64,000 nt of DNA from Agromyces sp. CF514 (GTDB lineage: Bacteria > Actinomycetota > Actinomycetes > Actinomycetales > Microbacteriaceae), in NCBI RefSeq assembly GCF_900113185.1, contig NZ_FOZD01000002.1, positions 372,001 through 436,000 on the forward strand. Direction: 5' to 3'. Below, one piece after another: positions 1-64,000 of the stretch. How positions within the stretch are numbered: position 1 is the first letter of the stretch; every line of letters begins with the position of its first letter. A program made the translations under genes and the position numbers. Under the pieces are notes generated by a model that saw nothing but the letters and a program-made list of their open reading frames with translations, was not told the origin of the DNA and did no database searches.

Positions 1-1338
1 ACTGGGCGCGTCGGATGTGGCCTGACCTGCCGCGATAGGCGGCGAGTCGGCGGCTTTCCGGATCGCGGGCACCAGGAGGAACCGGCGGACGACGAGGCCT
101 CCGAGCACCGGCGCGATCGCGATGACCGCCGGGACGTAGGCAGGCTCCCCACCTGCGACGAGGAGGCCGACGGCCAGCACCACGGCGAGGAGCGTGTCGG
201 CCGCGCGGACCGCGAACAGCCGCCCCTGGGCGCCCGCCACCGAAGCGAGGGACCCGTACGGCGCGACCGCGGCGATCGCGGTGGAGAACGCGATCCAACC
301 CGCCACGGCGATGAGGTCGAGCGGCGCGCCGAACAGCAGCGGGCCGAGCCAGGGCGCGAGCGCCAGCATCACCCCGCCCACGACCACGACGAGGCCCACG
401 AGGGCGAGCACGGCACGGTCGGCGCTGCGCAGCTTTCCCGCGAGACTGGCTTCGCGGTCGTGCGCGAAGTGCACGAACAGGAACGAGCCGAGCCCGCTCA
501 CCATGAGGGTCGCCGGGGCGACGTAGGTCCGGGCTGCCTCGATCATGCCGACGGCGGCGAGCGACGCGGTCATCACGACCACCACGCGGATCACCGTGAG
601 CATCGCGGGCCGGAGCACCTGCTGGGCGGCGCGCCAGAATCCGTACCGGAACACGACGCCGTGACCGCCCCGCATGATCCCGACCAGGCCGCGTTCCGAC
701 GCCGGCAGGAGCGCGAGACCGACCGCAGCGCCGACGAGTTGCCCGGCGGCGACCGCGGCGATGAAGCCGACCAGGCTGGGCGTCGACCAGAGCCAGACAC
801 CGACCACCACGGCGATCGAGACGGCGAACGCCGACGCATCGACCGTCACCACCCGCCAGAACTTCAGCGAGGCCATCAGCATCCGCCGGACCACCTCCTC
901 GACGGCGAACAGGAAGGTCGCGAGGGCGAGGGCGATCGTCTCTGGCCCGTCGACGAGACCGGTGAGCGCGAAGGCCCCGGCCGTCGTGGCGCCGAGCAGG
1001 AACGGGATCAGCACGCCGAACTGCTCGAGCGCCGAACGGACACGGGGGGTGTGACGATCGAGCACGGCATAGGCGTCCCCGACGAATCCGCCCGTCACGG
1101 CGGAGACGATCTGCATCGTCCCGTAGACCACGGCGAACGCGCCGAGCCCATCCAGTCCGAGCGTCCGGGCGACGAGGACCTGGATCGTGAAGCTGGCGAG
1201 CGCCTGCATGCCCTGGGACGCGACAGCGCCGACCGCTGACGACCGCCGCGACCTGCTGCGGTCGACCTGTGGAGCGATGGAACGGCCGTGACCGCGCTCC
1301 CCGAGGGCAGCGCGGTCACGGCTGGTGGAACGGCTCAC
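1..1338 (-). CDS. Polysaccharide flippase (Wzx/MATE-like), truncated by window edge
   Basis: Open frame from GTG at 1338 to the left edge (446 codons visible, 3' end missing). After a hydrophilic, Arg/Ser-rich stretch of about 35 residues it is a chain of hydrophobic helices broken by short basic loops, as in MATE/Wzx/MurJ-type lipid-linked oligosaccharide flippases of the plasma membrane. An early TM segment contains ASFTIQVLVARTLG, like the family's N-terminal helix. The GTG lies 8 nt after the stop of the giant secreted protein upstream, so the two are probably co-transcribed. An 11-bp inverted repeat at 1288-1319 falls in the first codons and could act as an attenuator. The family call rests on topology and context; the substrate is unknown. 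Confidence 0.7.
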   Translation of the reverse strand, partial: MSRSTSRDRAALGERGHGRSIAPQVDRSRSRRSSAVGAVASQGMQALASFTIQVLVARTLGLDGLGAFAVVYGTMQIVSAVTGGFVGDAYAVLDRHTPRVRSALEQFGVLIPFLLGATTAGAFALTGLVDGPETIALALATFLFAVEEVVRRMLMASLKFWRVVTVDASAFAVSIAVVVGVWLWSTPSLVGFIAAVAAGQLVGAAVGLALLPASERGLVGIMRGGHGVVFRYGFWRAAQQVLRPAMLTVIRVVVVMTASLAAVGMIEAARTYVAPATLMVSGLGSFLFVHFAHDREASLAGKLRSADRAVLALVGLVVVVGGVMLALAPWLGPLLFGAPLDLIAVAGWIAFSTAIAAVAPYGSLASVAGAQGRLFAVRAADTLLAVVLAVGLLVAGGEPAYVPAVIAIAPVLGGLVVRRFLLVPAIRKAADSPPIAAGQATSDAPS

Positions 1339-1346
1339 GGAACCGC

Positions 1347-4300
1347 CTACTCGGACGCGCGACTGACGAAGTCGTCGTACCTGACCGAGATCGGGATGTT
1401 GGTCGCCGATGCCGAGATGTAGCTCTCGAGGCCGATCGACCCGGCCGCCTGGAGCCCGGCGGTCGCGTCGGTCGTGGTCGACTGCCAGGCGGCGGGCTCC
1501 GTCGTGCCCGCCTTCCAGATCTTCCCGGAGATCGTCGTCGGGTTCGTGCCGGTGACCGCGACCTTGACCAGGAACGTGTCGCCCGCCGCGAACGAGACGC
1601 CGCCGAGGGTCGTGTTGGTGAGGATCACGGAGGAGCCGCGCACCAGCTGCAGGCCGACGGATCCGCCCGGCTGGAGCCGGATGCGCCCCTGGTAGAAGTC
1701 GCTGCCGACCTGCCGGCCGACGACGCCGGCGACGATCTGGCCCGCCGAGACATCCTTGTCGACCGTGACCGCCACATGCGTGACCGAGCTGGTGACGCTG
1801 ACGCCGCCGAGCAGGGCCCGACGCGTCGAGCCGGTCGCCCCGTGGAGGAACAGGCCCTTGCCGCCCGAGACCGTGTAGTTCGCGTTCGCCGTCGACTGCC
1901 AGGCGCCGCCGGTCGTCGCGTTGCCCCAACCGGCGCCGACCGTCCGTTCGAAGTCATCGGTGGCGATCGCCGCGGGGACGACCGGAGGCGCCGTGACCGT
2001 GACGACGGCCGACTTGGTCGCCGTGGCGCCGTCGTCGTCGGTCACCGTGAGGGAGACGGTGAAGTCGCCCGCGGCCGTGTACGAGTGGCTCGCCGTGACG
2101 CCGCTGCCGGTCGCCCCGTCGCCGAAGTTCCAGGCGTATCCGGCGATGGTGCCGTCGGAGTCCGCCGAGGCGCTCGCATCGAAGTCGACGTCGAGGTGAT
2201 CGATCGCGCTCGTGAACGAGGCCGTCGGCGTCGCGTTGGGGATCTCGGGGACCTCCTGCACGCCCAGCGTGTAGTGGGACTGGACCGTGGCTGCGTCGAG
2301 GGCCGAACCGTAGACGGCGAACTCGTCGATCAGCCCGTCGAACCACGGGCTCGAGGAGCCCCAGGTCACGTCGCCGCCGGCCTTCCAGTAGCCGTCGTAC
2401 CCCTGCGCCTGCGTCTGCGGGTTGGTGCCCGCGAGCACGCCGTCGACGTAGAGCTTCATGCCCGCCGACGACTGGGTGGCGACGACCTGGTGCCAGTTCC
2501 CGTCGTTGTAGGGCTGGGCCGTGGTGATCGTGTTGGTGAACCCGGTCCACGTGCCGAAGACGAGCCTGCCGTCATCCTGCATGTAGACGTGGCGGTCGTA
2601 GTTGCTCGAGAGGCCGTCGCGGTTGTTGCCGAACCCGGTGATCTTCCCGCCGTGCGTGGTCGTCGTCTTGAACCACGCCTCCGTCGAATAGGTGGTCGGG
2701 CCCGAGACCGGCGTCGGCGTCGTGACGAAGCCCGAGGTGAACCCTGCCGCGGTGTTCGCGACGTCGACCAGTGCGCCGGCTGCCCCGGTCGTGTACCCGC
2801 CGACGTAGCTGCCGTCGGCGGCTGCCGCGCTCGAGTCCTTCGCCACCGCGCTGCCGACCGCGTCGCCGAGTCGGTAGTACACCACGGGGTCCTTCGAGAA
2901 CACGGCCGCACCGTACGCGTCGGCCGGCGGGGTCGGGAGCGCCGCGGGTTCGCGACCGGACTCGGTGTAGTGCTCGACGACCTGCGCCTCGGTCAGCGGG
3001 GCCGGGTAGACGGCGACCTCGTCGACGGCACCTCGGAAGTTCTTGTCGCCGTCCCAGGTGTTGTCACCGCCGATGCGCCAGTAGCCCCAGTACGGCTGCG
3101 CCCACGTGACGTCGGGGTTGGAGCCGGCCCGGCGGCCGTCGACGTAGAGCTTCATGCCGTCCGTTCCGAGGCTGCCGACGACGTGGTGCCACTCGCCGTC
3201 GTTGAAGCTCTTCGACGTCTGGAGCGTCTGCATGCCGCCCGGGTACACGCCGAACGTCACCTTGCCCTGCGGCGTCATGTAGATGTGGCGGTCGTAGGAG
3301 CCGGAGTCGCCGGAGGCCTCCGAACCGAATCCGACGATCTTCCCGCCCGACGTCGACGTGGTCTTGAACCAGGCCTCGACGGCGAACGTGTCGTCCCGCC
3401 AGACCCGCTCCTGCGAGATCGCGCGCCCGGAGTCGGTGCCGTCGAAGTTCGCCGCGGTGTCGGCGTCGCCGATAACGGCCCCGGACGTGCCGAAGGTCAC
3501 ACCCGAGCCCTTCGAGGCGTTCGAGCGGCCCACGCTGTCACGCGTGCTCGTCGCCGCTGCGGTGTCGCCGAGCCGCCAGTAGTACGTCGGCTCGTCGTCC
3601 ATGACGGTCGCGGCGTAGTCGCTGAGCGTTCCGGTCGTGGCCGCGGTGACCGAGAGCGTCGAGCCCCATCCGCTGTTGCCGAGCGGGTCGATCGCGCGGA
3701 GCCGGTAGGTGTAGGTCTGCCCGGGCGTGAGCCCCGTGTCGACGAACGTCATCGTCGGCCGGTCGTAGAACCGCGAGTCCTGCTCGGTGACGTAGACCGG
3801 AGTGGCCGTGCGGCCGTCGCGGATCACCTGGTACGTGAGCCGCTCGTTGTCGCGGTCGTAGTTCGCGGGCCAGCTCGCCGTGACGACGCCGCGTGCCGGC
3901 GACGCCAGCGTCGGAACGAAGTTGTCACCCGTCAGGCGCGGGCCGTCGAGGTTCGGGGCGATCGATCGCGTCGCGAACCGCACGATGCCCTGGAACGCCT
4001 TGTTGTTCACCGTGGTGAACTCGCCGCCGTAGACGACGTAGCGGCTGTCGGCCGCGACATCCCACGGTCCCTGACCCTGACCGGTGAACGTGCCGGCGTT
4101 GATCGAGGGGAAGAAGTTGAGCAGTTCGGGCGCCGGAGTGCCGGACCACGACGGGTACCCGTAGGGGTCGGGCCGGTTGGTGCCCGTCGCCGCCTTGCTG
4201 TAGGCGATGCCGCGGTAGAAGGTCCACGGGTCGGTCTGGGGGTATCCGCCCATGTTGCCGCAGTAGTGCGCGTGACCCGCGGTGTAGACGCTGCCCGCGG

Positions 4301-5303
4301 TCGCCGCGACCGAGTAGGTGTCGCCGTGGCAGTCCGCGACCCACTGCACGTTGCCGGTGGCCCAGTCGCCGCGGAACGTGCCCTCGAGGTTGCCGCCCGA
4401 GCCGAACACGTAACCGGTGCCGTAGAAGCTGTCGGCGTCGGAGTCGAGGCTGTAGATGGCCGCGTCGAGGCCGCCGTTGCGCACCTGTCCGTTCGCGCCC
4501 CACGGCAGGATCGTCGCTCCGGCCCCGGTGTCGAACGCCGCGAGGCCGTAGCCCGGGTTGTCGGAGCCGTTGGCCGTCGTGAAGTCGCCGCCGATGATGA
4601 CCTTCGTGGCGTCGGGCGCGACCACCAGGTCGTATGCGCGACCGCCAGCGAGTGCGGGCGCCCACGGCAGGATGGCGCCGTTCGAGGCGTTCGCCGCTGC
4701 GGCGAAGCCCGGGCGCGAGTTGCCGCTCACCGAGTTGAAGTGCCCGCTGAAGTACACCGTCGAGTTCGTCGCGTCGAGGGCGTAGACCCGGTTGTTCGCG
4801 CTGACCCCGAAGGCCGTGGCGACGTTGCCGCTGGCCGTGTCGAAGGCGACGATGCGGTTGCGGGTCGCGCCGTTCACCTGGGTGAAGTCACCGCCCGCGT
4901 AGAGGCGGGTGCCGTCGGGAGAGGCCGCGATGGTGCGGACCTGCGCGTTCACGGTCGGCGCCCACGGGAGCAGGTTGCCGGTGGTGACGTCGAAGGCGAG
5001 CAGGTAGCTGCGGTTCACCTCGCTCGTTCCCGCGGCGGCACCGGCCGGCCTGGCCTTCGTGAAGTTGCCGGCGACGTACACGGTGTTGCCGACGATCTCC
5101 TGGTCCCACACGACGCCGTTGATCTGCGGGGCGGGCAGGGGATCGGTCGACACCGTCGTCGACGTGGCCGGGTTCCCCGGCGCGGTGTCCGCCGCGGCGG
5201 GACCGGCGATGGTCGCCACGGAGAGTCCTGAAGCAATGACGGCGGCGATCGCAGCGCTCGCAAGGAGACGCAGACGAGACGTCGCGGGGTCGGGTGCACC
5301 CAT
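1347..5303 (-). CDS. Giant secreted protein: beta-propeller, FnIII, 2 LamG, PKD, C-terminal beta module (1318 aa)
   Basis: Secreted modular protein; no enzymatic active site recognised. Signal peptide about 1-39, ending in AAADTAPG. Residues about 55-450 carry repeats of the type 'vYvaGdFt...laFD..tG.l.pWaP' (delta-60/DUF5122 beta-propeller) with two conserved Cys (VADCHGDTYS, HYCGNMGG). Then FnIII (about 460-560), LamG (about 568-785), LamG (about 795-1010), PKD (about 1018-1103; AWNFGDG, LTVTDDDGA) and a C-terminal beta-rich module (about 1110-1318). ATG chosen for the GAGGA ribosome site 5-9 nt upstream. There is no LPXTG or membrane tail, so it is probably released or held non-covalently. 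It is the closest paralogue of the next gene. A role in binding or organising exported polysaccharide is inferred from lectin-like LamG domains and neighbours. Confidence 0.85.
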   Translation of the reverse strand: MGAPDPATSRLRLLASAAIAAVIASGLSVATIAGPAAADTAPGNPATSTTVSTDPLPAPQINGVVWDQEIVGNTVYVAGNFTKARPAGAAAGTSEVNRSYLLAFDVTTGNLLPWAPTVNAQVRTIAASPDGTRLYAGGDFTQVNGATRNRIVAFDTASGNVATAFGVSANNRVYALDATNSTVYFSGHFNSVSGNSRPGFAAAANASNGAILPWAPALAGGRAYDLVVAPDATKVIIGGDFTTANGSDNPGYGLAAFDTGAGATILPWGANGQVRNGGLDAAIYSLDSDADSFYGTGYVFGSGGNLEGTFRGDWATGNVQWVADCHGDTYSVAATAGSVYTAGHAHYCGNMGGYPQTDPWTFYRGIAYSKAATGTNRPDPYGYPSWSGTPAPELLNFFPSINAGTFTGQGQGPWDVAADSRYVVYGGEFTTVNNKAFQGIVRFATRSIAPNLDGPRLTGDNFVPTLASPARGVVTASWPANYDRDNERLTYQVIRDGRTATPVYVTEQDSRFYDRPTMTFVDTGLTPGQTYTYRLRAIDPLGNSGWGSTLSVTAATTGTLSDYAATVMDDEPTYYWRLGDTAAATSTRDSVGRSNASKGSGVTFGTSGAVIGDADTAANFDGTDSGRAISQERVWRDDTFAVEAWFKTTSTSGGKIVGFGSEASGDSGSYDRHIYMTPQGKVTFGVYPGGMQTLQTSKSFNDGEWHHVVGSLGTDGMKLYVDGRRAGSNPDVTWAQPYWGYWRIGGDNTWDGDKNFRGAVDEVAVYPAPLTEAQVVEHYTESGREPAALPTPPADAYGAAVFSKDPVVYYRLGDAVGSAVAKDSSAAAADGSYVGGYTTGAAGALVDVANTAAGFTSGFVTTPTPVSGPTTYSTEAWFKTTTTHGGKITGFGNNRDGLSSNYDRHVYMQDDGRLVFGTWTGFTNTITTAQPYNDGNWHQVVATQSSAGMKLYVDGVLAGTNPQTQAQGYDGYWKAGGDVTWGSSSPWFDGLIDEFAVYGSALDAATVQSHYTLGVQEVPEIPNATPTASFTSAIDHLDVDFDASASADSDGTIAGYAWNFGDGATGSGVTASHSYTAAGDFTVSLTVTDDDGATATKSAVVTVTAPPVVPAAIATDDFERTVGAGWGNATTGGAWQSTANANYTVSGGKGLFLHGATGSTRRALLGGVSVTSSVTHVAVTVDKDVSAGQIVAGVVGRQVGSDFYQGRIRLQPGGSVGLQLVRGSSVILTNTTLGGVSFAAGDTFLVKVAVTGTNPTTISGKIWKAGTTEPAAWQSTTTDATAGLQAAGSIGLESYISASATNIPISVRYDDFVSRASE

Positions 5304-5360
5304 CGGGTCCTCATTCGATCTGGTGAATGGGCCGGCCGGGCTGCCGCCCCTCTGTCGGAA

Positions 5361-5409
5361 AGGCTAAGTCCGAGGATGCCTCGACTGCGGCCCCAGTGAG
5401 GGGGGTACC
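5361..5409 (-). promoter_or_regulatory. Promoter P1: GGGG-type activator motif plus -10 box
   Basis: Read on the minus strand: GTACCCCCCTCACTGGGG (5409-5391), exactly 24 nt, then TAGCCT (5366-5361) as -10. There is no -35-like hexamer at the usual spacing. The predicted transcription start is about 50 nt before the ATG at 5303. Same layout as the other five promoters of this locus. The seven nt GGCATCCT before the -10 also recur in the promoter at 15521. Confidence 0.6.
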
Positions 5410-5485
5410 TGCCTCCCAGTTCAGGGGCCAGCAGAGGTGCGGGAGCGCCGCGGAGGGCAGGACCTCACGGATGCCCCGCTGCGCG

Positions 5486-5529
5486 CGAAGAGGTCCGGGC
5501 GCCTGGGGGGCGGTACCCGGACCTCTTCG
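5486..5529 (-). terminator. Terminator hairpin after the 1695-aa protein gene
   Basis: A perfect 14-bp inverted repeat (CGAAGAGGTCCGGG / CCCGGACCTCTTCG) with a 16-nt loop lies 19 nt after the stop of the 1695-aa protein gene. No clear U-tract follows, as is common in high-GC actinobacteria. It separates this unit from promoter P1. Confidence 0.6.
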
Positions 5530-5547
5530 TCGTCCCGGACGAGCCGG

Positions 5548-8500
5548 TCAGTGCGCCTCTCGCGTGATGAAGTCGTCGAAGGCCACCGTGATCGGCACGT
5601 TCGTCGCCGACGCGGAGATGTAGCTCTCGAGCCCGACGCTGCCCGCCGCCTGCATCGCGGCCGTGGCATCGGTGACGGTGCTCTGCCAGTCGATCGGCTC
5701 GGGCGTGCCGGCCTTCCAGATCCGTCCGGAGATGGTCGTCGGGTTGGTGCCGACCACGGTGACCTTGAGCATCAGGGTGTCGCCGGCCGCGAAGGTCAGG
5801 CCGCTGACGGTCGCGTTGCTGAGCACCGTCGAGGCCCCCCGCATGAGCTGCAGGGAGACGGCTCCACCGGGCTGCACGCGGATGCGTCCCTGGTAGAAGT
5901 CGGTGCCGACCTGGCGTCCGACGATGCCGGCGACGGTCTGGCCGACCGCGACGTCCTTGTCGATCGTGACCGCGACCTGCGACGTGGTGCCCGTCGCGGA
6001 GACCCCGGGCAGCACCGCATGCCGCGTGGTGCCCGCGGTGCCGTGCAGGAAGATCCCGCGCCCGCCGGTCACGTTGTAGCTCGAGTTCACCGTCGACTGC
6101 CAGGCGCCGCCGATCACGGCCGAGCCCCACCCGGTCGCGACCGACCGGGAGAAGTCGTCGGAGGCGAGCACGATCGGCTCGGGAGCACTCGTGGTGACGG
6201 TCGCCGACTTCGTCGCGGTCGCGCCGTCGTCGTCGGTCACGGTGAGCTTGACCACGTAGTCGCCGGGGTTGGCGTAGGTGTGCGACGCGGTCGCCCCGGA
6301 TCCGGTCTGCCCGTCGCCGAAGTCCCACGCGTAGGTCGCGATGGTCCCGTCGGCGTCGGACGACGTCGAGGCGTCGAACTGCACGCCCAGGTGGTCGACG
6401 GCGCTCGTGAACGCGGCCGTCGGCGGCGTGTTCGGCGGCGGCACGTTGCCGTCGCCGGTCGCCACGCGGTAGTGGTCGAGCGAGATGGCGAGCGGCACGC
6501 TCGTGACGGCGCTCGACACGTACCCGGTGATGCCGACCTTGCCCGCAGCCTGCAGGCCCGCGGCCTGCGAGGTGGTCGTGATCGACCAGGTGGCGGGTTC
6601 GGCGGTTCCGGCCGTCCAGGCCTTCGCCTGGATCGTGGTCGGCGACGTTCCGCTGATCTGCGCCTTCAACGTCACGGCCTGCCCGGCCGTGTAGGTGAGC
6701 GGCAGGTTCGCGTTCGCGATCAACGTCGAGTCCCCCTGCATGACCTGGAGGGCGAGAACACCGCCGGCCTGGAACCGCAGCCGTGCCTGGTAGTAATCGG
6801 TGCCGACCTGGCGGACGTTCAGGCCCGCGTAGGCGCTGCCGCCGACGACCGCCTTGTCGACGGCGAAGTCGCCCGTGACGGTCACGTCCTTCACGCTCAG
6901 GCCGTCGAGGGTGGTCTTGCGCGTCGCGTTCGCACCGTGGACCAGGATCGCGGTGCCGCCGCTCACCGAGGAGTTCGCGGCGCTGGAGACCGTCCATGCG
7001 CCGCCCACCGGAGCCGTGCCCCAGCCACCGGTGACGGACCGCTCGAACTCGTCGCTCGCGAGCTCGATCGAGACCGGCGACGCGGTGACGGTGACCTGCG
7101 CGGTCTTCGTCGCGACCGCACCCCGGTTGTCGGTGACGGTGAGGGTCACGTCGTACGTGCCCGCCGCTCCGTACAGGTGCGAGACGTTCGCGCCGCTCCC
7201 GGTCTTGCCGTCGCCGAAGTTCCAGGCCGAGTCGACGATCGTGCCGTCGGAGTCGGTCGACGACGACGAGTCGAAGGTGACGGTCTGCGCGGCGACCGTG
7301 GCCGTGAAGCCCGCCACGGGCGGCACGTTCGCGTTCACCGCGATGACGGAATGGGCAGCCGTCGCCGTCGCCCCGTCGTTGTCGGTGACCGTCAGCGTCA
7401 CCAGGTACGAACCGGCTGCCGCGTACTCGTGCGTCGGGTTGACGCCGGTGCCGGCCTGCCCGTCGCCGAAGTCCCACGCGAACGAGCTGATCGTGCCGTC
7501 GGAGTCACCGGAGGCGGAGGCGTCGAACGAGGAGGTCCGGTCGACCGAGGACGCCGTGAACGAGGCCGTCGGTGCGATGTTCGGCACGATGTCGAGCCCG
7601 ACCTGGTAGTGCGAGCGCACCGCCGTCGCGCTGAGCGCGTACTGGTACACGGCGAACTCGTCGACGGTTCCGTCGAGGTACGAGTTCGTCGAACCTCCGG
7701 TGCGGTCGCCGCCGGCCCGCCAGTACCCGTTGTACGACTGCGCCGCGGCCATCGGATCGGTGCCGGCGAGCTCGCCGTCGACGTAGAGGCGCATGCCCGC
7801 GGTCGACTGGGTGGCGACGACGTGGTGCCAGTTGCCGTCGTTGTAGGCGACCGCGGTCTTGATCGTCGTCGTCGTGCCGCCGTTCTTCGTGCCGAACACG
7901 AGCAGGCCGTTGTCCTGCATGTAGACGTGCCGGTCGTACGTCGTCGACAGCCCCGTTCGGCTGTCGCCGAATCCGGTGATCTTGCCGCCCTTCGTGGTCG
8001 AGGTCTTGAACCAGGCCTCGGTCGAGTAGGTCGTCACCGACGCCTGCTGCGTCGACGCCGCGACGAATCCGGCCGTGAACTTCGTGGCGGTGTCGGCCAC
8101 GCCGACCAGCGCTCCGGCGGCGCCTCGGGTGTACGTGCCGACGATGCCTCCGTTCATGCCCTGCGTACCCGCGTCGACGGCCGTCGTTCCGCTCGCCTCG
8201 CCGAGGCGCCAGTACATGAGCGGCCCGGCGCCGTAGACCGCTGCGCCGTAGGCGTCTGCCGGCGCTGCCGGCACGGCCGCGACCGTGCGACCGGAGTCGA
8301 CGTAGTGCTTCTGTACCTGCGCCGCGGTCAGCGGCTTGGGGTAGACCGCCACGTCGTCGATCGTGCCCGTGAAGTTCTTGGCGGCCGACCACGTGTTGTC
8401 GCCGCCGATGCGCCAGTAGCCCCAGAACGACTGCGCAGCCGTGACGCCCGGGTTCAGGCCGACGCGGAGGCCGTCGACGTAGAGCGCGGTGCCGCCGGTG

Positions 8501-10635
8501 CCGAGGGTCGCGACGACGTGGTGCCATTGGTTGTCGTTGTAGGCCTTCGGCGACTGCAGCGTCTGCCGGCTGTCGGGATTGACGCCGAAGAGCACGCGGC
8601 CCGCGGTGTCCATCCAGACGTGCCGGTCGTAGGTCGACGAGTCACCGGATGCCGACGAACCGAAGCCGACGATCTTGCCGCCGAGCGAGGAGTTGGTCTT
8701 GAACCACGCCTCCACCGCGAACGACTGGTCGCGCCAGACCTTGTCCTGCGAGATGGCACGGCCGCTGCTGGTGCCGCTGAAGCGGGCTGCCGTGTCGGTG
8801 TCGCCGTTGATGGCGCCGGCCTGGGCGAAGGTGACGCCCGAACCTCGCGTCGCGTTCGCACGTCCGAGCGTGTCGGCGACGCTCGTCGCCCCGACCGGCT
8901 CGCCCAGACGCCAGAAGTTCGTGGGCTGATCGCCCATCACGGTCGCCGCGTACGGGCTGAAGGTGCCGGATGCCGCTGCGGTGATGGTCAGCGTCGAGCC
9001 CCACGCGCTGTTGCCCAGGGGGTCGATCGCGCGCAGCCGGTAGGTGTAAGCCTGACCGGGGGTGAGGCCGGAGTCGACGAACGACATGGTCGGGCGGTCG
9101 TAGTAGCGCGACTTCTGCTGCGTCACGTACACCGGCGACGCGGTCTTCCCGTCGCGGATGACCTGGTAGGTGAGGGCCTCGTTGTCGCGATCCCAGTTCG
9201 CGATCCAGCTGGCCGTGACCACGCCGGCCGACGGCGAGGTCAGCTTCGGCACGAAGTTGTCTCCGGTCAGTCGAGGGCCGTCGGCGTTCGGCGCGATGGC
9301 GCGCGTCGCGAACCGGGCGAGACCCTGGAAGGACTTGTTGTTGATGTTCTGGAACTCGCCGCCGTAGACGACGTACCGGCCGTCGGTGTCGACGTTCCAG
9401 GGGCCCTGCCCCTGACCGGTGTAGGTTCCGGCATCCATCGACGGGTACCAGTTGAGTTCGTTCGGGGCGGGCGTGCCCGTCCAGCTGGGGTAGCCGTAGA
9501 TGTCGGCCGTGTTCGTGCCCGTGGCGGCCTTCGAGAACGCCATCGCGCGCTGGAAGTCCCACGGGTCGGTCTGGGGGAAGCCGCCCATGTTGCCGCAGTA
9601 GTGGGAGTGCCCGGCGATGTAGATCACGTCGCCGGCCGCGGCGACCGAGTAGGTGTCGCCATGGCAGTCCGCCACCCACACGATGGCGCCGGTGTCCCAG
9701 TTGGCCCGGAACGTGTTCTCGAGCGTTCCGTTGCCGTACACGTACCCCGAACCGTAGAGGCTGTCGCCGTCGGTCTCGAGGCTGTAGATCGCGGAGTCGA
9801 GCCCGCCGTTCCTGACGGAGTCGTTCACCGCGAACGGCACGATGCTGCTGCCGACCGTGGAGTCGACCGCGCCGAGACCGTACCCGGGCCGGTCGGATCC
9901 GTTGAGGGTCGTGAAGTCGCCGCCGATGGCGACCTTCGTCTCATCGGGCGACACGATCATCGAGTACGCCCTGCCTCCCGCGAGCACCGGGGCCCACGGG
10001 AGGACTGCACCGTTCACTGAGCTCGCCGCTGCGGTGAAGCCCGGTCGTGCGTTTCCGCTCACCGACGTGAAGTGACCGCTGAAGTAGACGGTGGAGTTCG
10101 TGGCATCCATCGCGTAGACGCGGTTGTTGGCCCCGACGCCGAACGAGGTGGCGACGGCGCCCGTCGCGGTGTCGAACGCGACGATGCGATTGCGGGTCTC
10201 GTTGTTCACCAGGGTGAAGTCGCCGCCCGCGTAGAGGCGCGTGCCGTCGGGCGAGGACGCGAGGACCCTGACCTGGGCGTTGACGACCGGAGCCCACGGC
10301 AGCAGGTCGCCCGTGGTGACGTCGTACGCCAGCAGGTAGGTGCGGTCGACCTCGCTCACACCCGGTGCGACGCCCGTGGGCCTCGCCTTCGTGAAGTCAC
10401 CGGCGACGTAGACGACGTTGCCGACGATCTCCTGGTCCCAGACCACGCCGTTGATCTGCGGCGCGGGCAGCGGATCGGTCGAGACGGTCGTCGGGACGCC
10501 CGTGTCGACCGGGAGGGTGTCCGCCGCGGCCGGTGCGGCGAACGCACCGATCGACATTCCGGCGGCGAGCAGAGCAAAGGTCGCAATACCGGCGGCGAAG
10601 CGCGCTCGCCACGACCTGGGTTCGGGTGTACCCAT
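5548..10635 (-). CDS. Giant secreted protein: beta-propeller, FnIII, 2 LamG, 3 PKD, 2 C-terminal beta modules (1695 aa)
   Basis: Largest of three tandem paralogues. Signal peptide about 1-39 (AAPAAADT). Delta-60-type propeller about 55-450 with the same Cys pair (VADCHGDTYS, HYCGNMGG), FnIII about 460-560, LamG about 568-785 and 795-1010, PKD about 1018-1100 and 1103-1187, beta module about 1190-1392, a third PKD about 1402-1487 and a second beta module about 1490-1695. The extra PKD plus beta-module pairs look like internal duplication compared with the 1318-aa neighbour. A frame extends upstream to 11076, but ATG 10635 has GAGGA at the right distance, a signal peptide, and promoter P2 just upstream. 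No cell-wall anchor. Function inferred only: extracellular matrix or polysaccharide binding. Confidence 0.85.
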   Translation of the reverse strand: MGTPEPRSWRARFAAGIATFALLAAGMSIGAFAAPAAADTLPVDTGVPTTVSTDPLPAPQINGVVWDQEIVGNVVYVAGDFTKARPTGVAPGVSEVDRTYLLAYDVTTGDLLPWAPVVNAQVRVLASSPDGTRLYAGGDFTLVNNETRNRIVAFDTATGAVATSFGVGANNRVYAMDATNSTVYFSGHFTSVSGNARPGFTAAASSVNGAVLPWAPVLAGGRAYSMIVSPDETKVAIGGDFTTLNGSDRPGYGLGAVDSTVGSSIVPFAVNDSVRNGGLDSAIYSLETDGDSLYGSGYVYGNGTLENTFRANWDTGAIVWVADCHGDTYSVAAAGDVIYIAGHSHYCGNMGGFPQTDPWDFQRAMAFSKAATGTNTADIYGYPSWTGTPAPNELNWYPSMDAGTYTGQGQGPWNVDTDGRYVVYGGEFQNINNKSFQGLARFATRAIAPNADGPRLTGDNFVPKLTSPSAGVVTASWIANWDRDNEALTYQVIRDGKTASPVYVTQQKSRYYDRPTMSFVDSGLTPGQAYTYRLRAIDPLGNSAWGSTLTITAAASGTFSPYAATVMGDQPTNFWRLGEPVGATSVADTLGRANATRGSGVTFAQAGAINGDTDTAARFSGTSSGRAISQDKVWRDQSFAVEAWFKTNSSLGGKIVGFGSSASGDSSTYDRHVWMDTAGRVLFGVNPDSRQTLQSPKAYNDNQWHHVVATLGTGGTALYVDGLRVGLNPGVTAAQSFWGYWRIGGDNTWSAAKNFTGTIDDVAVYPKPLTAAQVQKHYVDSGRTVAAVPAAPADAYGAAVYGAGPLMYWRLGEASGTTAVDAGTQGMNGGIVGTYTRGAAGALVGVADTATKFTAGFVAASTQQASVTTYSTEAWFKTSTTKGGKITGFGDSRTGLSTTYDRHVYMQDNGLLVFGTKNGGTTTTIKTAVAYNDGNWHHVVATQSTAGMRLYVDGELAGTDPMAAAQSYNGYWRAGGDRTGGSTNSYLDGTVDEFAVYQYALSATAVRSHYQVGLDIVPNIAPTASFTASSVDRTSSFDASASGDSDGTISSFAWDFGDGQAGTGVNPTHEYAAAGSYLVTLTVTDNDGATATAAHSVIAVNANVPPVAGFTATVAAQTVTFDSSSSTDSDGTIVDSAWNFGDGKTGSGANVSHLYGAAGTYDVTLTVTDNRGAVATKTAQVTVTASPVSIELASDEFERSVTGGWGTAPVGGAWTVSSAANSSVSGGTAILVHGANATRKTTLDGLSVKDVTVTGDFAVDKAVVGGSAYAGLNVRQVGTDYYQARLRFQAGGVLALQVMQGDSTLIANANLPLTYTAGQAVTLKAQISGTSPTTIQAKAWTAGTAEPATWSITTTSQAAGLQAAGKVGITGYVSSAVTSVPLAISLDHYRVATGDGNVPPPNTPPTAAFTSAVDHLGVQFDASTSSDADGTIATYAWDFGDGQTGSGATASHTYANPGDYVVKLTVTDDDGATATKSATVTTSAPEPIVLASDDFSRSVATGWGSAVIGGAWQSTVNSSYNVTGGRGIFLHGTAGTTRHAVLPGVSATGTTSQVAVTIDKDVAVGQTVAGIVGRQVGTDFYQGRIRVQPGGAVSLQLMRGASTVLSNATVSGLTFAAGDTLMLKVTVVGTNPTTISGRIWKAGTPEPIDWQSTVTDATAAMQAAGSVGLESYISASATNVPITVAFDDFITREAH

Positions 10636-10686
10636 CGTGTCCTCAATCGGTAGCGGAGGGCTGACATTGTCCCCCGACAGGCACCG

Positions 10687-10735
10687 AATATACGACTGGA
10701 GCGTGCCCGCCGATGCTCCCCAATCCGGGGGGCGA
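10687..10735 (-). promoter_or_regulatory. Promoter P2: GGGG-type activator motif plus -10 box
   Basis: Minus strand: TCGCCCCCCGGATTGGGG (10735-10718), 25 nt, then TATATT (10692-10687). Predicted start about 45 nt before the ATG at 10635. The motif overlaps the terminator hairpin of the gene upstream. Confidence 0.55.
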
Positions 10736-10750
10736 TGGGCGGATCGCCCC
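10729..10750 (-). terminator. Short hairpin after the 1088-aa protein gene
   Basis: GGGGCGAT / ATCGCCCC, 8-bp stem with a 6-nt loop, 14 nt after the stop of the 1088-aa protein gene. One arm is part of the P2 GGGG motif, so regulator binding and termination may interfere. Confidence 0.4.
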
Positions 10751-10763
10751 TCGGAAGGCGCCG

Positions 10764-13700
10764 TCAGGGCAGGATCGTCGCGACGAGATCGTCGTAGCGA
10801 ACCGCGTTCGGAGCGTTCGTCGCGGCGCCGGACAGGTAGCCCTCGATGCCGATGACACCGGCCGCCTGGAGCGCCGCGCTGCTCGAGTTCGCGGTGAGCT
10901 GCCAGGCCGACGGCTCCGGGGAGCCGGACTGCCACGCCTTCGCACGGAGGGTGGTCGGACCCGTTCCGGTCGCCTGCACCCGGAGCATCACCTGCTGCCC
11001 TCCGGCGCAGCTCAACCCGGCGACGTCGACGTTCGCGAGCACGACCGTCGAGCCCTCGTTCAGCTGCAGCGTGCACGCGCCGTTCGTGAGGAACCTGATC
11101 CGGGCCTGGTAGAACGACGAGCCCACCTGCCTGACCACCGAGCCCGCCGTGGCCGCGCCCCCGGCAGCCGTCTTCTCGAGCGACATCCGCACGACGAGGT
11201 CGACCGACGAGGTCGGGTTGATCGGCAGCGTCGCGTGCCGGGTGAGGCCGGGCGAGTAGCTCGTGATGCCGGAGCCGCCGCCGACCTGGAACCCCGACGA
11301 GTCGTTGATCGCCCAGGTGCCGCCGACCGGTGCGACGCCCCAGCTCCCCGTCAGGGTGCGGGCGAAGTCGTCCTGGGCCACGACGCCGGGCGGCGGTGGC
11401 GGCACGTCCTCGTCGATCACGACCTGGCGCGTCGTGACCGCGGTGGCGCCGTCATCGTCCGTGACCGTCAACGTGACGGTGTAGGTGCCGGGATTGGCGT
11501 ACGTCCGCGTCGCGGTCAGGCCGGATGCCGTCGACCCGTCGCCGAACTGCCACGCGTAGGCCTGGATCGTGCCGTCCTGATCGCTGGAGCCCGTCGCGTC
11601 GACGTCGACGGTGAACGCATCGATCGTCGTGCTGAAGGAGGCGGTCGGCGATTGGTTGACCGGTCCGCCGCCCCCGCCGGTGCGGCCGACCTGGTAGTGC
11701 TGGGCGATGCGCGACGGGGCCAGCACGGTCTTGTACACGGCCACTTCGTCGAGGTCGCCCGAGAAGTTCTGGTTGCCCGCGGGAGTCGCGTCGCCGCCGA
11801 TCTTCCAGTAGCCGGGGAAGTTCCGGCCGTAGATCGTCTCGACCCGGTTCGCGACCTGCTGGCCGTCGACGTACAAGCGCATCCCGTCCGGGCCGAGCGT
11901 CGCGACCGCGTGGTGCCAGTTGCCGTCGTTGTAGCCGGCCCCGCTCTGCAGCGTGCGGTTCTGGGTGTCGAAAACCGTCCAGGACACGCGCCCGCCGTTC
12001 AGGTAGAGCGATCGGTTGTGCGTGCCCGAGGTGCCGGTCGCAGACCCGTTGTCGCCGAATCCGAGGATCTTGCCGCTGCTCGAGGTGGTGCGGAACCAGG
12101 CTTCCGCGGTCATCGAGTCGTCGGGCCAGACCGGCACGGTCGTCGCCGCCCGCCCGTTCGAGCTTCCGTCGAATCTCGCCGCGGTGTTCGTGTCACCTGC
12201 GATGCCGCCGGCGACGCCCTCCGTCACCCCGGAACCGCTCGATGCGTCGAGCTGGTTGGGCGTGCCGAACGAGAGGGTGGTGTTGGCGGTCGGTCCGGCG
12301 GAGTTGGCCAGGGTCGAACCCGTGCCATCGCCCATGCGGTAGTACCAGGTGGGACTGTCGGCGAAGACCGCCAGCGCATAGGCGCTCGGAGCGGACCCGG
12401 TGCCCGCGGTGGTCGAGACGGATTGCGACCAGGCCACGTTGCCGAACGGATCCGTCGCGCTCACGCGATACGAGACCCCCGAGCCCGGAGGACGATCGGT
12501 GTCGACGTACGTCATGGTCGGGCGATCCCAGAACTGCGAGAACCCGGTGAGCGTCACGATCGGGCTCGCGGTGTCGCCGTTGCGATACACGCGGTAGACG
12601 AGGCGCTCGTTGTCGCGGTCGTGGTTCGCCGGCCAGCTCACCCGGACGGCACCGGATCCGAACGGTGCGGCGTTCACCGACCACCCGGAGCTCTCGCGAG
12701 GCCCGTCGGTGTCCGGCGCGATCGCCGAGATCGCGAATCGAGACAGGCCCTGCTGGCCGACTCCGTTCACCTGCGTGAACTCGCCCGCGTAGGCGACGTA
12801 CTGGTCGTTCGCCTGCACGGTCCACGGGCCCTGGTACTGGCCGGTGAAGTTGCCGAGGTTGATGTCGGGGAAGAAGGCCAGGGGCCGTGTCGCCGGCTTG
12901 CCGTAGTTGATGTTCTCCCTGACCACGCTGAAGGGCGCCTTGGTGAAGGCCAGTGCGCGCTGGAACGTCCGAGGGTCGCGCTCCGGGAAGGAGCCGACCC
13001 ACTCGCACTGGTGGGGGTGGCCCGCGACGTAGACGACGCCGCCCTGCGAGGCGGACCCGTACTCGTCACCGCGGCAGTCCGCCATCCAGATGAGGTTCAG
13101 GGTCGCCCAGTCCATGCGGAAGGTGCCCTCGGTGTTGCCGGTCCCGCTGGAGGAGAGCAGCACGTAGCCCGAGCCGTAGACGCTGTCGCCGTCGGAGCTC
13201 ATGCCGTAGATCGCGGCCGAGTTCCCGGCGTTCCGGATGATGTTGTTGGCCGGGGTCGAGACCGTGGAGCCGGTGGTCGAGTTCACCCCGACGAGTCCGA
13301 AGCCGGGGTTCGCGCTCCCGTTCGCCGAGAGGAAGCTCCCCCCGATCACGACCTTCGCGCCGTCGGGGGACACCTCCATGGCATAGGCGCGGCCGTCGGT
13401 CAGCACCGGCGCCCACGCGGTCGTCGCGCCGTCGGAGGCTGCGGCAGCCGCAGCACGGCCGGGGCGGGAGACGCCGCCCGCGCTGGTCAGGTTGCCCGCG
13501 AAGAAGACGGTCGTGTTCGACGCCGTCACGGCGAAGAGCTCACCGTTCGCGGAGGCGTTGAACCCCGTGATCACGGCCCCGGTCGCGGTGTCGAACGCGA
13601 CGATCCGGCTGCGCGCGGCACCGTTCACCGTGGTGAACGCCCCCACGACGTACAGGATGCTCCCGTCGGGCGACGTGTCCATCGCGCGGACCTGGCCGTT

Positions 13701-14030
13701 CAGGTTTGGCGCCCACGAGGTGAGCTGGCCGGTGCTCAGCCGGTACGAGAGCAGGTGCGTCCGGACGACGGTGCTCGCACCGGGTGCCGCGCCGGCCGGA
13801 CGTGCGGCGCTGAAGTTGCCGCCGACGAACACCGTGTCGCCGACGATCGCCTGATCCCACGCGACGCCGTTCAGCTGCGCGGTCGGCAGCGAATCGCTGG
13901 AGACGGTGGCCGGGAGGCCGGGCTCCGGCGCCGTGTCGGCTCGGGCCGGCGAGGCGATGAACACCGCGGCCAAGGCGGCGATCGTCGCTGCGACCGTGAG
14001 TGCTGCTGGAGTTCCGAGCCTGCTTCGCAT
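10764..14030 (-). CDS. Giant secreted protein: beta-propeller, FnIII, LamG, PKD, C-terminal beta module (1088 aa)
   Basis: Shortest and most diverged of the three paralogues. Signal peptide about 1-32 (SPARADTAPE). Delta-60-type propeller about 45-440, with the Cys pair kept in MADCRGDEYG and HPHQCEWVGS. Then FnIII about 440-545, a single LamG about 550-790 (HHAVATLGPDGMRLYVDG), a PKD about 795-880 (AWQFGDGS) and the C-terminal beta module about 885-1088. The second LamG present in the two paralogues is missing. ATG 14030 has GAGGTT about 8 nt upstream. It has its own promoter (P3). No anchor motif. Like its neighbours it probably works outside the cell with the polysaccharide made by this locus; that is inference. 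Confidence 0.85.
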   Translation of the reverse strand: MRSRLGTPAALTVAATIAALAAVFIASPARADTAPEPGLPATVSSDSLPTAQLNGVAWDQAIVGDTVFVGGNFSAARPAGAAPGASTVVRTHLLSYRLSTGQLTSWAPNLNGQVRAMDTSPDGSILYVVGAFTTVNGAARSRIVAFDTATGAVITGFNASANGELFAVTASNTTVFFAGNLTSAGGVSRPGRAAAAAASDGATTAWAPVLTDGRAYAMEVSPDGAKVVIGGSFLSANGSANPGFGLVGVNSTTGSTVSTPANNIIRNAGNSAAIYGMSSDGDSVYGSGYVLLSSSGTGNTEGTFRMDWATLNLIWMADCRGDEYGSASQGGVVYVAGHPHQCEWVGSFPERDPRTFQRALAFTKAPFSVVRENINYGKPATRPLAFFPDINLGNFTGQYQGPWTVQANDQYVAYAGEFTQVNGVGQQGLSRFAISAIAPDTDGPRESSGWSVNAAPFGSGAVRVSWPANHDRDNERLVYRVYRNGDTASPIVTLTGFSQFWDRPTMTYVDTDRPPGSGVSYRVSATDPFGNVAWSQSVSTTAGTGSAPSAYALAVFADSPTWYYRMGDGTGSTLANSAGPTANTTLSFGTPNQLDASSGSGVTEGVAGGIAGDTNTAARFDGSSNGRAATTVPVWPDDSMTAEAWFRTTSSSGKILGFGDNGSATGTSGTHNRSLYLNGGRVSWTVFDTQNRTLQSGAGYNDGNWHHAVATLGPDGMRLYVDGQQVANRVETIYGRNFPGYWKIGGDATPAGNQNFSGDLDEVAVYKTVLAPSRIAQHYQVGRTGGGGGPVNQSPTASFSTTIDAFTVDVDATGSSDQDGTIQAYAWQFGDGSTASGLTATRTYANPGTYTVTLTVTDDDGATAVTTRQVVIDEDVPPPPPGVVAQDDFARTLTGSWGVAPVGGTWAINDSSGFQVGGGSGITSYSPGLTRHATLPINPTSSVDLVVRMSLEKTAAGGAATAGSVVRQVGSSFYQARIRFLTNGACTLQLNEGSTVVLANVDVAGLSCAGGQQVMLRVQATGTGPTTLRAKAWQSGSPEPSAWQLTANSSSAALQAAGVIGIEGYLSGAATNAPNAVRYDDLVATILP

Positions 14031-14086
14031 TGGGCCAACCTCGATCCGTCACGACGGGTCCTCGAGCGTAGGGCGAGTATTCCTCG

Positions 14087-14133
14087 AATCTAATCTCGCG
14101 GTCGCGCAGCCACCTCCCCCCGTATGAGGGGTT
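14087..14133 (-). promoter_or_regulatory. Promoter P3: GGGG-type activator motif plus -10 box
   Basis: Minus strand: GAACCCCTCATACGGGG (14133-14118; the G run continues to 14116), 23-25 nt depending on which Gs count, then TAGATT (14092-14087). Predicted start about 50 nt before the ATG at 14030. Confidence 0.55.
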
Positions 14134-14152
14134 CGTGACGGGGACGGGCGGG

Positions 14153-14845
14153 TCAGCGCGGCACGGAACCGTGGAACTGGAGCGGTGCGTACTCGAGCGC
14201 GTAGTCGACCATGATCGTCACGTCGCCCCGTTCGGACTTCGGCACCGAGAAGATGTACACGGCCTCTGCGGTGCCGCCGGCCGGCACCGCGGCAGGGAAC
14301 GGCTTACCGCCCGGCTCGCGCAGCTCGGGAGCCGGCGTCAGGTCCTCCCCGAAGTAGGCGGTGACCGCCGCGTTCGCGAGCGACGACTGCGCGTCGGTCT
14401 CGTTGGCGATCTCCACGGTCACGCGGATCGACGGCGCCGCGACCTCGCCCGGACCCTGCGCCTCGCCCTCCACCGCCTCGATCGAGGTGATCCTGGCGGT
14501 CAGGGCGGGTGCGATCTCGGCGGGTTCGTCGATGGGCACCGGGTCGGCGGGCGGCGGCTGCTCGACCGCCGAAGGGGCCACGGACGGCACGGTCGGCAGC
14601 GGGGCCTCCGTCGCCGGTGCGGTCGTCGCCGGCGGGGCCGACGGCGAGGCCGAGGCCGATGCATCGGTCGGAGCGCCGACCGACGCCTTCGGCGATCCGC
14701 CCGAGAGCAGGGGGATCACGACGAAGGCGATGATGATGATCGCGACGATGATCCCGCTGACGACGAGCACGGTGCGCCGACTGCCGCCACCACTCGGCTC
14801 GTCTTCGTCATCGTCGATTCCGATTCGGGGGTCGGTGTTCGGCAT
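14153..14845 (-). CDS. Membrane-anchored ectodomain protein (230 aa), function unknown
   Basis: Acidic cytosolic N-terminus (IDDDEDEP), one TM helix about 25-48, then a low-complexity Pro/Ala/Ser/Thr linker about 50-115 and a globular beta-type domain about 115-230 (VTVEIANETDAQ, TAYFGEDL, VYIFSVPK) resembling the small Ig-like domains of DUF4352 proteins. ATG has GGAG upstream. It lies 76 nt after the cytidylyltransferase gene and is probably transcribed from P4. The outward-facing domain and location suggest an envelope role in polysaccharide or giant-protein handling. No specific family was recognised. It shares layout, though not obvious sequence, with the pair at 30897-32776. Confidence 0.65.
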   Translation of the reverse strand: MPNTDPRIGIDDDEDEPSGGGSRRTVLVVSGIIVAIIIIAFVVIPLLSGGSPKASVGAPTDASASASPSAPPATTAPATEAPLPTVPSVAPSAVEQPPPADPVPIDEPAEIAPALTARITSIEAVEGEAQGPGEVAAPSIRVTVEIANETDAQSSLANAAVTAYFGEDLTPAPELREPGGKPFPAAVPAGGTAEAVYIFSVPKSERGDVTIMVDYALEYAPLQFHGSVPR

Positions 14846-14921
14846 CTCGGGCTCCGTGGGTCAGGGGTGAGGTAGGGCTCGTTCGATCCGAGTCGCGGAG
14901 CAGGGCCCGCGACGCGGTCGA

Positions 14922-15374
14922 TCACTCGGGTTCGCCGACGGCGGCCGCGGGTCTGGACGAGATGGCATCGAGCGCCAGGCGGAGGGCCGTGCTCGACGTG
15001 TGGACGGTGTAGGGGAAGTACACGACCTCGACGCCCACGGCCGCGAACTCGCGCTCGAGCCGGTGGCCCTCGTCGGTGCCGCGCCAGTCGTCGCCCTTGA
15101 AGAAGCGGTCGAAGCGGAGCTCGCGCCAGGTGTCGAGCTTGTCGGGCAGCACCTCGGCGTGCACCTGGTCGACGAAATCGATGTGGCGCACGATCTCCAT
15201 GCGCTCGCGGAGCGGCACGACCGGCGCCCGGCCCTTGCGGAGCTCGAGCAACTCGTCGGAGACGACGCCGGCGATCAGGAAGTCGCACTCGCTGCGCGCG
15301 TGCTTCAGGATGTTGAGGTGGCCGACGTGGAACAGGTCGAACGCCCCCGCCGCATACCCGATTCTCGTCGACAT
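14922..15374 (-). CDS. TagD-like cytidylyltransferase/nucleotidyltransferase (150 aa)
   Basis: Small Rossmann-type nucleotidyltransferase. GYAAGAFDLFHVGHLNILK at the N-terminus contains the HxGH nucleotide-binding motif, and HTSSTALR near the C-terminus fits the family's STT-like segment. Length suits glycerol-3-phosphate cytidylyltransferase-like enzymes, which make CDP-glycerol or similar activated alcohols for envelope polymers. The actual substrate cannot be read from sequence. ATG 15374 is preferred over an upstream ATG because of AGGAGAGG just upstream and the family's short N-terminus. It is the first gene after promoter P4, divergent from the glycosyltransferase operon. Confidence 0.8.
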   Translation of the reverse strand: MSTRIGYAAGAFDLFHVGHLNILKHARSECDFLIAGVVSDELLELRKGRAPVVPLRERMEIVRHIDFVDQVHAEVLPDKLDTWRELRFDRFFKGDDWRGTDEGHRLEREFAAVGVEVVYFPYTVHTSSTALRLALDAISSRPAAAVGEPE

Positions 15375-15437
15375 CCGACTGCCTCTCCTGGTTCGGAACG
15401 GGTCGGCTCCAAGCCGCCGTCCCCCGCGCATGCGACG

Positions 15438-15483
15438 AATGTAGACGATCCGCGCGGACGGCAGCAGCCCCAGCTCGGGGTAC
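15438..15483 (-). promoter_or_regulatory. Promoter P4: GGGG-type activator motif plus -10 box
   Basis: Minus strand: GTACCCCGAGCTGGGG (15483-15468), exactly 24 nt, then TACATT (15443-15438). Predicted start about 57 nt before the ATG at 15374. Back-to-back with P5; the two motifs are 37 bp apart. Confidence 0.6.
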
Positions 15484-15520
15484 GCCGGAGCTCGTGAACC
15501 TCGGTGTTCACGCCCCGGTC

Positions 15521-15566
15521 ACCCTCTGTTTGGGGGTGCGCCGGGCGGGCATCCTGATCTTAGACT
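15521..15566 (+). promoter_or_regulatory. Promoter P5: GGGG-type activator motif plus -10 box
   Basis: ACCCTCTGTTTGGGGG (15521-15536), exactly 24 nt, then TAGACT (15561-15566). Predicted start about 55 nt before the ATG at 15629. The spacer contains GGCATCCT directly upstream of the -10 region, as in P1. Confidence 0.6.
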
Positions 15567-15628
15567 CGCAGCACCGATCACCGTAGGTGCCGAACGGCGC
15601 CGAACCCGAATGGTGTCAGGAGCCTCCG

Positions 15629-16804
15629 ATGCACGCCGATCAGGTCACCGCCGACCGCCGTCCCGTCGTGCGCATCCTCGGCACGCACGGGATCCCCGCG
15701 GCCTACGGCGGGTTCGAGACGGCGGCCGAGAACGTGGCGATCCACCTCCGCGACGGCGGTTGGCGTCCGGTCGTCTACTGCCAGGCCGATGGCGACGGGC
15801 CGATCGTCGAAGACGTCTGGAACGGCATCGACCGAGTCACGATCCAGGTCGGCCGCGACGGATGGCTCGGCACCTCGCTCTTCGATCTGCGTTCGATCCG
15901 CCATGCCTGCCGGTTCCGTGATCCGTGCATCACGTTCGGATACAACACGGCCGTGTTCAACCTCGCGCAGGCGATGCTGGGCATCACGAACGTCATCAAC
16001 ATGGACGGCATCGAGTGGTCTCGCGCGCGATGGGGATGGCCCAGGCAGGCGATCCTCTACGTCAACGAGCGGATCGCCTGCTGGGTGGGCGACGCGCTCA
16101 TCGCCGACCATCCGGTGATCGAGGAGTACCTCGCCCGCAAGGCCCGCCGCAGCAAGCTGCACACCATCACGTACGGGGCGAACGCCGTCGGCGAGGCGCC
16201 GACCGAGCCGGTGACGGCGCTCGGCCTCGAGCCGGGCTCGTACCTCACGATCATCTGCCGGCCCATCCCCGAGAACTCGATCCTCGAACTCGTGACGGCG
16301 TTCTCGCGCCGGACTCGCGGGGTCAAGCTCGCCGTGCTCGGCACGTACGGCGACGACGATCCGTTCCACCGGGCCGTCCGAGAGGCCGCGAGCGACGAGG
16401 TCGTCTTCGTGGGATCCGTCTACGACCCCGCCGAGCTCGCCGCGATCCGGTTCCACTCGCTCGCGTACCTCCACGGGCACACGGTGGGAGGCACCAACCC
16501 GTCGCTCGTCGAGGCGATGGCCGCCGGCAACCCGGTGCTGGCCCACGACAACCCGTACAACCGGTGGGTCGCGGCCGACGGAGCGCTCTACTTCTCGACG
16601 ATCGACGAGGCGGCCGATCGGTTGGACGACCTCATCGGTTCGGCGCGACTGCGGTCGACGCTCAGCGCGAGGGTCCGTGCGCGGCATGCCGCCGAGTTCA
16701 CCTGGCAGCGAGTCGCCGGCCAGTACCAGGCGCTCCTCGAAACCGCATCGGGCATCTCGCCGGAAGACAGCGCCCCGGCAGCACTCACAGGAGGCATCGC
16801 ATGA
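15629..16804 (+). CDS. Glycosyltransferase, DUF1972/rhamnosyltransferase-like (391 aa)
   Basis: GT-B glycosyltransferase of the DUF1972 plus GT4 type, transferring a sugar (often rhamnose in characterised relatives) onto a growing glycan at the inner membrane face. GTHGIPAAYGGFETAAEN at about 18-35 is the DUF1972 signature. GGTNPSLVEAMAAGNPVLA at about 287 is the nucleotide-sugar-binding end of GT4 enzymes. ATG 15629 is chosen over an in-frame start 14 codons upstream because AGGAG lies 7-11 nt before it. First gene of a four-gene operon; its stop overlaps the next start (GCATGA). Sugar specificity unknown. Confidence 0.85.
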   Translation: MHADQVTADRRPVVRILGTHGIPAAYGGFETAAENVAIHLRDGGWRPVVYCQADGDGPIVEDVWNGIDRVTIQVGRDGWLGTSLFDLRSIRHACRFRDPCITFGYNTAVFNLAQAMLGITNVINMDGIEWSRARWGWPRQAILYVNERIACWVGDALIADHPVIEEYLARKARRSKLHTITYGANAVGEAPTEPVTALGLEPGSYLTIICRPIPENSILELVTAFSRRTRGVKLAVLGTYGDDDPFHRAVREAASDEVVFVGSVYDPAELAAIRFHSLAYLHGHTVGGTNPSLVEAMAAGNPVLAHDNPYNRWVAADGALYFSTIDEAADRLDDLIGSARLRSTLSARVRARHAAEFTWQRVAGQYQALLETASGISPEDSAPAALTGGIA

Positions 16805-17898
16805 TCAGGGTCGGCATCGTCGGACTCGGCAAGATGGGGTTGTCGCATCTCGCGATGATCAACGCGCACCCCGACGTCTCCGTCGAGGCGGTCGTCGATT
16901 CGACCGGATACATCCTCGACGTGCTCGGCAAGTACACGGGTCTGCCGACCTATGCCGACTACGAACGGATGCTCGACGAGGTCGAGCTCGACGCGGTCCT
17001 GATCGCGACGCCCACCAGGTTCCACGCCTCGATGGTCCGTGCGGTCCTGGAGCGCGGCGTGAACGTCTTCTGCGAGAAGCCGCTCTGCCTGACCTCGGCC
17101 GAATCCGTCGAGCTCGCGAAGCTCGCCGCCGAGCGCGGCCTCGTCACGCAGGTGGGCTACCACAATCGCTTCGTCGGAGCCTTCCGCGAGGTCAAGCGCC
17201 TGCTCGACCTGGGGGCCATCGGCAAGGTCACCCACCTGCAGGCGGAGGCCTACGGCCCGGTCGTGCTCCGCCCGAAGGGGTCGACCTGGCGCACGCAGCG
17301 CACCGAGGGCGGAGGTGCGCTCTACGACTACGCGGCGCATCCGCTCGATCTGCTCACGTGGTACGCAGGGGCGCCGATCGGCGTCGGCGGCACCGTGCTC
17401 GGCAGCGTGTTCTCGGCCGACACCGAAGACGAGGTGTTCGGCACCCTCTTCTTCGAGGACTCGGTCTCGGCGCAGATCTCCGTGAACTGGTCAGACGAGT
17501 CGTTCCGCAAGATGACGACGCGCATCACCGTGATCGGCACCGCAGGGCGCATCCAAGCCGACCGGCAGGAGGTGCAGACGTACCTGCGGTCGACCGCGCC
17601 GCACATCGACGGCTACGACCCCGGATGGAACGTCCGCTACACGACCGAACTCACCGAACCGGTCTGGTACTACCTGCGAGGCGAGGAGTACAGCGCGCAG
17701 CTGGACCACTTCGTCCGACGCGTGCACGACCGGTCGGTCGAGCCGGCGAACGACTTCGCGAGCGCGGTCGCGACCGACCGGATCATCGAGATGATGACGG
17801 CGGATGCTGCGAGAGGACCGCTCATGCTCGCAGCCGAGGCCCCGGCCAGGGCGACCGCGGCCAAACCGTTCCGACAGCTGCTGAGGAGGCGGGCATGA
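16801..17898 (+). CDS. Gfo/Idh/MocA family NAD(P)-dependent oxidoreductase (365 aa)
   Basis: N-terminal Rossmann fold (GIVGLGKMGLSH, about 5-16), the family's EKP motif at about 92-94 (FCEKPLCLT), the YHNRF segment at about 120-124, and GGGALYDYAAHPLD at about 170-183 containing the conserved DxxxHxxD pattern. These enzymes oxidise or reduce sugars or nucleotide sugars. In a glycan operon it most likely makes a modified nucleotide sugar such as a keto or amino sugar precursor. ATG overlaps the previous stop by 4 nt and its own stop overlaps the next ATG (ATGA), so the operon is translationally coupled. Substrate not determined. Confidence 0.88.
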   Translation: MIRVGIVGLGKMGLSHLAMINAHPDVSVEAVVDSTGYILDVLGKYTGLPTYADYERMLDEVELDAVLIATPTRFHASMVRAVLERGVNVFCEKPLCLTSAESVELAKLAAERGLVTQVGYHNRFVGAFREVKRLLDLGAIGKVTHLQAEAYGPVVLRPKGSTWRTQRTEGGGALYDYAAHPLDLLTWYAGAPIGVGGTVLGSVFSADTEDEVFGTLFFEDSVSAQISVNWSDESFRKMTTRITVIGTAGRIQADRQEVQTYLRSTAPHIDGYDPGWNVRYTTELTEPVWYYLRGEEYSAQLDHFVRRVHDRSVEPANDFASAVATDRIIEMMTADAARGPLMLAAEAPARATAAKPFRQLLRRRA

Positions 17899-18800
17899 CG
17901 ATCGAACAGTCGGTGGCGATGCCGGAGAAGGTGCGGCGGCTCGACCGCGTGCTCTTCGGCGACAACCAGTTCTTCGGCGTGAATCACATGTCCGAGGAGC
18001 GGGCCCGTGCGCAGGCGATGCGATTCCAGACCACGGACTCGATCATGGAGGTCCTCGACGACGCGATCGATGCGGGCATCACGTCGTTCATGTGCACGAC
18101 GCACGATCGCATCGCGGAGATCGCCGATCGGGTGCGCGCCGACCCGAAGCGGTACGACGGCTTCACCTTCCTGCCCTGCATGCCGTACGCGCACAAGTAC
18201 GCCGATGCCGTGACGGAACTCGGCATGCTCGGGGCACTGCGACGCTTCCTCCCCGAAGAGGGCGCGCTCAACGCGATGATCCGAGGCGGCACGTCCATCG
18301 CCAAGAAAGACGTCGCGGGTCTCGTGACGCTCCTCGTCGACGCGGAGATGGCGATGTTCAAGGGCACGCGGACGCCGGTCGTCTGGTTGCAGAACGTCGT
18401 CACCGACCTGCTGCTCGGCCTCGGGTTCGTCGATGCGTTCGCGATGTTCGCGGATCACGTTCGTCGACGCTACGACGCGGAGCCCGGATTCATCACGATG
18501 AACCTCCCGATGCTCCTTCCCGTGCTCGACCGAGCCGGCGTCGAGAACCCGCTCGTGTGCTCGAACATCAACAAGCTCGGCTTCCGGATGTCCGGCGGCA
18601 TGGACGCCTACCGGGATGCGCTCGAGGAACGGCCGTTCCGGGCGGTCGCGATGTCGGTGTTCGCCTCGGGGGCGATCCCCCCGGCCGAGGCCATCGAGTG
18701 GATCTTCGAGCAGCCGAACATCGAGTCGATCGTGTTCGGTGCGTCGAGCCGTCGCCACATCGCCGACACCGTCTCGCTCGTCCGCCGATACGCCGGGTGA
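17895..18800 (+). CDS. Aldo/keto-reductase-like TIM-barrel protein (301 aa), function unknown
   Basis: No confident named family. The C-terminal stretch SIVFGASSRRHIADTVSLV resembles the end of aldo/keto reductases, where GxSs binds the NADP phosphate. The order (DAIDAGITSFMCTTHD early, 'AMSVFASGAIPPAEAIEWI' late) suits a TIM barrel. The classical AKR catalytic tetrad (Asp-Tyr-Lys-His) is not obvious. The N-terminus holds FGDNQFFGVNHMSEERA, unusual for AKRs. ATG overlaps the Gfo/Idh stop (ATGA), so the two enzymes are likely to act in sequence on a sugar intermediate. Alternative: a lyase or epimerase on a barrel fold. Confidence 0.55.
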   Translation: MTIEQSVAMPEKVRRLDRVLFGDNQFFGVNHMSEERARAQAMRFQTTDSIMEVLDDAIDAGITSFMCTTHDRIAEIADRVRADPKRYDGFTFLPCMPYAHKYADAVTELGMLGALRRFLPEEGALNAMIRGGTSIAKKDVAGLVTLLVDAEMAMFKGTRTPVVWLQNVVTDLLLGLGFVDAFAMFADHVRRRYDAEPGFITMNLPMLLPVLDRAGVENPLVCSNINKLGFRMSGGMDAYRDALEERPFRAVAMSVFASGAIPPAEAIEWIFEQPNIESIVFGASSRRHIADTVSLVRRYAG

Positions 18801-18806
18801 CGTTCG

Positions 18807-19904
18807 ATGCGCGTGCTCTTCGACGGCTTCTGGTGGGGCACGGGGCCGCTCTCGAATCGTCAGGTGCTCCGCGAGTTCGTGTTCGCCTGGATCGCGACCT
18901 TCCCAGACGACCAGGTCGCGTTGGCGGTTCGAGCGAGGGATGTCAGGCGCGCGCAGGCCGAACTGCCGGATGGCGTGGTCGTCGTCCCGACGCACTTGGC
19001 GCCGCAGGGGGTCAGCGCGATCGCGGAGCTGCCGTTCGTCGCGAAGCGGATCGGGGCCGATGTCACGATCACGCACAACTTCACTCCGGCGTTCGGGCGT
19101 TCAGCCGTCTTCATCCACGACTTCATGTTCCTGACGCGGCCGGAGTGGTTCACCTCGCGTGAGCGCTGGTACTACTCGCTCATGCCGGCCACCGTGCACC
19201 TGAGCGAGGTGGTCTTCACCTCGTCGGCGACGGAGGCGAGGCGCATCGCCGCCTTCGCCCGCACCCGCCCGGTGGTGCCGGTCGGGCTCGCCGTCGGCGG
19301 GAGCCTGCTCGATGCGCCGCTCGTGCGCCCCGAGGGCCTCGACGGCGTGGTGGGGTTCCACCTGACCGTCGGGCGGCTGAACGCGCGCAAGAACCTCGCG
19401 AACACCATCATCGGGGCGGTCGAGTCGGGTGTGATCGACCGGCGTGCGCCGCTCATCGTGGTGGGGGAGCCGGGCGGGCGTGCGGCGAAGTTCCCGGCCG
19501 CCGTCGACGAGGCGGTCCGTCAGGGCGTGGTCCGGTTCCTCGGTCGCATCGACGACGGCGAGCTCGCGTGGCTCTACGCTCACGCCGACGGGTTGCTCTT
19601 CCTGAGCCTCGACGAGGGCTTCGGCATGCCGACGCTCGAGGCGCAGGCGTTCGGCGCACCGATCCTGGCGAGCGACATCCCCGTGTTCCGTGAGATCCTC
19701 GGCGACTCGGGCGCGGTGTACGTGGATCCGCGCGATCCTGCTGCGATCGCCGACGGCCTGCGCCGGCTTCCCCACCGGGGCGAGCCGGAGACGGCTCGGC
19801 CCTCCCACGAATACTCGTGGGAGCGGAGCGTGCGCGCGATGCGTGACGCGATCCGCGCACCGCAGTCCACGCCGCAGCGCGTGGCGTCGTCGCATCGGCC
19901 GTGA
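18807..19904 (+). CDS. GT4-family glycosyltransferase (365 aa)
   Basis: GT-B fold transferase. MRVLFDGFWWGTGPLSN opens the first Rossmann domain; VGRLNARKNL at about 188 and DEGFGMPTLEAQAFGAPIL at about 269-287 are the donor-binding landmarks of GT4 (retaining) enzymes, with the E(x)nE pattern of DEGFGMPTLEA. It starts 6 nt after the previous stop and ends the operon; the sugar transferase gene comes in from the other strand 54 nt downstream. Role: one sugar addition to the repeat unit. Sugar and linkage unknown. Confidence 0.85.
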   Translation: MRVLFDGFWWGTGPLSNRQVLREFVFAWIATFPDDQVALAVRARDVRRAQAELPDGVVVVPTHLAPQGVSAIAELPFVAKRIGADVTITHNFTPAFGRSAVFIHDFMFLTRPEWFTSRERWYYSLMPATVHLSEVVFTSSATEARRIAAFARTRPVVPVGLAVGGSLLDAPLVRPEGLDGVVGFHLTVGRLNARKNLANTIIGAVESGVIDRRAPLIVVGEPGGRAAKFPAAVDEAVRQGVVRFLGRIDDGELAWLYAHADGLLFLSLDEGFGMPTLEAQAFGAPILASDIPVFREILGDSGAVYVDPRDPAAIADGLRRLPHRGEPETARPSHEYSWERSVRAMRDAIRAPQSTPQRVASSHRP

Positions 19905-19958
19905 CCACCCACGTGACCGCCCCTCGACGAGGCGGCGTGCCGCGGACGGCCCGAGCGC

Positions 19959-21494
19959 TCAGTACGCGCCGTCGGCCTTGACCACGCTGCGGACCGTGCG
20001 CCAGATGATCATGAAGTCGCCCGTCATCGACCAGTTCTCGACGTAGTAGAGGTCGAGCCTGACGCTCTCCTCCCAGTCGAGGTCGCTGCGGCCGCTGATC
20101 TGCCAGAGTCCGGTCAGGCCGGGCTTGATCATCAGCCGCCGGGAGACGACGCCGTCGTAGGCCGCAGCCTCGACCTGGAGGGGCGGGCGCGGGCCGACGA
20201 CGCTCATCTCGCCGATCAGGATGTTCCAGAACTGCGGCAGCTCGTCGAGCGAATGCGCCCTGAGGATGCGTCCGATACGGGTCACCCGCGGGTCGTCGCG
20301 AACCTTGAAGAGCAGCCCCGCGCCCTCGTTCTGCACCTTCAGCTCGGCGAGCCGGTCCTCCGCGTCGATGCACATGGAGCGGAACTTCAGTATCTCGAAG
20401 GTGCGCCCGTCTCGTCCGCACCTGGTCTGCCTGAAGAAGACGGGCCCGCCGTCGTCGAGGCGGATCGCGATCGCGATGACGAGCACGATCGGTGCGATGA
20501 GCAGGAGCGCGGCGCCCGCGAAGAGGATGTCGAATCCGCGCTTGGCGACGTGTCGGACGCCGTCGAAGGCGGGGATCTCGACGTGCAGGAGCGGGAGTCC
20601 CTCGACCGGTCGGAAGTGGATGCGTGGGCCCGCGACGTCGGTGAGGCGCGACGAGAGCACGAGTTCCGCGTTGGTGCCCTCGAGATCCCAGCCGAGCCTT
20701 CGCAGGCGGTCGCCGTCGTCGCCCAGATCTCCGGTGACGATGACCGCGTCGGCACGCGCATGGGTCGCTGCGGGTGCGGCATCGGCCAGGCCGCCGAGCA
20801 CGGGCAGTTCGCGCGCGCCGAGTTCGAGGCTCGCGCTCGGGGCGTCGTCGGAGATGACGCCGACGACGTCGTAGCCCGCGGCGGCGTTGCGCTCGATCTG
20901 TCGTACGACGTAGACGATGTCGGCGAGCGAACCGATCACGATCGCCCGCGAGAGGTACCGGCCGCGGCTGCGTTGGTTGAGCAACCAGCGACGCCAGAGC
21001 CATCTGCTGAGGAGGAGGCTCGCGGTTCCGGCGGGGAGCGCCACGATGAAGTACCAGCGAGGCGCCCCGGTGCTGACCAGGAGGAGCACGAACGCGAGGA
21101 CGCCGAACGCGGCCGCGGTGGCGTTCGCGACCCGCTTGTACTCGAGGGCTCCGGCACCCACGAGATGCAGGTCGCGGGTGCGGAATACCGTCATGGCGAT
21201 CATCCAGGTCACTGCGATGAGCACGGGAACGCCGACGTACTGCATCGTCGGTTCGTTCGCGACGGCCGTGCCCTCGATGAGCAGACGGATCCAGACGCTG
21301 GCGAGCACCGATCCGGCGATCGCCACCGTGTCCGTGAGCCTGACCCGGTCGCGGTAATGCTGGAGGGCTCTCGCGCCGGACGCGTGGGAGGCCGACGACG
21401 TCTTCGTCGACGTCGCTGCGGGGGAACCGGCGAGCGTTGCGGGAGTCAGGCGCGCACCGCCGACGGGGTCAGCGGGCGACGGTACCGTACTCAT
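19959..21494 (-). CDS. Exopolysaccharide polyprenyl-phosphate sugar transferase (WbaP/CpsE type, 511 aa)
   Basis: Priming enzyme: transfers a sugar-1-phosphate from a nucleotide sugar to undecaprenyl phosphate, starting the repeat unit. The N-terminal half has four to five TM helices (about 60-170) and a CoA-binding-like soluble region. The C-terminal catalytic domain (PF02397 type) starts at VAKRGFDILFAGAALLL (about 313), with ILKFRSM at about 364 and DELPQFWNILIGEMSVVGPR at about 413-432. It ends SVVKADGAY, typical for the family. Predicted promoter P6 lies about 200 nt upstream, giving an unusually long leader. Convergent with the glycosyltransferase operon. Confidence 0.9.
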   Translation of the reverse strand: MSTVPSPADPVGGARLTPATLAGSPAATSTKTSSASHASGARALQHYRDRVRLTDTVAIAGSVLASVWIRLLIEGTAVANEPTMQYVGVPVLIAVTWMIAMTVFRTRDLHLVGAGALEYKRVANATAAAFGVLAFVLLLVSTGAPRWYFIVALPAGTASLLLSRWLWRRWLLNQRSRGRYLSRAIVIGSLADIVYVVRQIERNAAAGYDVVGVISDDAPSASLELGARELPVLGGLADAAPAATHARADAVIVTGDLGDDGDRLRRLGWDLEGTNAELVLSSRLTDVAGPRIHFRPVEGLPLLHVEIPAFDGVRHVAKRGFDILFAGAALLLIAPIVLVIAIAIRLDDGGPVFFRQTRCGRDGRTFEILKFRSMCIDAEDRLAELKVQNEGAGLLFKVRDDPRVTRIGRILRAHSLDELPQFWNILIGEMSVVGPRPPLQVEAAAYDGVVSRRLMIKPGLTGLWQISGRSDLDWEESVRLDLYYVENWSMTGDFMIIWRTVRSVVKADGAY

Positions 21495-21702
21495 GGGCAG
21501 GTGTGGGGGCGAGTCGAAGAAGCGGTGCGATGCGGTGGCACTGGCGCGTCAGGCAATGTGTGGTCATCGGGTCCCACATTCGTTTTCGGGTAACGGATCG
21601 CTGGGCGCTGGAAAGACGATCGTGAGGTCCGGGAGCGGGTGCATCGGAGAGGTCACGATCTGCTGAACATCGGGTGAACAGCTGAAGGAATGACTGACTC
21701 CG

Positions 21703-21747
21703 ACGCTATTCGTCGCGCGGCTGTCGGGCCTCTCCCAAAAGGGGTGC
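21703..21747 (-). promoter_or_regulatory. Promoter P6: GGGG-type activator motif plus -10 box
   Basis: Minus strand: GCACCCCTTTTGGGA (21747-21733), exactly 24 nt, then TAGCGT (21708-21703). The last G of the right arm is A, so this is the weakest of the six copies. Predicted start is about 200 nt before the sugar transferase ATG. Confidence 0.45.
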
Positions 21748-21869
21748 CACTCTTTCGGGGGGTTCGCGTCGGATCGGAATCGTGGTGCCTTCGAGCGGCA
21801 TCCGCGCGCGCTCGAAGGCGCGGGCGAAGCGCGCGCTCAGAGGCGCCGGCGACGCGCGCGATCGCAGGC

Positions 21870-21899
21870 GGCGGCGGCCCGGTCGACCGGGCCGCCGCC
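21870..21899 (-). terminator. Terminator hairpin after alpha/beta hydrolase
   Basis: GGCGGCGGCCCGG / CCGGGCCGCCGCC, a perfect 13-bp stem with loop TCGA, 7 nt after the hydrolase stop. Confidence 0.65.
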
Positions 21900-21906
21900 C
21901 GGCAGT

Positions 21907-22602
21907 TCAGCGGACGGCCGCGGCGATCGCCTGCCCCAACTGCACCGGTTTCGTGAACTGTGGCCAGTGCCCCGTCGGAAGGTCGACGTAGTCGATGTCG
22001 TGCACGGCGGCGAGCTCGCGCGTGAATGGCGCGTCGGCGGCCAGCCACTCGTGCAACGCCGAGCTCGGGAACTCGCACGCGATGACCGTGATGGGCACGT
22101 CGTAGCGGCGCTCGTCGCGGAGCACGATCGGGTCGAGGGCCACGCCCGCGGGTTGCGGAACGGCCCGCGCCCGGAAGGCGGCGCGCAGGCCGTCGTCGAG
22201 GTCGACGAGATCGGCCTCGTCGAACTCGTGCCACGGGGGCAGCGGGATCTCGCCGTCGACCATGGGCAGCCCGTCGTTGATCGGCAGCCCGTCGGCGAGC
22301 GGGCCGGCGTCGACGTAGACCACCCTGGCGATGCGGTCGGGCCGCCGATCGGCGACGCCATGGGCGATGGCCCCGCCGCCCGAGTGGCCGACGAGCACCA
22401 CGGGTTCGTCGAACCCGTCGACGACGCGCACGACGGCGTCGATGTGCTCGCGGAGCCCGATGCGGGAGCGGTCGGCGTCGACCGACTCGAGCCCGGGCAG
22501 GGTCAGCGGATGGGTGCGGTGCCCCTGCTCTTCGAGGATGGGGACGACGTCGTTCCACGACGAGGCGTCGAGCCAGAACCCGGGGATGAGGATGATGTCC
22601 AT
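21907..22602 (-). CDS. Alpha/beta hydrolase (231 aa)
   Basis: Begins with the family's first strand and oxyanion segment MDIILIPGFWLDASSW; nucleophile elbow VGHSGGGA with Ser at about 74; C-terminal THY-like end TGHWPQFTKP supplies the catalytic His. Similar small cytosolic esterases are annotated as salicylate-esterase/MenH-like; substrate unknown. The start is uncertain: ATG 22602 opens the fold directly, an in-frame ATG at 22632 adds 10 residues, and neither has a strong ribosome site. The gene overlaps the 3' end of the upstream EamA gene by 100 nt or more in another frame, which is unusual (see findings). Confidence 0.8.
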   Translation of the reverse strand: MDIILIPGFWLDASSWNDVVPILEEQGHRTHPLTLPGLESVDADRSRIGLREHIDAVVRVVDGFDEPVVLVGHSGGGAIAHGVADRRPDRIARVVYVDAGPLADGLPINDGLPMVDGEIPLPPWHEFDEADLVDLDDGLRAAFRARAVPQPAGVALDPIVLRDERRYDVPITVIACEFPSSALHEWLAADAPFTRELAAVHDIDYVDLPTGHWPQFTKPVQLGQAIAAAVR

Positions 22603-23606
22603 GCCATCGAACGTACGTTCGACCGCCGACATCGGCTCGAGGCGAGCACGAGGATCCCGGCACCCAGGATCACGAGGCCGAGCACCGAGCCCGCGGCGAG
22701 CGTCTCGCCGAGCACGAGCACGCCCAGCACGCTCGCGGTGAGGGGCTCGGCGAGCGTGAGCGTCGAGACGACGGCGGGAGCGAGGCCGGCGAGGCCGACG
22801 CCGAAGAGCACGTAGGCGAGGGTCGTCGCGACGAGCCCGAGCCAGAGCGCCATGGCGAGGCCGGGGCCGGTCGCCAGCCACGAGGCATCCGTCAGCAGCA
22901 GGATCGGCAGGCTCGCGACCGCGGCGACGCCGAACAGTGCGCCCATGCTGCCGGTCGGCGACCAGCCTCGGTCGAGCAGGTGCTTGGCCGCGAGCGTGTA
23001 GACGGCGTACGAGGCGCCCGCCGCGACCGAGGCGACGATGCCGAGCGGGTTCGACGAGGCTTGCGACGGATCGGTCGCGACGGCGAGCACCGCGACGCCC
23101 GTGGTCGCGATCGCGGTCGCCACGAGCCACCGCCGACCGGGGAATCGCCTCCGCAGCGCCCAGTCGAGCGCACCCGTGATGACGGGCGCAGATCCGAGGG
23201 CGACGACGGTGCCCACGGCGACGCCGTTCGAGGCGGTGCCCGCGAAGAAGGCGGGCTGGTAGGCGAGCACTCCGACTGCGCCGATCGCGATCGCGAATGC
23301 GATGGAGCGCGGATGCCGGCGGCGAACGCCCGTCGCACGCTCGGCGCGCCCGGCGGCACGCCCGATGGGTCGCCCGGCGGCCACCCCGGTCGCCGGCCCC
23401 GTCGCCACGCCGCCCGGCGCCCCGCTCGCGACGACGGAGCGCCGCCGCCACGCCATGAGCCCGGCGACGAGCGCGAGCGCGCCTCCGCCGATGAGGATGC
23501 GCGCCGCGCCGATCGAGACGGGGTCGGCGTCGGGGCCGAGCGCCTGTGCTGCGCCCGTCGTGCCGAAGCACACGGACGCGAGGAGGACGGCGACGACGAA
23601 ACGCAT
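22503..23606 (-). CDS. EamA/DMT-family exporter (367 aa)
   Basis: About ten TM helices in two EamA repeats (early FGTTGAAQALG; late LTLAEPLTASVLGVL and LGLVILGAGILVL), typical of drug/metabolite exporters of the plasma membrane. A Gly/Ala-rich loop of about 50 residues after TM2 is unusual. After the last helix the frame runs on for about 35 residues into the downstream hydrolase gene with Ser/Arg-rich sequence of the wrong character, so the true C-terminus may be shorter and altered by an indel. A 5-bp inverted repeat (ATTGTTCCACAAT, 23613-23625) lies 7-19 nt before the ATG and could be an operator. The substrate is unknown. Confidence 0.8.
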   Translation of the reverse strand: MRFVVAVLLASVCFGTTGAAQALGPDADPVSIGAARILIGGGALALVAGLMAWRRRSVVASGAPGGVATGPATGVAAGRPIGRAAGRAERATGVRRRHPRSIAFAIAIGAVGVLAYQPAFFAGTASNGVAVGTVVALGSAPVITGALDWALRRRFPGRRWLVATAIATTGVAVLAVATDPSQASSNPLGIVASVAAGASYAVYTLAAKHLLDRGWSPTGSMGALFGVAAVASLPILLLTDASWLATGPGLAMALWLGLVATTLAYVLFGVGLAGLAPAVVSTLTLAEPLTASVLGVLVLGETLAAGSVLGLVILGAGILVLASSRCRRSNVRSMAWTSSSSPGSGSTPRRGTTSSPSSKSRGTAPIR

Positions 23607-23847
23607 ACGGAGATTGTTCCACAATTCATGCGTGGCCGACACCCCATGACGGATTCCGACCGATTCCGGACGATTCGGCCCGTTTCGCCCGTTCCTGCGC
23701 GGGTTCGCGGCCTCGCGACGCTCCACGGGCCGGTAGGCTCGCATCCTGTCGCCCGCGATGCCGCGTGGCGGAAGCGCAGCCCCCAGCGCCCCGCCGACCC
23801 GACGCGCACGCCTCACCCGCGACATCCGTCGACCCAACGGAGGACCC

Positions 23848-24891
23848 GTGCGTGCCGTGCTCTTCACCGCGTTCGGCGAGCGACCCGAGCTCGCCGACGT
23901 GCCCGAACCCGCCTGCCCGCCGCGCGGCGCCGTGATCCGCGTGCGCGCCACCGGCGTGTGCCGAAGCGACTGGCACGGGTGGATGGGCCACGACGACACG
24001 ATCTCCCTGCCGCACGTGCCGGGCCACGAGTTCGCCGGCGAGATCGCCGAGCTCGGCTCCGAGATCTCGGCCGACTCCGGGTGGGCCGTCGGCGATCGCG
24101 TCACCGCGCCGTTCATCTGCGCGTGCGGCCGCTGCCCCGAATGCCTCGGCGGCAACGAGCAGGTCTGCGACGCGCAGTCCCAGCCCGGCTTCACCCGATG
24201 GGGCTCGTTCGCCGAGCTCGTCGTCGTCGACGAGGCCGAGCTCAACCTGATCCGGCTGCCCGACGCGCTCGGCTTCGTCGAGGCCGCCTCGCTCGGATGC
24301 CGCTTCGCCACCGCCTACCGCGCGATCATCTCCCGAAGCCGCCTCGCTCCGGGCGAGCAGATCGCGGTGCACGGATGCGGCGGGGTCGGCCTCTCGGCGA
24401 TCATGATCGCCGTCGCGGCGGGCGTCACGGTCTACGGCGTCGACGTGTCGGACGCCGCACTCGAGGCCGCCGAGAAGCTCGGTGCCGTGCCCGTGCGCGG
24501 CGGCGAGGGCGCCGCGGAGCGCATCCTCGAGGCATCCGGCGGCGGGGTCGACGTCTCGGTCGACGCCTTCGGCAGCAGCGAGACTGCGTTCGCCTCGGTG
24601 CAGAGCCTCAAGAAGCGTGGGCGGCACGTGCAGATCGGCCTCATGGTCGGCAGCTCGGCGCTCGCCGCGATGCCCATGGACGCCGTCATCGCGGGCGAGC
24701 TCGAGATCCTCGGCAGCCACGGCATGGCCGCGCACGAGTACCCGTCGATGCTCGATGCCGTCGCGTCGGAGTACTTCCGCCCGATCGAGCTCGTGGGGCG
24801 CCGCATCGGCCTCGACGGGGTGCCCGACGCGCTCGCCGCGATGGGTACGGCCGGCGCAGCGGGCTCGGGCATGACGGTCGTCGAGCTCTAG
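23848..24891 (+). CDS. Zinc-dependent alcohol dehydrogenase (MDR superfamily, 347 aa)
   Basis: Medium-chain dehydrogenase oxidising an alcohol with NAD(P). Catalytic zinc ligands Cys38 (GVCRSDWH) and His60-Glu61 (PGHEFAGE); structural-zinc cysteines at about 93, 96, 99 and 107 (CACGRCPECL...QVC); nucleotide-binding VHGCGGVGLSAIMIA at about 173-187. GTG 23848 is chosen for the GGAGG 5 nt upstream; an in-frame ATG 30 codons earlier would add a poorly conserved Arg/Pro-rich tail. Transcribed divergently from the EamA gene. The exact alcohol is unknown. Confidence 0.88.
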   Translation: MRAVLFTAFGERPELADVPEPACPPRGAVIRVRATGVCRSDWHGWMGHDDTISLPHVPGHEFAGEIAELGSEISADSGWAVGDRVTAPFICACGRCPECLGGNEQVCDAQSQPGFTRWGSFAELVVVDEAELNLIRLPDALGFVEAASLGCRFATAYRAIISRSRLAPGEQIAVHGCGGVGLSAIMIAVAAGVTVYGVDVSDAALEAAEKLGAVPVRGGEGAAERILEASGGGVDVSVDAFGSSETAFASVQSLKKRGRHVQIGLMVGSSALAAMPMDAVIAGELEILGSHGMAAHEYPSMLDAVASEYFRPIELVGRRIGLDGVPDALAAMGTAGAAGSGMTVVEL

Positions 24892-24946
24892 ACGGTCCCC
24901 AGCGCCGTCCGGGCCGGCTTCAGGCGGAGACCCGGCCGCGGGTCGT

Positions 24947-25825
24947 TCAGAGCTGCGAGCCGTCGACGCCGAACGTGTCGCAGGCCGTAGGGCCCTGCTC
25001 GTAGCCGGTCGTGAACCACCGCTGGCGCTGCTCGCTCGTGCCGTGCGTGAACGTGTGCGGCGTCACCTGGCCCTGCGCCGCCTGCTGGATGCGGTCGTCG
25101 CCGACCGCGGCGGCCGCGCTCAACGCGTCGGCCACCTCTGCGGCCGTCGGCTCCTGCAGGAACGGCACGCCCTGGTCGTCGCGGGTCTGCGCCGCGTCGC
25201 CGACCCAGGCGCCCGCGAAGCAGTCGGCCTGGAGCTCGGTGCGGACGCTGTTCGACGTCGGACCCGTCTGGCCGTCCTGCGCGGCCTCGAGGGTGCCCGC
25301 GAGGTTCTGCACGTGGTGGCCCCACTCGTGCGCCACGACGTACATCTGCGCGAGCGGGCCGCCGCTCGACCCGAACCGGCTCTCGAGCTCGTCGAAGAAC
25401 GTCACGTCGACGTAGAGCGTCTGGTCGGGCGGGCAGTAGAAGGGCCCGGTCGCGCTGGTCGCCGCCCCGCACCCGGTGCTCACCGATTGGGTGAAGAGCA
25501 CGAAGTCCTGCGGGGCCGTGTAGGCGACGCCGAGGTCGGCTGGTGCCGCCTGCTCCCAGTACTCCTCGAGCGAGGCCGAGGCGCCCTGCATGCGGCAGTC
25601 GACCCGCTCGTTCGCGTCCTGCCCGGTGAGGCACTGCTCGAGGCTCGAGTCGGTCGTCGGCTCCTCCGCGCCGCCGCCGAGCAGGCCCGTGAGGTCGACG
25701 CCCAGCAGCTGGGAGATGATCACGAGGGCGACCACGCCGAGTCCGCCGCCGACCGCGATGCCGGTGTTCCGACCGCGCTTGGAGGTCTTGCCGCCGCTGA
25801 TGTCGGCATTCGGGTTGAACGTCAT
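24947..25825 (-). CDS. Neutral zinc metallopeptidase (YpfJ/KPN_02809 family, 292 aa)
   Basis: Membrane-anchored putative peptidase: MTFNPNADISGGKTSKRGR start, one TM helix about 22-42, and an extracytoplasmic domain. HEWGHH at 166-171 is the zinc-binding and catalytic motif. ELQADCFAGAWVGD about 35 residues on provides the usual third ligand region. The Cys pairs probably form disulfides outside the cell. The ATG sits directly after GGAGG with almost no spacing, and TACGTT lies 6 nt upstream, so the message may be leaderless. A frame continues upstream to 26812 but lacks family similarity. Physiological substrate unknown. Confidence 0.88.
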   Translation of the reverse strand: MTFNPNADISGGKTSKRGRNTGIAVGGGLGVVALVIISQLLGVDLTGLLGGGAEEPTTDSSLEQCLTGQDANERVDCRMQGASASLEEYWEQAAPADLGVAYTAPQDFVLFTQSVSTGCGAATSATGPFYCPPDQTLYVDVTFFDELESRFGSSGGPLAQMYVVAHEWGHHVQNLAGTLEAAQDGQTGPTSNSVRTELQADCFAGAWVGDAAQTRDDQGVPFLQEPTAAEVADALSAAAAVGDDRIQQAAQGQVTPHTFTHGTSEQRQRWFTTGYEQGPTACDTFGVDGSQL

Positions 25826-25912
25826 CCTCCGAACGTATCCCACGTGGTTTCGTTCCGCGGATCTGGGGGAGGGGGTTGCCCGGCATCCCCCCGAGCGCGT
25901 CAGAATGGGCGG

Positions 25913-26926
25913 ATGGACCCGATCGCAGCCCTCGAGGAGATCGCCTTCCTGCTCGAGCGCGATCGGGCGTCGGCGTTCAAGTCGAAGGCGTTCCGCAAGG
26001 CCGCGGGTATCATCGGCGAGTTCGACGCCGCGCAGCTCGCCGAGCGCGTGCGCGACGGGCGGTTGAAGCGCACCGCAGGCATCGGCGACACGACGTTCGC
26101 GGTCATCGCCGAGGCGGTCGCCGGCGACGTGCCCGCCTACCTCGTCGCCCTCCGCGAGAAGAGCGGCCCGGCCGCGGGCGCCGCGCCCGAGGGGCTCAGG
26201 GCGAAGGTCCGCGGCGACCTGCACAGCCACACCGACTGGTCCGACGGCACGACGCCGATCTCGACCATGGCGCGCGCCGCCGAGCTCGTCGGGCTCGAGT
26301 ACCTCGTCGTGAGCGACCATTCGCCGAACCTCACGATCGCGAACGGGCTCAGCGTCGAACGCCTGCTCGACCAACTCGACGTGCTCGATCGTCTGAACGC
26401 CGATCGCGGCATCCGGCTGCTCTCGGGCATCGAGGTCGACATCCTGCTCGACGGCTCGCTCGACCAGACGCCCGAGATGCTCGAGCGGCTCGACGTGGTG
26501 GTCGCGAGCATCCACTCCAAGCTCCGCACCGAGTCGAAGGAGCTGACCGAGCGGATGCTGCGCGCGGTGGGCAACCCGCGCACGAACGTGCTCGGGCACT
26601 GCACGGGTCGCCTCGTCGAGGGTGCGCGTGGCACGAGACCCCAGTCGACCTTCGACGCGAAGGCGGTGTTCGACGCGTGCGCCGAGCACGACGTGGCGGT
26701 CGAGATCAACTCGCGCCCCGAACGTCAGGATCCGCCCGACGACCTGATCCAGCTCGCACTCGATGCCGGATGCCGCTTCTCGATCGACAGCGACGCGCAC
26801 GCTCCGGGGCACTTCGCGTTCCTCGAACTCGGTGCAGCCCGCGCCGAGGCGAACGGGGTGCCCGCCGAGCGCATCGTGAACACCTGGCCGGTCGAACGCC
26901 TGCTCGACTGGGCCGCGGCGCGCTGA
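25913..26926 (+). CDS. PHP-domain metal-dependent phosphoesterase with helix-hairpin-helix N-terminus (337 aa)
   Basis: Residues 1-80 resemble the helical N-terminus of PolX-like proteins (ASAFKSKAFRKAAGII, LKRTAGIGDTTFAVIAEAV). The PHP domain follows: DLHSHTDWSDG at 102-112, VSDHSPN, SGIEVDIL, ASIHSK, GHCTGR, EINSRPER and DSDAHAPGH give the full metal ligand set. It lacks the polymerase palm of true PolX, so it is probably a stand-alone phosphatase or nuclease, cytosolic. ATG 25913 is chosen because the N-terminal domain starts cleanly there. Divergent from the metallopeptidase gene. Confidence 0.85.
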   Translation: MDPIAALEEIAFLLERDRASAFKSKAFRKAAGIIGEFDAAQLAERVRDGRLKRTAGIGDTTFAVIAEAVAGDVPAYLVALREKSGPAAGAAPEGLRAKVRGDLHSHTDWSDGTTPISTMARAAELVGLEYLVVSDHSPNLTIANGLSVERLLDQLDVLDRLNADRGIRLLSGIEVDILLDGSLDQTPEMLERLDVVVASIHSKLRTESKELTERMLRAVGNPRTNVLGHCTGRLVEGARGTRPQSTFDAKAVFDACAEHDVAVEINSRPERQDPPDDLIQLALDAGCRFSIDSDAHAPGHFAFLELGAARAEANGVPAERIVNTWPVERLLDWAAAR

Positions 26927-26978
26927 GGCATCCGCTCGCCCGTCGCGAAGTGCGACCGCTCTTCGGTCGAAGTGCCCG

Positions 26979-27350
26979 TCAGACGCCGACGGGCACGCTC
27001 GGCTCGACCGGGGTCGCGTCGGGGCCGGGCGCCGGGGCAGCCAACGGCGACCGCGACGGGGGCGCTGTCAACGGCTCGGGCAACGCCGAGAGCCCGGCGT
27101 TCGACGAGGCCGCCGCGGCGAGCTGGTTGAGCCAGGCGCGGTTGAGCAGCGGGGAGCGGTTGCCCGCATAGACGAACTCGAGGGCGATCGACGGGCCGAA
27201 CCATACCGTCGACTCGCGCCCGCCGACCTCCCAGCTGAACGGGAAGGACTCCTGGCGGCGCAGCTTGTCGATGATGACCACCTGCAGGTGCGCGAGCACG
27301 CGGTCGTCGATGGGGATGCTGCCGGTGCCGTTGTAGACGAGCGTGCCCAC
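26979..27350 (-). CDS. DUF7882-like small protein (123 aa), function unknown
   Basis: VGTLVYNGTGSIPIDDRVLA, then HLQVVIIDKLRRQESFPFSW, is characteristic of a small actinobacterial family of unknown function, usually 90-110 aa. The Pro/Ala-rich tail (about 85-123) is variable. GTG 27350 has GGAGG 5 nt upstream and matches the family's N-terminus. A longer frame to 27464 adds only low-complexity residues. Soluble, no signal peptide. The name is from memory of the family pattern. Confidence 0.7.
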   Translation of the reverse strand: MGTLVYNGTGSIPIDDRVLAHLQVVIIDKLRRQESFPFSWEVGGRESTVWFGPSIALEFVYAGNRSPLLNRAWLNQLAAAASSNAGLSALPEPLTAPPSRSPLAAPAPGPDATPVEPSVPVGV

Positions 27351-27523
27351 TCGGGCCTCCGGGGTGTCGGGATGATCCGCGAGGCCGGGCGGCCTCGGGA
27401 TCGGGAGGGCCATGGCTCGGTCAGAGCCTCGGACCCCACCCCCGGGCCCGGTCGTGCGGTCCACCCGCAGGGAGCATCATATGCGTTGCGACGCCTGCTG
27501 TGGCGGTTTCTCCACCGCGCGAC

Positions 27524-27551
27524 GGCGTGCGCGACGCCCTGCGCGCACGCC
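27524..27551 (-). terminator. Terminator hairpin after the 278-aa hydrolase
   Basis: GGCGTGCGCG / CGCGCACGCC, perfect 10-bp stem with an 8-nt loop, 30 nt after the stop at 27582. Confidence 0.5.
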
Positions 27552-27581
27552 GACGTGCCGGCGTGCGCGCCCCGCGCCGGC

Positions 27582-28931
<1,350 letters not shown>

Positions 28932-30815
28932 CTACACGCGCACCGTGCCCGTGTCGGAGGCGTTCGCCCCCAGCGCACGGATCAGCGACTGCGCGTCGTA
29001 CGGGCCGACATGACGGCGGCCGTTGACGAAGAGCGTCGGCACCGAGCTGATGCCCATCGCCTCCGCGTCGAGCATGTCGTCGCGCACCCGCCCGGTGACC
29101 TTCGGTGACGTGAGGTCGGCCTCGAACTTCTCGACGTCGAGTCCGAGGTCCCGCGCGAGGGCGATGATGTCGGAGGGCCGCTGGTTGTCCTGGTCGGCGA
29201 ACAGCCCGCGCTCGAACTCGAAGAACTTGCCCTGCAGCGAGGCGGCCTCCGACGCCTCGGCGCCCGCGAGCGCGTTGGGGTGCACCTGCTCGAGCGGTGC
29301 GTGCCGCCAGACGTAGCGCAGCTGATCGCCGAGCTCGGCCTTGACCTCCTGGATCGATCCCGACGCCTTGAGGCAGAACGGGCACTGGAAGTCGCCGTAC
29401 TCGACGATCGTGTACGGGGCGTCGTCGGATCCGAACACGTGGTCGCGCTTCGAATCGATCGGCCGGGCGAGCGTCTGGCCGGTGTCGAGGTCGGGGCGCG
29501 CGGCATCCGAGATCCTGAAGATGATCGTGGCGAGCACGAAGGCGATGACGGATGCCGCGAGCACGCCCACCCTGGCCTCGTTCTGGGCGGTCTCGTCGTC
29601 GATCGCGAGGTCGACGATGAACAGCGAGATCGTGAACCCGATGCCGCAGAGCGCCGCTCCTCCGAGGATGCGGTCGAGCGTGAGGCCCGGGCCGAACTCG
29701 CCCAGCTTCAGCACCCGCAGCAGCGCGGTCGACCCGAACACGCCGACGAGCTTGCCCACCACGAGGCCGATGACGATGCCCCAGGTGACGGACGAGCCGA
29801 CCGCGCCGGCCAGGATCTCGGGGCTGAGCTGCACGCCCGCGTTCGCCAGCGCGAACAGCGGCAGGATCACGTAGGCCACGTACGGGGCGTACGCGGACTG
29901 CAGGCGCTCGTTGATCGAGATCGACTCGCGCAGGCTGTTCGCCGCTGCGCGCGCGTACTCGGTGTTCGGCGACTGGCGGAACGTGCGCGCCAGGTCGAGC
30001 GCGTGCTCGACGTCGCGGCGGTTGGGGCGGTACACGGGCACGAGCAGTGCGATCGCGACGCCCGCGAGCGTCGGATGCACGCCCGACGCGAGGAACGCCA
30101 TCCACACGATGATCGACAGCGTCGCGTACACCGGTCCGCGCCCGCCGCGCAGGTAGCGCGTGAAGTACACGCCGACGAGGCCGATGGCCGCGATGATGAG
30201 CGGCATCGGGTTGAAGTCCTCGGTGTAGACGAGCGCGATGATGCTGAGCGCGCCGATGTCGTCGACCACCGCGAGCGCCAGCAGGAACACCCGCAGGCGA
30301 CCCGGCACCCGCGGGCCGATGAGCGCGAGCGCGCCGACGAGGAACGCGGTGTCGGTCGAGATCACGACGCCCCAGGCGTGCTCCTGGCCCGAACCGTTCG
30401 CGACGAGCACGAAGAGCACGGCCGGCACCACGAGCCCGGCGATCGCCGCGACCACCGGCACGACGGCGCGCGACCAGCTCGTGAGCTCGCCGATCGCGAA
30501 CTCGCGCCGCACCTCGAGGCCGACCGTGAAGAAGAAGATCGCCATGAGCGCGTCGTTCACGAGCGCGTGCAGCGTGAAGTCGAGGGTCAGGTCGCCGACG
30601 CCGACCGACAGGTGCGTCTCCCAGAAGCTCTCGTACGAACCCGCCGCGACGTTCGCCCAGATGATCGCCGCCGCGGTCGCGATCAGCAGCAGGAGCGCGC
30701 CGATGCGGTTCTGCCCCATGTCGCGGATCTTCTCGGCGATCGAGGGGCGCGGTCGCGTGCTCGAGCTGGCCGGCTCGGGGTCGGGCGCCCGCTGCGTGAG
30801 CGTGAGATCGGTCAT
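28932..30815 (-). CDS. nhaA: Na+/H+ antiporter NhaA with C-terminal DsbA-like thioredoxin domain (627 aa)
   Basis: Residues about 25-425 are an NhaA antiporter with about 11-12 TM helices (FFFTVGLEVRREF, STDTAFLVGALALIGPRVPG), exporting Na+ or Li+ for protons. Residues about 445-627 are a thioredoxin-fold DsbA/DSBA-like domain with active site Cys478-Pro-Phe-Cys481 (GDFQCPFCLKA) and the cis-Pro loop SVPTLFVNG. Plain NhaA is about 390 aa; this fusion is known in actinobacteria, but what the oxidoreductase does is not. The 80-nt upstream gap carries an inverted repeat (GTCG-CCCCC/GGGGG-CGAC core, 30834-30854) just before the ATG that might control translation. Confidence 0.88.
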   Translation of the reverse strand: MTDLTLTQRAPDPEPASSSTRPRPSIAEKIRDMGQNRIGALLLLIATAAAIIWANVAAGSYESFWETHLSVGVGDLTLDFTLHALVNDALMAIFFFTVGLEVRREFAIGELTSWSRAVVPVVAAIAGLVVPAVLFVLVANGSGQEHAWGVVISTDTAFLVGALALIGPRVPGRLRVFLLALAVVDDIGALSIIALVYTEDFNPMPLIIAAIGLVGVYFTRYLRGGRGPVYATLSIIVWMAFLASGVHPTLAGVAIALLVPVYRPNRRDVEHALDLARTFRQSPNTEYARAAANSLRESISINERLQSAYAPYVAYVILPLFALANAGVQLSPEILAGAVGSSVTWGIVIGLVVGKLVGVFGSTALLRVLKLGEFGPGLTLDRILGGAALCGIGFTISLFIVDLAIDDETAQNEARVGVLAASVIAFVLATIIFRISDAARPDLDTGQTLARPIDSKRDHVFGSDDAPYTIVEYGDFQCPFCLKASGSIQEVKAELGDQLRYVWRHAPLEQVHPNALAGAEASEAASLQGKFFEFERGLFADQDNQRPSDIIALARDLGLDVEKFEADLTSPKVTGRVRDDMLDAEAMGISSVPTLFVNGRRHVGPYDAQSLIRALGANASDTGTVRV

Positions 30816-30896
30816 CGATGTATTCTCGTCGACCCCCGTGGGGGCGACAAGCGATCGGACTCGTATCGACTCACGGGCGCAGGCGGCGGGCAGGAT

Positions 30897-31886
30897 TCAG
30901 CCGGCTAGGAGGGCCTCAACACTGCACTCGGTGCCGTCCACGGCCTGACAAGTGAATCCGTCAGCCGTCACGAGCAGGAACCGGGCACCGGATGCGACGA
31001 GCCCTGGGAGCGCGAAGTCGGAGCCTTCGACGTCGATCGGGGTCGAGTCCTTGCCGCTCTGCGCCGTCAGCTGCAGTGTCCCGGTCACGGCAGTCGCGCT
31101 CAGCAGATCGATCACGATCGTGCCGTTCTCGCCCGGAGCCAGGTTCCACGCGACCGGGGAGTCTGGGCGCCCGTCACCGCCGAGCGTGTCTCCGCCGAAG
31201 TACGCGGTGGCGGCGGGCTGGTCGACGAACAGTCGCGCAGACTGCACGTCGGGGGTCGGGGTCTCGCATACGACCCGGATGCGCACGTCGCCGGTGGCAG
31301 CGGAGGTCACGGCCCGGAACTCGGTGAGCGCGAGCATGGACCCCTCGCTCGCGCGATTCCCCATGTCGACGGCGACCCGGTGTGCGAGCGGCTTCGCGTT
31401 GGAGGCGAGCCACGCGAGTTGCTCGGAATCGCAGGCCCCGCCCACGGGGAAACTCGTCAGGTCGGCACCCGGTGACAGCGCGAACTCCTGTGGGCCTGCT
31501 TCGAACGGCGCAGCCGAGACCTCGAGGGAGCCGAGCCCGGTCGCATCCCGCAACAGGATCGGCATGACTCCGATGATGCCCGTGGCGAACGACACCGCGG
31601 AGACGACGATCGTGATGGCCTTGCCTGTGCGGGTCCAGATGCGCCGCTGGAAGAAGGACAACGGCCTCTCGGCGGTGGTTGCCTCGGGTGCGGCTTCGGG
31701 TGAGAGTGCGGGTCCGGGGCTCTCGGGCGTGGGCGCTGGCTGGTCGTCGAGCGGAGCGGGTTTCACTCCGGACAGCTGCTGGTCGTCGTCGACGGCAGCG
31801 GATGCTTCGGCGACGCCCGCCTGTTGGTCGGCGACGACGGGTGCCTCTGTGTCGGTTGTCTCATCTGGGGTCGCCTGATCCGTCAT
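30897..31886 (-). CDS. Single-pass membrane protein with ectodomain (329 aa), function unknown
   Basis: Acidic, Pro/Ala-rich cytosolic N-terminus (1-75), TM helix about 90-112, then an ectodomain of about 215 residues. Motifs GGACDSEQLAWLASNAK and VRIRVVCETP align with GNGCTPERMEWFVENDL and RVVSFQCAG of the upstream gene, so the two are paralogues; the Cys pair is conserved and probably disulfide-linked. The C-terminal TADGFTCQAVDGTECSVEALLAG has another Cys pair. The ATG overlaps the upstream stop by 1 nt (TGATG); a GTG three nt earlier is possible. No named family recognised. Confidence 0.7.
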   Translation of the reverse strand: MTDQATPDETTDTEAPVVADQQAGVAEASAAVDDDQQLSGVKPAPLDDQPAPTPESPGPALSPEAAPEATTAERPLSFFQRRIWTRTGKAITIVVSAVSFATGIIGVMPILLRDATGLGSLEVSAAPFEAGPQEFALSPGADLTSFPVGGACDSEQLAWLASNAKPLAHRVAVDMGNRASEGSMLALTEFRAVTSAATGDVRIRVVCETPTPDVQSARLFVDQPAATAYFGGDTLGGDGRPDSPVAWNLAPGENGTIVIDLLSATAVTGTLQLTAQSGKDSTPIDVEGSDFALPGLVASGARFLLVTADGFTCQAVDGTECSVEALLAG

Positions 31887-32776
31887 CACAGCGCCTGGTA
31901 TCCGGCGATGAGCTGATTCGCCTGCTCGGGGGTGCAGAACCCCAGCTCGCAGTCGATACCCTCCTCGAACAGCGTGAACGAACCCATGTGCTCGACAGTG
32001 TAGAAGTTCAGTCCATCGGCGATCGCCACCGTCTCGGTCGCACCGCCCACCGTCACGTCGGCGACGATCGACCCGGAGAAGCTCCCGGTGAAGCCGTCGT
32101 GGTTTGCCGACAGCACCAGCTGCACGAGCTCACCGGGCGACAGGTTCAGCACGACGGGGCTGCCCGCGGGAGCGACGCCGGCCGTCGAATCGCCCCACGG
32201 CGGCTCACCGTAGACGGCAGGTCCACCCGCAAGCGGCACGTTGACGAACTGAATGCCGGCGTCGCCACCGTAACCGGCGCACTGGAACGAAACGACGCGT
32301 GTGCTCTCGCTCGTGCGCTCCCCTTCGAACCGGATTTGGTCGATCGTCATCGCGGACCCGTCGGTCGCGTCGTTCCGGAGGGTGACGGCCGGCGGGATGG
32401 AGTCCTTCAGGTCGTTCTCGACGAACCATTCCATGCGCTCGGGCGTGCACCCGTTCCCGTCGAGGGGCATCGATGCCATCGCATCGAGGGGGACGTACCA
32501 GACATCGTCAACGCTGTCGCCGGTCTGGTCGTAGGCGTTGAAGCCTCCGTCGAGTTTGATCCCGACGCTCGTGATCGCCGGTTCCGCTTCGACTGATGCA
32601 TCGGGTTCACGCGTCTCGACGGTGAGCGTGTCAGCAGAGCTGTCGCGCCGGTTGGCATCGGCGACGATGGGGATGACGATGGTCACCGCCGTGATGACGG
32701 TGACCAGCGCGCCTCCGAGGGCGATGAGGGTTCGCGGTAACTTCCGGCGCGGCGAACCTGCGGGGGAATCTGACAT
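31886..32776 (-). CDS. Single-pass membrane protein with ectodomain (296 aa), paralogue of the next gene
   Basis: Short basic N-terminus, TM helix about 16-39, ectodomain to the end with conserved Cys in GNGCTPERMEWF and VSFQCAG and a C-terminal pair in GIDCELGFCTPEQ. Pairs with the downstream paralogue as a two-gene operon. ATG 32776 has GGAGGA immediately upstream; the longer frame to 32842 is rejected. A CCCCTCAACGGGG motif (32816-32828) like that of P1-P6 lies upstream, but no -10 box sits at the matching distance. A forked role as paired surface sensors or adhesion proteins is guesswork. Confidence 0.7.
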   Translation of the reverse strand: MSDSPAGSPRRKLPRTLIALGGALVTVITAVTIVIPIVADANRRDSSADTLTVETREPDASVEAEPAITSVGIKLDGGFNAYDQTGDSVDDVWYVPLDAMASMPLDGNGCTPERMEWFVENDLKDSIPPAVTLRNDATDGSAMTIDQIRFEGERTSESTRVVSFQCAGYGGDAGIQFVNVPLAGGPAVYGEPPWGDSTAGVAPAGSPVVLNLSPGELVQLVLSANHDGFTGSFSGSIVADVTVGGATETVAIADGLNFYTVEHMGSFTLFEEGIDCELGFCTPEQANQLIAGYQAL

Positions 32777-32872
32777 TCCTCCACTTTGGTGCAGGCGATC
32801 GTCAGTGCCCCAGCCCCCCGTTGAGGGGCGTACCCCCACCACGGCGGCCCAGCGGAATGACCGACAGAAGCA

Positions 32873-32896
32873 AGAAAACCCTCGGTCGCCCGAGGG
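32873..32896 (-). terminator. Probable original tRNA-Phe terminator, left stranded by insertion
   Basis: Minus strand: CCCTCGG / CCGAGGG stem, then TTTT. It stands directly downstream of the duplicated tRNA-Phe 3' end at 32909-32948, where the terminator of the uninterrupted tRNA operon would have been. Confidence 0.6.
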
Positions 32897-32908
32897 ATTG
32901 GGTTATGA

Positions 32909-32948
32909 CTCCGACCGGCATCGATCCGGTGACCTCTCGATTTTCAGT
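32909..32948 (-). repeat. Attachment-site copy: 3' 40 bp of tRNA-Phe (element end)
   Basis: Matches 37796-37835 (the 3' half of tRNA-Phe, from the anticodon stem-loop into the acceptor stem) at 39 of 40 positions. The sequence diverges abruptly beyond 32948, so this is a recombination core, not a second tRNA gene. Only the 3' part of a tRNA is present, with no acceptor 5' strand or D arm. Confidence 0.85.
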
Positions 32949-33049
32949 GAGCCCGGGCGGTTTTCACTCAGTTTCTATGGATGCGATATCGCGCTGATCA
33001 GGGATTCTCCGAAACGGTCACAGTTGGGTTTCAGATGGTGTTCGCGCAT

Positions 33050-33071
33050 TTAATGGCACATTAATGGCACA
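33050..33071. repeat. Tandem 11-bp direct repeats, probable integrase arm sites (left end)
   Basis: Two perfect head-to-tail copies of TTAATGGCACA, about 100 bp inside the left attachment copy. The identical pair is found near the right end at 37700-37721. The arrangement fits arm-type binding sites of tyrosine integrases. Confidence 0.6.
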
Positions 33072-33106
33072 AGATTTGCCCGGACGGTGTCCACAAGCGG
33101 GTGCGA

Positions 33107-33140
33107 CTGAGGCCTAGAAGCGATCGCTTCTAGGCCTCAG
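33107..33140 (-). terminator. 34-bp perfect palindrome, probable terminator of the DGQHR gene
   Basis: Arms of 17 nt (CTGAGGCCTAGAAGCGA and its complement) meet without a spacer at GCGATCGC. It lies 10 nt after the DGQHR gene's stop. Transcribed, it would form a long hairpin with a minimal loop. Confidence 0.55.
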
Positions 33141-33150
33141 ATGATGGGTG

Positions 33151-34335
33151 TCAGGCTGTTGGCTTCTTGCCGTAGTAGACCCATGCGTAGAGGGTCTTGT
33201 ACAAGTCCGCCTGGCCCGCAAATCCGGCCTGTGAGGCCATCCACGGGTTCCGCTCGTCCTTCTCCAGGTTGACCTTCTCCCAGTCGACATCCGAGAGTGC
33301 GCCGACGAGGCTCTTCATGCGTTCGTTGAAGTTCGGATGTTCGAGCGCGCTGGTGATGATGTCCTTGCCGAGCTTCGCCAGGGATGCGACACCGACGAGC
33401 TCCTTGATGCGATACTTCGGCGAGTACTCCACGGAGTTGCCGTCTTCATCGAGTCGGAGACGGGCCTCGCCATTCCACGCTTCCGCACATGCCTGGGCCA
33501 CCAGGGCCCAGTACGTGCGAGCGATCCCGTCAACGTCCTTGTCGGCCGCTTCGAGGCGCCCCAAGAGTTCACTCGGGAACATCGATGCTGAGGACCGCCG
33601 GAGACCCTCGAACGTCACCGGCTTGTTCGGGTCACGAGCGCCAGTGAGGTTCACCTGTCCATGCCATACGGATTCGTCATGGCGGGCGAGCATGGTCGCA
33701 ATCAGCCGCACGCGCTGGCTGTGGCTCATCGACCCAACTTCGCGTACGTCGGCCTTAGTGATCTCGATCAGGGCCTTGGGGAGCTTCTTCTGCTCGGTGT
33801 TGATGATGTCGAAGAACTCGGCCTCATCAACGAAGTCCAGCCCGAAGTACAGGCTCACAGGAACGAGAGGTGAGAAGGTCGGGTCGCTCTCCCAAGCCTG
33901 GACCAGGCCCAGGTAGCGATGCTGGCCGTCTACGACTGACATCACGGCCTCGCCGAACTCCTCCTTGATGCCCTCGATGTCGCTGTCCGCAAACAGGTCG
34001 AGAAATCGCTCGATGTCCTTTGAGTCGTTCAGGCGAACAGAAACGATGATCGGCGTCGTTCGGGATGTGCGCGAGCGGGACAGGTAGAAGCGGGCGATCT
34101 TCGGGATTCTGTCCCGCATGGGCTCGCGCTGGTAGCCATGCTTGTCAGGGGCGGGGGACTCGGGGTCGGTCTTCTCGAAGTTGCTGATGAACAGCAGTTC
34201 GGACATCGCGGATGGGGTCATTGCCGCGGAGGCTTCGCGGTCCGCCTCGAGGACGCCCAGGAGTGCAATGTTGCGCCCCTCAAGCGAGGTTCCGTTATTG
34301 GTGGAGGACCCGAAGGTGCTCACGATCTCGGACAT
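33151..34335 (-). CDS. DGQHR-domain protein (DndB-like, 394 aa)
   Basis: Contains VMSVVDGQHRYLGLVQAW with the DGQHR motif at 136-140, the signature of the family that includes DndB, the regulator linked to DNA phosphorothioation, and DpdB of the 7-deazaguanine DNA system. Downstream motifs (SLYFGLDFVDEAEFFDIINTEQ split over about 165-190) fit the family's NTNQ-like region. Single-domain, soluble, usual length for solo members. ATG 34335 has GGAG 9 nt upstream; the frame upstream to 34431 is unsupported. No dndA/C/D/E or ssp genes are in the window. Role in this element is unknown; a defence or DNA-sensing role is inferred from family company. Confidence 0.8.
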   Translation of the reverse strand: MSEIVSTFGSSTNNGTSLEGRNIALLGVLEADREASAAMTPSAMSELLFISNFEKTDPESPAPDKHGYQREPMRDRIPKIARFYLSRSRTSRTTPIIVSVRLNDSKDIERFLDLFADSDIEGIKEEFGEAVMSVVDGQHRYLGLVQAWESDPTFSPLVPVSLYFGLDFVDEAEFFDIINTEQKKLPKALIEITKADVREVGSMSHSQRVRLIATMLARHDESVWHGQVNLTGARDPNKPVTFEGLRRSSASMFPSELLGRLEAADKDVDGIARTYWALVAQACAEAWNGEARLRLDEDGNSVEYSPKYRIKELVGVASLAKLGKDIITSALEHPNFNERMKSLVGALSDVDWEKVNLEKDERNPWMASQAGFAGQADLYKTLYAWVYYGKKPTA

Positions 34336-34426
34336 TTTCTTGCTCCTATCCCACCGGTGGTGGTTTGAGGTTGTCGCGGTTGGCCCTTTGGGCTGACCGC
34401 CTCGTCGCGTCGCGCGACGTAATACA

Positions 34427-34456
34427 ACCATAACTCAGTCGTTCAGTGACCGTCAA
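34427..34456 (-). promoter_or_regulatory. Sigma-70-type promoter of the DGQHR gene
   Basis: Minus strand: TTGACG (34456-34451), 18-nt spacer, TATGGT (34432-34427). This is a housekeeping-type promoter with a -35 box, unlike most promoters of the window. It predicts a leader of about 85 nt. Confidence 0.55.
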
Positions 34457-34836
34457 GTCTTGCGACCATCCGTTCTCAGTACCGATTTCTGAGAGGGAGT
34501 CGCCGTACAGTCGCCTCCGTGGCATGAAAGTTGCGGCCGACGGGGTTCCAACCAAGTTCAGCGATCAGCCACACAAGGCCGATCCGCCGCGCACGTACGT
34601 CGGGTGGAGCTTCTACCGAGACGTACGAGCCCATGCCCTGTCTGCCTACTGGAACATCCGCATCACGATGACACTGCACACCGCACACTGCGCACCGCAC
34701 TCCCGCTGGCAACGCGCTGCCGACCCAGCTGCTCCGCACCTTGATTGGCGCCTTGCTGGGAGCTTGATCCGCAGGTCGCGTCCGAACATCACGCCTCGAT
34801 CGCTGCGTACGTGGAACCCCAGTGGCTAGCGCCGGG

Positions 34837-34857
34837 ATATGGCACGTCAATGGCACA
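34837..34857. repeat. Degenerate internal copy of the 11-bp repeat pair
   Basis: ATATGGCACG followed by TCAATGGCACA, about 1.8 kb from the left pair. The following bases (AGATTT) also match those after the left pair (AAGATTT), so a larger end segment may have been duplicated. Confidence 0.45.
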
Positions 34858-34985
34858 GATTTCGGCGGCTGTGGCGGAATCAGTTGTGCGCGATACGTGG
34901 TGACTCATCAGCCCACCGTGAGGGATTGAAGGTCGGGTTTCGAGCGCACCGCCTCCGGCACTATCGAGGACGCTCGCTAACAGGC
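34839..34985 (+). pseudogene. Possible tyrosine-recombinase remnant
   Basis: The frame encodes GLKVGFRAHRLRHYRGRSL, which resembles the box II region of tyrosine recombinases (…G.fr.HdLRHy.aSl). No Arg box I upstream and no LGH or catalytic Tyr downstream, so it is at most a fragment. It sits beside the degenerate repeat pair. The match is short and could be chance. Confidence 0.3.
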
Positions 34986-35097
34986 AGGAGACCTCCCATC
35001 GGCAGGCCGACTGAACGGACTCGATGTGGGTCGGTGTGTCGGACGCGACAGATATGCTCGACGCGGCCATACCTGTCGATAGCTGCGGAAGGGTGAC

Positions 35098-35826
35098 GTG
35101 GGAATTCCTGAGGGAAGTCTTGCCATTGCCGCGTTCGTCGTGCTCGCCTTGCCAGGGTTCATCTATTCAGGGGTTGGCCGTTGGGCACGCGGCGAGTCTG
35201 CGACAGATCGGGACGCGGGTCTCACGGTCGCTCGTGGAGCAGTTTTTGCTGTTGCGCTGACAGGGTTCTACTTTCTTGTCTTCGGCGGATGGCTCTACAG
35301 CGGCTTGCAGCCGGGTGCCAGCGCGGATGCCCTGCTGATCGCAAGCCCTCGGCTTCTCGGTCTAATCGTCCTCGTCTTCTATATCGCCGTTCCCGCCACT
35401 GTCAGCTTGTTTCTGCATCGGCGTCAGATCGAGTGGGTGCGCCCCAAATGGGCGGTGGATGTGAGACCGAAGGTGAAGGTCGGCCTCGAGTGGGTGCGGC
35501 TGCCCCAGTCCAAGCATGGCTACAACTCCGCTCCTAGCGCGTGGGACTACGCCACGGAACAGAACCACCAGGCGTGGGTGAAGATCAAACGGTCCAACGG
35601 TGAGTGGGTTGGCGGTTGGTTCACGAAGGGGTCGTTCGTCACCACCTACCCCGAACCCCGCAGCATCTACATTGCCCATCAATTCCGCATGACTGACGAC
35701 GGCAAGTATGACGGTGTCGATCCCCTCCCAGGGGCAGGGGTGTTCCTGATGATTAGCGATGACGACTTAGTGTTCTGGACAAACCCCGCGCGAGCGGACC
35801 AAGAGAAGGAAGATGGCGATGGCTGA
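35098..35826 (+). CDS. DUF6338-like membrane protein (242 aa)
   Basis: N-terminal half has three TM helices (about 8-25, 45-65 and 78-103), starting IAAFVVLALPGFIYSG. The cytosolic C-terminal half (about 110-242) contains WDYATEQNHQAWVKIKRSNG, GWFTKGSFVTTYPEPRSIY and DPLPGAGVFLMISDDDLVFW, matching the DUF6338 pattern of a membrane part plus a beta-rich domain. Members are scattered in accessory regions of bacteria; function not established. GTG 35098 follows GGAAGGG. Its last 14 nt overlap the next small gene, so the two are translationally coupled. TM anchor plus cytosolic sensor-like domain fits a membrane effector, by inference. Confidence 0.65.
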   Translation: MGIPEGSLAIAAFVVLALPGFIYSGVGRWARGESATDRDAGLTVARGAVFAVALTGFYFLVFGGWLYSGLQPGASADALLIASPRLLGLIVLVFYIAVPATVSLFLHRRQIEWVRPKWAVDVRPKVKVGLEWVRLPQSKHGYNSAPSAWDYATEQNHQAWVKIKRSNGEWVGGWFTKGSFVTTYPEPRSIYIAHQFRMTDDGKYDGVDPLPGAGVFLMISDDDLVFWTNPARADQEKEDGDG

Positions 35827-35971
35827 AGGAAACGACCCTCGGATTCAGCAGATGGTTCCGGATCCCGACCGGATGATTGAACACGGTCAGAAGCCGACGA
35901 ACTACGTTCGGCCGCCGAAGCCCCCTACGCAGGTACCCAATGGCGGTGTCGGCAACGCGACCAAGGACTGA
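35813..35971 (+). CDS. 52-aa microprotein coupled to the DUF6338-like gene
   Basis: ATG GCG ATG GCT start at 35813, preceded by AAGGAAG; a second in-frame ATG is at 35819. The product begins MAMAEGNDPRIQQMVPDPDR and ends NGGVGNATKD: hydrophilic, Pro-rich (RPPKPPTQVP) and without TM or Cys. It overlaps the upstream gene by 14 nt and is followed 10 nt later by a strong terminator, so it ends that operon. Too short for an automatic ORF cut-off. Codon use and ribosome site support it; no family recognised. A partner or inhibitor of the membrane protein is one guess. Confidence 0.55.
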   Translation: MAMAEGNDPRIQQMVPDPDRMIEHGQKPTNYVRPPKPPTQVPNGGVGNATKD

Positions 35972-35981
35972 ACTGGCGTTT

Positions 35982-36020
35982 CATCAACGCGCCCACGCGT
36001 TTGGCGTGGGCGCGTTGATG
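35982..36020 (+). terminator. Strong hairpin ending the DUF6338/microprotein operon
   Basis: CATCAACGCGCCCACGC / GCGTGGGCGCGTTGATG, a perfect 17-bp stem with loop GTTTG, 10 nt after the microprotein stop. No U-tract. Confidence 0.7.
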
Positions 36021-36159
36021 AGGCTGTGCACCTTAGGCAACTGAGACGGCCGCTGGGGGCCGAAACTCATTCCCTCAGGCTGACGCAGCACCCTGAGCGC
36101 CCGACATCCTGGCCGGTATTGGCGCCCTTCGGGGCGACGTACTGCCAGACTTGGCGTTC

Positions 36160-36810
36160 ATGTATGCCGTGGATTATGTAGCCGGAGCGTACCCTTCCGC
36201 GTTCGTTGAAGACCTCGTGATGCGCGGCGCAGGTGAAGTTGAGCTGGTCTTCATTCTGGAATCACCTCACACCGACGAATTACTCTCGAAGCACCCGCTT
36301 GCGGGCACAACGGGACGCGATGCATTGGCGATCCTTCGCGAGCAGACGCGAGGCACGGAAAGCCTAGGCGGGATCGTGAAGGCAAACATAAATGCCGGGG
36401 ACGCGCGGGTAGCGATACTCAATGTTTCGACGGTGCCCCTGCAGGAGAAGGCCTTCAAGCCCAAAACCAAGATCGCCGCGCCGCCTCTGAATGACTGGAG
36501 CGTCCTGGTTGACATGCGTGATGCGAAGAGAGCGGCGCGCGTTGCGGTCGATCCAGCAGCGCAGGCCGTCATCGCAGCCCTCCATGCCGACTTGCAGCGC
36601 CGATTGCGAGGCGTGCCAATGGGCGCCGACTGCGTCGTGGCCGTATGCGGAGGATTCGCGCATCCATTCGGAAGAGCACTGAGCCTCGCCTCACGCCAGA
36701 CGTTGATTGAGGTGCGGCATCCCTCCAACGGATGGTGGTTGGAAACGACTGGTCAGTTCGCAACCAATCTGGGCGTCGTCCGCGATCGCTTCCTGACCAG
36801 CACCCGATGA
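36160..36810 (+). CDS. Putative uracil-DNA-glycosylase-superfamily-like protein (216 aa)
   Basis: Two landmarks resemble the UDG fold: VFILESPHTDE at 30-40 followed by HPLAGTTGRDAL at 45-56 (compare the family's water-activating loop and 'PFxGxxGr.L'), and VRHPSNGWW at 185-193 (compare the HPS leucine-loop motif). Length about 216 aa fits the superfamily. The classical catalytic Asp or Asn of the first loop is not in place; Glu34 or His37 would have to serve. ATG 36160 has no clear ribosome site; a TTG 9 nt upstream is possible. It lies between the DUF6338 terminator and the integrase. If a glycosylase, it could target damaged or modified (phage) DNA; this is inference. Confidence 0.45.
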   Translation: MYAVDYVAGAYPSAFVEDLVMRGAGEVELVFILESPHTDELLSKHPLAGTTGRDALAILREQTRGTESLGGIVKANINAGDARVAILNVSTVPLQEKAFKPKTKIAAPPLNDWSVLVDMRDAKRAARVAVDPAAQAVIAALHADLQRRLRGVPMGADCVVAVCGGFAHPFGRALSLASRQTLIEVRHPSNGWWLETTGQFATNLGVVRDRFLTSTR

Positions 36811-36951
36811 CTCTCCAGCCGTACCCGAGGCTCGGTCCGACACGACGCTTGCCATCATGGTGGTCCACACGAACGGGACACCACCGCGGAGTGCGATGGG
36901 TGGGCGCGTCGCCGGCGGTCTCATGCCTCGAGTTCACCCGAGCCGTCGGCG

Positions 36952-37755
36952 GTGACCCACCCCGCCCGCGAGGTGAAACGGCCGAGCATGCGCGAGTCGA
37001 TCTCGCCGGTGTCGCGAGCGCTCACGCTCGAGCAGATCGGCACGCTGCTCGACCTCATCCCTGACGGCGTCTACCGCCGATACTTCGCCGCGCTCGTCTA
37101 CACGGGTATGCGCGCGGGCGAGGCGACCACGCTGCGCGTCGGCGACGTCGACTTCGGGCGCGGCGTCATCCGGGTCAGCCGATCGCTGAGCCCGGGCATG
37201 CGCGGCGAGCTCATTGAGCAGTCGCCCAAGAGCCACAAGTCGAGAGATGTCCCGCTGATCGACGCCCTGCGCCCGTACGCCGAAGCCGCGGCACGAGGCA
37301 AGCGGGGGAGCGATCTGCTCTTCGACGGACCCGACGGAGGCCGCCTCACGAATCACAACGCGCGCCGCGCGGTGAACTGGGAGGAGCTGCGCGAGGCGAT
37401 CGGCCGGCCCGACCTGCGCATCCACGACCTGCGGCACACCTTCGCGACCATCCTGTTCGACGCCGGCGCCACTGCGCCGGACGTGCAGGCGACCCTCGGC
37501 CACTCGAGCCTGCAGGTCACCGAGCGCTACTCACGCGCTCGCGAGGGGGTCGCGCTCCGAGCCGGTGCAGCGCTGAACGATGCGCTCAGGCGAGCCGACG
37601 AAAGCACCGATGCAAGCGCGCCCAAGACCGCCGCCAACAGCGAAGCCAAGACAACTCATCCAGAACCAGAAATGGCACAACGCCGAACCAGGCGAACCCT
37701 TAATGGCACATTAATGGCACAGCCTCACCGGCGGCCTCGCGGAATGACCCGCTGA
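36952..37755 (+). CDS. Tyrosine recombinase (integrase), catalytic domain only (267 aa)
   Basis: All catalytic residues are visible: Arg54 (YTGMRAGEATTL), Lys96 or Lys93 (SPKSHKSRDVPL), His158-x-x-Arg161 (HDLRHTFAT), His183 (LGHSSLQVT) and nucleophile Tyr193 (ERYSRA). Phage/ICE integrases are usually 350-420 aa with an arm-binding and a SAM-like core-binding domain first; both are absent, and no such sequence is found in any frame upstream. So it is probably a truncated remnant, though its catalytic core is intact. GTG start 36952 by default. The 3' end contains the TTAATGGCACA repeat pair as coding sequence. Next to tRNA-Phe, as expected for the element's integrase. Confidence 0.8.
   Translation: MTHPAREVKRPSMRESISPVSRALTLEQIGTLLDLIPDGVYRRYFAALVYTGMRAGEATTLRVGDVDFGRGVIRVSRSLSPGMRGELIEQSPKSHKSRDVPLIDALRPYAEAAARGKRGSDLLFDGPDGGRLTNHNARRAVNWEELREAIGRPDLRIHDLRHTFATILFDAGATAPDVQATLGHSSLQVTERYSRAREGVALRAGAALNDALRRADESTDASAPKTAANSEAKTTHPEPEMAQRRTRRTLNGTLMAQPHRRPRGMTR
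37700..37721. repeat. Tandem 11-bp direct repeats, probable integrase arm sites (right end)
   Basis: Two perfect TTAATGGCACA copies inside the 3' end of the integrase gene, 75 bp from the tRNA core site; a further AATGGCACA lies at 37671-37679. Identical to the pair at 33050-33071 and in the same orientation. Confidence 0.6.
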
Positions 37756-37760
37756 CACGA

Positions 37761-37787
37761 AAAAACCCCCGGTAAACCGGGGGTTTT
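37761..37787. terminator. Bidirectional terminator between integrase and tRNA operon
   Basis: CCCCCGG / CCGGGGG stem with loop TAAA (37766-37783), flanked by AAAAA on the left and TTTT on the right, so it can end transcription of the integrase (+) and of the tRNA operon (-). Confidence 0.8.
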
Positions 37788-37792
37788 GACTG

Positions 37793-37865
37793 TGGCTCCG
37801 ACCGGCATCGATCCGGTGACCTTTCGATTTTCAGTCGAACGCTCTACCAACTGAGCTACAGAGCC
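37793..37865 (-). tRNA. tRNA-Phe (GAA)
   Basis: 73 nt on the minus strand. Acceptor stem GGCTCTG / CGGAGCC, discriminator A, anticodon loop CTGAAAA giving GAA, intact D and T arms, CCA not encoded. Its 3' 40 bp are the integration site of the adjacent element and were presumably restored by element sequence. Last gene of the Glu-Asp-Phe operon. Confidence 0.97.
37796..37835 (-). repeat. Attachment-site copy within tRNA-Phe (element end)
   Basis: 40-bp segment repeated at 32909-32948 with one mismatch (C there, T here, position 28 of the repeat). Confidence 0.85.
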
Positions 37866-37933
37866 TCGAGGTGAAACACCCCGAATAAGGAGAAAGCCCC
37901 TTCTCTCGTAAGGGAAAGGGCTTGTCGCCTGAG

Positions 37934-38007
37934 CGACCCTGACGGGACTTGAACCCGCGACCTCCGCCGTGACAGGGCGGCACGCTAACCAACTGCGCTA
38001 CAGGGCC
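37934..38007 (-). tRNA. tRNA-Asp (GTC)
   Basis: 74 nt. Acceptor GGCCCTG / CAGGGTC with one G-U pair, discriminator G, anticodon loop CTGTCAC giving GTC. CCA not encoded. A hairpin-forming spacer (about 37894-37923) separates it from tRNA-Phe and may serve processing. Confidence 0.97.
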
Positions 38008-38091
38008 TCGTTGTGCTCTCGCACGTGAAGCTATTCAATTGTACGTGATGTTCCGAGTGGTTTTTACCGCTTGGAACTTGACCTTCGTGAG

Positions 38092-38164
38092 TGACCCCAA
38101 CGGGATTCGAACCCGTGCTGCCGCCGTGAAAGGGCGGTGTCCTAGGCCACTAAACGATGGGGCC
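38092..38164 (-). tRNA. tRNA-Glu (TTC)
   Basis: 73 nt. Acceptor GGCCCCA / TGGGGTC, discriminator A, anticodon loop CTTTCAC giving TTC. First gene of the three-tRNA minus-strand operon. Confidence 0.97.
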
Positions 38165-38415
38165 GGAGGTCTTGCCTGGGGCATGACCGCCGAGAAGCAA
38201 GCATACGAGACGTTTCGCAGAATGGCAAAACGAGCGCCCGGATGCCGCTGCGAACGGTGTGCGAAGCCCCGGCGACGGCCGAACGGCGGTTGCCGGGGCA
38301 TCCGCCACACGCGCTGCGAAATGCCCGAAACGCGCGCGAGGCGTGCCTAGGGTGAGGCTGCCACCCTGCACGAGAACTGAGGAGCGACAGGCCTCGCACG
38401 CCTGCACGACCACCG

Positions 38416-39708
38416 ATGAAACGCACCAGATCACGCACGTCGACCGCCCGCACCCGTCGTCTCGTCGCGGGGCTCGCGGTCATCGCCGCCGCGCTCGTGG
38501 GAGCCGTGCAGCCGGTCGCCTCGCCGCAGGTCGCGTTCGCCGCCGACTACCCCACGTGGGACGAGCTGCAGGAGGCGAAGGCCAACACGAAGGCCGGCGC
38601 GGCAGCCGTGGTCGAGATCACCGGCCTCATCGCCCAGCTCGAGGACAACGTCGCGGCCACGCGTGCCGAGGCCGAGCGCCGCACCGACGAGCTCATCGTC
38701 GCCCAGCAGGCCTACGACGATGCGGTGTACCGCGCCGACCAGATCCAGGCCCAGGCGGATGCCGCGGCGAAGCAGGCGGCCGAGGCCGAGGCCAACGCGG
38801 GCCAGGTGGCCGCGCAGCTGTACCGCGCGGGCACGGGCGACGTGGGCGTGAGCCTGTTCCTCGACGCCGGGGACTCGGTCGCGACCGAGACCCTGCTCGG
38901 CAAGCTCGGCAGCATGGAGAAGATGGTCGAGCGCACCTCGGCGATCTACGACGGCGCGAATGAGGCGGCGAATACGGCGACCGCGCTCGCGGGGCAGGCC
39001 GACGTGGCGCAGGCCGAGCGCGAGAAGCTGCGCATCGCCGCCGAGGAGGCGCTCGCCGCCGCCCAGGCGGCGCAGGCCGCGGCGGAAGCCGCACTCGCCG
39101 AGTCCGAGGCGAAGAAGGTCGAGCTCGAGGCGCAGCTGAAGTTCCTGAAGGACACCGAGGCCAAGACCTCGAAGGCCTACGAGGAGGGCGAGCGCATCCG
39201 CAAGGAGGAGGAGCGCAAGCGCCGTGAGGCCGAAGAGAAGCGACGTCAGGAGGCGCTGGCGAACGGCTCGCCCGGCACGGTCGCGAGTTCGGGCTGGGCG
39301 CTGCCGGCCTGGGGTTCGATCACGGGCAACTACGGCCCGCGCTCCTCGATCTGCACCTCGGGCGGATGCTCGAGCAGCTTCCACTACGCCGTCGACCTCG
39401 GTACCGGATGCGGCGCCCCGATCTACGCGGCGAACAGCGGCGTGGTGCGCTACGCCGGCTGGTCGGGCACCTACGGCAACTACGTGCAGATCGACCACGG
39501 CGGCGGGGTCTGGACCGGCTACGCGCACATCGTCGAGGGCGGCATCCTCGTGGGCTACGGCCAGTGGGTGTCGGCGGGCCAGCAGATCGCCTGGAGCGGC
39601 ACGACCGGCGCCTCCACGGGCTGCCACCTGCACTTCGAGGTCTACACCGACGGATACCGCATCGACCCGATCCCGTTCATGGCTGCGAGGGGGGTCGGCC
39701 TTGGTTGA
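38416..39708 (+). CDS. Secreted coiled-coil M23 peptidoglycan endopeptidase (430 aa)
   Basis: Cell-wall hydrolase cleaving peptide cross-links. Signal peptide 1 to about 43 (VAFAADYP), a long Ala/Glu-rich coiled coil about 50-285, then an M23 (LytM) domain about 295-425 with zinc ligands in HYAVDLG (His323, Asp327) and CHLHFEVY (about 403-406). Coiled coil plus LytM is the layout of division hydrolases controlled by FtsEX; no ftsEX is in the window. Two Cys (SICTSGGC) may pair outside the cell. The ribosome site is weak. Overlaps the next gene by 8 nt. Its N-terminus, DYPTWDELQEAKAN, is paralogous to DYPSWSDIEQAKAN of the neighbour. Confidence 0.88.
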   Translation: MKRTRSRTSTARTRRLVAGLAVIAAALVGAVQPVASPQVAFAADYPTWDELQEAKANTKAGAAAVVEITGLIAQLEDNVAATRAEAERRTDELIVAQQAYDDAVYRADQIQAQADAAAKQAAEAEANAGQVAAQLYRAGTGDVGVSLFLDAGDSVATETLLGKLGSMEKMVERTSAIYDGANEAANTATALAGQADVAQAEREKLRIAAEEALAAAQAAQAAAEAALAESEAKKVELEAQLKFLKDTEAKTSKAYEEGERIRKEEERKRREAEEKRRQEALANGSPGTVASSGWALPAWGSITGNYGPRSSICTSGGCSSSFHYAVDLGTGCGAPIYAANSGVVRYAGWSGTYGNYVQIDHGGGVWTGYAHIVEGGILVGYGQWVSAGQQIAWSGTTGASTGCHLHFEVYTDGYRIDPIPFMAARGVGLG

Positions 39709-41020
39709 CAACCGCACCCGACCGGTGTCGCGCGTGAAGCCCGCGACTGTGTTCTCGACCGTCGCGATCGGCGCCGTCGCGGCATCCGTCGCCGCCGCCG
39801 GAGGCCCTGCGATGGCGGACCCCGACTACCCGTCGTGGAGCGACATCGAGCAGGCGAAGGCCAACGAGGCGACCAAGCAGGCCGAGATCGATCGCGTCGG
39901 CGCGCTGCTCACGGGGCTGCAGGTGGCAGCGGATGCCGCGGCCGAGGCCTCCATGAAGGCCGACGAGGCGTGGCGGGTCGCCGTCGACGAGCGCGATCGC
40001 GCGGCGGACCGTGAGCAGAAGCTCGGCGCCCAGGCCGACGAGGCCGACGCCGTGGCCGAGATCTCGAAGATGCGGGCGGGGCTCCTCGCGGCGCACCTGG
40101 CGAAGTCCGGCGGGGGAGACCTGTCGGCCGAGCTCATGCTCTCGGGCGACGACGCGAGCAAGCTCCTGCACCAGCTGGGCATGGCGTCCAAGCTCGGCGA
40201 GCAGGCGAACGAGGTCTACGAGCAGGCGAAGGTCGACCGCAACACGGCCGATGCGCTTCGAGCGCAGGCAGCGGATGCCGCGGCCGAACGCGAGCGCCTC
40301 GCGGCCCTCGCCGAGACGCGAGCCGACGAGGCGGCCGCCGCAGCGGATGCCGCGAACGCCGCGGTCGCCGAACAGCAGCAGCGATCGCAGGAGCTCTACG
40401 CGCAGCTCGCGAGCCTGCAGGGCACGACGGCCGAGCTCGAGCGCGAACGTGCGGAGGGCCAGGCGCGCGAGGCGGCCGAGGCCGCGGCGGCAGCCCGGGC
40501 GGCGGCCGAGGCCGCTGCCGCAGCGGCTGCCGAGGAGGCCGCGAACGGCGGTGGGGGCGACGGCGGCGGATCCGGTGGCGGAGGCGGCGGAGGCGAAGGC
40601 GGCGGCCAGCCCGGCGGCGGTGGCACCCCGGCCCCCGGGCCGCCCAACTCCGGAGCGGTCGAGACGGCGATCTGGTTCGCGAGCCAGCAGCTCGGCGAGC
40701 CGTACGTGCTCGGCGGTGCGGGCCCCAACGTCTGGGACTGCTCGGGCCTCACGCAGGCCGCCTACGGCTACGCGGGCATCGGCATCGGCACGCACTCGGC
40801 GACGAACCAGTACTACACGCTCGCCGCACGAGGCAAGGCCGTGCCGCTCTCGCAGATCCAGCGCGGCGACCTGCTCTTCTGGGGCGGAGGCGGCGACTAC
40901 TACCACGTCGCGATCTACCTCGGCGGCGGACGCATCCTCGAGGCGCCCCGCGAGGGCGTGCCCGTGCGCGAGTACTTCATCTGGGGCTCACCCGCGGCGG
41001 CCGCCCGGCCGGCTGGCTGA
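39701..41020 (+). CDS. Secreted coiled-coil NlpC/P60 peptidoglycan hydrolase (439 aa)
   Basis: RipA-like enzyme cleaving D-Glu-mDAP-type bonds in stem peptides. Signal peptide about 1-38 (GGPAMADP), coiled coil about 45-280, Gly-rich linker about 284-320, and NlpC/P60 domain about 323-439 with catalytic Cys347 (WDCSGLTQ) and His402 (YYHVAIYLG). The start is TTG 39701: it has GAGGGGG about 6 nt upstream and overlaps the M23 stop, and no ATG or GTG gives a full signal peptide as well. This makes the pair translationally coupled, with the second product probably made at lower level. Confidence 0.86.
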   Translation: MVDNRTRPVSRVKPATVFSTVAIGAVAASVAAAGGPAMADPDYPSWSDIEQAKANEATKQAEIDRVGALLTGLQVAADAAAEASMKADEAWRVAVDERDRAADREQKLGAQADEADAVAEISKMRAGLLAAHLAKSGGGDLSAELMLSGDDASKLLHQLGMASKLGEQANEVYEQAKVDRNTADALRAQAADAAAERERLAALAETRADEAAAAADAANAAVAEQQQRSQELYAQLASLQGTTAELERERAEGQAREAAEAAAAARAAAEAAAAAAAEEAANGGGGDGGGSGGGGGGGEGGGQPGGGGTPAPGPPNSGAVETAIWFASQQLGEPYVLGGAGPNVWDCSGLTQAAYGYAGIGIGTHSATNQYYTLAARGKAVPLSQIQRGDLLFWGGGGDYYHVAIYLGGGRILEAPREGVPVREYFIWGSPAAAARPAG

Positions 41021-41217
41021 CCCCTCGGTCTCGCGGAATCGCCGGCCCGCGGCATCCGCTCGCCCTGCGCTGACTCGACTCGCAGGGCGGGAGAAGTTTT
41101 GCCCCGAGCGGAGGACCGATTCGGCGAAACGAACCTCCCGTCACAGGGAGCTCCTCCGCTGAGATGCAGCCACGGCGCCAGCTGCAGCCAATACACGTGA
41201 GGAGCGCCGCGCACGCA

Positions 41218-41245
41218 GAAGGGGCGAGCCGCAGCCCGCCCCTTC
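41218..41245 (-). terminator. Terminator hairpin after ppa
   Basis: GAAGGGGCG / CGCCCCTTC, perfect 9-bp stem with 10-nt loop, about 41 nt after the ppa stop. Confidence 0.7.
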
Positions 41246-41251
41246 GATGTT

Positions 41252-41269
41252 CGGATGCCGCGGCATCCG
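41252..41269. repeat. Perfect palindrome of the GGATGCC genomic word
   Basis: CGGATGCCGCGGCATCCG, two face-to-face copies of the over-represented word, between the ppa stop and its terminator. Confidence 0.7.
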
Positions 41270-41286
41270 TTCGTGCTGCGCGTCGG

Positions 41287-41772
41287 TCAGTGACCGGGGA
41301 ACGCCTCGATGCCCGCCTGGATGATGGCGTCGGCTTCGGCCGCGTCGCCCCAGCCCTCGGTCTTGACCCACTTGCCGGGCTCGAGGTCCTTGTAGTGCTC
41401 GAAGAAGTGCTCGATCTCCTTGCGCGTGAACTCGGGGATGTCGTTCACGTCCTGGATGTGGTTCCAGCGGGGGTCGCCGGCCGGAACCGCGATGACCTTG
41501 GCGTCGCTGCCGCCGTCGTCGGTCATGTTGAAGACGCCGACGGGGCGCACCTTGACGCCCACGCCCGGGAACAGCGGGTAGTCGAGCAGCACGAGCACGT
41601 CGACCGGGTCGCCGTCGAGGCCGAGCGTGTTCTCGAAGTAGCCGTAGTCGGTCGGGTAGACGAAGGTCGTGTAGAGCACGCGGTCGAGGAACACCCGGCC
41701 GGTCTCGTGGTCGACCTCGTACTTGTTGCGGCTCCCCTTGGGGATCTCGATGACGGCGGCGTACTCGCCCAT
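41287..41772 (-). CDS. ppa: Inorganic pyrophosphatase, family I (161 aa)
   Basis: Hydrolyses pyrophosphate to phosphate, pulling biosynthetic reactions forward. Metal-binding signature DGDPVDVL at 53-60, plus [12 protein letters not shown] (10-21) and [12 protein letters not shown] (39-50), all hallmarks of the soluble hexameric family I enzyme, with usual length. Cytosolic. ATG 41772 has GAGGAGA upstream. Divergently placed from tilS. Confidence 0.97.
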
Positions 41773-41879
41773 GTGGGTTCTCCTCGGTTGGTGGGTGCGC
41801 TGGTGTTCGCGTGCGCTGGTGTCGCGTGCGCGGTGCGCGTGCGCCGACGCCCGCCCAGGGCGGGCCGCGATCGGCGGAA

Positions 41880-41885
41880 TAAGGT
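41880..41885 (+). promoter_or_regulatory. -10 box of a probable leaderless tilS transcript
   Basis: TAAGGT ends 6 nt before the tilS ATG and no ribosome site intervenes, so transcription would start at or next to the start codon. Confidence 0.5.
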
Positions 41886-41891
41886 TACTTG

Positions 41892-42941
41892 ATGCCTCCT
41901 GCCACCGAACCGGGCGAGTCGACGGATGCCGCGGCCGCCCGTCGCCCGCGCCTGACCCCGCCGATCGCAGACGTCCGCCGGGCGGTGCGAGCCGTGCTGC
42001 CGACCGAGGGCCTCGTGCTCGTCGCCCTCTCCGGCGGGCCGGATTCGCTCGCGCTCGCCGCGGCCGCCGCGTTCGAGGCGCCGCGTGCCGGGCTCCGCGT
42101 CGGAGCGGTGATCGTCGACCACGGGCTCCAGGCGGGCTCGGCCGAGGTCGCGGCGCGTGCGGCGGCCCAGGCGAGCGACCTCGGGCTCGATCCGGTCATC
42201 GTGCAGCGCGTCGAGGTCGACGGCGAGGGCGGGCCCGAGGCATCCGCTCGCCGTGCCCGCTACGCCGCGCTCGACGAGGCTGCGCGGGCGACGGATGCCG
42301 CGTGCGTGCTGCTCGGGCACACGCTCGACGACCAGGCCGAGACCGTGCTGCTCGGGCTCGCACGCGGATCGGGGGCCGCGAGCCTCGCCGGCATGCCCGC
42401 CCGTGCCGGGCGCTACGCGCGGCCGCTGCTCGGCATCCGCCGTGCGACCACCGCGCAGGCCTGCCTCGACGCCGGGCTCGACCCGTGGCACGACCCGCAC
42501 AACGTCGACCCCACCTATGCGCGCGTGCGCGTGCGCGAACGGGTGCTGCCCGTGCTCGAGGCCGAGCTCGGCCCGGGCATCGCCGAGGCGCTCGTGCGCA
42601 CGGCCGAGCAGCTGCGCGAAGACGACGACGCGTTCGAGGCCCAGATCGACGAGCTCATCGAGGAGATCTGCGAGCCCGCGGAGGCCGGCATCGCGGTGTC
42701 GGTCGGCGCGCTGGCCGCGAACCCGGCCGCACTCCGCCAGCGCGTCATCCGGCACGTCGTCGGCAGCGAGTTCGGCGTCTCGCTCTCGCGCGTGCAGACC
42801 CTCGAGGTCGCCCGGCTCGTCACCGACTGGCACGGGCAGGGGCCGCTCGAGCTTCCCGATGGGGTGCGCGCCACGCGCGCCGGCCGGTACGTCGTGTTCT
42901 CGACGACCGGCTCGACCGAGATCCTCCCGCACGACCACTAG
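41892..42941 (+). CDS. tilS: tRNA(Ile)-lysidine synthase (349 aa)
   Basis: Modifies C34 of tRNA-Ile(CAU) to lysidine so it reads AUA. N-type ATP pyrophosphatase P-loop SGGPDS at 47-52, VDHGLQ and [12 protein letters not shown] motifs, and a shorter C-terminal part than the E. coli enzyme, as in other actinobacteria. First gene of the conserved tilS-hpt-ftsH-fol block. ATG 41892 chosen; the TTG 3 nt earlier is less likely. No ribosome site, consistent with a leaderless message. Confidence 0.92.
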
Positions 42942-43096
42942 GTCGCCGGTCCCTGGTCGACGGTCGGCGTTGGCGCGACGAAGTGCGCTCCGATCAGGGC
43001 GGCGCTCGCAGGTGCGTGCGATTAGGCTCGATGCATCCGTTCGCCGCGCACCCACGGCCGACGTGCCCCGACCACCACCGCACCGGAGGAGCGCCC

Positions 43097-43648
43097 ATGT
43101 ACGCGAGCGAGATCGAAGCCGACCTGACCGAGGTCCTCGTCACCGAAGCCGAGATCCACGCGAAGCTCGCCGAGCTCGCCCGCCGCATCGAGGCCGACTA
43201 CGAGGGCAAGGACATCCTGCTCGTCGGCGTGCTGAAGGGCGCGGTCATGGTGATGGCCGACCTCGCGCGCGAGCTGCGCTCGCACGTCAGCATGGACTGG
43301 ATGGCGGTCTCGAGCTACGGCGCCGGCACCAAGTCGTCGGGCGTGGTGAAGATCCTGAAGGACCTCGACACCGACCTCACCGGGCGCCACGTGCTCATCG
43401 CAGAAGACATCATCGACTCGGGCCTCACGCTCTCGTGGCTGCTCGAGAACCTCGAGTCGCGCGGCGCCGCCTCGATCGAGATCTGCGCACTGCTGCGCAA
43501 GCCCGACGCCGCGAAGGTCGAGATCGACGTCAAGTACCTCGGCTTCGACATCCCGAACCAGTTCGTCGTCGGCTACGGCCTCGACTACGCGGAGCGCTAC
43601 CGCAACCTGCGCGACGTGGCGATCCTCGCGCCGCACGTCTACTCCTGA
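43097..43648 (+). CDS. hpt: Hypoxanthine phosphoribosyltransferase (183 aa)
   Basis: Purine salvage: hypoxanthine or guanine plus PRPP to IMP or GMP. PRPP-binding loop VLIAEDIIDSGLTLSWLL (about 98-115), LVGVLKGAVMVMADL (about 42-56) and GYGLDYAERYRNL near the C-terminus. Usual length. ATG 43097 has GGAGGA 7 nt upstream. A TAGGCT box at 43023-43028 would give its own transcript with a leader of about 60 nt. Confidence 0.95.
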   Translation: MYASEIEADLTEVLVTEAEIHAKLAELARRIEADYEGKDILLVGVLKGAVMVMADLARELRSHVSMDWMAVSSYGAGTKSSGVVKILKDLDTDLTGRHVLIAEDIIDSGLTLSWLLENLESRGAASIEICALLRKPDAAKVEIDVKYLGFDIPNQFVVGYGLDYAERYRNLRDVAILAPHVYS

Positions 43649-43709
43649 CGCCTCGCACGCCCGGAACAGCCCACAGCGAACATTCGGCCGACGCTCGGCG
43701 ACGCCGGGG

Positions 43710-43715
43710 TAGCCT
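43710..43715 (+). promoter_or_regulatory. -10 box of a probable leaderless ftsH transcript
   Basis: TAGCCT lies 9 nt before the ftsH ATG; the intervening bases TGCACCACC contain no ribosome site. Confidence 0.45.
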
Positions 43716-43724
43716 TGCACCACC

Positions 43725-45743
43725 ATGAACATGAAGAAGATCCTGCGCGGGCCGATCATCTACATCCTGCTGGCGATCGTCGCCGTCTGGATCGGAACCA
43801 GCCTGATCACGGCCTCCGGTTTCAAAGAGGTGTCCACGCAGCAGGGCCTCGAGTTCCTGAAGGACGACAAGGTCGCCTCCGCGAAGATGGTCGACGGTGA
43901 GAACCGGGTCGACCTCACGCTCACGTCTGCCGACGACGAGTTCGGCAAGCAGGTGCAGTTCTACTACGTGACGCCCCGCGGCGCCGACGTGGTCGCCGCC
44001 ATCGACGAGGCGAACCCGAAGGACGGCTTCAACGACGAGGTGCCGCAGCCGAACTGGTTCCTCTCGATGCTCGGCATCCTGCTGCCGCTCGTGCTCATCG
44101 GCCTCTTCTTCTGGATCATGCTCTCGGGCATGCAGGGCGGCGGCAACCGCGTCATGCAGTTCGGCAAGTCGAAGGCGAAGCTCGTCTCGAAGGAGAGCCC
44201 CAAGGTCACCTTCGACGACGTGGCCGGCAGCGACGAGGCCATCGAGGAGCTCGAGGAGATCAAGGACTTCCTCAAGGAGCCCGCGAAGTTCCAGGCCGTC
44301 GGCGCGCGCATCCCGAAGGGCGTGCTGCTGTACGGCCCTCCCGGAACCGGCAAGACGCTGCTCGCCCGCGCGGTCGCGGGTGAGGCGGGCGTGCCCTTCT
44401 ACTCGATCTCGGGTTCCGACTTCGTCGAGATGTTCGTGGGCGTCGGCGCGAGCCGCGTGCGCGACCTCTTCGACCAGGCCAAGCAGAACGCACCGGCGAT
44501 CATCTTCGTCGACGAGATCGACGCCGTCGGTCGCCACCGCGGCGCAGGACTCGGCGGCGGGCACGACGAGCGCGAGCAGACGCTCAACCAGCTGCTCGTC
44601 GAGATGGACGGCTTCGACCCGAAGACCAACGTCATCCTCATCGCGGCGACGAACCGCCCCGACATCCTCGACCCCGCCCTGCTGCGCCCCGGCCGCTTCG
44701 ACCGCCAGATCGGCGTCGACGCGCCCGACCTCAAGGGCCGCCAGAAGATCCTCGAGGTGCACTCGAAGGGCAAGCCGCTCGCCAAGGGCGTCGACCTCGA
44801 GGTGCTCGCGCGCAAGACGCCCGGCTTCACGGGTGCCGACCTCGCGAACGTGCTCAACGAGGCCGCGCTGCTCACGGCGCGCTCGAACGCGCAGCTCATC
44901 GACAACCGCGCCCTCGACGAGGCCGTCGACCGCGTGATCGCCGGCCCGCAGCGCCGCTCCCGCGTCATGAAGGACAAGGAGAAGCTCATCACGGCGTACC
45001 ACGAGGGCGGACACGCGCTCGCGGCGGCGGCGATGAACTACACCGACCCCGTCACGAAGATCACGATCCTGCCGCGCGGCCGCGCCCTCGGTTACACGAT
45101 GGTGATGCCGCTCGAAGACAAGTACTCGGTCAGCCGCAACGAGCTGCTCGACCAGCTGACGTACGCCATGGGCGGCCGCGTCGCAGAGGAGATCGTGTTC
45201 CACGACCCCTCTACCGGTGCGTCGAACGACATCGAGAAGGCCACCTCCACGGCCCGCAAGATGGTCACCGAGTACGGCATGTCGTCGAACGTCGGCGCGG
45301 TCAAGCTCGGCCAGTCGCAGGGCGAGGTCTTCCTCGGGCGCGACATGGGCCACCAGCGCGACTACTCCGAGGAGATCGCGATGCGCGTCGACGGCGAGGT
45401 ACGCACGCTCATCGAGCAGGCGCACGACGAGGCGTGGCAGGTGTTGAACGACAACCGCGACATCCTCGACCGGCTGGCTGCCGAGCTGCTCGAGCACGAG
45501 ACGCTCGACCACAACCAGATCGCCGAGATCTTCACGAACGTGCGCAAGCTGCCCGAGCGCCCGCTCTGGCTCTCGAGCGACAAGCGGCCCGTCTCGGACA
45601 TCCCGCCGATCACGTTCCCCGAAGACAAGCTCCCCATCGACGAGGGCATGGTCGACGGAGGCGTCGACTCCCAGGACACCCCGATCGAGGAGCCCACGCC
45701 CAAGCGCGCACCGCGTCAGAACCCGCGACCCGCGACGGCCTAG
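43725..45743 (+). CDS. ftsH: ATP-dependent zinc metalloprotease FtsH (672 aa)
   Basis: Membrane quality-control protease. Two TM helices (about 6-26 and 113-135) flank an extracytoplasmic loop. AAA module: Walker A GPPGTGKT at 204-211, Walker [15 protein letters not shown] with R-fingers in [15 protein letters not shown]41 protease motif HEGGH at 426-430 and [14 protein letters not shown] with the third zinc-ligand region. Full length with a normal acidic and Pro-rich tail. The fol operon follows 37 nt downstream on the same strand. Confidence 0.97.
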
Positions 45744-45780
45744 GCCGCCGCGGGCGCCGCGCCGACCTGGGAGGGCGGAA

Positions 45781-46374
45781 ATGGCCGGTGTCGACACCGA
45801 GCGCATCGCACGCGCCGTGCACGAGATCCTCCTCGCGATCGGCGAGGATCCCGAGCGTGCGGGCCTGCAGCGCACACCCGCACGGGTCGCCGAAGCCTAC
45901 GCGGACTTCTTCGGCGGCCTCGGCGTCGACCCGCTGAGCCACCTGGCCGACGCGGTGCCCGTCGGCACGTCGGAGACGGGCGCGCCCGCGACCTCCGACG
46001 CCGTGGTGCTGCGCGACCTCGCGTTCCGGTCGGTGTGCGAGCACCACCTGCTGCCGTTCGTCGGCACCGCGCACGTGGCGTACCTGCCGGGCGACCGGGT
46101 CGTCGGACTCGGGCGCATCCCGGCCGTGGTCGACACGCTCGCCGCCCGACCGCAGTTGCAGGAACGCCTCGCCGAAGAGATTGCCGACACCCTCGAGGCC
46201 GGCCTCGAACCCCGAGGCGTGCTCGTGGTGCTCGATGCGCAGCACCGATGCGTGACCACACGGGGCTCCCGCCAGGAGCGCAGCTCGACGATCACGATCG
46301 TCGCGCGCGGCGAGCTCACCGAGCCCGCGGCCCGCGCCGAGATCATCGCCCTCATCGGGGGCGGCGCAGCGTGA
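45781..46374 (+). CDS. folE: GTP cyclohydrolase I (197 aa)
   Basis: First step of tetrahydrofolate synthesis: GTP to dihydroneopterin triphosphate. Motifs ILLAIGEDPERAGLQRTPAR (16-35), SVCEHHLLPFVGTAHVAY (zinc and active-site Cys/His), VVGLGRIPAVVD, RPQLQERLAEEIAD and CVTTRGSRQ. Typical length. ATG has GGGAGGGCGG 5 nt upstream. Its TGA overlaps the folP GTG (GTGA), so the fol genes are translationally coupled. Confidence 0.97.
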   Translation: MAGVDTERIARAVHEILLAIGEDPERAGLQRTPARVAEAYADFFGGLGVDPLSHLADAVPVGTSETGAPATSDAVVLRDLAFRSVCEHHLLPFVGTAHVAYLPGDRVVGLGRIPAVVDTLAARPQLQERLAEEIADTLEAGLEPRGVLVVLDAQHRCVTTRGSRQERSSTITIVARGELTEPAARAEIIALIGGGAA

Positions 46375-47186
46375 ACGCCGCGGACACGCTCGTCATGGGC
46401 GTCGTCAACGTGACGCCCGACTCGTTCAGCGACGGCGGCGACTGGTTCGACGTCGACCGGGCCGTGGCCCACGGCCTCGACCTCGTCGCCGAGGGCGCCG
46501 ACATCCTCGACGTGGGCGGCGAGTCGACCAGGCCGGGTGCCGCCCGGGTCGACCCCGCCGAGGAGCTGCGCCGCGTGGTGCCCGTCGTGCGCGAGTTCGC
46601 GAGCCGCGGCATCCGCGTGAGCGTCGACACCATGCGCGCCGCGACGGCCGTGGCTGCGATGGAGGCCGGCGCCGAGATCATCAACGACGTCTCGGCCGGC
46701 CTCGCCGACGCGGACATGGTGCCGGCCGTCGCCGACACCGGCGCGACGTACGTGGCCATGCACTGGCGCGGCCACTCCGATCGCATGGACGTGCTCAACA
46801 CGTACGCCGACATCGCCGTCGAGGTGCGCGACGAGCTCGCGCAGCGCGTCGACGTGCTGCACGCCGCGGGCGTCGCGCACGACCGCATCATCGTCGACCC
46901 CGGGCTCGGGTTCTCGAAGACCGGCGACCAGAACTGGGAGGTGCTCGCGCGGCTCGACGTGCTCGCCGGGCTCGGCCTGCCGGTGCTCGTCGGCGCCTCG
47001 CGCAAGCGGTTCATCGGCGCACTGCTGCCCGACGACGCCTCGATGGCCGATCGCGACCTGCCGACGGCGGTCGTGAGCGTGCTCTCGGCGCAGGCCGGGG
47101 CATGGGGCGTGCGCGTGCACGACGTGCTCGCCACGCGCCGCGCCCTCGACGTCGCCGTGGCGTGGCAGAGTGGACGACGTGGCTGA
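46371..47186 (+). CDS. folP: Dihydropteroate synthase (271 aa)
   Basis: Joins pABA to dihydropterin pyrophosphate; the sulfonamide target. MGVVNVTPDSFSDGGDWF (9-26), DVGGESTRPGA, VSVDTMRA, INDVSAGL, VDPGLGFSKT and GASRKRFIG motifs of the TIM barrel are all present. GTG 46371 overlaps folE's stop by 4 nt. Its 3' end overlaps folB. Confidence 0.97.
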   Translation: MNAADTLVMGVVNVTPDSFSDGGDWFDVDRAVAHGLDLVAEGADILDVGGESTRPGAARVDPAEELRRVVPVVREFASRGIRVSVDTMRAATAVAAMEAGAEIINDVSAGLADADMVPAVADTGATYVAMHWRGHSDRMDVLNTYADIAVEVRDELAQRVDVLHAAGVAHDRIIVDPGLGFSKTGDQNWEVLARLDVLAGLGLPVLVGASRKRFIGALLPDDASMADRDLPTAVVSVLSAQAGAWGVRVHDVLATRRALDVAVAWQSGRRG

Positions 47187-47565
47187 GCAGCGCAACCAAC
47201 GACCCGGCGATCGCATCACCCTGACCGGTCTCAGGGTCATGGCGCACCACGGCGTCTTCGACTTCGAGCGCGAGCAGGGCCAGGAGTTCGTCATCGACGT
47301 CTCCGTCTTGGTCGACCTGCGTGCGGCAGCCTCGGGCGACGATCTCGCCCGTACGGTGCACTACGGCGAACTCGCCGAGGCGGTCGTCGCGGCCGTCGAG
47401 CGAGACCCCGTCGACCTCATCGAGACGCTCGCCGAGCGCGTCGCCGGCGTCGCGCTCTCGTACGCGGCGGTCGAGCAGGCCGAGGTCACCGTGCACAAGC
47501 CCCAGGCTCCGATCACGGTTCCCTTCGCCGACGTGTCGGTCTCGATCGTGCGGGCACGGCCGTGA
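47170..47565 (+). CDS. folB: Dihydroneopterin aldolase (131 aa)
   Basis: Cleaves dihydroneopterin to the hydroxymethyl pterin. Signature ITLTGLRVMAHHGVFDFERE (about 16-35), HYGELAEAV, LIETLAERVA, and VHKPQAPITVPFADVSV. GTG 47170 overlaps folP's end by 17 nt; a second in-frame GTG at 47179 is equally plausible. The stop overlaps folK's GTG by 4 nt. Confidence 0.95.
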   Translation: MDDVAEQRNQRPGDRITLTGLRVMAHHGVFDFEREQGQEFVIDVSVLVDLRAAASGDDLARTVHYGELAEAVVAAVERDPVDLIETLAERVAGVALSYAAVEQAEVTVHKPQAPITVPFADVSVSIVRARP

Positions 47566-48047
47566 GCCGCGCCGTCGTGGCCTTCGGGGCCAACCTCGGC
47601 GACCGCGAGGCGACGATCGCGGGTGCCGTGCGCGAACTGGCCGAAGTGCCGGGCGTCGAGCTCAGGGCCGTCTCCCCGGTCTACGAGACCCCCGCGATCA
47701 CCGACGAGGGCGTCGACCGCGACGCGCCGGGCTACCTGAACGGCGTCGTCATCATCGAGACTTCGATCACCCCGCACGCGCTGCTCGCGGCCCTGCACGA
47801 GATCGAGGCCGCGCACGGACGCCAGCGTCTGAAGCACTGGGGCGACCGCACGCTCGACCTCGACCTCATCGACGTCGACGGCCTCGTCATCGACGACACC
47901 GGGCTGCAGTTGCCGCATCCCCGCGCCTGGCAGCGGGCCTTCGTGCTGCAACCTTGGCTCGACCTCGAACCCGACGCCGTGCTGCCGGGTCGCGGGCCCG
48001 TCTCCGAGCTTCGTGCGGCGGCCCACGACGAGGTGACCAGACGATGA
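47562..48047 (+). CDS. folK: HPPK, 2-amino-4-hydroxy-6-hydroxymethyldihydropteridine pyrophosphokinase (161 aa)
   Basis: Pyrophosphorylates the pterin before FolP. VAFGANLGDREATIAGAV (6-23), VSPVYETPAI, YLNGVVIIET, GDRTLDLDLIDVDG (about 101-114, magnesium and ATP site) and LPHPRAWQRAFVL are all present. GTG start, 4-nt overlaps on both sides. Completes folE-P-B-K. Confidence 0.96.
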   Translation: MSRAVVAFGANLGDREATIAGAVRELAEVPGVELRAVSPVYETPAITDEGVDRDAPGYLNGVVIIETSITPHALLAALHEIEAAHGRQRLKHWGDRTLDLDLIDVDGLVIDDTGLQLPHPRAWQRAFVLQPWLDLEPDAVLPGRGPVSELRAAAHDEVTRR

Positions 48048-48517
48048 GGCGCACCCACCCGAGCGCGGTCGTCGCGGCCGTGGTCGCCGGCGTCGTCATC
48101 GGCTACCTCGTCGACCTCGCGATCGTCTCCGGCGGCGGCAAGGCCCTCGTCCCGCCCATCTCGCTCGCCATCACGCTCGTCGGCATCGCGGCGATCGTCG
48201 TCGCCCTGGCGTGGCCCATCCGCAGGGCCGTCAAGCAGCAGTCGACCAAGCACCTCGACCCGTTCCGCGCGGTGCGCACGGCCGTGCTCGCGAAGGCGAG
48301 CGCCCTGAGCGGCGCGCTCCTGCTCGGCCTCGGCCTCGGCGTCGCCGCCTTCCTGCTGACGCGCAGCGTGGTGCCGCCGGCCTCCACCGTCTGGCCCGCG
48401 TTCGCCACCGCCATCGGCGGTGCGGTGCTGCTCGTCGGCGGCCTCGTCGCCGAGCACTTCTGCGCCCTGCCCCCCGACGACACCGACCCCGAGCACGAGG
48501 AGCACGCACATGCCTGA
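48044..48517 (+). CDS. DUF3180 family membrane protein (157 aa)
   Basis: Four TM helices (about 7-27, 34-58, 80-103 and 114-136) with the conserved basic loop WPIRRAVKQQ. Found after folK in many actinobacteria (DUF3180); function unknown. ATG overlaps folK's stop (ATGA). The tail DTDPEHEEHAHA is His/Asp/Glu-rich. Confidence 0.88.
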   Translation: MRRTHPSAVVAAVVAGVVIGYLVDLAIVSGGGKALVPPISLAITLVGIAAIVVALAWPIRRAVKQQSTKHLDPFRAVRTAVLAKASALSGALLLGLGLGVAAFLLTRSVVPPASTVWPAFATAIGGAVLLVGGLVAEHFCALPPDDTDPEHEEHAHA

Positions 48518-49199
48518 GGCGCCAGAGGCTGCGCACGTTCCCGAGGCCGCGGCTCCCGAGGCCGCAGCTCCTGAGGCGCCGGCTCCCGAAACCGCGTATC
48601 CCGAGGCCGCGGCTCTCGAGGCTGCAGGGTCCGAGGCGACGGCCGAGCCCGATCTGGTGACGGATGCCGGCGGCGCACCGGCATCCGATGGTCCCGTCTT
48701 CTCACCAGAGGTGGCTCCCGAGCACGCCGTGCCCATCGACGAGGACTGGCGTCGCGTGTCCCCCAAGTACGTCGTCGTCGAGGTCGTCGGATCCCTCATC
48801 GGCATGGTCGTCTTCGTGGCCGCGTTCCTCGTGGCCTACTTCTGGTTCGGCTGGTGGTGGGCCGTGTGGGCCGCCGTCGCGGTCGGCGTGGTCTCGCTCG
48901 TCACGATCGCGTTCGAGCCGCGCCGCGTGCGCTCGATCGGGTACCGCCTGCGCGCAGACGACCTGCTGTTCCGCCGCGGCATCATGTACCAGCGGCAGGT
49001 CGCGGTGCCCTACGGGCGCATGCAGCTCGTCGACGTGACGAGGGGGCCGGTGGCGCGTGCGCTGGGGCTCGCCGACCTGAAGTTCGTCACCGCGGCCGCG
49101 GCGACGGCGGTCACCGTGCCCGGGCTGCCGATCGACGACGCCGAGCGGCTTCGCGACGAGCTCGTCGCCCTCGCCGAGACCCGACGGGCGGGGCTGTGA
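48510..49199 (+). CDS. Bacterial PH-domain (bPH2, YdbS-like) membrane protein (229 aa)
   Basis: A Pro/Glu/Ala repeat tail (about 1-60, units such as PEAAAPEAAAPEAP) precedes two TM helices (about 90-112 and 115-135) and a bPH2 domain about 135-225 (RGIMYQRQVAVPYGRMQLVD, TRGPVARALGLADLKFVT). The first of a YdbS/YdbT-type pair. The repeat extension is much longer than in relatives. ATG follows GAGGAG and overlaps DUF3180 by 8 nt. Function unknown; related pairs are linked to envelope stress. Confidence 0.85.
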   Translation: MPEAPEAAHVPEAAAPEAAAPEAPAPETAYPEAAALEAAGSEATAEPDLVTDAGGAPASDGPVFSPEVAPEHAVPIDEDWRRVSPKYVVVEVVGSLIGMVVFVAAFLVAYFWFGWWWAVWAAVAVGVVSLVTIAFEPRRVRSIGYRLRADDLLFRRGIMYQRQVAVPYGRMQLVDVTRGPVARALGLADLKFVTAAAATAVTVPGLPIDDAERLRDELVALAETRRAGL

Positions 49200-50929
49200 C
49201 GGCTCCGGCCGCGCCGGTCACCGCGCTCGCCGACGGCGAGTGGCACCGCCTGCACCCTGCGAGCCCGCTGCTGCGCGGAGGCCTCGTGTTCATCGCGGTG
49301 CTCGGCTTCGTGCTCGCGAACCTGCGCGAGCGACTCGTCGACATGTTCATCTTCGTGTTCGTGCCCGACGCGGGCGACGAGTTCGACGGCAGGTACGGCG
49401 ACTGGCAGAACGACTGGGCCAACGACCCGGTCGGCGCGATCGTCGTGAACGGCCAGGTCGGCTGGGCGCTGCTCGCGGTCGCGCTCGTGATCATCGGCGT
49501 CATCGTCGGGTTCTGGCTGTCTTGGCGCATGCACACGTTCCGCATCACGCACGAGGCGGTCGAGGTGCGCAGCGGCATCCTGTTCCGATCGCACCGGTCG
49601 GCACGGCTCGATCGCGTGCAGGGCGTGAACATCAACCGCCCCGTGTTCGCCCGCCTGTTCGGCACGGCGAAGCTCGACGTGTCGGTCGCGGGGGAGTCGG
49701 GCAACGTGCAGCTCGCCTACCTCGGTTCCGCACTCGCCGACGGGCTGCGCGCCGATATCCTGCGCCTGGCGTCGGGGGCTCGCGCCGCGAAGTCCGGCAC
49801 CGCGGCCTCGGTCGCGCACCGGGCTCCGGATGCCGCGGCCGGCCCGCTCGCCGACCAGCCCGAGGCTGACGCGAGCGGCCCGCCACCGGCATCCGCCACT
49901 CGCACCGCCCAGGCGTCGGCCGTGATCGGGCGGCGGGTCGACGAGTTCCTGGCACCCGAGCTGGATCCGAACCTGGCAACGCCCGAGTCGGTCGTGCACC
50001 TGTCGGTCGCGAGGGTGATCGGGTCGACGCTGCTCGGCGGCACGACGATCTCGATCATCGTGTTCGTGGCGATCATCGTCACGGGGGTCGCCGCAGGCCA
50101 GGAGTGGGTGATCCTGTCGTTCATCCCGGCGGTCATCGGCCTCGTCGGCTACCTGTGGTCGCGCATCACGAAGTCGCTGCGCTACTCGATCGCCGGCACG
50201 CCCGACGGCGTGCGCATCGGCCACGGCCTGCTCTCGACCGCGAACCAGACCATTCCGCCGGGTCGGGTGCACGCGGTCGAGGCGACGCAGTGGATCCTGT
50301 GGCGACCGTTCGGCTGGTGGTCGGTGCGCGTGAACCTCGCCGGGCAGGGCGCGAGCGCCTCGAGCGAGGCCGTGCAGCGCACGATGGTGCTGCCGGTCGG
50401 TCGGGCCGAAGACGTGCGGCGCGTGCTCGAACTGCTGCTGCCCGGGGCGGCGTCCGAGATCGACCCGGTGTTCGCTGCGGGGCTCACGGGCCGTGGAGCC
50501 ACGGGCGGGTTCTCGACGACGCCGCGCCGTGCCGCCTGGTTGCGCCCGTTCTCGTGGCGGCGCATCGGCTGGTCGGCGACCGGCGGCGTCGCGCTGTTCC
50601 GGCGGGGCGCGCTCACCAGGTCGCTCGCGGTGATGCCGCTCGCGCGCGTGCAGTCCGTCGCGCTCAGCCGCGGTCCGGTGCGCCGGATGCTGCGGCTCGC
50701 GTCCGTGCGCGTGCACACGCTCGCCGGCCCCGTGACCGTCGAGCTTCCGGTCGTCGATGCCGACGAGGCCGCGCTGCTGTTCGAACGCCTCGCGGCGGAC
50801 GCCGTGGTCTGGGCCGGCGCCGACGAGAGCCACCACTGGGGCGTCGCGCGCGACCGCGAGACCGAGGTCGCCGTCTCGTCGGGCCTCGGTCCCGACCTGG
50901 TGGCGCCGACGATCGAGGCGCGCTCGTGA
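49196..50929 (+). CDS. Bacterial PH-domain (bPH2, YdbT-like) membrane protein (577 aa)
   Basis: TM helices about 25-45, 85-108, 275-300 and 303-325, with three bPH2-type segments: ITHEAVEVRSGILFRSHRSA-like at about 118, GVRIGHGLLSTANQTIPPGR at about 338, and a third near the C-terminus (ALTRSLAVMPLARVQSVALS). Partner of the preceding YdbS-like protein; GTG overlaps its stop by 4 nt (GTGA). Membrane protein of unknown function. Confidence 0.85.
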   Translation: MTAPAAPVTALADGEWHRLHPASPLLRGGLVFIAVLGFVLANLRERLVDMFIFVFVPDAGDEFDGRYGDWQNDWANDPVGAIVVNGQVGWALLAVALVIIGVIVGFWLSWRMHTFRITHEAVEVRSGILFRSHRSARLDRVQGVNINRPVFARLFGTAKLDVSVAGESGNVQLAYLGSALADGLRADILRLASGARAAKSGTAASVAHRAPDAAAGPLADQPEADASGPPPASATRTAQASAVIGRRVDEFLAPELDPNLATPESVVHLSVARVIGSTLLGGTTISIIVFVAIIVTGVAAGQEWVILSFIPAVIGLVGYLWSRITKSLRYSIAGTPDGVRIGHGLLSTANQTIPPGRVHAVEATQWILWRPFGWWSVRVNLAGQGASASSEAVQRTMVLPVGRAEDVRRVLELLLPGAASEIDPVFAAGLTGRGATGGFSTTPRRAAWLRPFSWRRIGWSATGGVALFRRGALTRSLAVMPLARVQSVALSRGPVRRMLRLASVRVHTLAGPVTVELPVVDADEAALLFERLAADAVVWAGADESHHWGVARDRETEVAVSSGLGPDLVAPTIEARS

Positions 50930-51681
50930 GCGACCGCACTGGACGTCTCGGGGTCGGAACGATCGGCGCCGGACGCGTCGGCGCCGTGCTCGCCTCCGCC
51001 CTCGCAGGCGTCGGGCATGCGCTCACGGGCATCTCGGCGGTGTCCGAGGCGAGCCGCGAGCGCGCGGCGGTGATGCTCCCGCAGGTGCCCGTGCTGCCGG
51101 TGCCCGAGATCATCGAACGCAGCGAGCTCGTGCTGCTCGCGGTGCCCGAGGCCGAACTCGGGCCGCTCGTCGCGGGCCTCGCCGACGCGGGCGTCTGGCA
51201 ACCGGGGCAGCTCGTGCTGCACACCAACGCGCGACTCGGCACGGCCGTGCTCGACCCGGCGCGGCGCGCGGGCGCGATCCCGCTCGCGGTGCACCCGGCG
51301 ATGACGTTCACGGGCACGAGCATCGACCTCGCCCGCCTGCCGGGCACGTGGTTCGCCGTGACCGCACCGGCGCCCGTGCTGCCGATCGGGCAGGCGCTCG
51401 TCGTCGAGATGGGCGGCGAGCCGTTCATCGTCGCCGAGGCCGACCGGGCCGCCTACGGCGAGGCCATCGAGACGGCCGTCTCCTTCTCGAGCGCGATCGT
51501 CGACCAGGCCAGCGGCATCCTCGAGGGCATCGGCATGCCCAGGCCGGGCGCGGTCCTCGCGCCGCTCGTGCGCAGCGCCGTCGAGAACGCGCTCGCCCGG
51601 CACGACCCCGGCCCGTGGCCCGAGGGTGCGAGTACGATCGACGGGGCCGCAGACGAGCGGCCGCTGGGAGGTGCCACGTGA
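50926..51681 (+). CDS. Rossmann-like/DUF2520 protein (251 aa)
   Basis: N-terminal NAD(P)-binding fold (LGVGTIGAGRVGAVLASALA, about 8-27) and C-terminal helical DUF2520 domain (HPAMTFTGTS at about 123-132; FSSAIVDQASGILEGIGM). Resembles ketopantoate reductase or ProC in layout, and is the usual gene before panC in actinobacteria (as in mycobacteria), so a role in pantothenate synthesis has been suggested by context, not shown. GTG overlaps the previous stop; its stop overlaps panC's GTG. Confidence 0.88.
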   Translation: MSDRTGRLGVGTIGAGRVGAVLASALAGVGHALTGISAVSEASRERAAVMLPQVPVLPVPEIIERSELVLLAVPEAELGPLVAGLADAGVWQPGQLVLHTNARLGTAVLDPARRAGAIPLAVHPAMTFTGTSIDLARLPGTWFAVTAPAPVLPIGQALVVEMGGEPFIVAEADRAAYGEAIETAVSFSSAIVDQASGILEGIGMPRPGAVLAPLVRSAVENALARHDPGPWPEGASTIDGAADERPLGGAT

Positions 51682-52610
51682 CCGAGGTGGCAGGAGCCGC
51701 GGCGACGAAGAACCCGACGCGCGACGCGGTGCCGAGCACCCGCACGGTGAACACCATCGCCGGGCTGCGGGCCGTGCTCGACGAACGACGCCGTGCCGGG
51801 GCATCCGTCGCGCTCGTGCCCACGATGGGAGCCCTGCACGACGGCCATCTCGCCCTCGTGCGGCGCGCTCGCGAGCTCGCCGACGTCGTCGTCGTGTCGA
51901 TCTTCGTGAACCCGCTGCAGTTCGGCCCGACCGAAGACCTCGACCGATACCCGCGCACCCTCGAAGCGGATGTCGCGGCGCTCACGGGCCTCGGCGTCGA
52001 GGTCGTGTTCGCACCCGACGTCGCCGAGATGTACCCCAACGGACCGGCCGGCACCAGGGTCGGCGCCGGCCCGGCCGGCGAGCGCTACGAGGGCGCGCAC
52101 CGCCCCGGTCACTTCGACGGCATGCTCACGGTCGTCGCGAAGCTCTTCTCGATCGCGCAGCCCGACGTGGCCGTGTTCGGCCAGAAGGACGCCCAGCAGG
52201 TGTTCCTCGTCGGCCGCATGATCGCCGACCTCGACCTGCGCCTCCGGCTCGAGGTCGTTCCGACCGTGCGCGAAGCCGACGGGCTCGCCCTGTCGAGCCG
52301 TAACAGGTTCCTCGACGACGACGAGCGAGTCGCCGCCCTCGTGCTCGCCGAGTCCCTCGACGCCGCGCACACGGCCGCCGCAGACGGCACGTCCGAGCTC
52401 CTCGCCGAGGGCGTCGCCGCGTTCGGCGACCACGACGGCGTCGACCTCGACTACCTCGTCGTCGTGGATCCCGCCACGTTCCTCCCGATCGACGAGGCGT
52501 TCGCCGGGCAGGCACTCGTGCTCGTCGCCGCACGCGTCGGCGCGACGCGCCTCATCGACAACGCCTTCGTCGAGGTCGGCGCGAAGCAACCCCCCAGCCC
52601 GGCTGAGTAG
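51678..52610 (+). CDS. panC: Pantothenate synthetase (pantoate-beta-alanine ligase, 310 aa)
   Basis: Last step of vitamin B5 synthesis: pantoate plus beta-alanine plus ATP. VPTMGALHDGHLALVRRAR (48-66) with HDGH at 54-57, FVNPLQFGPTEDLDRYPR, FGQKDAQQ, and LALSSRNRFL (KMSKS-equivalent) are all present. GTG start overlaps the DUF2520 stop (GTGA). The first 20 residues extend beyond typical PanC. No panD follows; lysS comes next. Confidence 0.95.
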   Translation: MTEVAGAAATKNPTRDAVPSTRTVNTIAGLRAVLDERRRAGASVALVPTMGALHDGHLALVRRARELADVVVVSIFVNPLQFGPTEDLDRYPRTLEADVAALTGLGVEVVFAPDVAEMYPNGPAGTRVGAGPAGERYEGAHRPGHFDGMLTVVAKLFSIAQPDVAVFGQKDAQQVFLVGRMIADLDLRLRLEVVPTVREADGLALSSRNRFLDDDERVAALVLAESLDAAHTAAADGTSELLAEGVAAFGDHDGVDLDYLVVVDPATFLPIDEAFAGQALVLVAARVGATRLIDNAFVEVGAKQPPSPAE

Positions 52611-52646
52611 TCTTGACGGGCACGTGCCCCGCGACGAGAGAGAACG

Positions 52647-54173
<1,527 letters not shown>

Positions 54174-54216
54174 CGACGCCCCCGTCGCACCCCGAGCCGA
54201 AGAGCGGATGCCGCAC

Positions 54217-54360
54217 ATGAACGACTACCTCCCCAAGAGCGAGCTCGAGCCCGACCCCGACCCCAAACGCCCGTCGAACACGCGCGTCGCCATCTGGATC
54301 ATCGTGGGCGCGGTCGGCGCCTACCTCCTCGGATCGGGCATTTGGGGCCTGCTGACCTGA
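54217..54360 (+). CDS. Small single-TM protein (47 aa)
   Basis: MNDYLPKSELEPDPDPKRPS then VAIWIIVGAVGAYLLGSGIW: a hydrophilic head with Pro/Asp repeats and one C-terminal TM helix. An ATG at 54208 would add three residues and lies close after GAAGAGCGG. The gene sits 43 nt after lysS and just before a terminator, so probably shares its transcript. Similar tail-like proteins occur after lysS in relatives, from memory. Function unknown. Confidence 0.6.
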   Translation: MNDYLPKSELEPDPDPKRPSNTRVAIWIIVGAVGAYLLGSGIWGLLT

Positions 54361-54366
54361 GACGTA

Positions 54367-54422
54367 CGGATGCCGCGGCCGGCCGCCCCCGAACGGGCGC
54401 CGCGCCGTGGCATCCGCTTTCC
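54367..54422 (+). terminator. Terminator built from a GGATGCC inverted pair
   Basis: CGGATGCCGCGGC (54367-54379) pairs with GCCGTGGCATCCG (54404-54416), 12-13 bp with one G-U, then TTTCCC. Loop 24 nt, itself able to pair. Ends the lysS unit. Confidence 0.6.
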
Positions 54423-54449
54423 CAGCCGGACCACGTATCCTGAAGGCCT

Positions 54450-54647
54450 ATGGACGATTTCTGGGCCAACGCGATCTGGTCGCTCGCACCGACCGTGCTC
54501 ATCGGACTCATCTTCTGGTTCGTGATGCGCGCGATCCTGCGTGCTGACCGCACCGAGCGTGCCGCGTACGCCCAGATCGAGGCCGAGGAGCGTGCGAAGC
54601 TCGGCCTGCCCCGGCGCGACCGCGGCATCGAGCGCTCCGCCGACTGA
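54450..54647 (+). CDS. Small membrane protein (65 aa) upstream of cardiolipin synthase
   Basis: MDDFWANAIWSLAPTVLIGL starts one TM helix (about 10-30), followed by a basic, Ala/Glu-rich cytosolic tail (RTERAAYAQIEAEERAKLG). No enzymatic motif. TATCCT at 54436-54441 lies 8 nt before the ATG, so the transcript is probably leaderless or nearly so. Its stop is 4 nt before the cardiolipin synthase ATG, so the two are an operon. Function unknown. Confidence 0.7.
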   Translation: MDDFWANAIWSLAPTVLIGLIFWFVMRAILRADRTERAAYAQIEAEERAKLGLPRRDRGIERSAD

Positions 54648-54651
54648 CCCG

Positions 54652-56127
54652 ATGACGGCGGAGGAGACCGCGACGGTCACGGCGATCGTGACCTTCACGC
54701 TGCTCGCCGTCGACCTGGTCATCCGCGTCATCGCGATCATCGTGGTGCCGCGCAACCGTCGCCCGACCGCGGGCATGGCCTGGTTGCTCGCGATCTTCTT
54801 CATCCCGTACCTCGGGGTGCTCTTCTTCATCCTCATCGGCAATCCGAAGCTGCCGAAGCGGCGTCGTGAGAAGCAGGCCGAGGTCGACAAGGTCATCCGC
54901 GAGGCCACGCACGGCGTCGAGCGCGTCAGCGACTCGAGCGCGTGGCCGTCATGGTTCGAGGGCGTCGTGCGCCTGAACCGCAACCTCGGGGCGATGCCGC
55001 TCATCGGGTCGAACAGCGCGAGCCTCATCGGCGGCTATCAGGACTCGCTCGACGCGATGACCGAGGCGGTGGCGGGTGCGGAGCGATACGTGCACGTCGA
55101 GTTCTACATCCTCGCCCTCGACAAGACCACCGAGCCGTTCTTCGCGGCGCTCGGCGACGCGGTCGCGCGCGGGGTGCAGGTGCGCGTGCTGCTCGACCAC
55201 ATCGCGTCGCTGCGTTCGAAGGGCTACCGGCGCACGCTGCGGCGCCTGACCGCCATCGGCGCGAACTGGGAACTCATGCTGCCGGTGCAGCCGTTGAAGG
55301 GCCGATACCAGCGCCCCGACCTGCGCAACCACCGCAAGATCCTCGTGATCGACGGCGAGGTGGCCTTCATGGGGTCGCAGAACATGATCGACCGCAGCTA
55401 CAACAAGGGCGGCAACATCCGTCGCGGGCTCAAGTGGAAAGAGCTGGTGACGCGGCTCGAGGGGCCGATCGTGTCGGGGCTCGACGTGATCTTCCGCACC
55501 GACTGGTACCTCGAGACGGGCGACGAGCTCACCGACGACATCGCGGACTCGTTCGACCAGCCGGCCGAGGCCCAGGACCTCGACTGCCAGGTCGTGCCGA
55601 GCGGCCCCGGATTCTCGACGCAGAACAACCTGAAGCTGTTCCTCGCGCTGCTCTACGCGGCCAAGGAGAAGCTCATCATCACGAGCCCGTACTTCGTGCC
55701 CGACGAGTCCATGCTCGTCGCGATCAGCGGCGCGACGCAGCGTGGCGTGCACGTCGAGCTCTTCGTGTCCGAGATCGGCGACCAGGCCCTCGTGTACCAC
55801 GCGCAGCGCTCGTACTACGAGGCGCTGCTGCGCGCGGGCGTGAAGATCTACATGTACAAGGCGCCGTACATCCTGCACGCGAAGCACTTCACGATCGACG
55901 ACGACGTCGCCGTGATCGGCTCGAGCAACATGGACATCCGCTCGTTCGAGCTGAACATGGAGGTCTCGCTGCTCGTTCGGGGCCGTTCGTTCGTGCAGGA
56001 GATGCGTGCGGTCGAAGACGGCTATCGCGCCGACAGCCGCGAGCTCACACTCGAGGAGTGGCTGCGGCAGCCGATCCGCTCGACGGTGCTCGACAACCTC
56101 GCGCGCCTCACCTCGGCGCTGCAGTAG
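54652..56127 (+). CDS. cls: Cardiolipin synthase, phospholipase D type (491 aa)
   Basis: Condenses phosphatidylglycerol molecules to cardiolipin at the membrane. PLDc_N region with two TM helices (about 9-30 and 42-62, ending FFILIGNPKLPKRRR), then two HKD motifs: HRKILVIDGEVAFMGSQN with His227, and HAKHFTIDDDVAVIGSSN with His409. Usual length and layout of ClsA. ATG 54652 fits; the longer upstream frame is not supported. Confidence 0.95.
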   Translation: MTAEETATVTAIVTFTLLAVDLVIRVIAIIVVPRNRRPTAGMAWLLAIFFIPYLGVLFFILIGNPKLPKRRREKQAEVDKVIREATHGVERVSDSSAWPSWFEGVVRLNRNLGAMPLIGSNSASLIGGYQDSLDAMTEAVAGAERYVHVEFYILALDKTTEPFFAALGDAVARGVQVRVLLDHIASLRSKGYRRTLRRLTAIGANWELMLPVQPLKGRYQRPDLRNHRKILVIDGEVAFMGSQNMIDRSYNKGGNIRRGLKWKELVTRLEGPIVSGLDVIFRTDWYLETGDELTDDIADSFDQPAEAQDLDCQVVPSGPGFSTQNNLKLFLALLYAAKEKLIITSPYFVPDESMLVAISGATQRGVHVELFVSEIGDQALVYHAQRSYYEALLRAGVKIYMYKAPYILHAKHFTIDDDVAVIGSSNMDIRSFELNMEVSLLVRGRSFVQEMRAVEDGYRADSRELTLEEWLRQPIRSTVLDNLARLTSALQ

Positions 56128-56514
56128 TCGCCGACCTCGGGAGCGGGCGGATGTCGCGGGCCGGCGACGCGACGCGACCCCATGCGGGTCGACCGCCCTT
56201 TCGCCCTGCGCGCGAACGACTTCCGCCTGTCACAGTCGCGAAACACGGCGACCGTAGCGTGCAGGAGAGTGCTCGCCGAAACCCTTCGCACGGCGATCCC
56301 ATCGTCGCGCCTACGTGCTACAAGCCCTGCAACAAAACGCACTGACCATGCGTGGAATTGCAAGAATCATGCGCAGGAATGCACCATATGCACCTTTGGT
56401 GCGTGATTGACTCGTTCACACGCACGATCATTGCCACCCTGATGAGTGCGAGTTCCACCGGGCGACTGCGATCCAGCGCCGTGTCTTCGACCATCGCACT
56501 CGAACTGGAGCACC
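56128..56514. other. Intergenic region, 387 bp, with a helically phased TGC array
   Basis: No gene supported. Between 56316 and 56402 the trinucleotide TGC recurs at 56316, 56328, 56349, 56359, 56370, 56380, 56389 and 56400, with CGC at 56338 filling the gap: a spacing of 9-12 bp over eight helical turns, most in an (A/T)TGC context. The stretch is less GC-rich than the flanks. It also includes GCACCA/TGGTGC arms (56381-56386, 56397-56402). It lies about 115-200 nt upstream of the M14 gene. Confidence 0.45.
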
Positions 56515-59500
56515 ATGACGTTCAGACACGTCCTCTCCGGTGTCGGGGTGGCCGCCATCGTCGGCGCGACCCTCGTCACCGCATCGGCACCGGCAGCGGC
56601 CGCCACGCCGACACCCGGCGCACTGCCGATCACCTATCCCATCTCGTCGCTCGTCGACGCGCCGGCGTCGTACCCCAGCCAGCCGGCGCTCGCCGTGCCC
56701 GACGACAACCCGGCCGACGCCTCGATCGCCCGCGGCGCCGTGCCGTACGACGAGATCGCGCCCCGGCTGAACTCGCTCATGGCCGCCAGCGACCGCATCT
56801 CGGTGCAGGTCGTCGGGCAGTCCGTGCTCGGCCGCGACATCCACCTCGTCACGATCACCGCACCCGAGACCGCGGCAGAGACCGCACAGCAGGCCGAGTG
56901 GCGCGACGAGATCAAGCACGATGCCGCGGGCGCAGCATCCGACGACGCGCTCATGGCCGGGTACAAGGTGCCCATCTGGTTCAACGCGAACATCCACGGC
57001 AACGAGTGGGAGGGCACTGACGGGGTGCTGCCCTACATCGAGCACCTCGCGACCGCGCCGATCGAGGAGGTCGCCGACGTGCTCGACGGCTACCGCCTCT
57101 ACTTCACCGTCACGAACAACCCCGACGGGCGCGCGCTGGGCCAGCGGGCGAACGGCGACGGATTCGACGCGAACCGCGACATGATCACGGGCGTGACCCC
57201 CGAGGCGCGCATCATCCGCGACCTGTCGGGCGTCATCCAGCCCACCTTCTACGTCGACCTGCACGGCTACACCAACGTGCTGCAGATCGAACCGTGCGGC
57301 CCGCCCCACGGCGAGAACTACGAGTACGACCTGTTCCTGCCGCACGCATACGAGGCCGCCCTCGCCATCGAGGAGGCCGTCGTCGACGCGAACATCCCCG
57401 GCAACACCTACCTCACGGAGAACGGCTCGGCGACCACGACCAACACGGGCAAGGTGAAGATCCCCTACCGCGACATCCGCTCGGGATGGGACGACTGGCC
57501 CCCGATCTTCACGCCCCAGTTCATCGCCTACCAGGGCGCGATCACGAACACCGTCGAGCTGCCCCTCGGCCGCACGAACAACGCCGCGCAGAACCAGGCG
57601 AACACGCTCGTGAACGTCGCCGTCGCCGAACTCGTCATCGAGACCTCGGTCGACTACGTGGTCGGCAACGCCGAGGCGCTGCTCGAGAACCAGATCGAGA
57701 TCTTCCGCCGCGGCGACGCGGGCGAGGAGCTGCGCACCATCGCAGCCGATGCCGATCCGACGACGATCCCCGGCCCCGACCAGTGGGCCGACATCTGGGA
57801 CGAGACCGACGTGTACCGTGCCGAGTTCCCCCGTGGCTACGTGATCCCCATGGGTGCCGCCCAGCGCTCGACGACCGATGCCGCACGCCTGGTCGACCAG
57901 CTCATCGCCAACGGCGTCGAGGTGTCCCGTGCCACCGCGGCGTTCACGATCGACGGCGTCGAGTACCCGGCCGGCAGCTACGTCGTCGACATGCACCAGC
58001 CGTTGCGCGGCATGGCGAACGTGCTCCTCGACGAGGGCTCCGACATCTCCGAGCGCGTGCCCGACATGTACGACATCTCGGCGTGGAGCCTCGCGCTGCT
58101 CTGGGGTGCCGACGTGGTCGACGTCGGTTCCACGACCGACGCCGAACTGCCGATGCCCGTCGAGGCGATCGAGGAGGCCGCGCCGACCGGTGCGGTGCCC
58201 GCCGAGGGCGCCTACCTCGAACTCGCGACGGCAGGCGCGGCCGAGTACCAGGCCGTCAACGCCCTGCTCGACGCGGGCGTGCCGGTGTCGGAGTTCGAGG
58301 ACGGCAGCGTCATCGTCGCCGGCTCGTCTCGTGACGCCGCGCAGGTCGTGGCCGATGCCTACGGCGTGACGTTCACCGCATCCGACGGACTGCGCCTCCG
58401 CGAGGAGCCGAGCCGCGGCCTCGACCGCCTCACCGTGGCCTACTCGGGCACCCAGGACGATCGCGTCACCCTGCAGCGACTCGGGTTCACCGACATCCGT
58501 CTCGTGACCGCCGCCACCATCACCTCGGGTGCGGTCGATCTCGCCACGGCCGACGTGCTCTGGGTCGGCGGAAACCTCGCCTTCACGGGGGCGAACGCCG
58601 CGGGCGCCGCCAAGGTGCAGGAGTTCCTCGCCGCGGGCAAGGGCGTGGCGGGCAAGGGCACCGCGGTCGCGGCCTTCGCGAACGCGTTCGGGCTCACGAC
58701 CGTGACCGCCACGAGCGGCACGAGCGGCTCGAACGGCATCGTGCACGTCGCCGACGCCGAGGGCGGACTGCTGGCCTCGTACACGCAGGACACCGCCTTC
58801 GTCTACCCGGCCGTCTGGTACACCGGGCTGGGCGAGAACGCCGAGGTCGAGCAGACCTACGCAGGCGACGACACCTTCGTCGCCGGTCACTGGGCCGACA
58901 GCGCAGGGCGTTCGACGACGGATGCCGCGGGCCAGGCCTCGGTGGTCACCGCGACCGCCGCGGGCGGCGCGCGTCTCGCGATGCTCGGCACCTCGGTCAA
59001 CTTCCGCACGCACCCGGTGGGGTCCTACCCCTCGATCGCCCGCAGCCTGTACTGGGTCGCAGGCGAGGGCGCAGCCGTGGTCGGACCGGTCATCGAGGAG
59101 GACCTCACCGAGGAGACGCGAGGCGGCGTGACCCTGCCCGACTCCGTCGAGGCGGGCAAGACCGCGCACGTGGTCGTGACCGGCGACCATGAGGGCACCG
59201 CGTTCCAGACGGTGCTCTTCTCGACGCCGGTGCCGCTCGGCACGCAGACGGTGGTCGACGGCGGCTTCGACGTGCTGATCCCCGCGGACACCGCGCCGGG
59301 CACGCACCGGCTCGCACTCGTGACCGAGTCGGGCGAGCTCTTCGGCTGGGACGACTTCACCGTGACCGCAGCGGTCGACGGCGAGACGCCCGGCGGCGAG
59401 ACGCCCGTCGAGACCGAGGCGCCGACCGATGGCTCGGGCTCGGGCACGGCGGGCAGTGCATCGGGCGACGGACTGGCCGACACGGGGTTCCCGGTGGCCC

Positions 59501-59592
59501 TGCCGCTCGGCATCGGCGCAGGCGTGCTGCTCCTCGGAGCCGCGGCCGTGCTCTTCGCACGCCGACGCAGGATCGGGGTCTCCGCCGAGTAG
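56515..59592 (+). CDS. Sortase-anchored M14 zinc carboxypeptidase (1025 aa)
   Basis: Large surface metallocarboxypeptidase. Signal peptide about 1-30 (APAAAATP). M14 domain about 70-390: zinc ligands His161 and Glu164 (NIHGNEWEG) and His250 (VDLHGYT), substrate region TNNPDGRALGQRANGDGFDANRD, catalytic Glu348 (NTVELPLG). About 500 residues of extra beta-rich sequence follow, then a Glu/Thr/Gly-rich linker and the wall-sorting signal LADTG (987-991), a TM stretch and RRRR tail: an LAXTG-type motif used by class E sortases. ATG has GGAG 6 nt upstream. Substrate unknown; probably peptide scavenging or wall peptide trimming. Confidence 0.88.
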   Translation: MTFRHVLSGVGVAAIVGATLVTASAPAAAATPTPGALPITYPISSLVDAPASYPSQPALAVPDDNPADASIARGAVPYDEIAPRLNSLMAASDRISVQVVGQSVLGRDIHLVTITAPETAAETAQQAEWRDEIKHDAAGAASDDALMAGYKVPIWFNANIHGNEWEGTDGVLPYIEHLATAPIEEVADVLDGYRLYFTVTNNPDGRALGQRANGDGFDANRDMITGVTPEARIIRDLSGVIQPTFYVDLHGYTNVLQIEPCGPPHGENYEYDLFLPHAYEAALAIEEAVVDANIPGNTYLTENGSATTTNTGKVKIPYRDIRSGWDDWPPIFTPQFIAYQGAITNTVELPLGRTNNAAQNQANTLVNVAVAELVIETSVDYVVGNAEALLENQIEIFRRGDAGEELRTIAADADPTTIPGPDQWADIWDETDVYRAEFPRGYVIPMGAAQRSTTDAARLVDQLIANGVEVSRATAAFTIDGVEYPAGSYVVDMHQPLRGMANVLLDEGSDISERVPDMYDISAWSLALLWGADVVDVGSTTDAELPMPVEAIEEAAPTGAVPAEGAYLELATAGAAEYQAVNALLDAGVPVSEFEDGSVIVAGSSRDAAQVVADAYGVTFTASDGLRLREEPSRGLDRLTVAYSGTQDDRVTLQRLGFTDIRLVTAATITSGAVDLATADVLWVGGNLAFTGANAAGAAKVQEFLAAGKGVAGKGTAVAAFANAFGLTTVTATSGTSGSNGIVHVADAEGGLLASYTQDTAFVYPAVWYTGLGENAEVEQTYAGDDTFVAGHWADSAGRSTTDAAGQASVVTATAAGGARLAMLGTSVNFRTHPVGSYPSIARSLYWVAGEGAAVVGPVIEEDLTEETRGGVTLPDSVEAGKTAHVVVTGDHEGTAFQTVLFSTPVPLGTQTVVDGGFDVLIPADTAPGTHRLALVTESGELFGWDDFTVTAAVDGETPGGETPVETEAPTDGSGSGTAGSASGDGLADTGFPVALPLGIGAGVLLLGAAAVLFARRRRIGVSAE

Positions 59593-59692
59593 GGCCGACC
59601 TGGGTCGACCGAACCGGGCGCCGCGGGCGCGATGCGCGAGCATCGCCGCCCGCGGCGTTCTCGCGTGCTCGGCGGGGGAGTGCTGCGAGCGG

Positions 59693-60748
59693 TCAGGCGC
59701 GCGGCTTCAGCCGCACGGTCGGCAGCTCGGGCGCGGGCAGCGGGTCGCCGTCGAAACCGGCGACCGTGCCGAAACGCCCGTCGGTATCGCCGCGCGCGAT
59801 GACGTCGGCCTGCCAGGCGCGCCGGAACTCGGCGACCTCGTCGTGGCTGCGCCCGATGAAGTTCCACCACATCACGAGTTCCTCGCCGAACGGCACGCCG
59901 CCGATGAGGATCACGCGGGCCGGCCCATGATCGTCGGCCCGCAGCCGCACGCCCTCGTGGCCGGTCGCGACGTGCCCGAGCTCGTTCGCCGCGAGGTGCG
60001 ACGTGTGCCCGGCGACGGCCAGCGGATCGGCGTCGGCCGCGCCGTCGTCGTGCTCGCTCTCGAGCGCGGCGATCGTCGCGGTCACCGGCCCTCGATCGAC
60101 GAGCAGTCCGTGCTCGAACGCGGGGTCGAGCTCGATCCACGCCTCGCCGCCCGGAGGGAGCTCGATCTGCGCTCCGACGAGCGGCGAGAACAGGGTCACG
60201 GATGCCTCGTCGTCGAGGCCCGGAAGCGCGCCGGCGAACACGCGCACGACCGCGTCGTCGACCTGCACCGGCACCGTGTCGGCGTGCTCGAAGAAGGGCG
60301 CGACGTCGCGCGAGGCGCTCGGGAGCGCGACCCACAGCTGCACGCCGTGCAGGCGCGTCGTGCCGGGCGTGGACACCTCGGAGTGGGCGATGCCGCGGCC
60401 CGCGGTCATGAGGTTCACGGCGCCCGGGCGCACGAACTCGGCGCTGCCCGTGCTGTCGTGGTGCTCGATCTCGCCCTCGAAGAGCCAGCTCACCGTCTGC
60501 AGGCCGGTGTGCGGATGCGGCGGCACGACCATGCCGCCGGAGGTCGCGACCTCGTCGGGACCGTAGTGGTCGACGAAGCACCAGGCGCCGATCGTCGTGC
60601 GGCCGCGCTGGGGGAGCGTGCGTCGGACGTTCATCGCGCGGGGACCGCCGAGGGGCACGTCGCGGGGCTCGAGCACCGTGATCGAGGCGGCGCCGGAGCG
60701 CTCGGGCGGGCACACGAGCTCGACGGGATCGCGTTCGAGATTGCTCAT
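59693..60748 (-). CDS. Pirin family protein (351 aa)
   Basis: Cupin-fold protein. The metal site motifs HPHTGLQTVSWLFEGE-like (PPHPHTGLQTVSWLFEGEIE, about 76-95) and GAVNLMTAGRGIAHSE (about 107-122) are typical of pirins; the C-terminal pirin_C domain follows (VILIGGVPFGEELVMWWNF). Some pirins are quercetin dioxygenases or redox regulators; the role here is unknown. TACCAT 6 nt before the ATG suggests a leaderless message. Divergent from the lipoprotein gene. Confidence 0.92.
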   Translation of the reverse strand: MSNLERDPVELVCPPERSGAASITVLEPRDVPLGGPRAMNVRRTLPQRGRTTIGAWCFVDHYGPDEVATSGGMVVPPHPHTGLQTVSWLFEGEIEHHDSTGSAEFVRPGAVNLMTAGRGIAHSEVSTPGTTRLHGVQLWVALPSASRDVAPFFEHADTVPVQVDDAVVRVFAGALPGLDDEASVTLFSPLVGAQIELPPGGEAWIELDPAFEHGLLVDRGPVTATIAALESEHDDGAADADPLAVAGHTSHLAANELGHVATGHEGVRLRADDHGPARVILIGGVPFGEELVMWWNFIGRSHDEVAEFRRAWQADVIARGDTDGRFGTVAGFDGDPLPAPELPTVRLKPRA

Positions 60749-60754
60749 GCCCGC

Positions 60755-60760
60755 ATGGTA
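60755..60760 (-). promoter_or_regulatory. -10 box of a probable leaderless pirin transcript
   Basis: TACCAT on the minus strand, 6 nt before the pirin ATG, no ribosome site between. Confidence 0.5.
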
Positions 60761-60807
60761 GCCCCAGCCCGCCGGGTCGCGACGCGCGCCGGACGCGGTC
60801 GAACCGA

Positions 60808-60813
60808 TACCAT
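60808..60813 (+). promoter_or_regulatory. -10 box of a probable leaderless lipoprotein transcript
   Basis: TACCAT, 6 nt before the ATG at 60820. Same hexamer and same spacing as for the divergent pirin gene. Confidence 0.5.
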
Positions 60814-60819
60814 TACGGC

Positions 60820-61275
60820 ATGCACTCCTCCCTCACTCTCCGTCGTGCTGGCCTCGCGGCCGTGGCCGTGGCATCCGTGTTCCTGCTCTCCGCGTGCAAC
60901 CCCAGCCCGCGTGCGATCGAGAACTTCGACGGGCTGCCGGTGAGCGATCACGAGGGCGATGCAGACGGCCACACCGACGAGGGTGCTTCAGACGAGGGCC
61001 TCTCGGCCGCGTGGGTCGGCCAGGGCGGCCAGATCGCCATCACGATCTCGGGCAGCTCGACCTGCCCGGTCGTCGGAACGCGCATCAACGTCGTCGACGA
61101 CGCCGACAGCGGCAACCGCGTGTCGGTCGACGTGCAGGGTCCGGCCGACGACGAGGTCTGCACCATGGACTTCGTGCCGCACACCACCGTGTTCTGGACG
61201 CCGGTCTTCGTGACCACGACCCAGCCGCTGGTCGTCGAGGTCGGCGACCAGTCGTTCACGCTCCCGATCAAGTAG
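60820..61275 (+). CDS. Putative lipoprotein (151 aa), function unknown
   Basis: Type II signal peptide with lipobox FLLSAC, Cys26 lipidated. The mature part is acidic and carries two further Cys (SSTCPVVGTRIN and DEVCTMDF), perhaps a disulfide within a small beta-sandwich; it ends VVEVGDQSFTLPIK. No named family recognised. Leaderless start predicted. Its last 8 nt overlap the 3' end of the convergent XRE gene. Confidence 0.75.
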   Translation: MHSSLTLRRAGLAAVAVASVFLLSACNPSPRAIENFDGLPVSDHEGDADGHTDEGASDEGLSAAWVGQGGQIAITISGSSTCPVVGTRINVVDDADSGNRVSVDVQGPADDEVCTMDFVPHTTVFWTPVFVTTTQPLVVEVGDQSFTLPIK

Positions 61276-61510
61276 CCGCCCGAGGGCGCCGCACCAGCAG
61301 CTCTCCGATCTCGCAGTCGAGGGCCTCGCAGATCGCCTGGAGCGTCGAGAAGCGGATGGCGCGCGCCCGGTCGTTCTTCAGCACGCTGAGGTTCACGACC
61401 GAGACCCCGACGAGCTCGCTCAGCCTCGTGAGCGTCATGCCCCTGAGGGCGAGCAGCTCGTCGAGCCGGCAATGCACATCGGATGCCTCGTCGGGCTCGG
61501 CGGGTGCCAT
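61268..61510 (-). CDS. XRE/Cro-family HTH regulator, YozG-like (80 aa)
   Basis: Compact DNA-binding protein: HCRLDELLALRGMTLTRLSE, VGVSVVNLSVLKNDRARAIR and STLQAICEALDCEIGELLV form the five-helix XRE fold. Such short regulators are usually paired with DUF2975 membrane proteins, as here; its ATG overlaps the DUF2975 stop by 1 nt (TGATG). It probably autoregulates the pair; the repeated AACGAATATCGATA at 62143-62172 is the candidate operator. Confidence 0.88.
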   Translation of the reverse strand: MAPAEPDEASDVHCRLDELLALRGMTLTRLSELVGVSVVNLSVLKNDRARAIRFSTLQAICEALDCEIGELLVRRPRAAT

Positions 61511-62130
61511 CAGACGAGCCCCTCGGTGTCGCGGCGCAGCCGGTCGCCGATCGAGAACACCACGGTCGCGAGTGCGGCCACGAACGCGAGCAGCAGGTAC
61601 GGCGCGAGGTCGACGGACATGACCACGTTGTCGAAGGTGCGCTCGCTCACCACGGCGAAGGCGCCGTTCGCCGCCATGTTGCCGAAGAACGGCACGGCGG
61701 CATAGCCCAGCAGCCCGGTGAAGCCCGCGATCGTGACGAGGCGCGTGTTCCGTCGGCTGAAGACGCGGCCTCGCATGACCGACCAGCTGAGCGCCACGAG
61801 GCAGGCGACGACCACGACGACCGTGGTCGCGGCGATCGCCTGCTCGATGACGAGCGAGGCGAGCGAGAGTGCCGGCAGCGAGTCCGCGGTGACGGCCGCC
61901 CGGTCGAGGACCACGGGCAGGGAGGCGCCGTCGGGTCCGATCGGCGCCTCGGCCACCGTGCCGACGAACTCGGCGGGCACCTGCACGTCGCGATTCGGGA
62001 GGACCTCGATGATGCGCAGGACCGCTGCGACGACCGCCCAGACGGCGATGACCGTACCTGCGACGAGGAACGCCCCCATGCCGACGAGGTCGGCCCGGCT
62101 CGGTCGGTACTGCTGGGTCGTGCTGCTCAT
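61510..62130 (-). CDS. DUF2975 membrane protein (206 aa)
   Basis: Four TM helices (about 15-38, 88-112, 128-150 and 165-190), with the family's VFSRRNTRLVTIAGF segment before TM3. Partner of the downstream XRE regulator; function unknown. ATG 62130 is chosen because GGAG lies 9 nt upstream; an in-frame ATG at 62142 would start within that site and is rejected. Confidence 0.85.
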   Translation of the reverse strand: MSSTTQQYRPSRADLVGMGAFLVAGTVIAVWAVVAAVLRIIEVLPNRDVQVPAEFVGTVAEAPIGPDGASLPVVLDRAAVTADSLPALSLASLVIEQAIAATTVVVVVACLVALSWSVMRGRVFSRRNTRLVTIAGFTGLLGYAAVPFFGNMAANGAFAVVSERTFDNVVMSVDLAPYLLLAFVAALATVVFSIGDRLRRDTEGLV

Positions 62131-62142
62131 CACGCGCTCCAT

Positions 62143-62172
62143 AACGAATATCGATAACAACGAATATCGATA
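62143..62172 (-). promoter_or_regulatory. Candidate operator: 14-bp direct repeat, 16-bp period
   Basis: AACGAATATCGATA occurs at 62143-62156 and again, perfectly, at 62159-62172. Each unit contains the near-palindrome ATATCGAT. The pair begins 12 nt upstream of the DUF2975 ATG, where a promoter -10/start region would be, so binding there should repress. The patch is AT-rich compared with its surroundings. Confidence 0.55.
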
Positions 62173-62254
62173 CGGTACGTCGCGCCTCGGGCCGTCGTCA
62201 AGCCGTTCGCGCGATCCGGGCGCCCTGCTCCGCTCGGCGAGGACGGCAGGACGT

Positions 62255-62305
62255 CGGATGCCGCGGCGGTGCGCCCACGGCGAACACCGGCCCATGCGGC
62301 ATCCG
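62255..62305. repeat. GGATGCC inverted pair upstream of clpC
   Basis: CGGATGCCGC (62255-62264) and GCGGCATCCG (62296-62305), perfect 10-bp arms with a 31-nt loop, 60 nt before the clpC ATG. Could end minus-strand read-through, or fold in the clpC leader. Confidence 0.5.
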
Positions 62306-62364
62306 TGCTGGTTACGCTCGATGTATCGGCGCCCCCTGCCCTGAGGGGTCGAGAGGAGTAGAGC

Positions 62365-64000
<1,636 letters not shown>

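Follow-up and report, generated by a model that had tools for sequence, protein, structure and literature searches.

A palindromic promoter element before surface genes of Microbacteriaceae and a candidate two-component regulator

Six promoters of the polysaccharide locus

Do the promoters of a polysaccharide locus in Agromyces sp. CF514 answer to one regulator, and which protein could it be? The DNA analyzed, a stretch of 64 kb (hereafter the window), carries six promoters, P1 to P6, for which an earlier note had described a CCCC/GGGG motif placed upstream of a -10 hexamer. Rereading of the sequence confirmed all six where they had been placed, with the half-sites and hexamers as described, and the distance between half-site and TANNNT box is 24 to 25 nt at every one of them (Table 1).

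Table 1. Promoter elements, genes, and regulators. Positions are those of the window unless a contig of the own genome (G000) is given; gaps run between the -10 box and the first GGGG, or GGG at P6.
Feature	Position	Strand	Basis or remark
P1 palindrome ACCCCCCTCACTGGGG	5391..5406	-	sequence reading, pattern scan
P1 -10 box TAGCCT	5361..5366	-	24 nt from GGGG
Giant secreted LamG and PKD protein behind P1, 1318 aa	1347..5303	-	ORF, domains
P2 palindrome GCCCCCCGGATTGGGG	10718..10733	-	sequence reading, pattern scan
P2 -10 box TATATT	10687..10692	-	25 nt from GGGG
Giant LamG/PKD protein behind P2	5548..10656	-	start codon approximate
P3 palindrome ACCCCTCATACGGGG	14118..14132	-	pattern scan
P3 -10 box TAGATT	14087..14092	-	25 nt from first GGGG
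LamG/PKD protein behind P3, 1088 aa	10764..14030	-	ORF, domains
P4 palindrome ACCCCGAGCTGGGG	15468..15481	-	pattern scan
P4 -10 box TACATT	15438..15443	-	24 nt from first GGGG; ATG 6 nt further on
Cytidylyltransferase-like protein behind P4	14922..15431	-	followed by ORF 14153-14845
P5 palindrome ACCCTCTGTTTGGGG	15521..15535	+	pattern scan
P5 -10 box TAGACT	15561..15566	+	25 nt from first GGGG
P5 unit	15587..19904	+	glycosyltransferase, GFO/IDH/MocA oxidoreductase, ORF without assignment, glycosyltransferase
P6 palindrome ACCCCTTTTGGG	21734..21745	-	pattern scan
P6 -10 box TAGCGT	21703..21708	-	25 nt from GGG
Priming polyprenyl-phosphate sugar transferase behind P6	19959..21494	-	leader of about 200 nt
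RR191, LuxR-type response regulator, 216 aa	G000 C2:849340-849990		last gene of its operon
RR191 operon	G000 C2:849340-852444		kinase, membrane protein, regulator
RR192, receiver-LuxR response regulator	G000 C2:744590-745279

The P4 transcript is probably leaderless, since its ATG follows the -10 box so closely. A leader of about 200 to 500 nt lies between the site and the priming transferase gene in several genera (positions 21495-21702 of the window; loci L031, L056, L224, L227, L234, L236, and L237), and a search of window positions 1-27000 for known RNA elements returned no Rfam family match. Two ORFs of the locus, 14153-14845 and 17895-18800, are devoid of Pfam matches. A flippase had also been counted among the members of the regulon; Pfam found no flippase domain in the locus, and this member was not confirmed.

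Recurrence of the site in Microbacteriaceae

A relaxed pattern ([AG]CCC N4-8 GGG N17-26 TANNNT) retrieved from the window the six sites and, at 41849(+) and 57773(+), two further weak matches that have no GGGG. When the spacer was narrowed to N23-26, seven matches were found, whereas 60 first-order Markov sequences gave 0.83 on average and 3 at most. A strict pattern (ACCCC N5-7 GGGG N23-26 TANNNT) was then compared with its reversal as the control. In the own genome (4.3 Mb) there were seven strict matches versus one control match, and three of the seven fell inside the 64-kb window (binomial P = 1e-4), as did 4 of 12 matches to a looser pattern (P = 2e-5). Across 250 Microbacteriaceae genomes (747 Mb), strict matches numbered 586 and reversed controls 204, while 120 genomes of the same order from outside the family showed no excess (97 versus 124 controls). 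The 250-genome totals, the window and own-genome figures, and the out-of-family counts were transcribed by hand from the search output. The excess depends on spacing: in 22 genomes selected for high counts, 157 matches versus 15 controls were obtained at N23-26 and 37 versus 30 at N28-31. Because these 22 were picked by count, the 250-genome totals are the fairer figures.

Matches at this spacing are therefore far commoner than the control, the outcome on which the earlier note had let its motif stand or fall. All but three of the inspected sites lie outside predicted genes, with the reservation that gene calling may be incomplete where the GC content is lower. In regulator-bearing genomes, chance is expected to supply about one match in four, and single matches can be chance because the reversed pattern still yields its 204 hits in 747 Mb; that GC-rich sequence accounts for the motif as a whole is nevertheless very improbable, given the threefold excess, the spacing dependence, the restriction to one family, the intergenic placement, and the clustering in this locus. 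The palindrome is real, and it recurs at the same promoter distance before slime, pilus, and adhesin genes across Microbacteriaceae.

Downstream products include priming transferases (in several genera), cellulose-synthase-like GT2 and other glycosyltransferases, levansucrase, type IV pilins, M23 and CAP proteins, LamG propeller adhesins, and an EAL protein, with a Flp pilin in the own genome. Starts resembling signal peptides or transmembrane segments are enriched among them (50/106 versus 132/447 in the background, P = 5e-4). The comparative data support the proposal that one activator ties together secreted proteins, priming transferase, and glycosyltransferases, the flippase excepted, and the predicted regulon is wider than first proposed, extending in many genera to adhesins and to both type IV and Flp pili. 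Two further placements were observed. In genus g5, the site lies upstream of SigK-like ECF sigma factor genes (L301, L302, L305, and L371), and in genus g78 a near-identical element, ACCCCCGAACAGGGGCTCACAG..AAAATAACGT, is repeated (L146; G077, G193, and G140), once before a MarR-like gene.

RR191 and the other regulators compared

As the earlier note had said, the regulator is not encoded in the window, and a search for one within the polysaccharide locus gave no candidate conserved in 27 loci. Three LuxR-type regulators, RR191, RR192, and RR185/190, were compared by co-occurrence with the sites. RR191 consists of a receiver (PF00072) and a GerE/LuxR helix-turn-helix (HTH) domain (PF00196), and its operon partners are a HATPase_c kinase and a 434-amino-acid protein without Pfam match, in an order also seen in related genomes.

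An RR191 ortholog (E <= 1e-90) is present in all 30 high-site genomes tested, and all listed orthologs have the same recognition-helix stretch, TAKSYLKRIREKY. RR191 tracks the sites better than the two other regulators compared, even though genera g46, g51, g69, and part of g32 have kept it and yet have few sites. The palindrome is also found upstream of the RR191 operon itself, in 12 of 20 genomes versus 7 of 104 control gene starts (P = 2.4e-7), and at four more loci (L434, L437, L438, and L439); the own-genome version is GCCCCCCAGATCGGGA. Upstream of the operon, a promoter block of the form GTGGCACCCCCAnTTnTGGtGCCA is followed after about 9 nt by a TGnGAACAT-like element, and the arrangement aligns across genera. 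At the other 8 of the 20 loci, no palindrome that passes the strict test directly precedes the kinase gene, and sometimes another gene lies just upstream. These results make RR191 the best candidate for the regulator, and a strong one.

It is possible, though rather unlikely, that the sites serve a different conserved Microbacteriaceae regulator acting in the same class II manner, be it RR192, another LuxR-domain ORF, or a non-LuxR protein. RR192 also tracks the sites, with 525 matches versus 141 controls in the 171 genomes that have it and 28 versus 26 in the 25 that lack it (genus-level permutation P = 0.0012). Moreover, GerE domains occur in 21 ORFs of the own genome, and another regulator could be the true one because only three were compared and others may share the same distribution. 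The two regulators part company, however, in the genomes where only one of them occurs. Of the larger genomes (at least 2.4 Mb), 25 are without RR192; the three of these in which RR191 is present contain 8 sites versus 2 controls, and the 22 in which it is absent contain 20 versus 24 (P = 0.011), whereas genus g85, in which RR192 is present and RR191 absent in both genomes checked, has 2 sites over 17.6 Mb versus about 16 expected (P = 2e-5). RR192 as the regulator, good as its co-occurrence is, is thus contradicted by g85. Its candidacy as an autoregulator was likewise abandoned, for the g5 promoter sites appear to fall within the last part of the coding sequence of the methyltransferase gene upstream (DPPRSG motif). 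As for RR185/190, presence fails to discriminate; RR185 (C1:1575799) has a site at its promoter in its own genus, but the site is missing from its orthologs elsewhere and the presence of RR185 is no predictor of sites, so that it is probably a target. The palindrome in the promoter of the RR191 operon likewise argues for RR191.

Relatives of RR191 were noticed in other places. In 11 genomes (G233, G221, G039, G080, G042, G052, G111, G143, G192, G188, and G134), a second regulator of this kind is encoded about 3 kb away from RR191, with 39-45% identity to the RR191 of the own genome. Rathayibacter and Glaciihabitans encode response regulators with an HTH of the same subfamily within 10 kb of the priming transferase (L055:8456-9157 and L052:20497-21216), the Rathayibacter one just upstream of it.

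We also compared RR191 with described regulators. RamA combines a GAF-type sensor with a LuxR HTH domain and is not known to have a receiver; no ORF of GAF-LuxR type was found among the 21 GerE matches of the own genome, and a RamA ortholog was rejected. RR191 and RamA share the LuxR-type HTH, and the palindrome studied here, like the RamA motifs, is built of CCCC/GGGG half-sites. Those of Corynebacterium glutamicum RamA are given as single half-sites, A/T/C-GGGG-N and A/T/C-CCCC-N (PMC4847777), whereas the Microbacteriaceae site is a palindrome. In the same organism, the S-layer gene cspB is activated by a LuxR-type regulator, according to the title of Hansmeier 2006 as cited in PMC12337289. 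RR191 may work like these LuxR-type regulators, although with its receiver domain and kinase it is not a RamA. By sequence, RR192 matches the structures of DevR and NarL, and RR191 has the same two domains, receiver and LuxR, as RR192; the DNA word and the regulon of NarL and DevR (DosR) are, however, unlike those found here. DevR boxes contain GGGAC. In the priming-transferase loci of Arthrobacter, LuxR regulators of about 920 amino acids stand upstream in tandem, in twos or threes (L038, L040, L042, L048, and L051); these tandem LuxR ATPases were rejected as candidates, the ACCCC/GGGG site being missing at those loci.

Promoter architecture and a proposed mechanism

In a stack of 162 sites from the family, C is found at -51 to -47 and G at -41 to -37, with some A/T enrichment between them. 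ACCCC, GGGG, and TANNNT were imposed by the search, while the inner A/T and the missing -35 were not. Taking the opening T of the -10 box as -12, we measured the motif center near -44, close to the -43 proposed earlier, and the claim that no -35 box exists was borne out, no hexamer-like signal being detected from -36 to -13. Class II activators bind a palindrome centered near -41 to -44 that takes the place of the -35 box. The stack and the spacing control revealed a dyad within about -41 to -45 at a fixed distance from the -10 box, and the stack a missing -35, so that a class II activator site centered near -44 is the best-supported assignment. As at class II promoters of CRP/FNR or LuxR proteins, the palindrome stands near -41 to -44 instead of a -35 element, binding of a regulator at the Microbacteriaceae sites being a prediction. 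We infer an activator because the position upstream of the -10 box is fixed and the -35 element is missing.

We consider it improbable that the palindrome instead binds a repressor and that the -10 box is all that RNA polymerase needs at these promoters. Operators are commonly palindromes, and the site of the RR191 operon lies about 9 to 11 nt from a putative -10 box. The target sites, however, are kept at 24 to 25 nt, outside the core promoter and without a -35, a fixed upstream spacing that repressor sites do not require. At the RR191 operon, the palindrome sits about 15 bp nearer the -10 box than at the targets (center about -29; the -10 assignment there is weak), and this nearer position suggests autorepression of the operon.

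To return to the class II activator, the palindrome probably marks the point of action of one conserved two-component regulator. Our favored reading, to which we attach reasonable though far from full confidence, is that ACCCC-N5-7-GGGG is the site of a dimeric activator, most likely RR191, that serves a Microbacteriaceae-wide program and whose operon is autorepressed. On the palindrome, the dimer would replace the missing -35 contact and, bound near -44, would recruit RNA polymerase to a bare TANNNT box, placing exopolysaccharide, adhesin, and pilus genes under one program throughout the family. RR191 would be co-expressed with its histidine kinase and the second membrane protein, and at its own operon, from about -29, it would hinder the polymerase and thereby repress itself.

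The open-access literature searched yielded no described Microbacteriaceae regulator of exopolysaccharide, adhesin, or pilus expression, and nothing relevant on an ACCCC/GGGGT site in Actinobacteria. Taken together, sequence comparison leaves the site and its regulon well supported and RR191 a strong candidate for the regulator. More tentatively, the three-gene operon could be the master switch by which Microbacteriaceae adopt an attached lifestyle, activating from -44 and shutting itself down from about -29. The outcome is a site that can be put to the test, a rule for the promoters, and one specific candidate operon, which would link surface polysaccharide and pili in one circuit across many genera.
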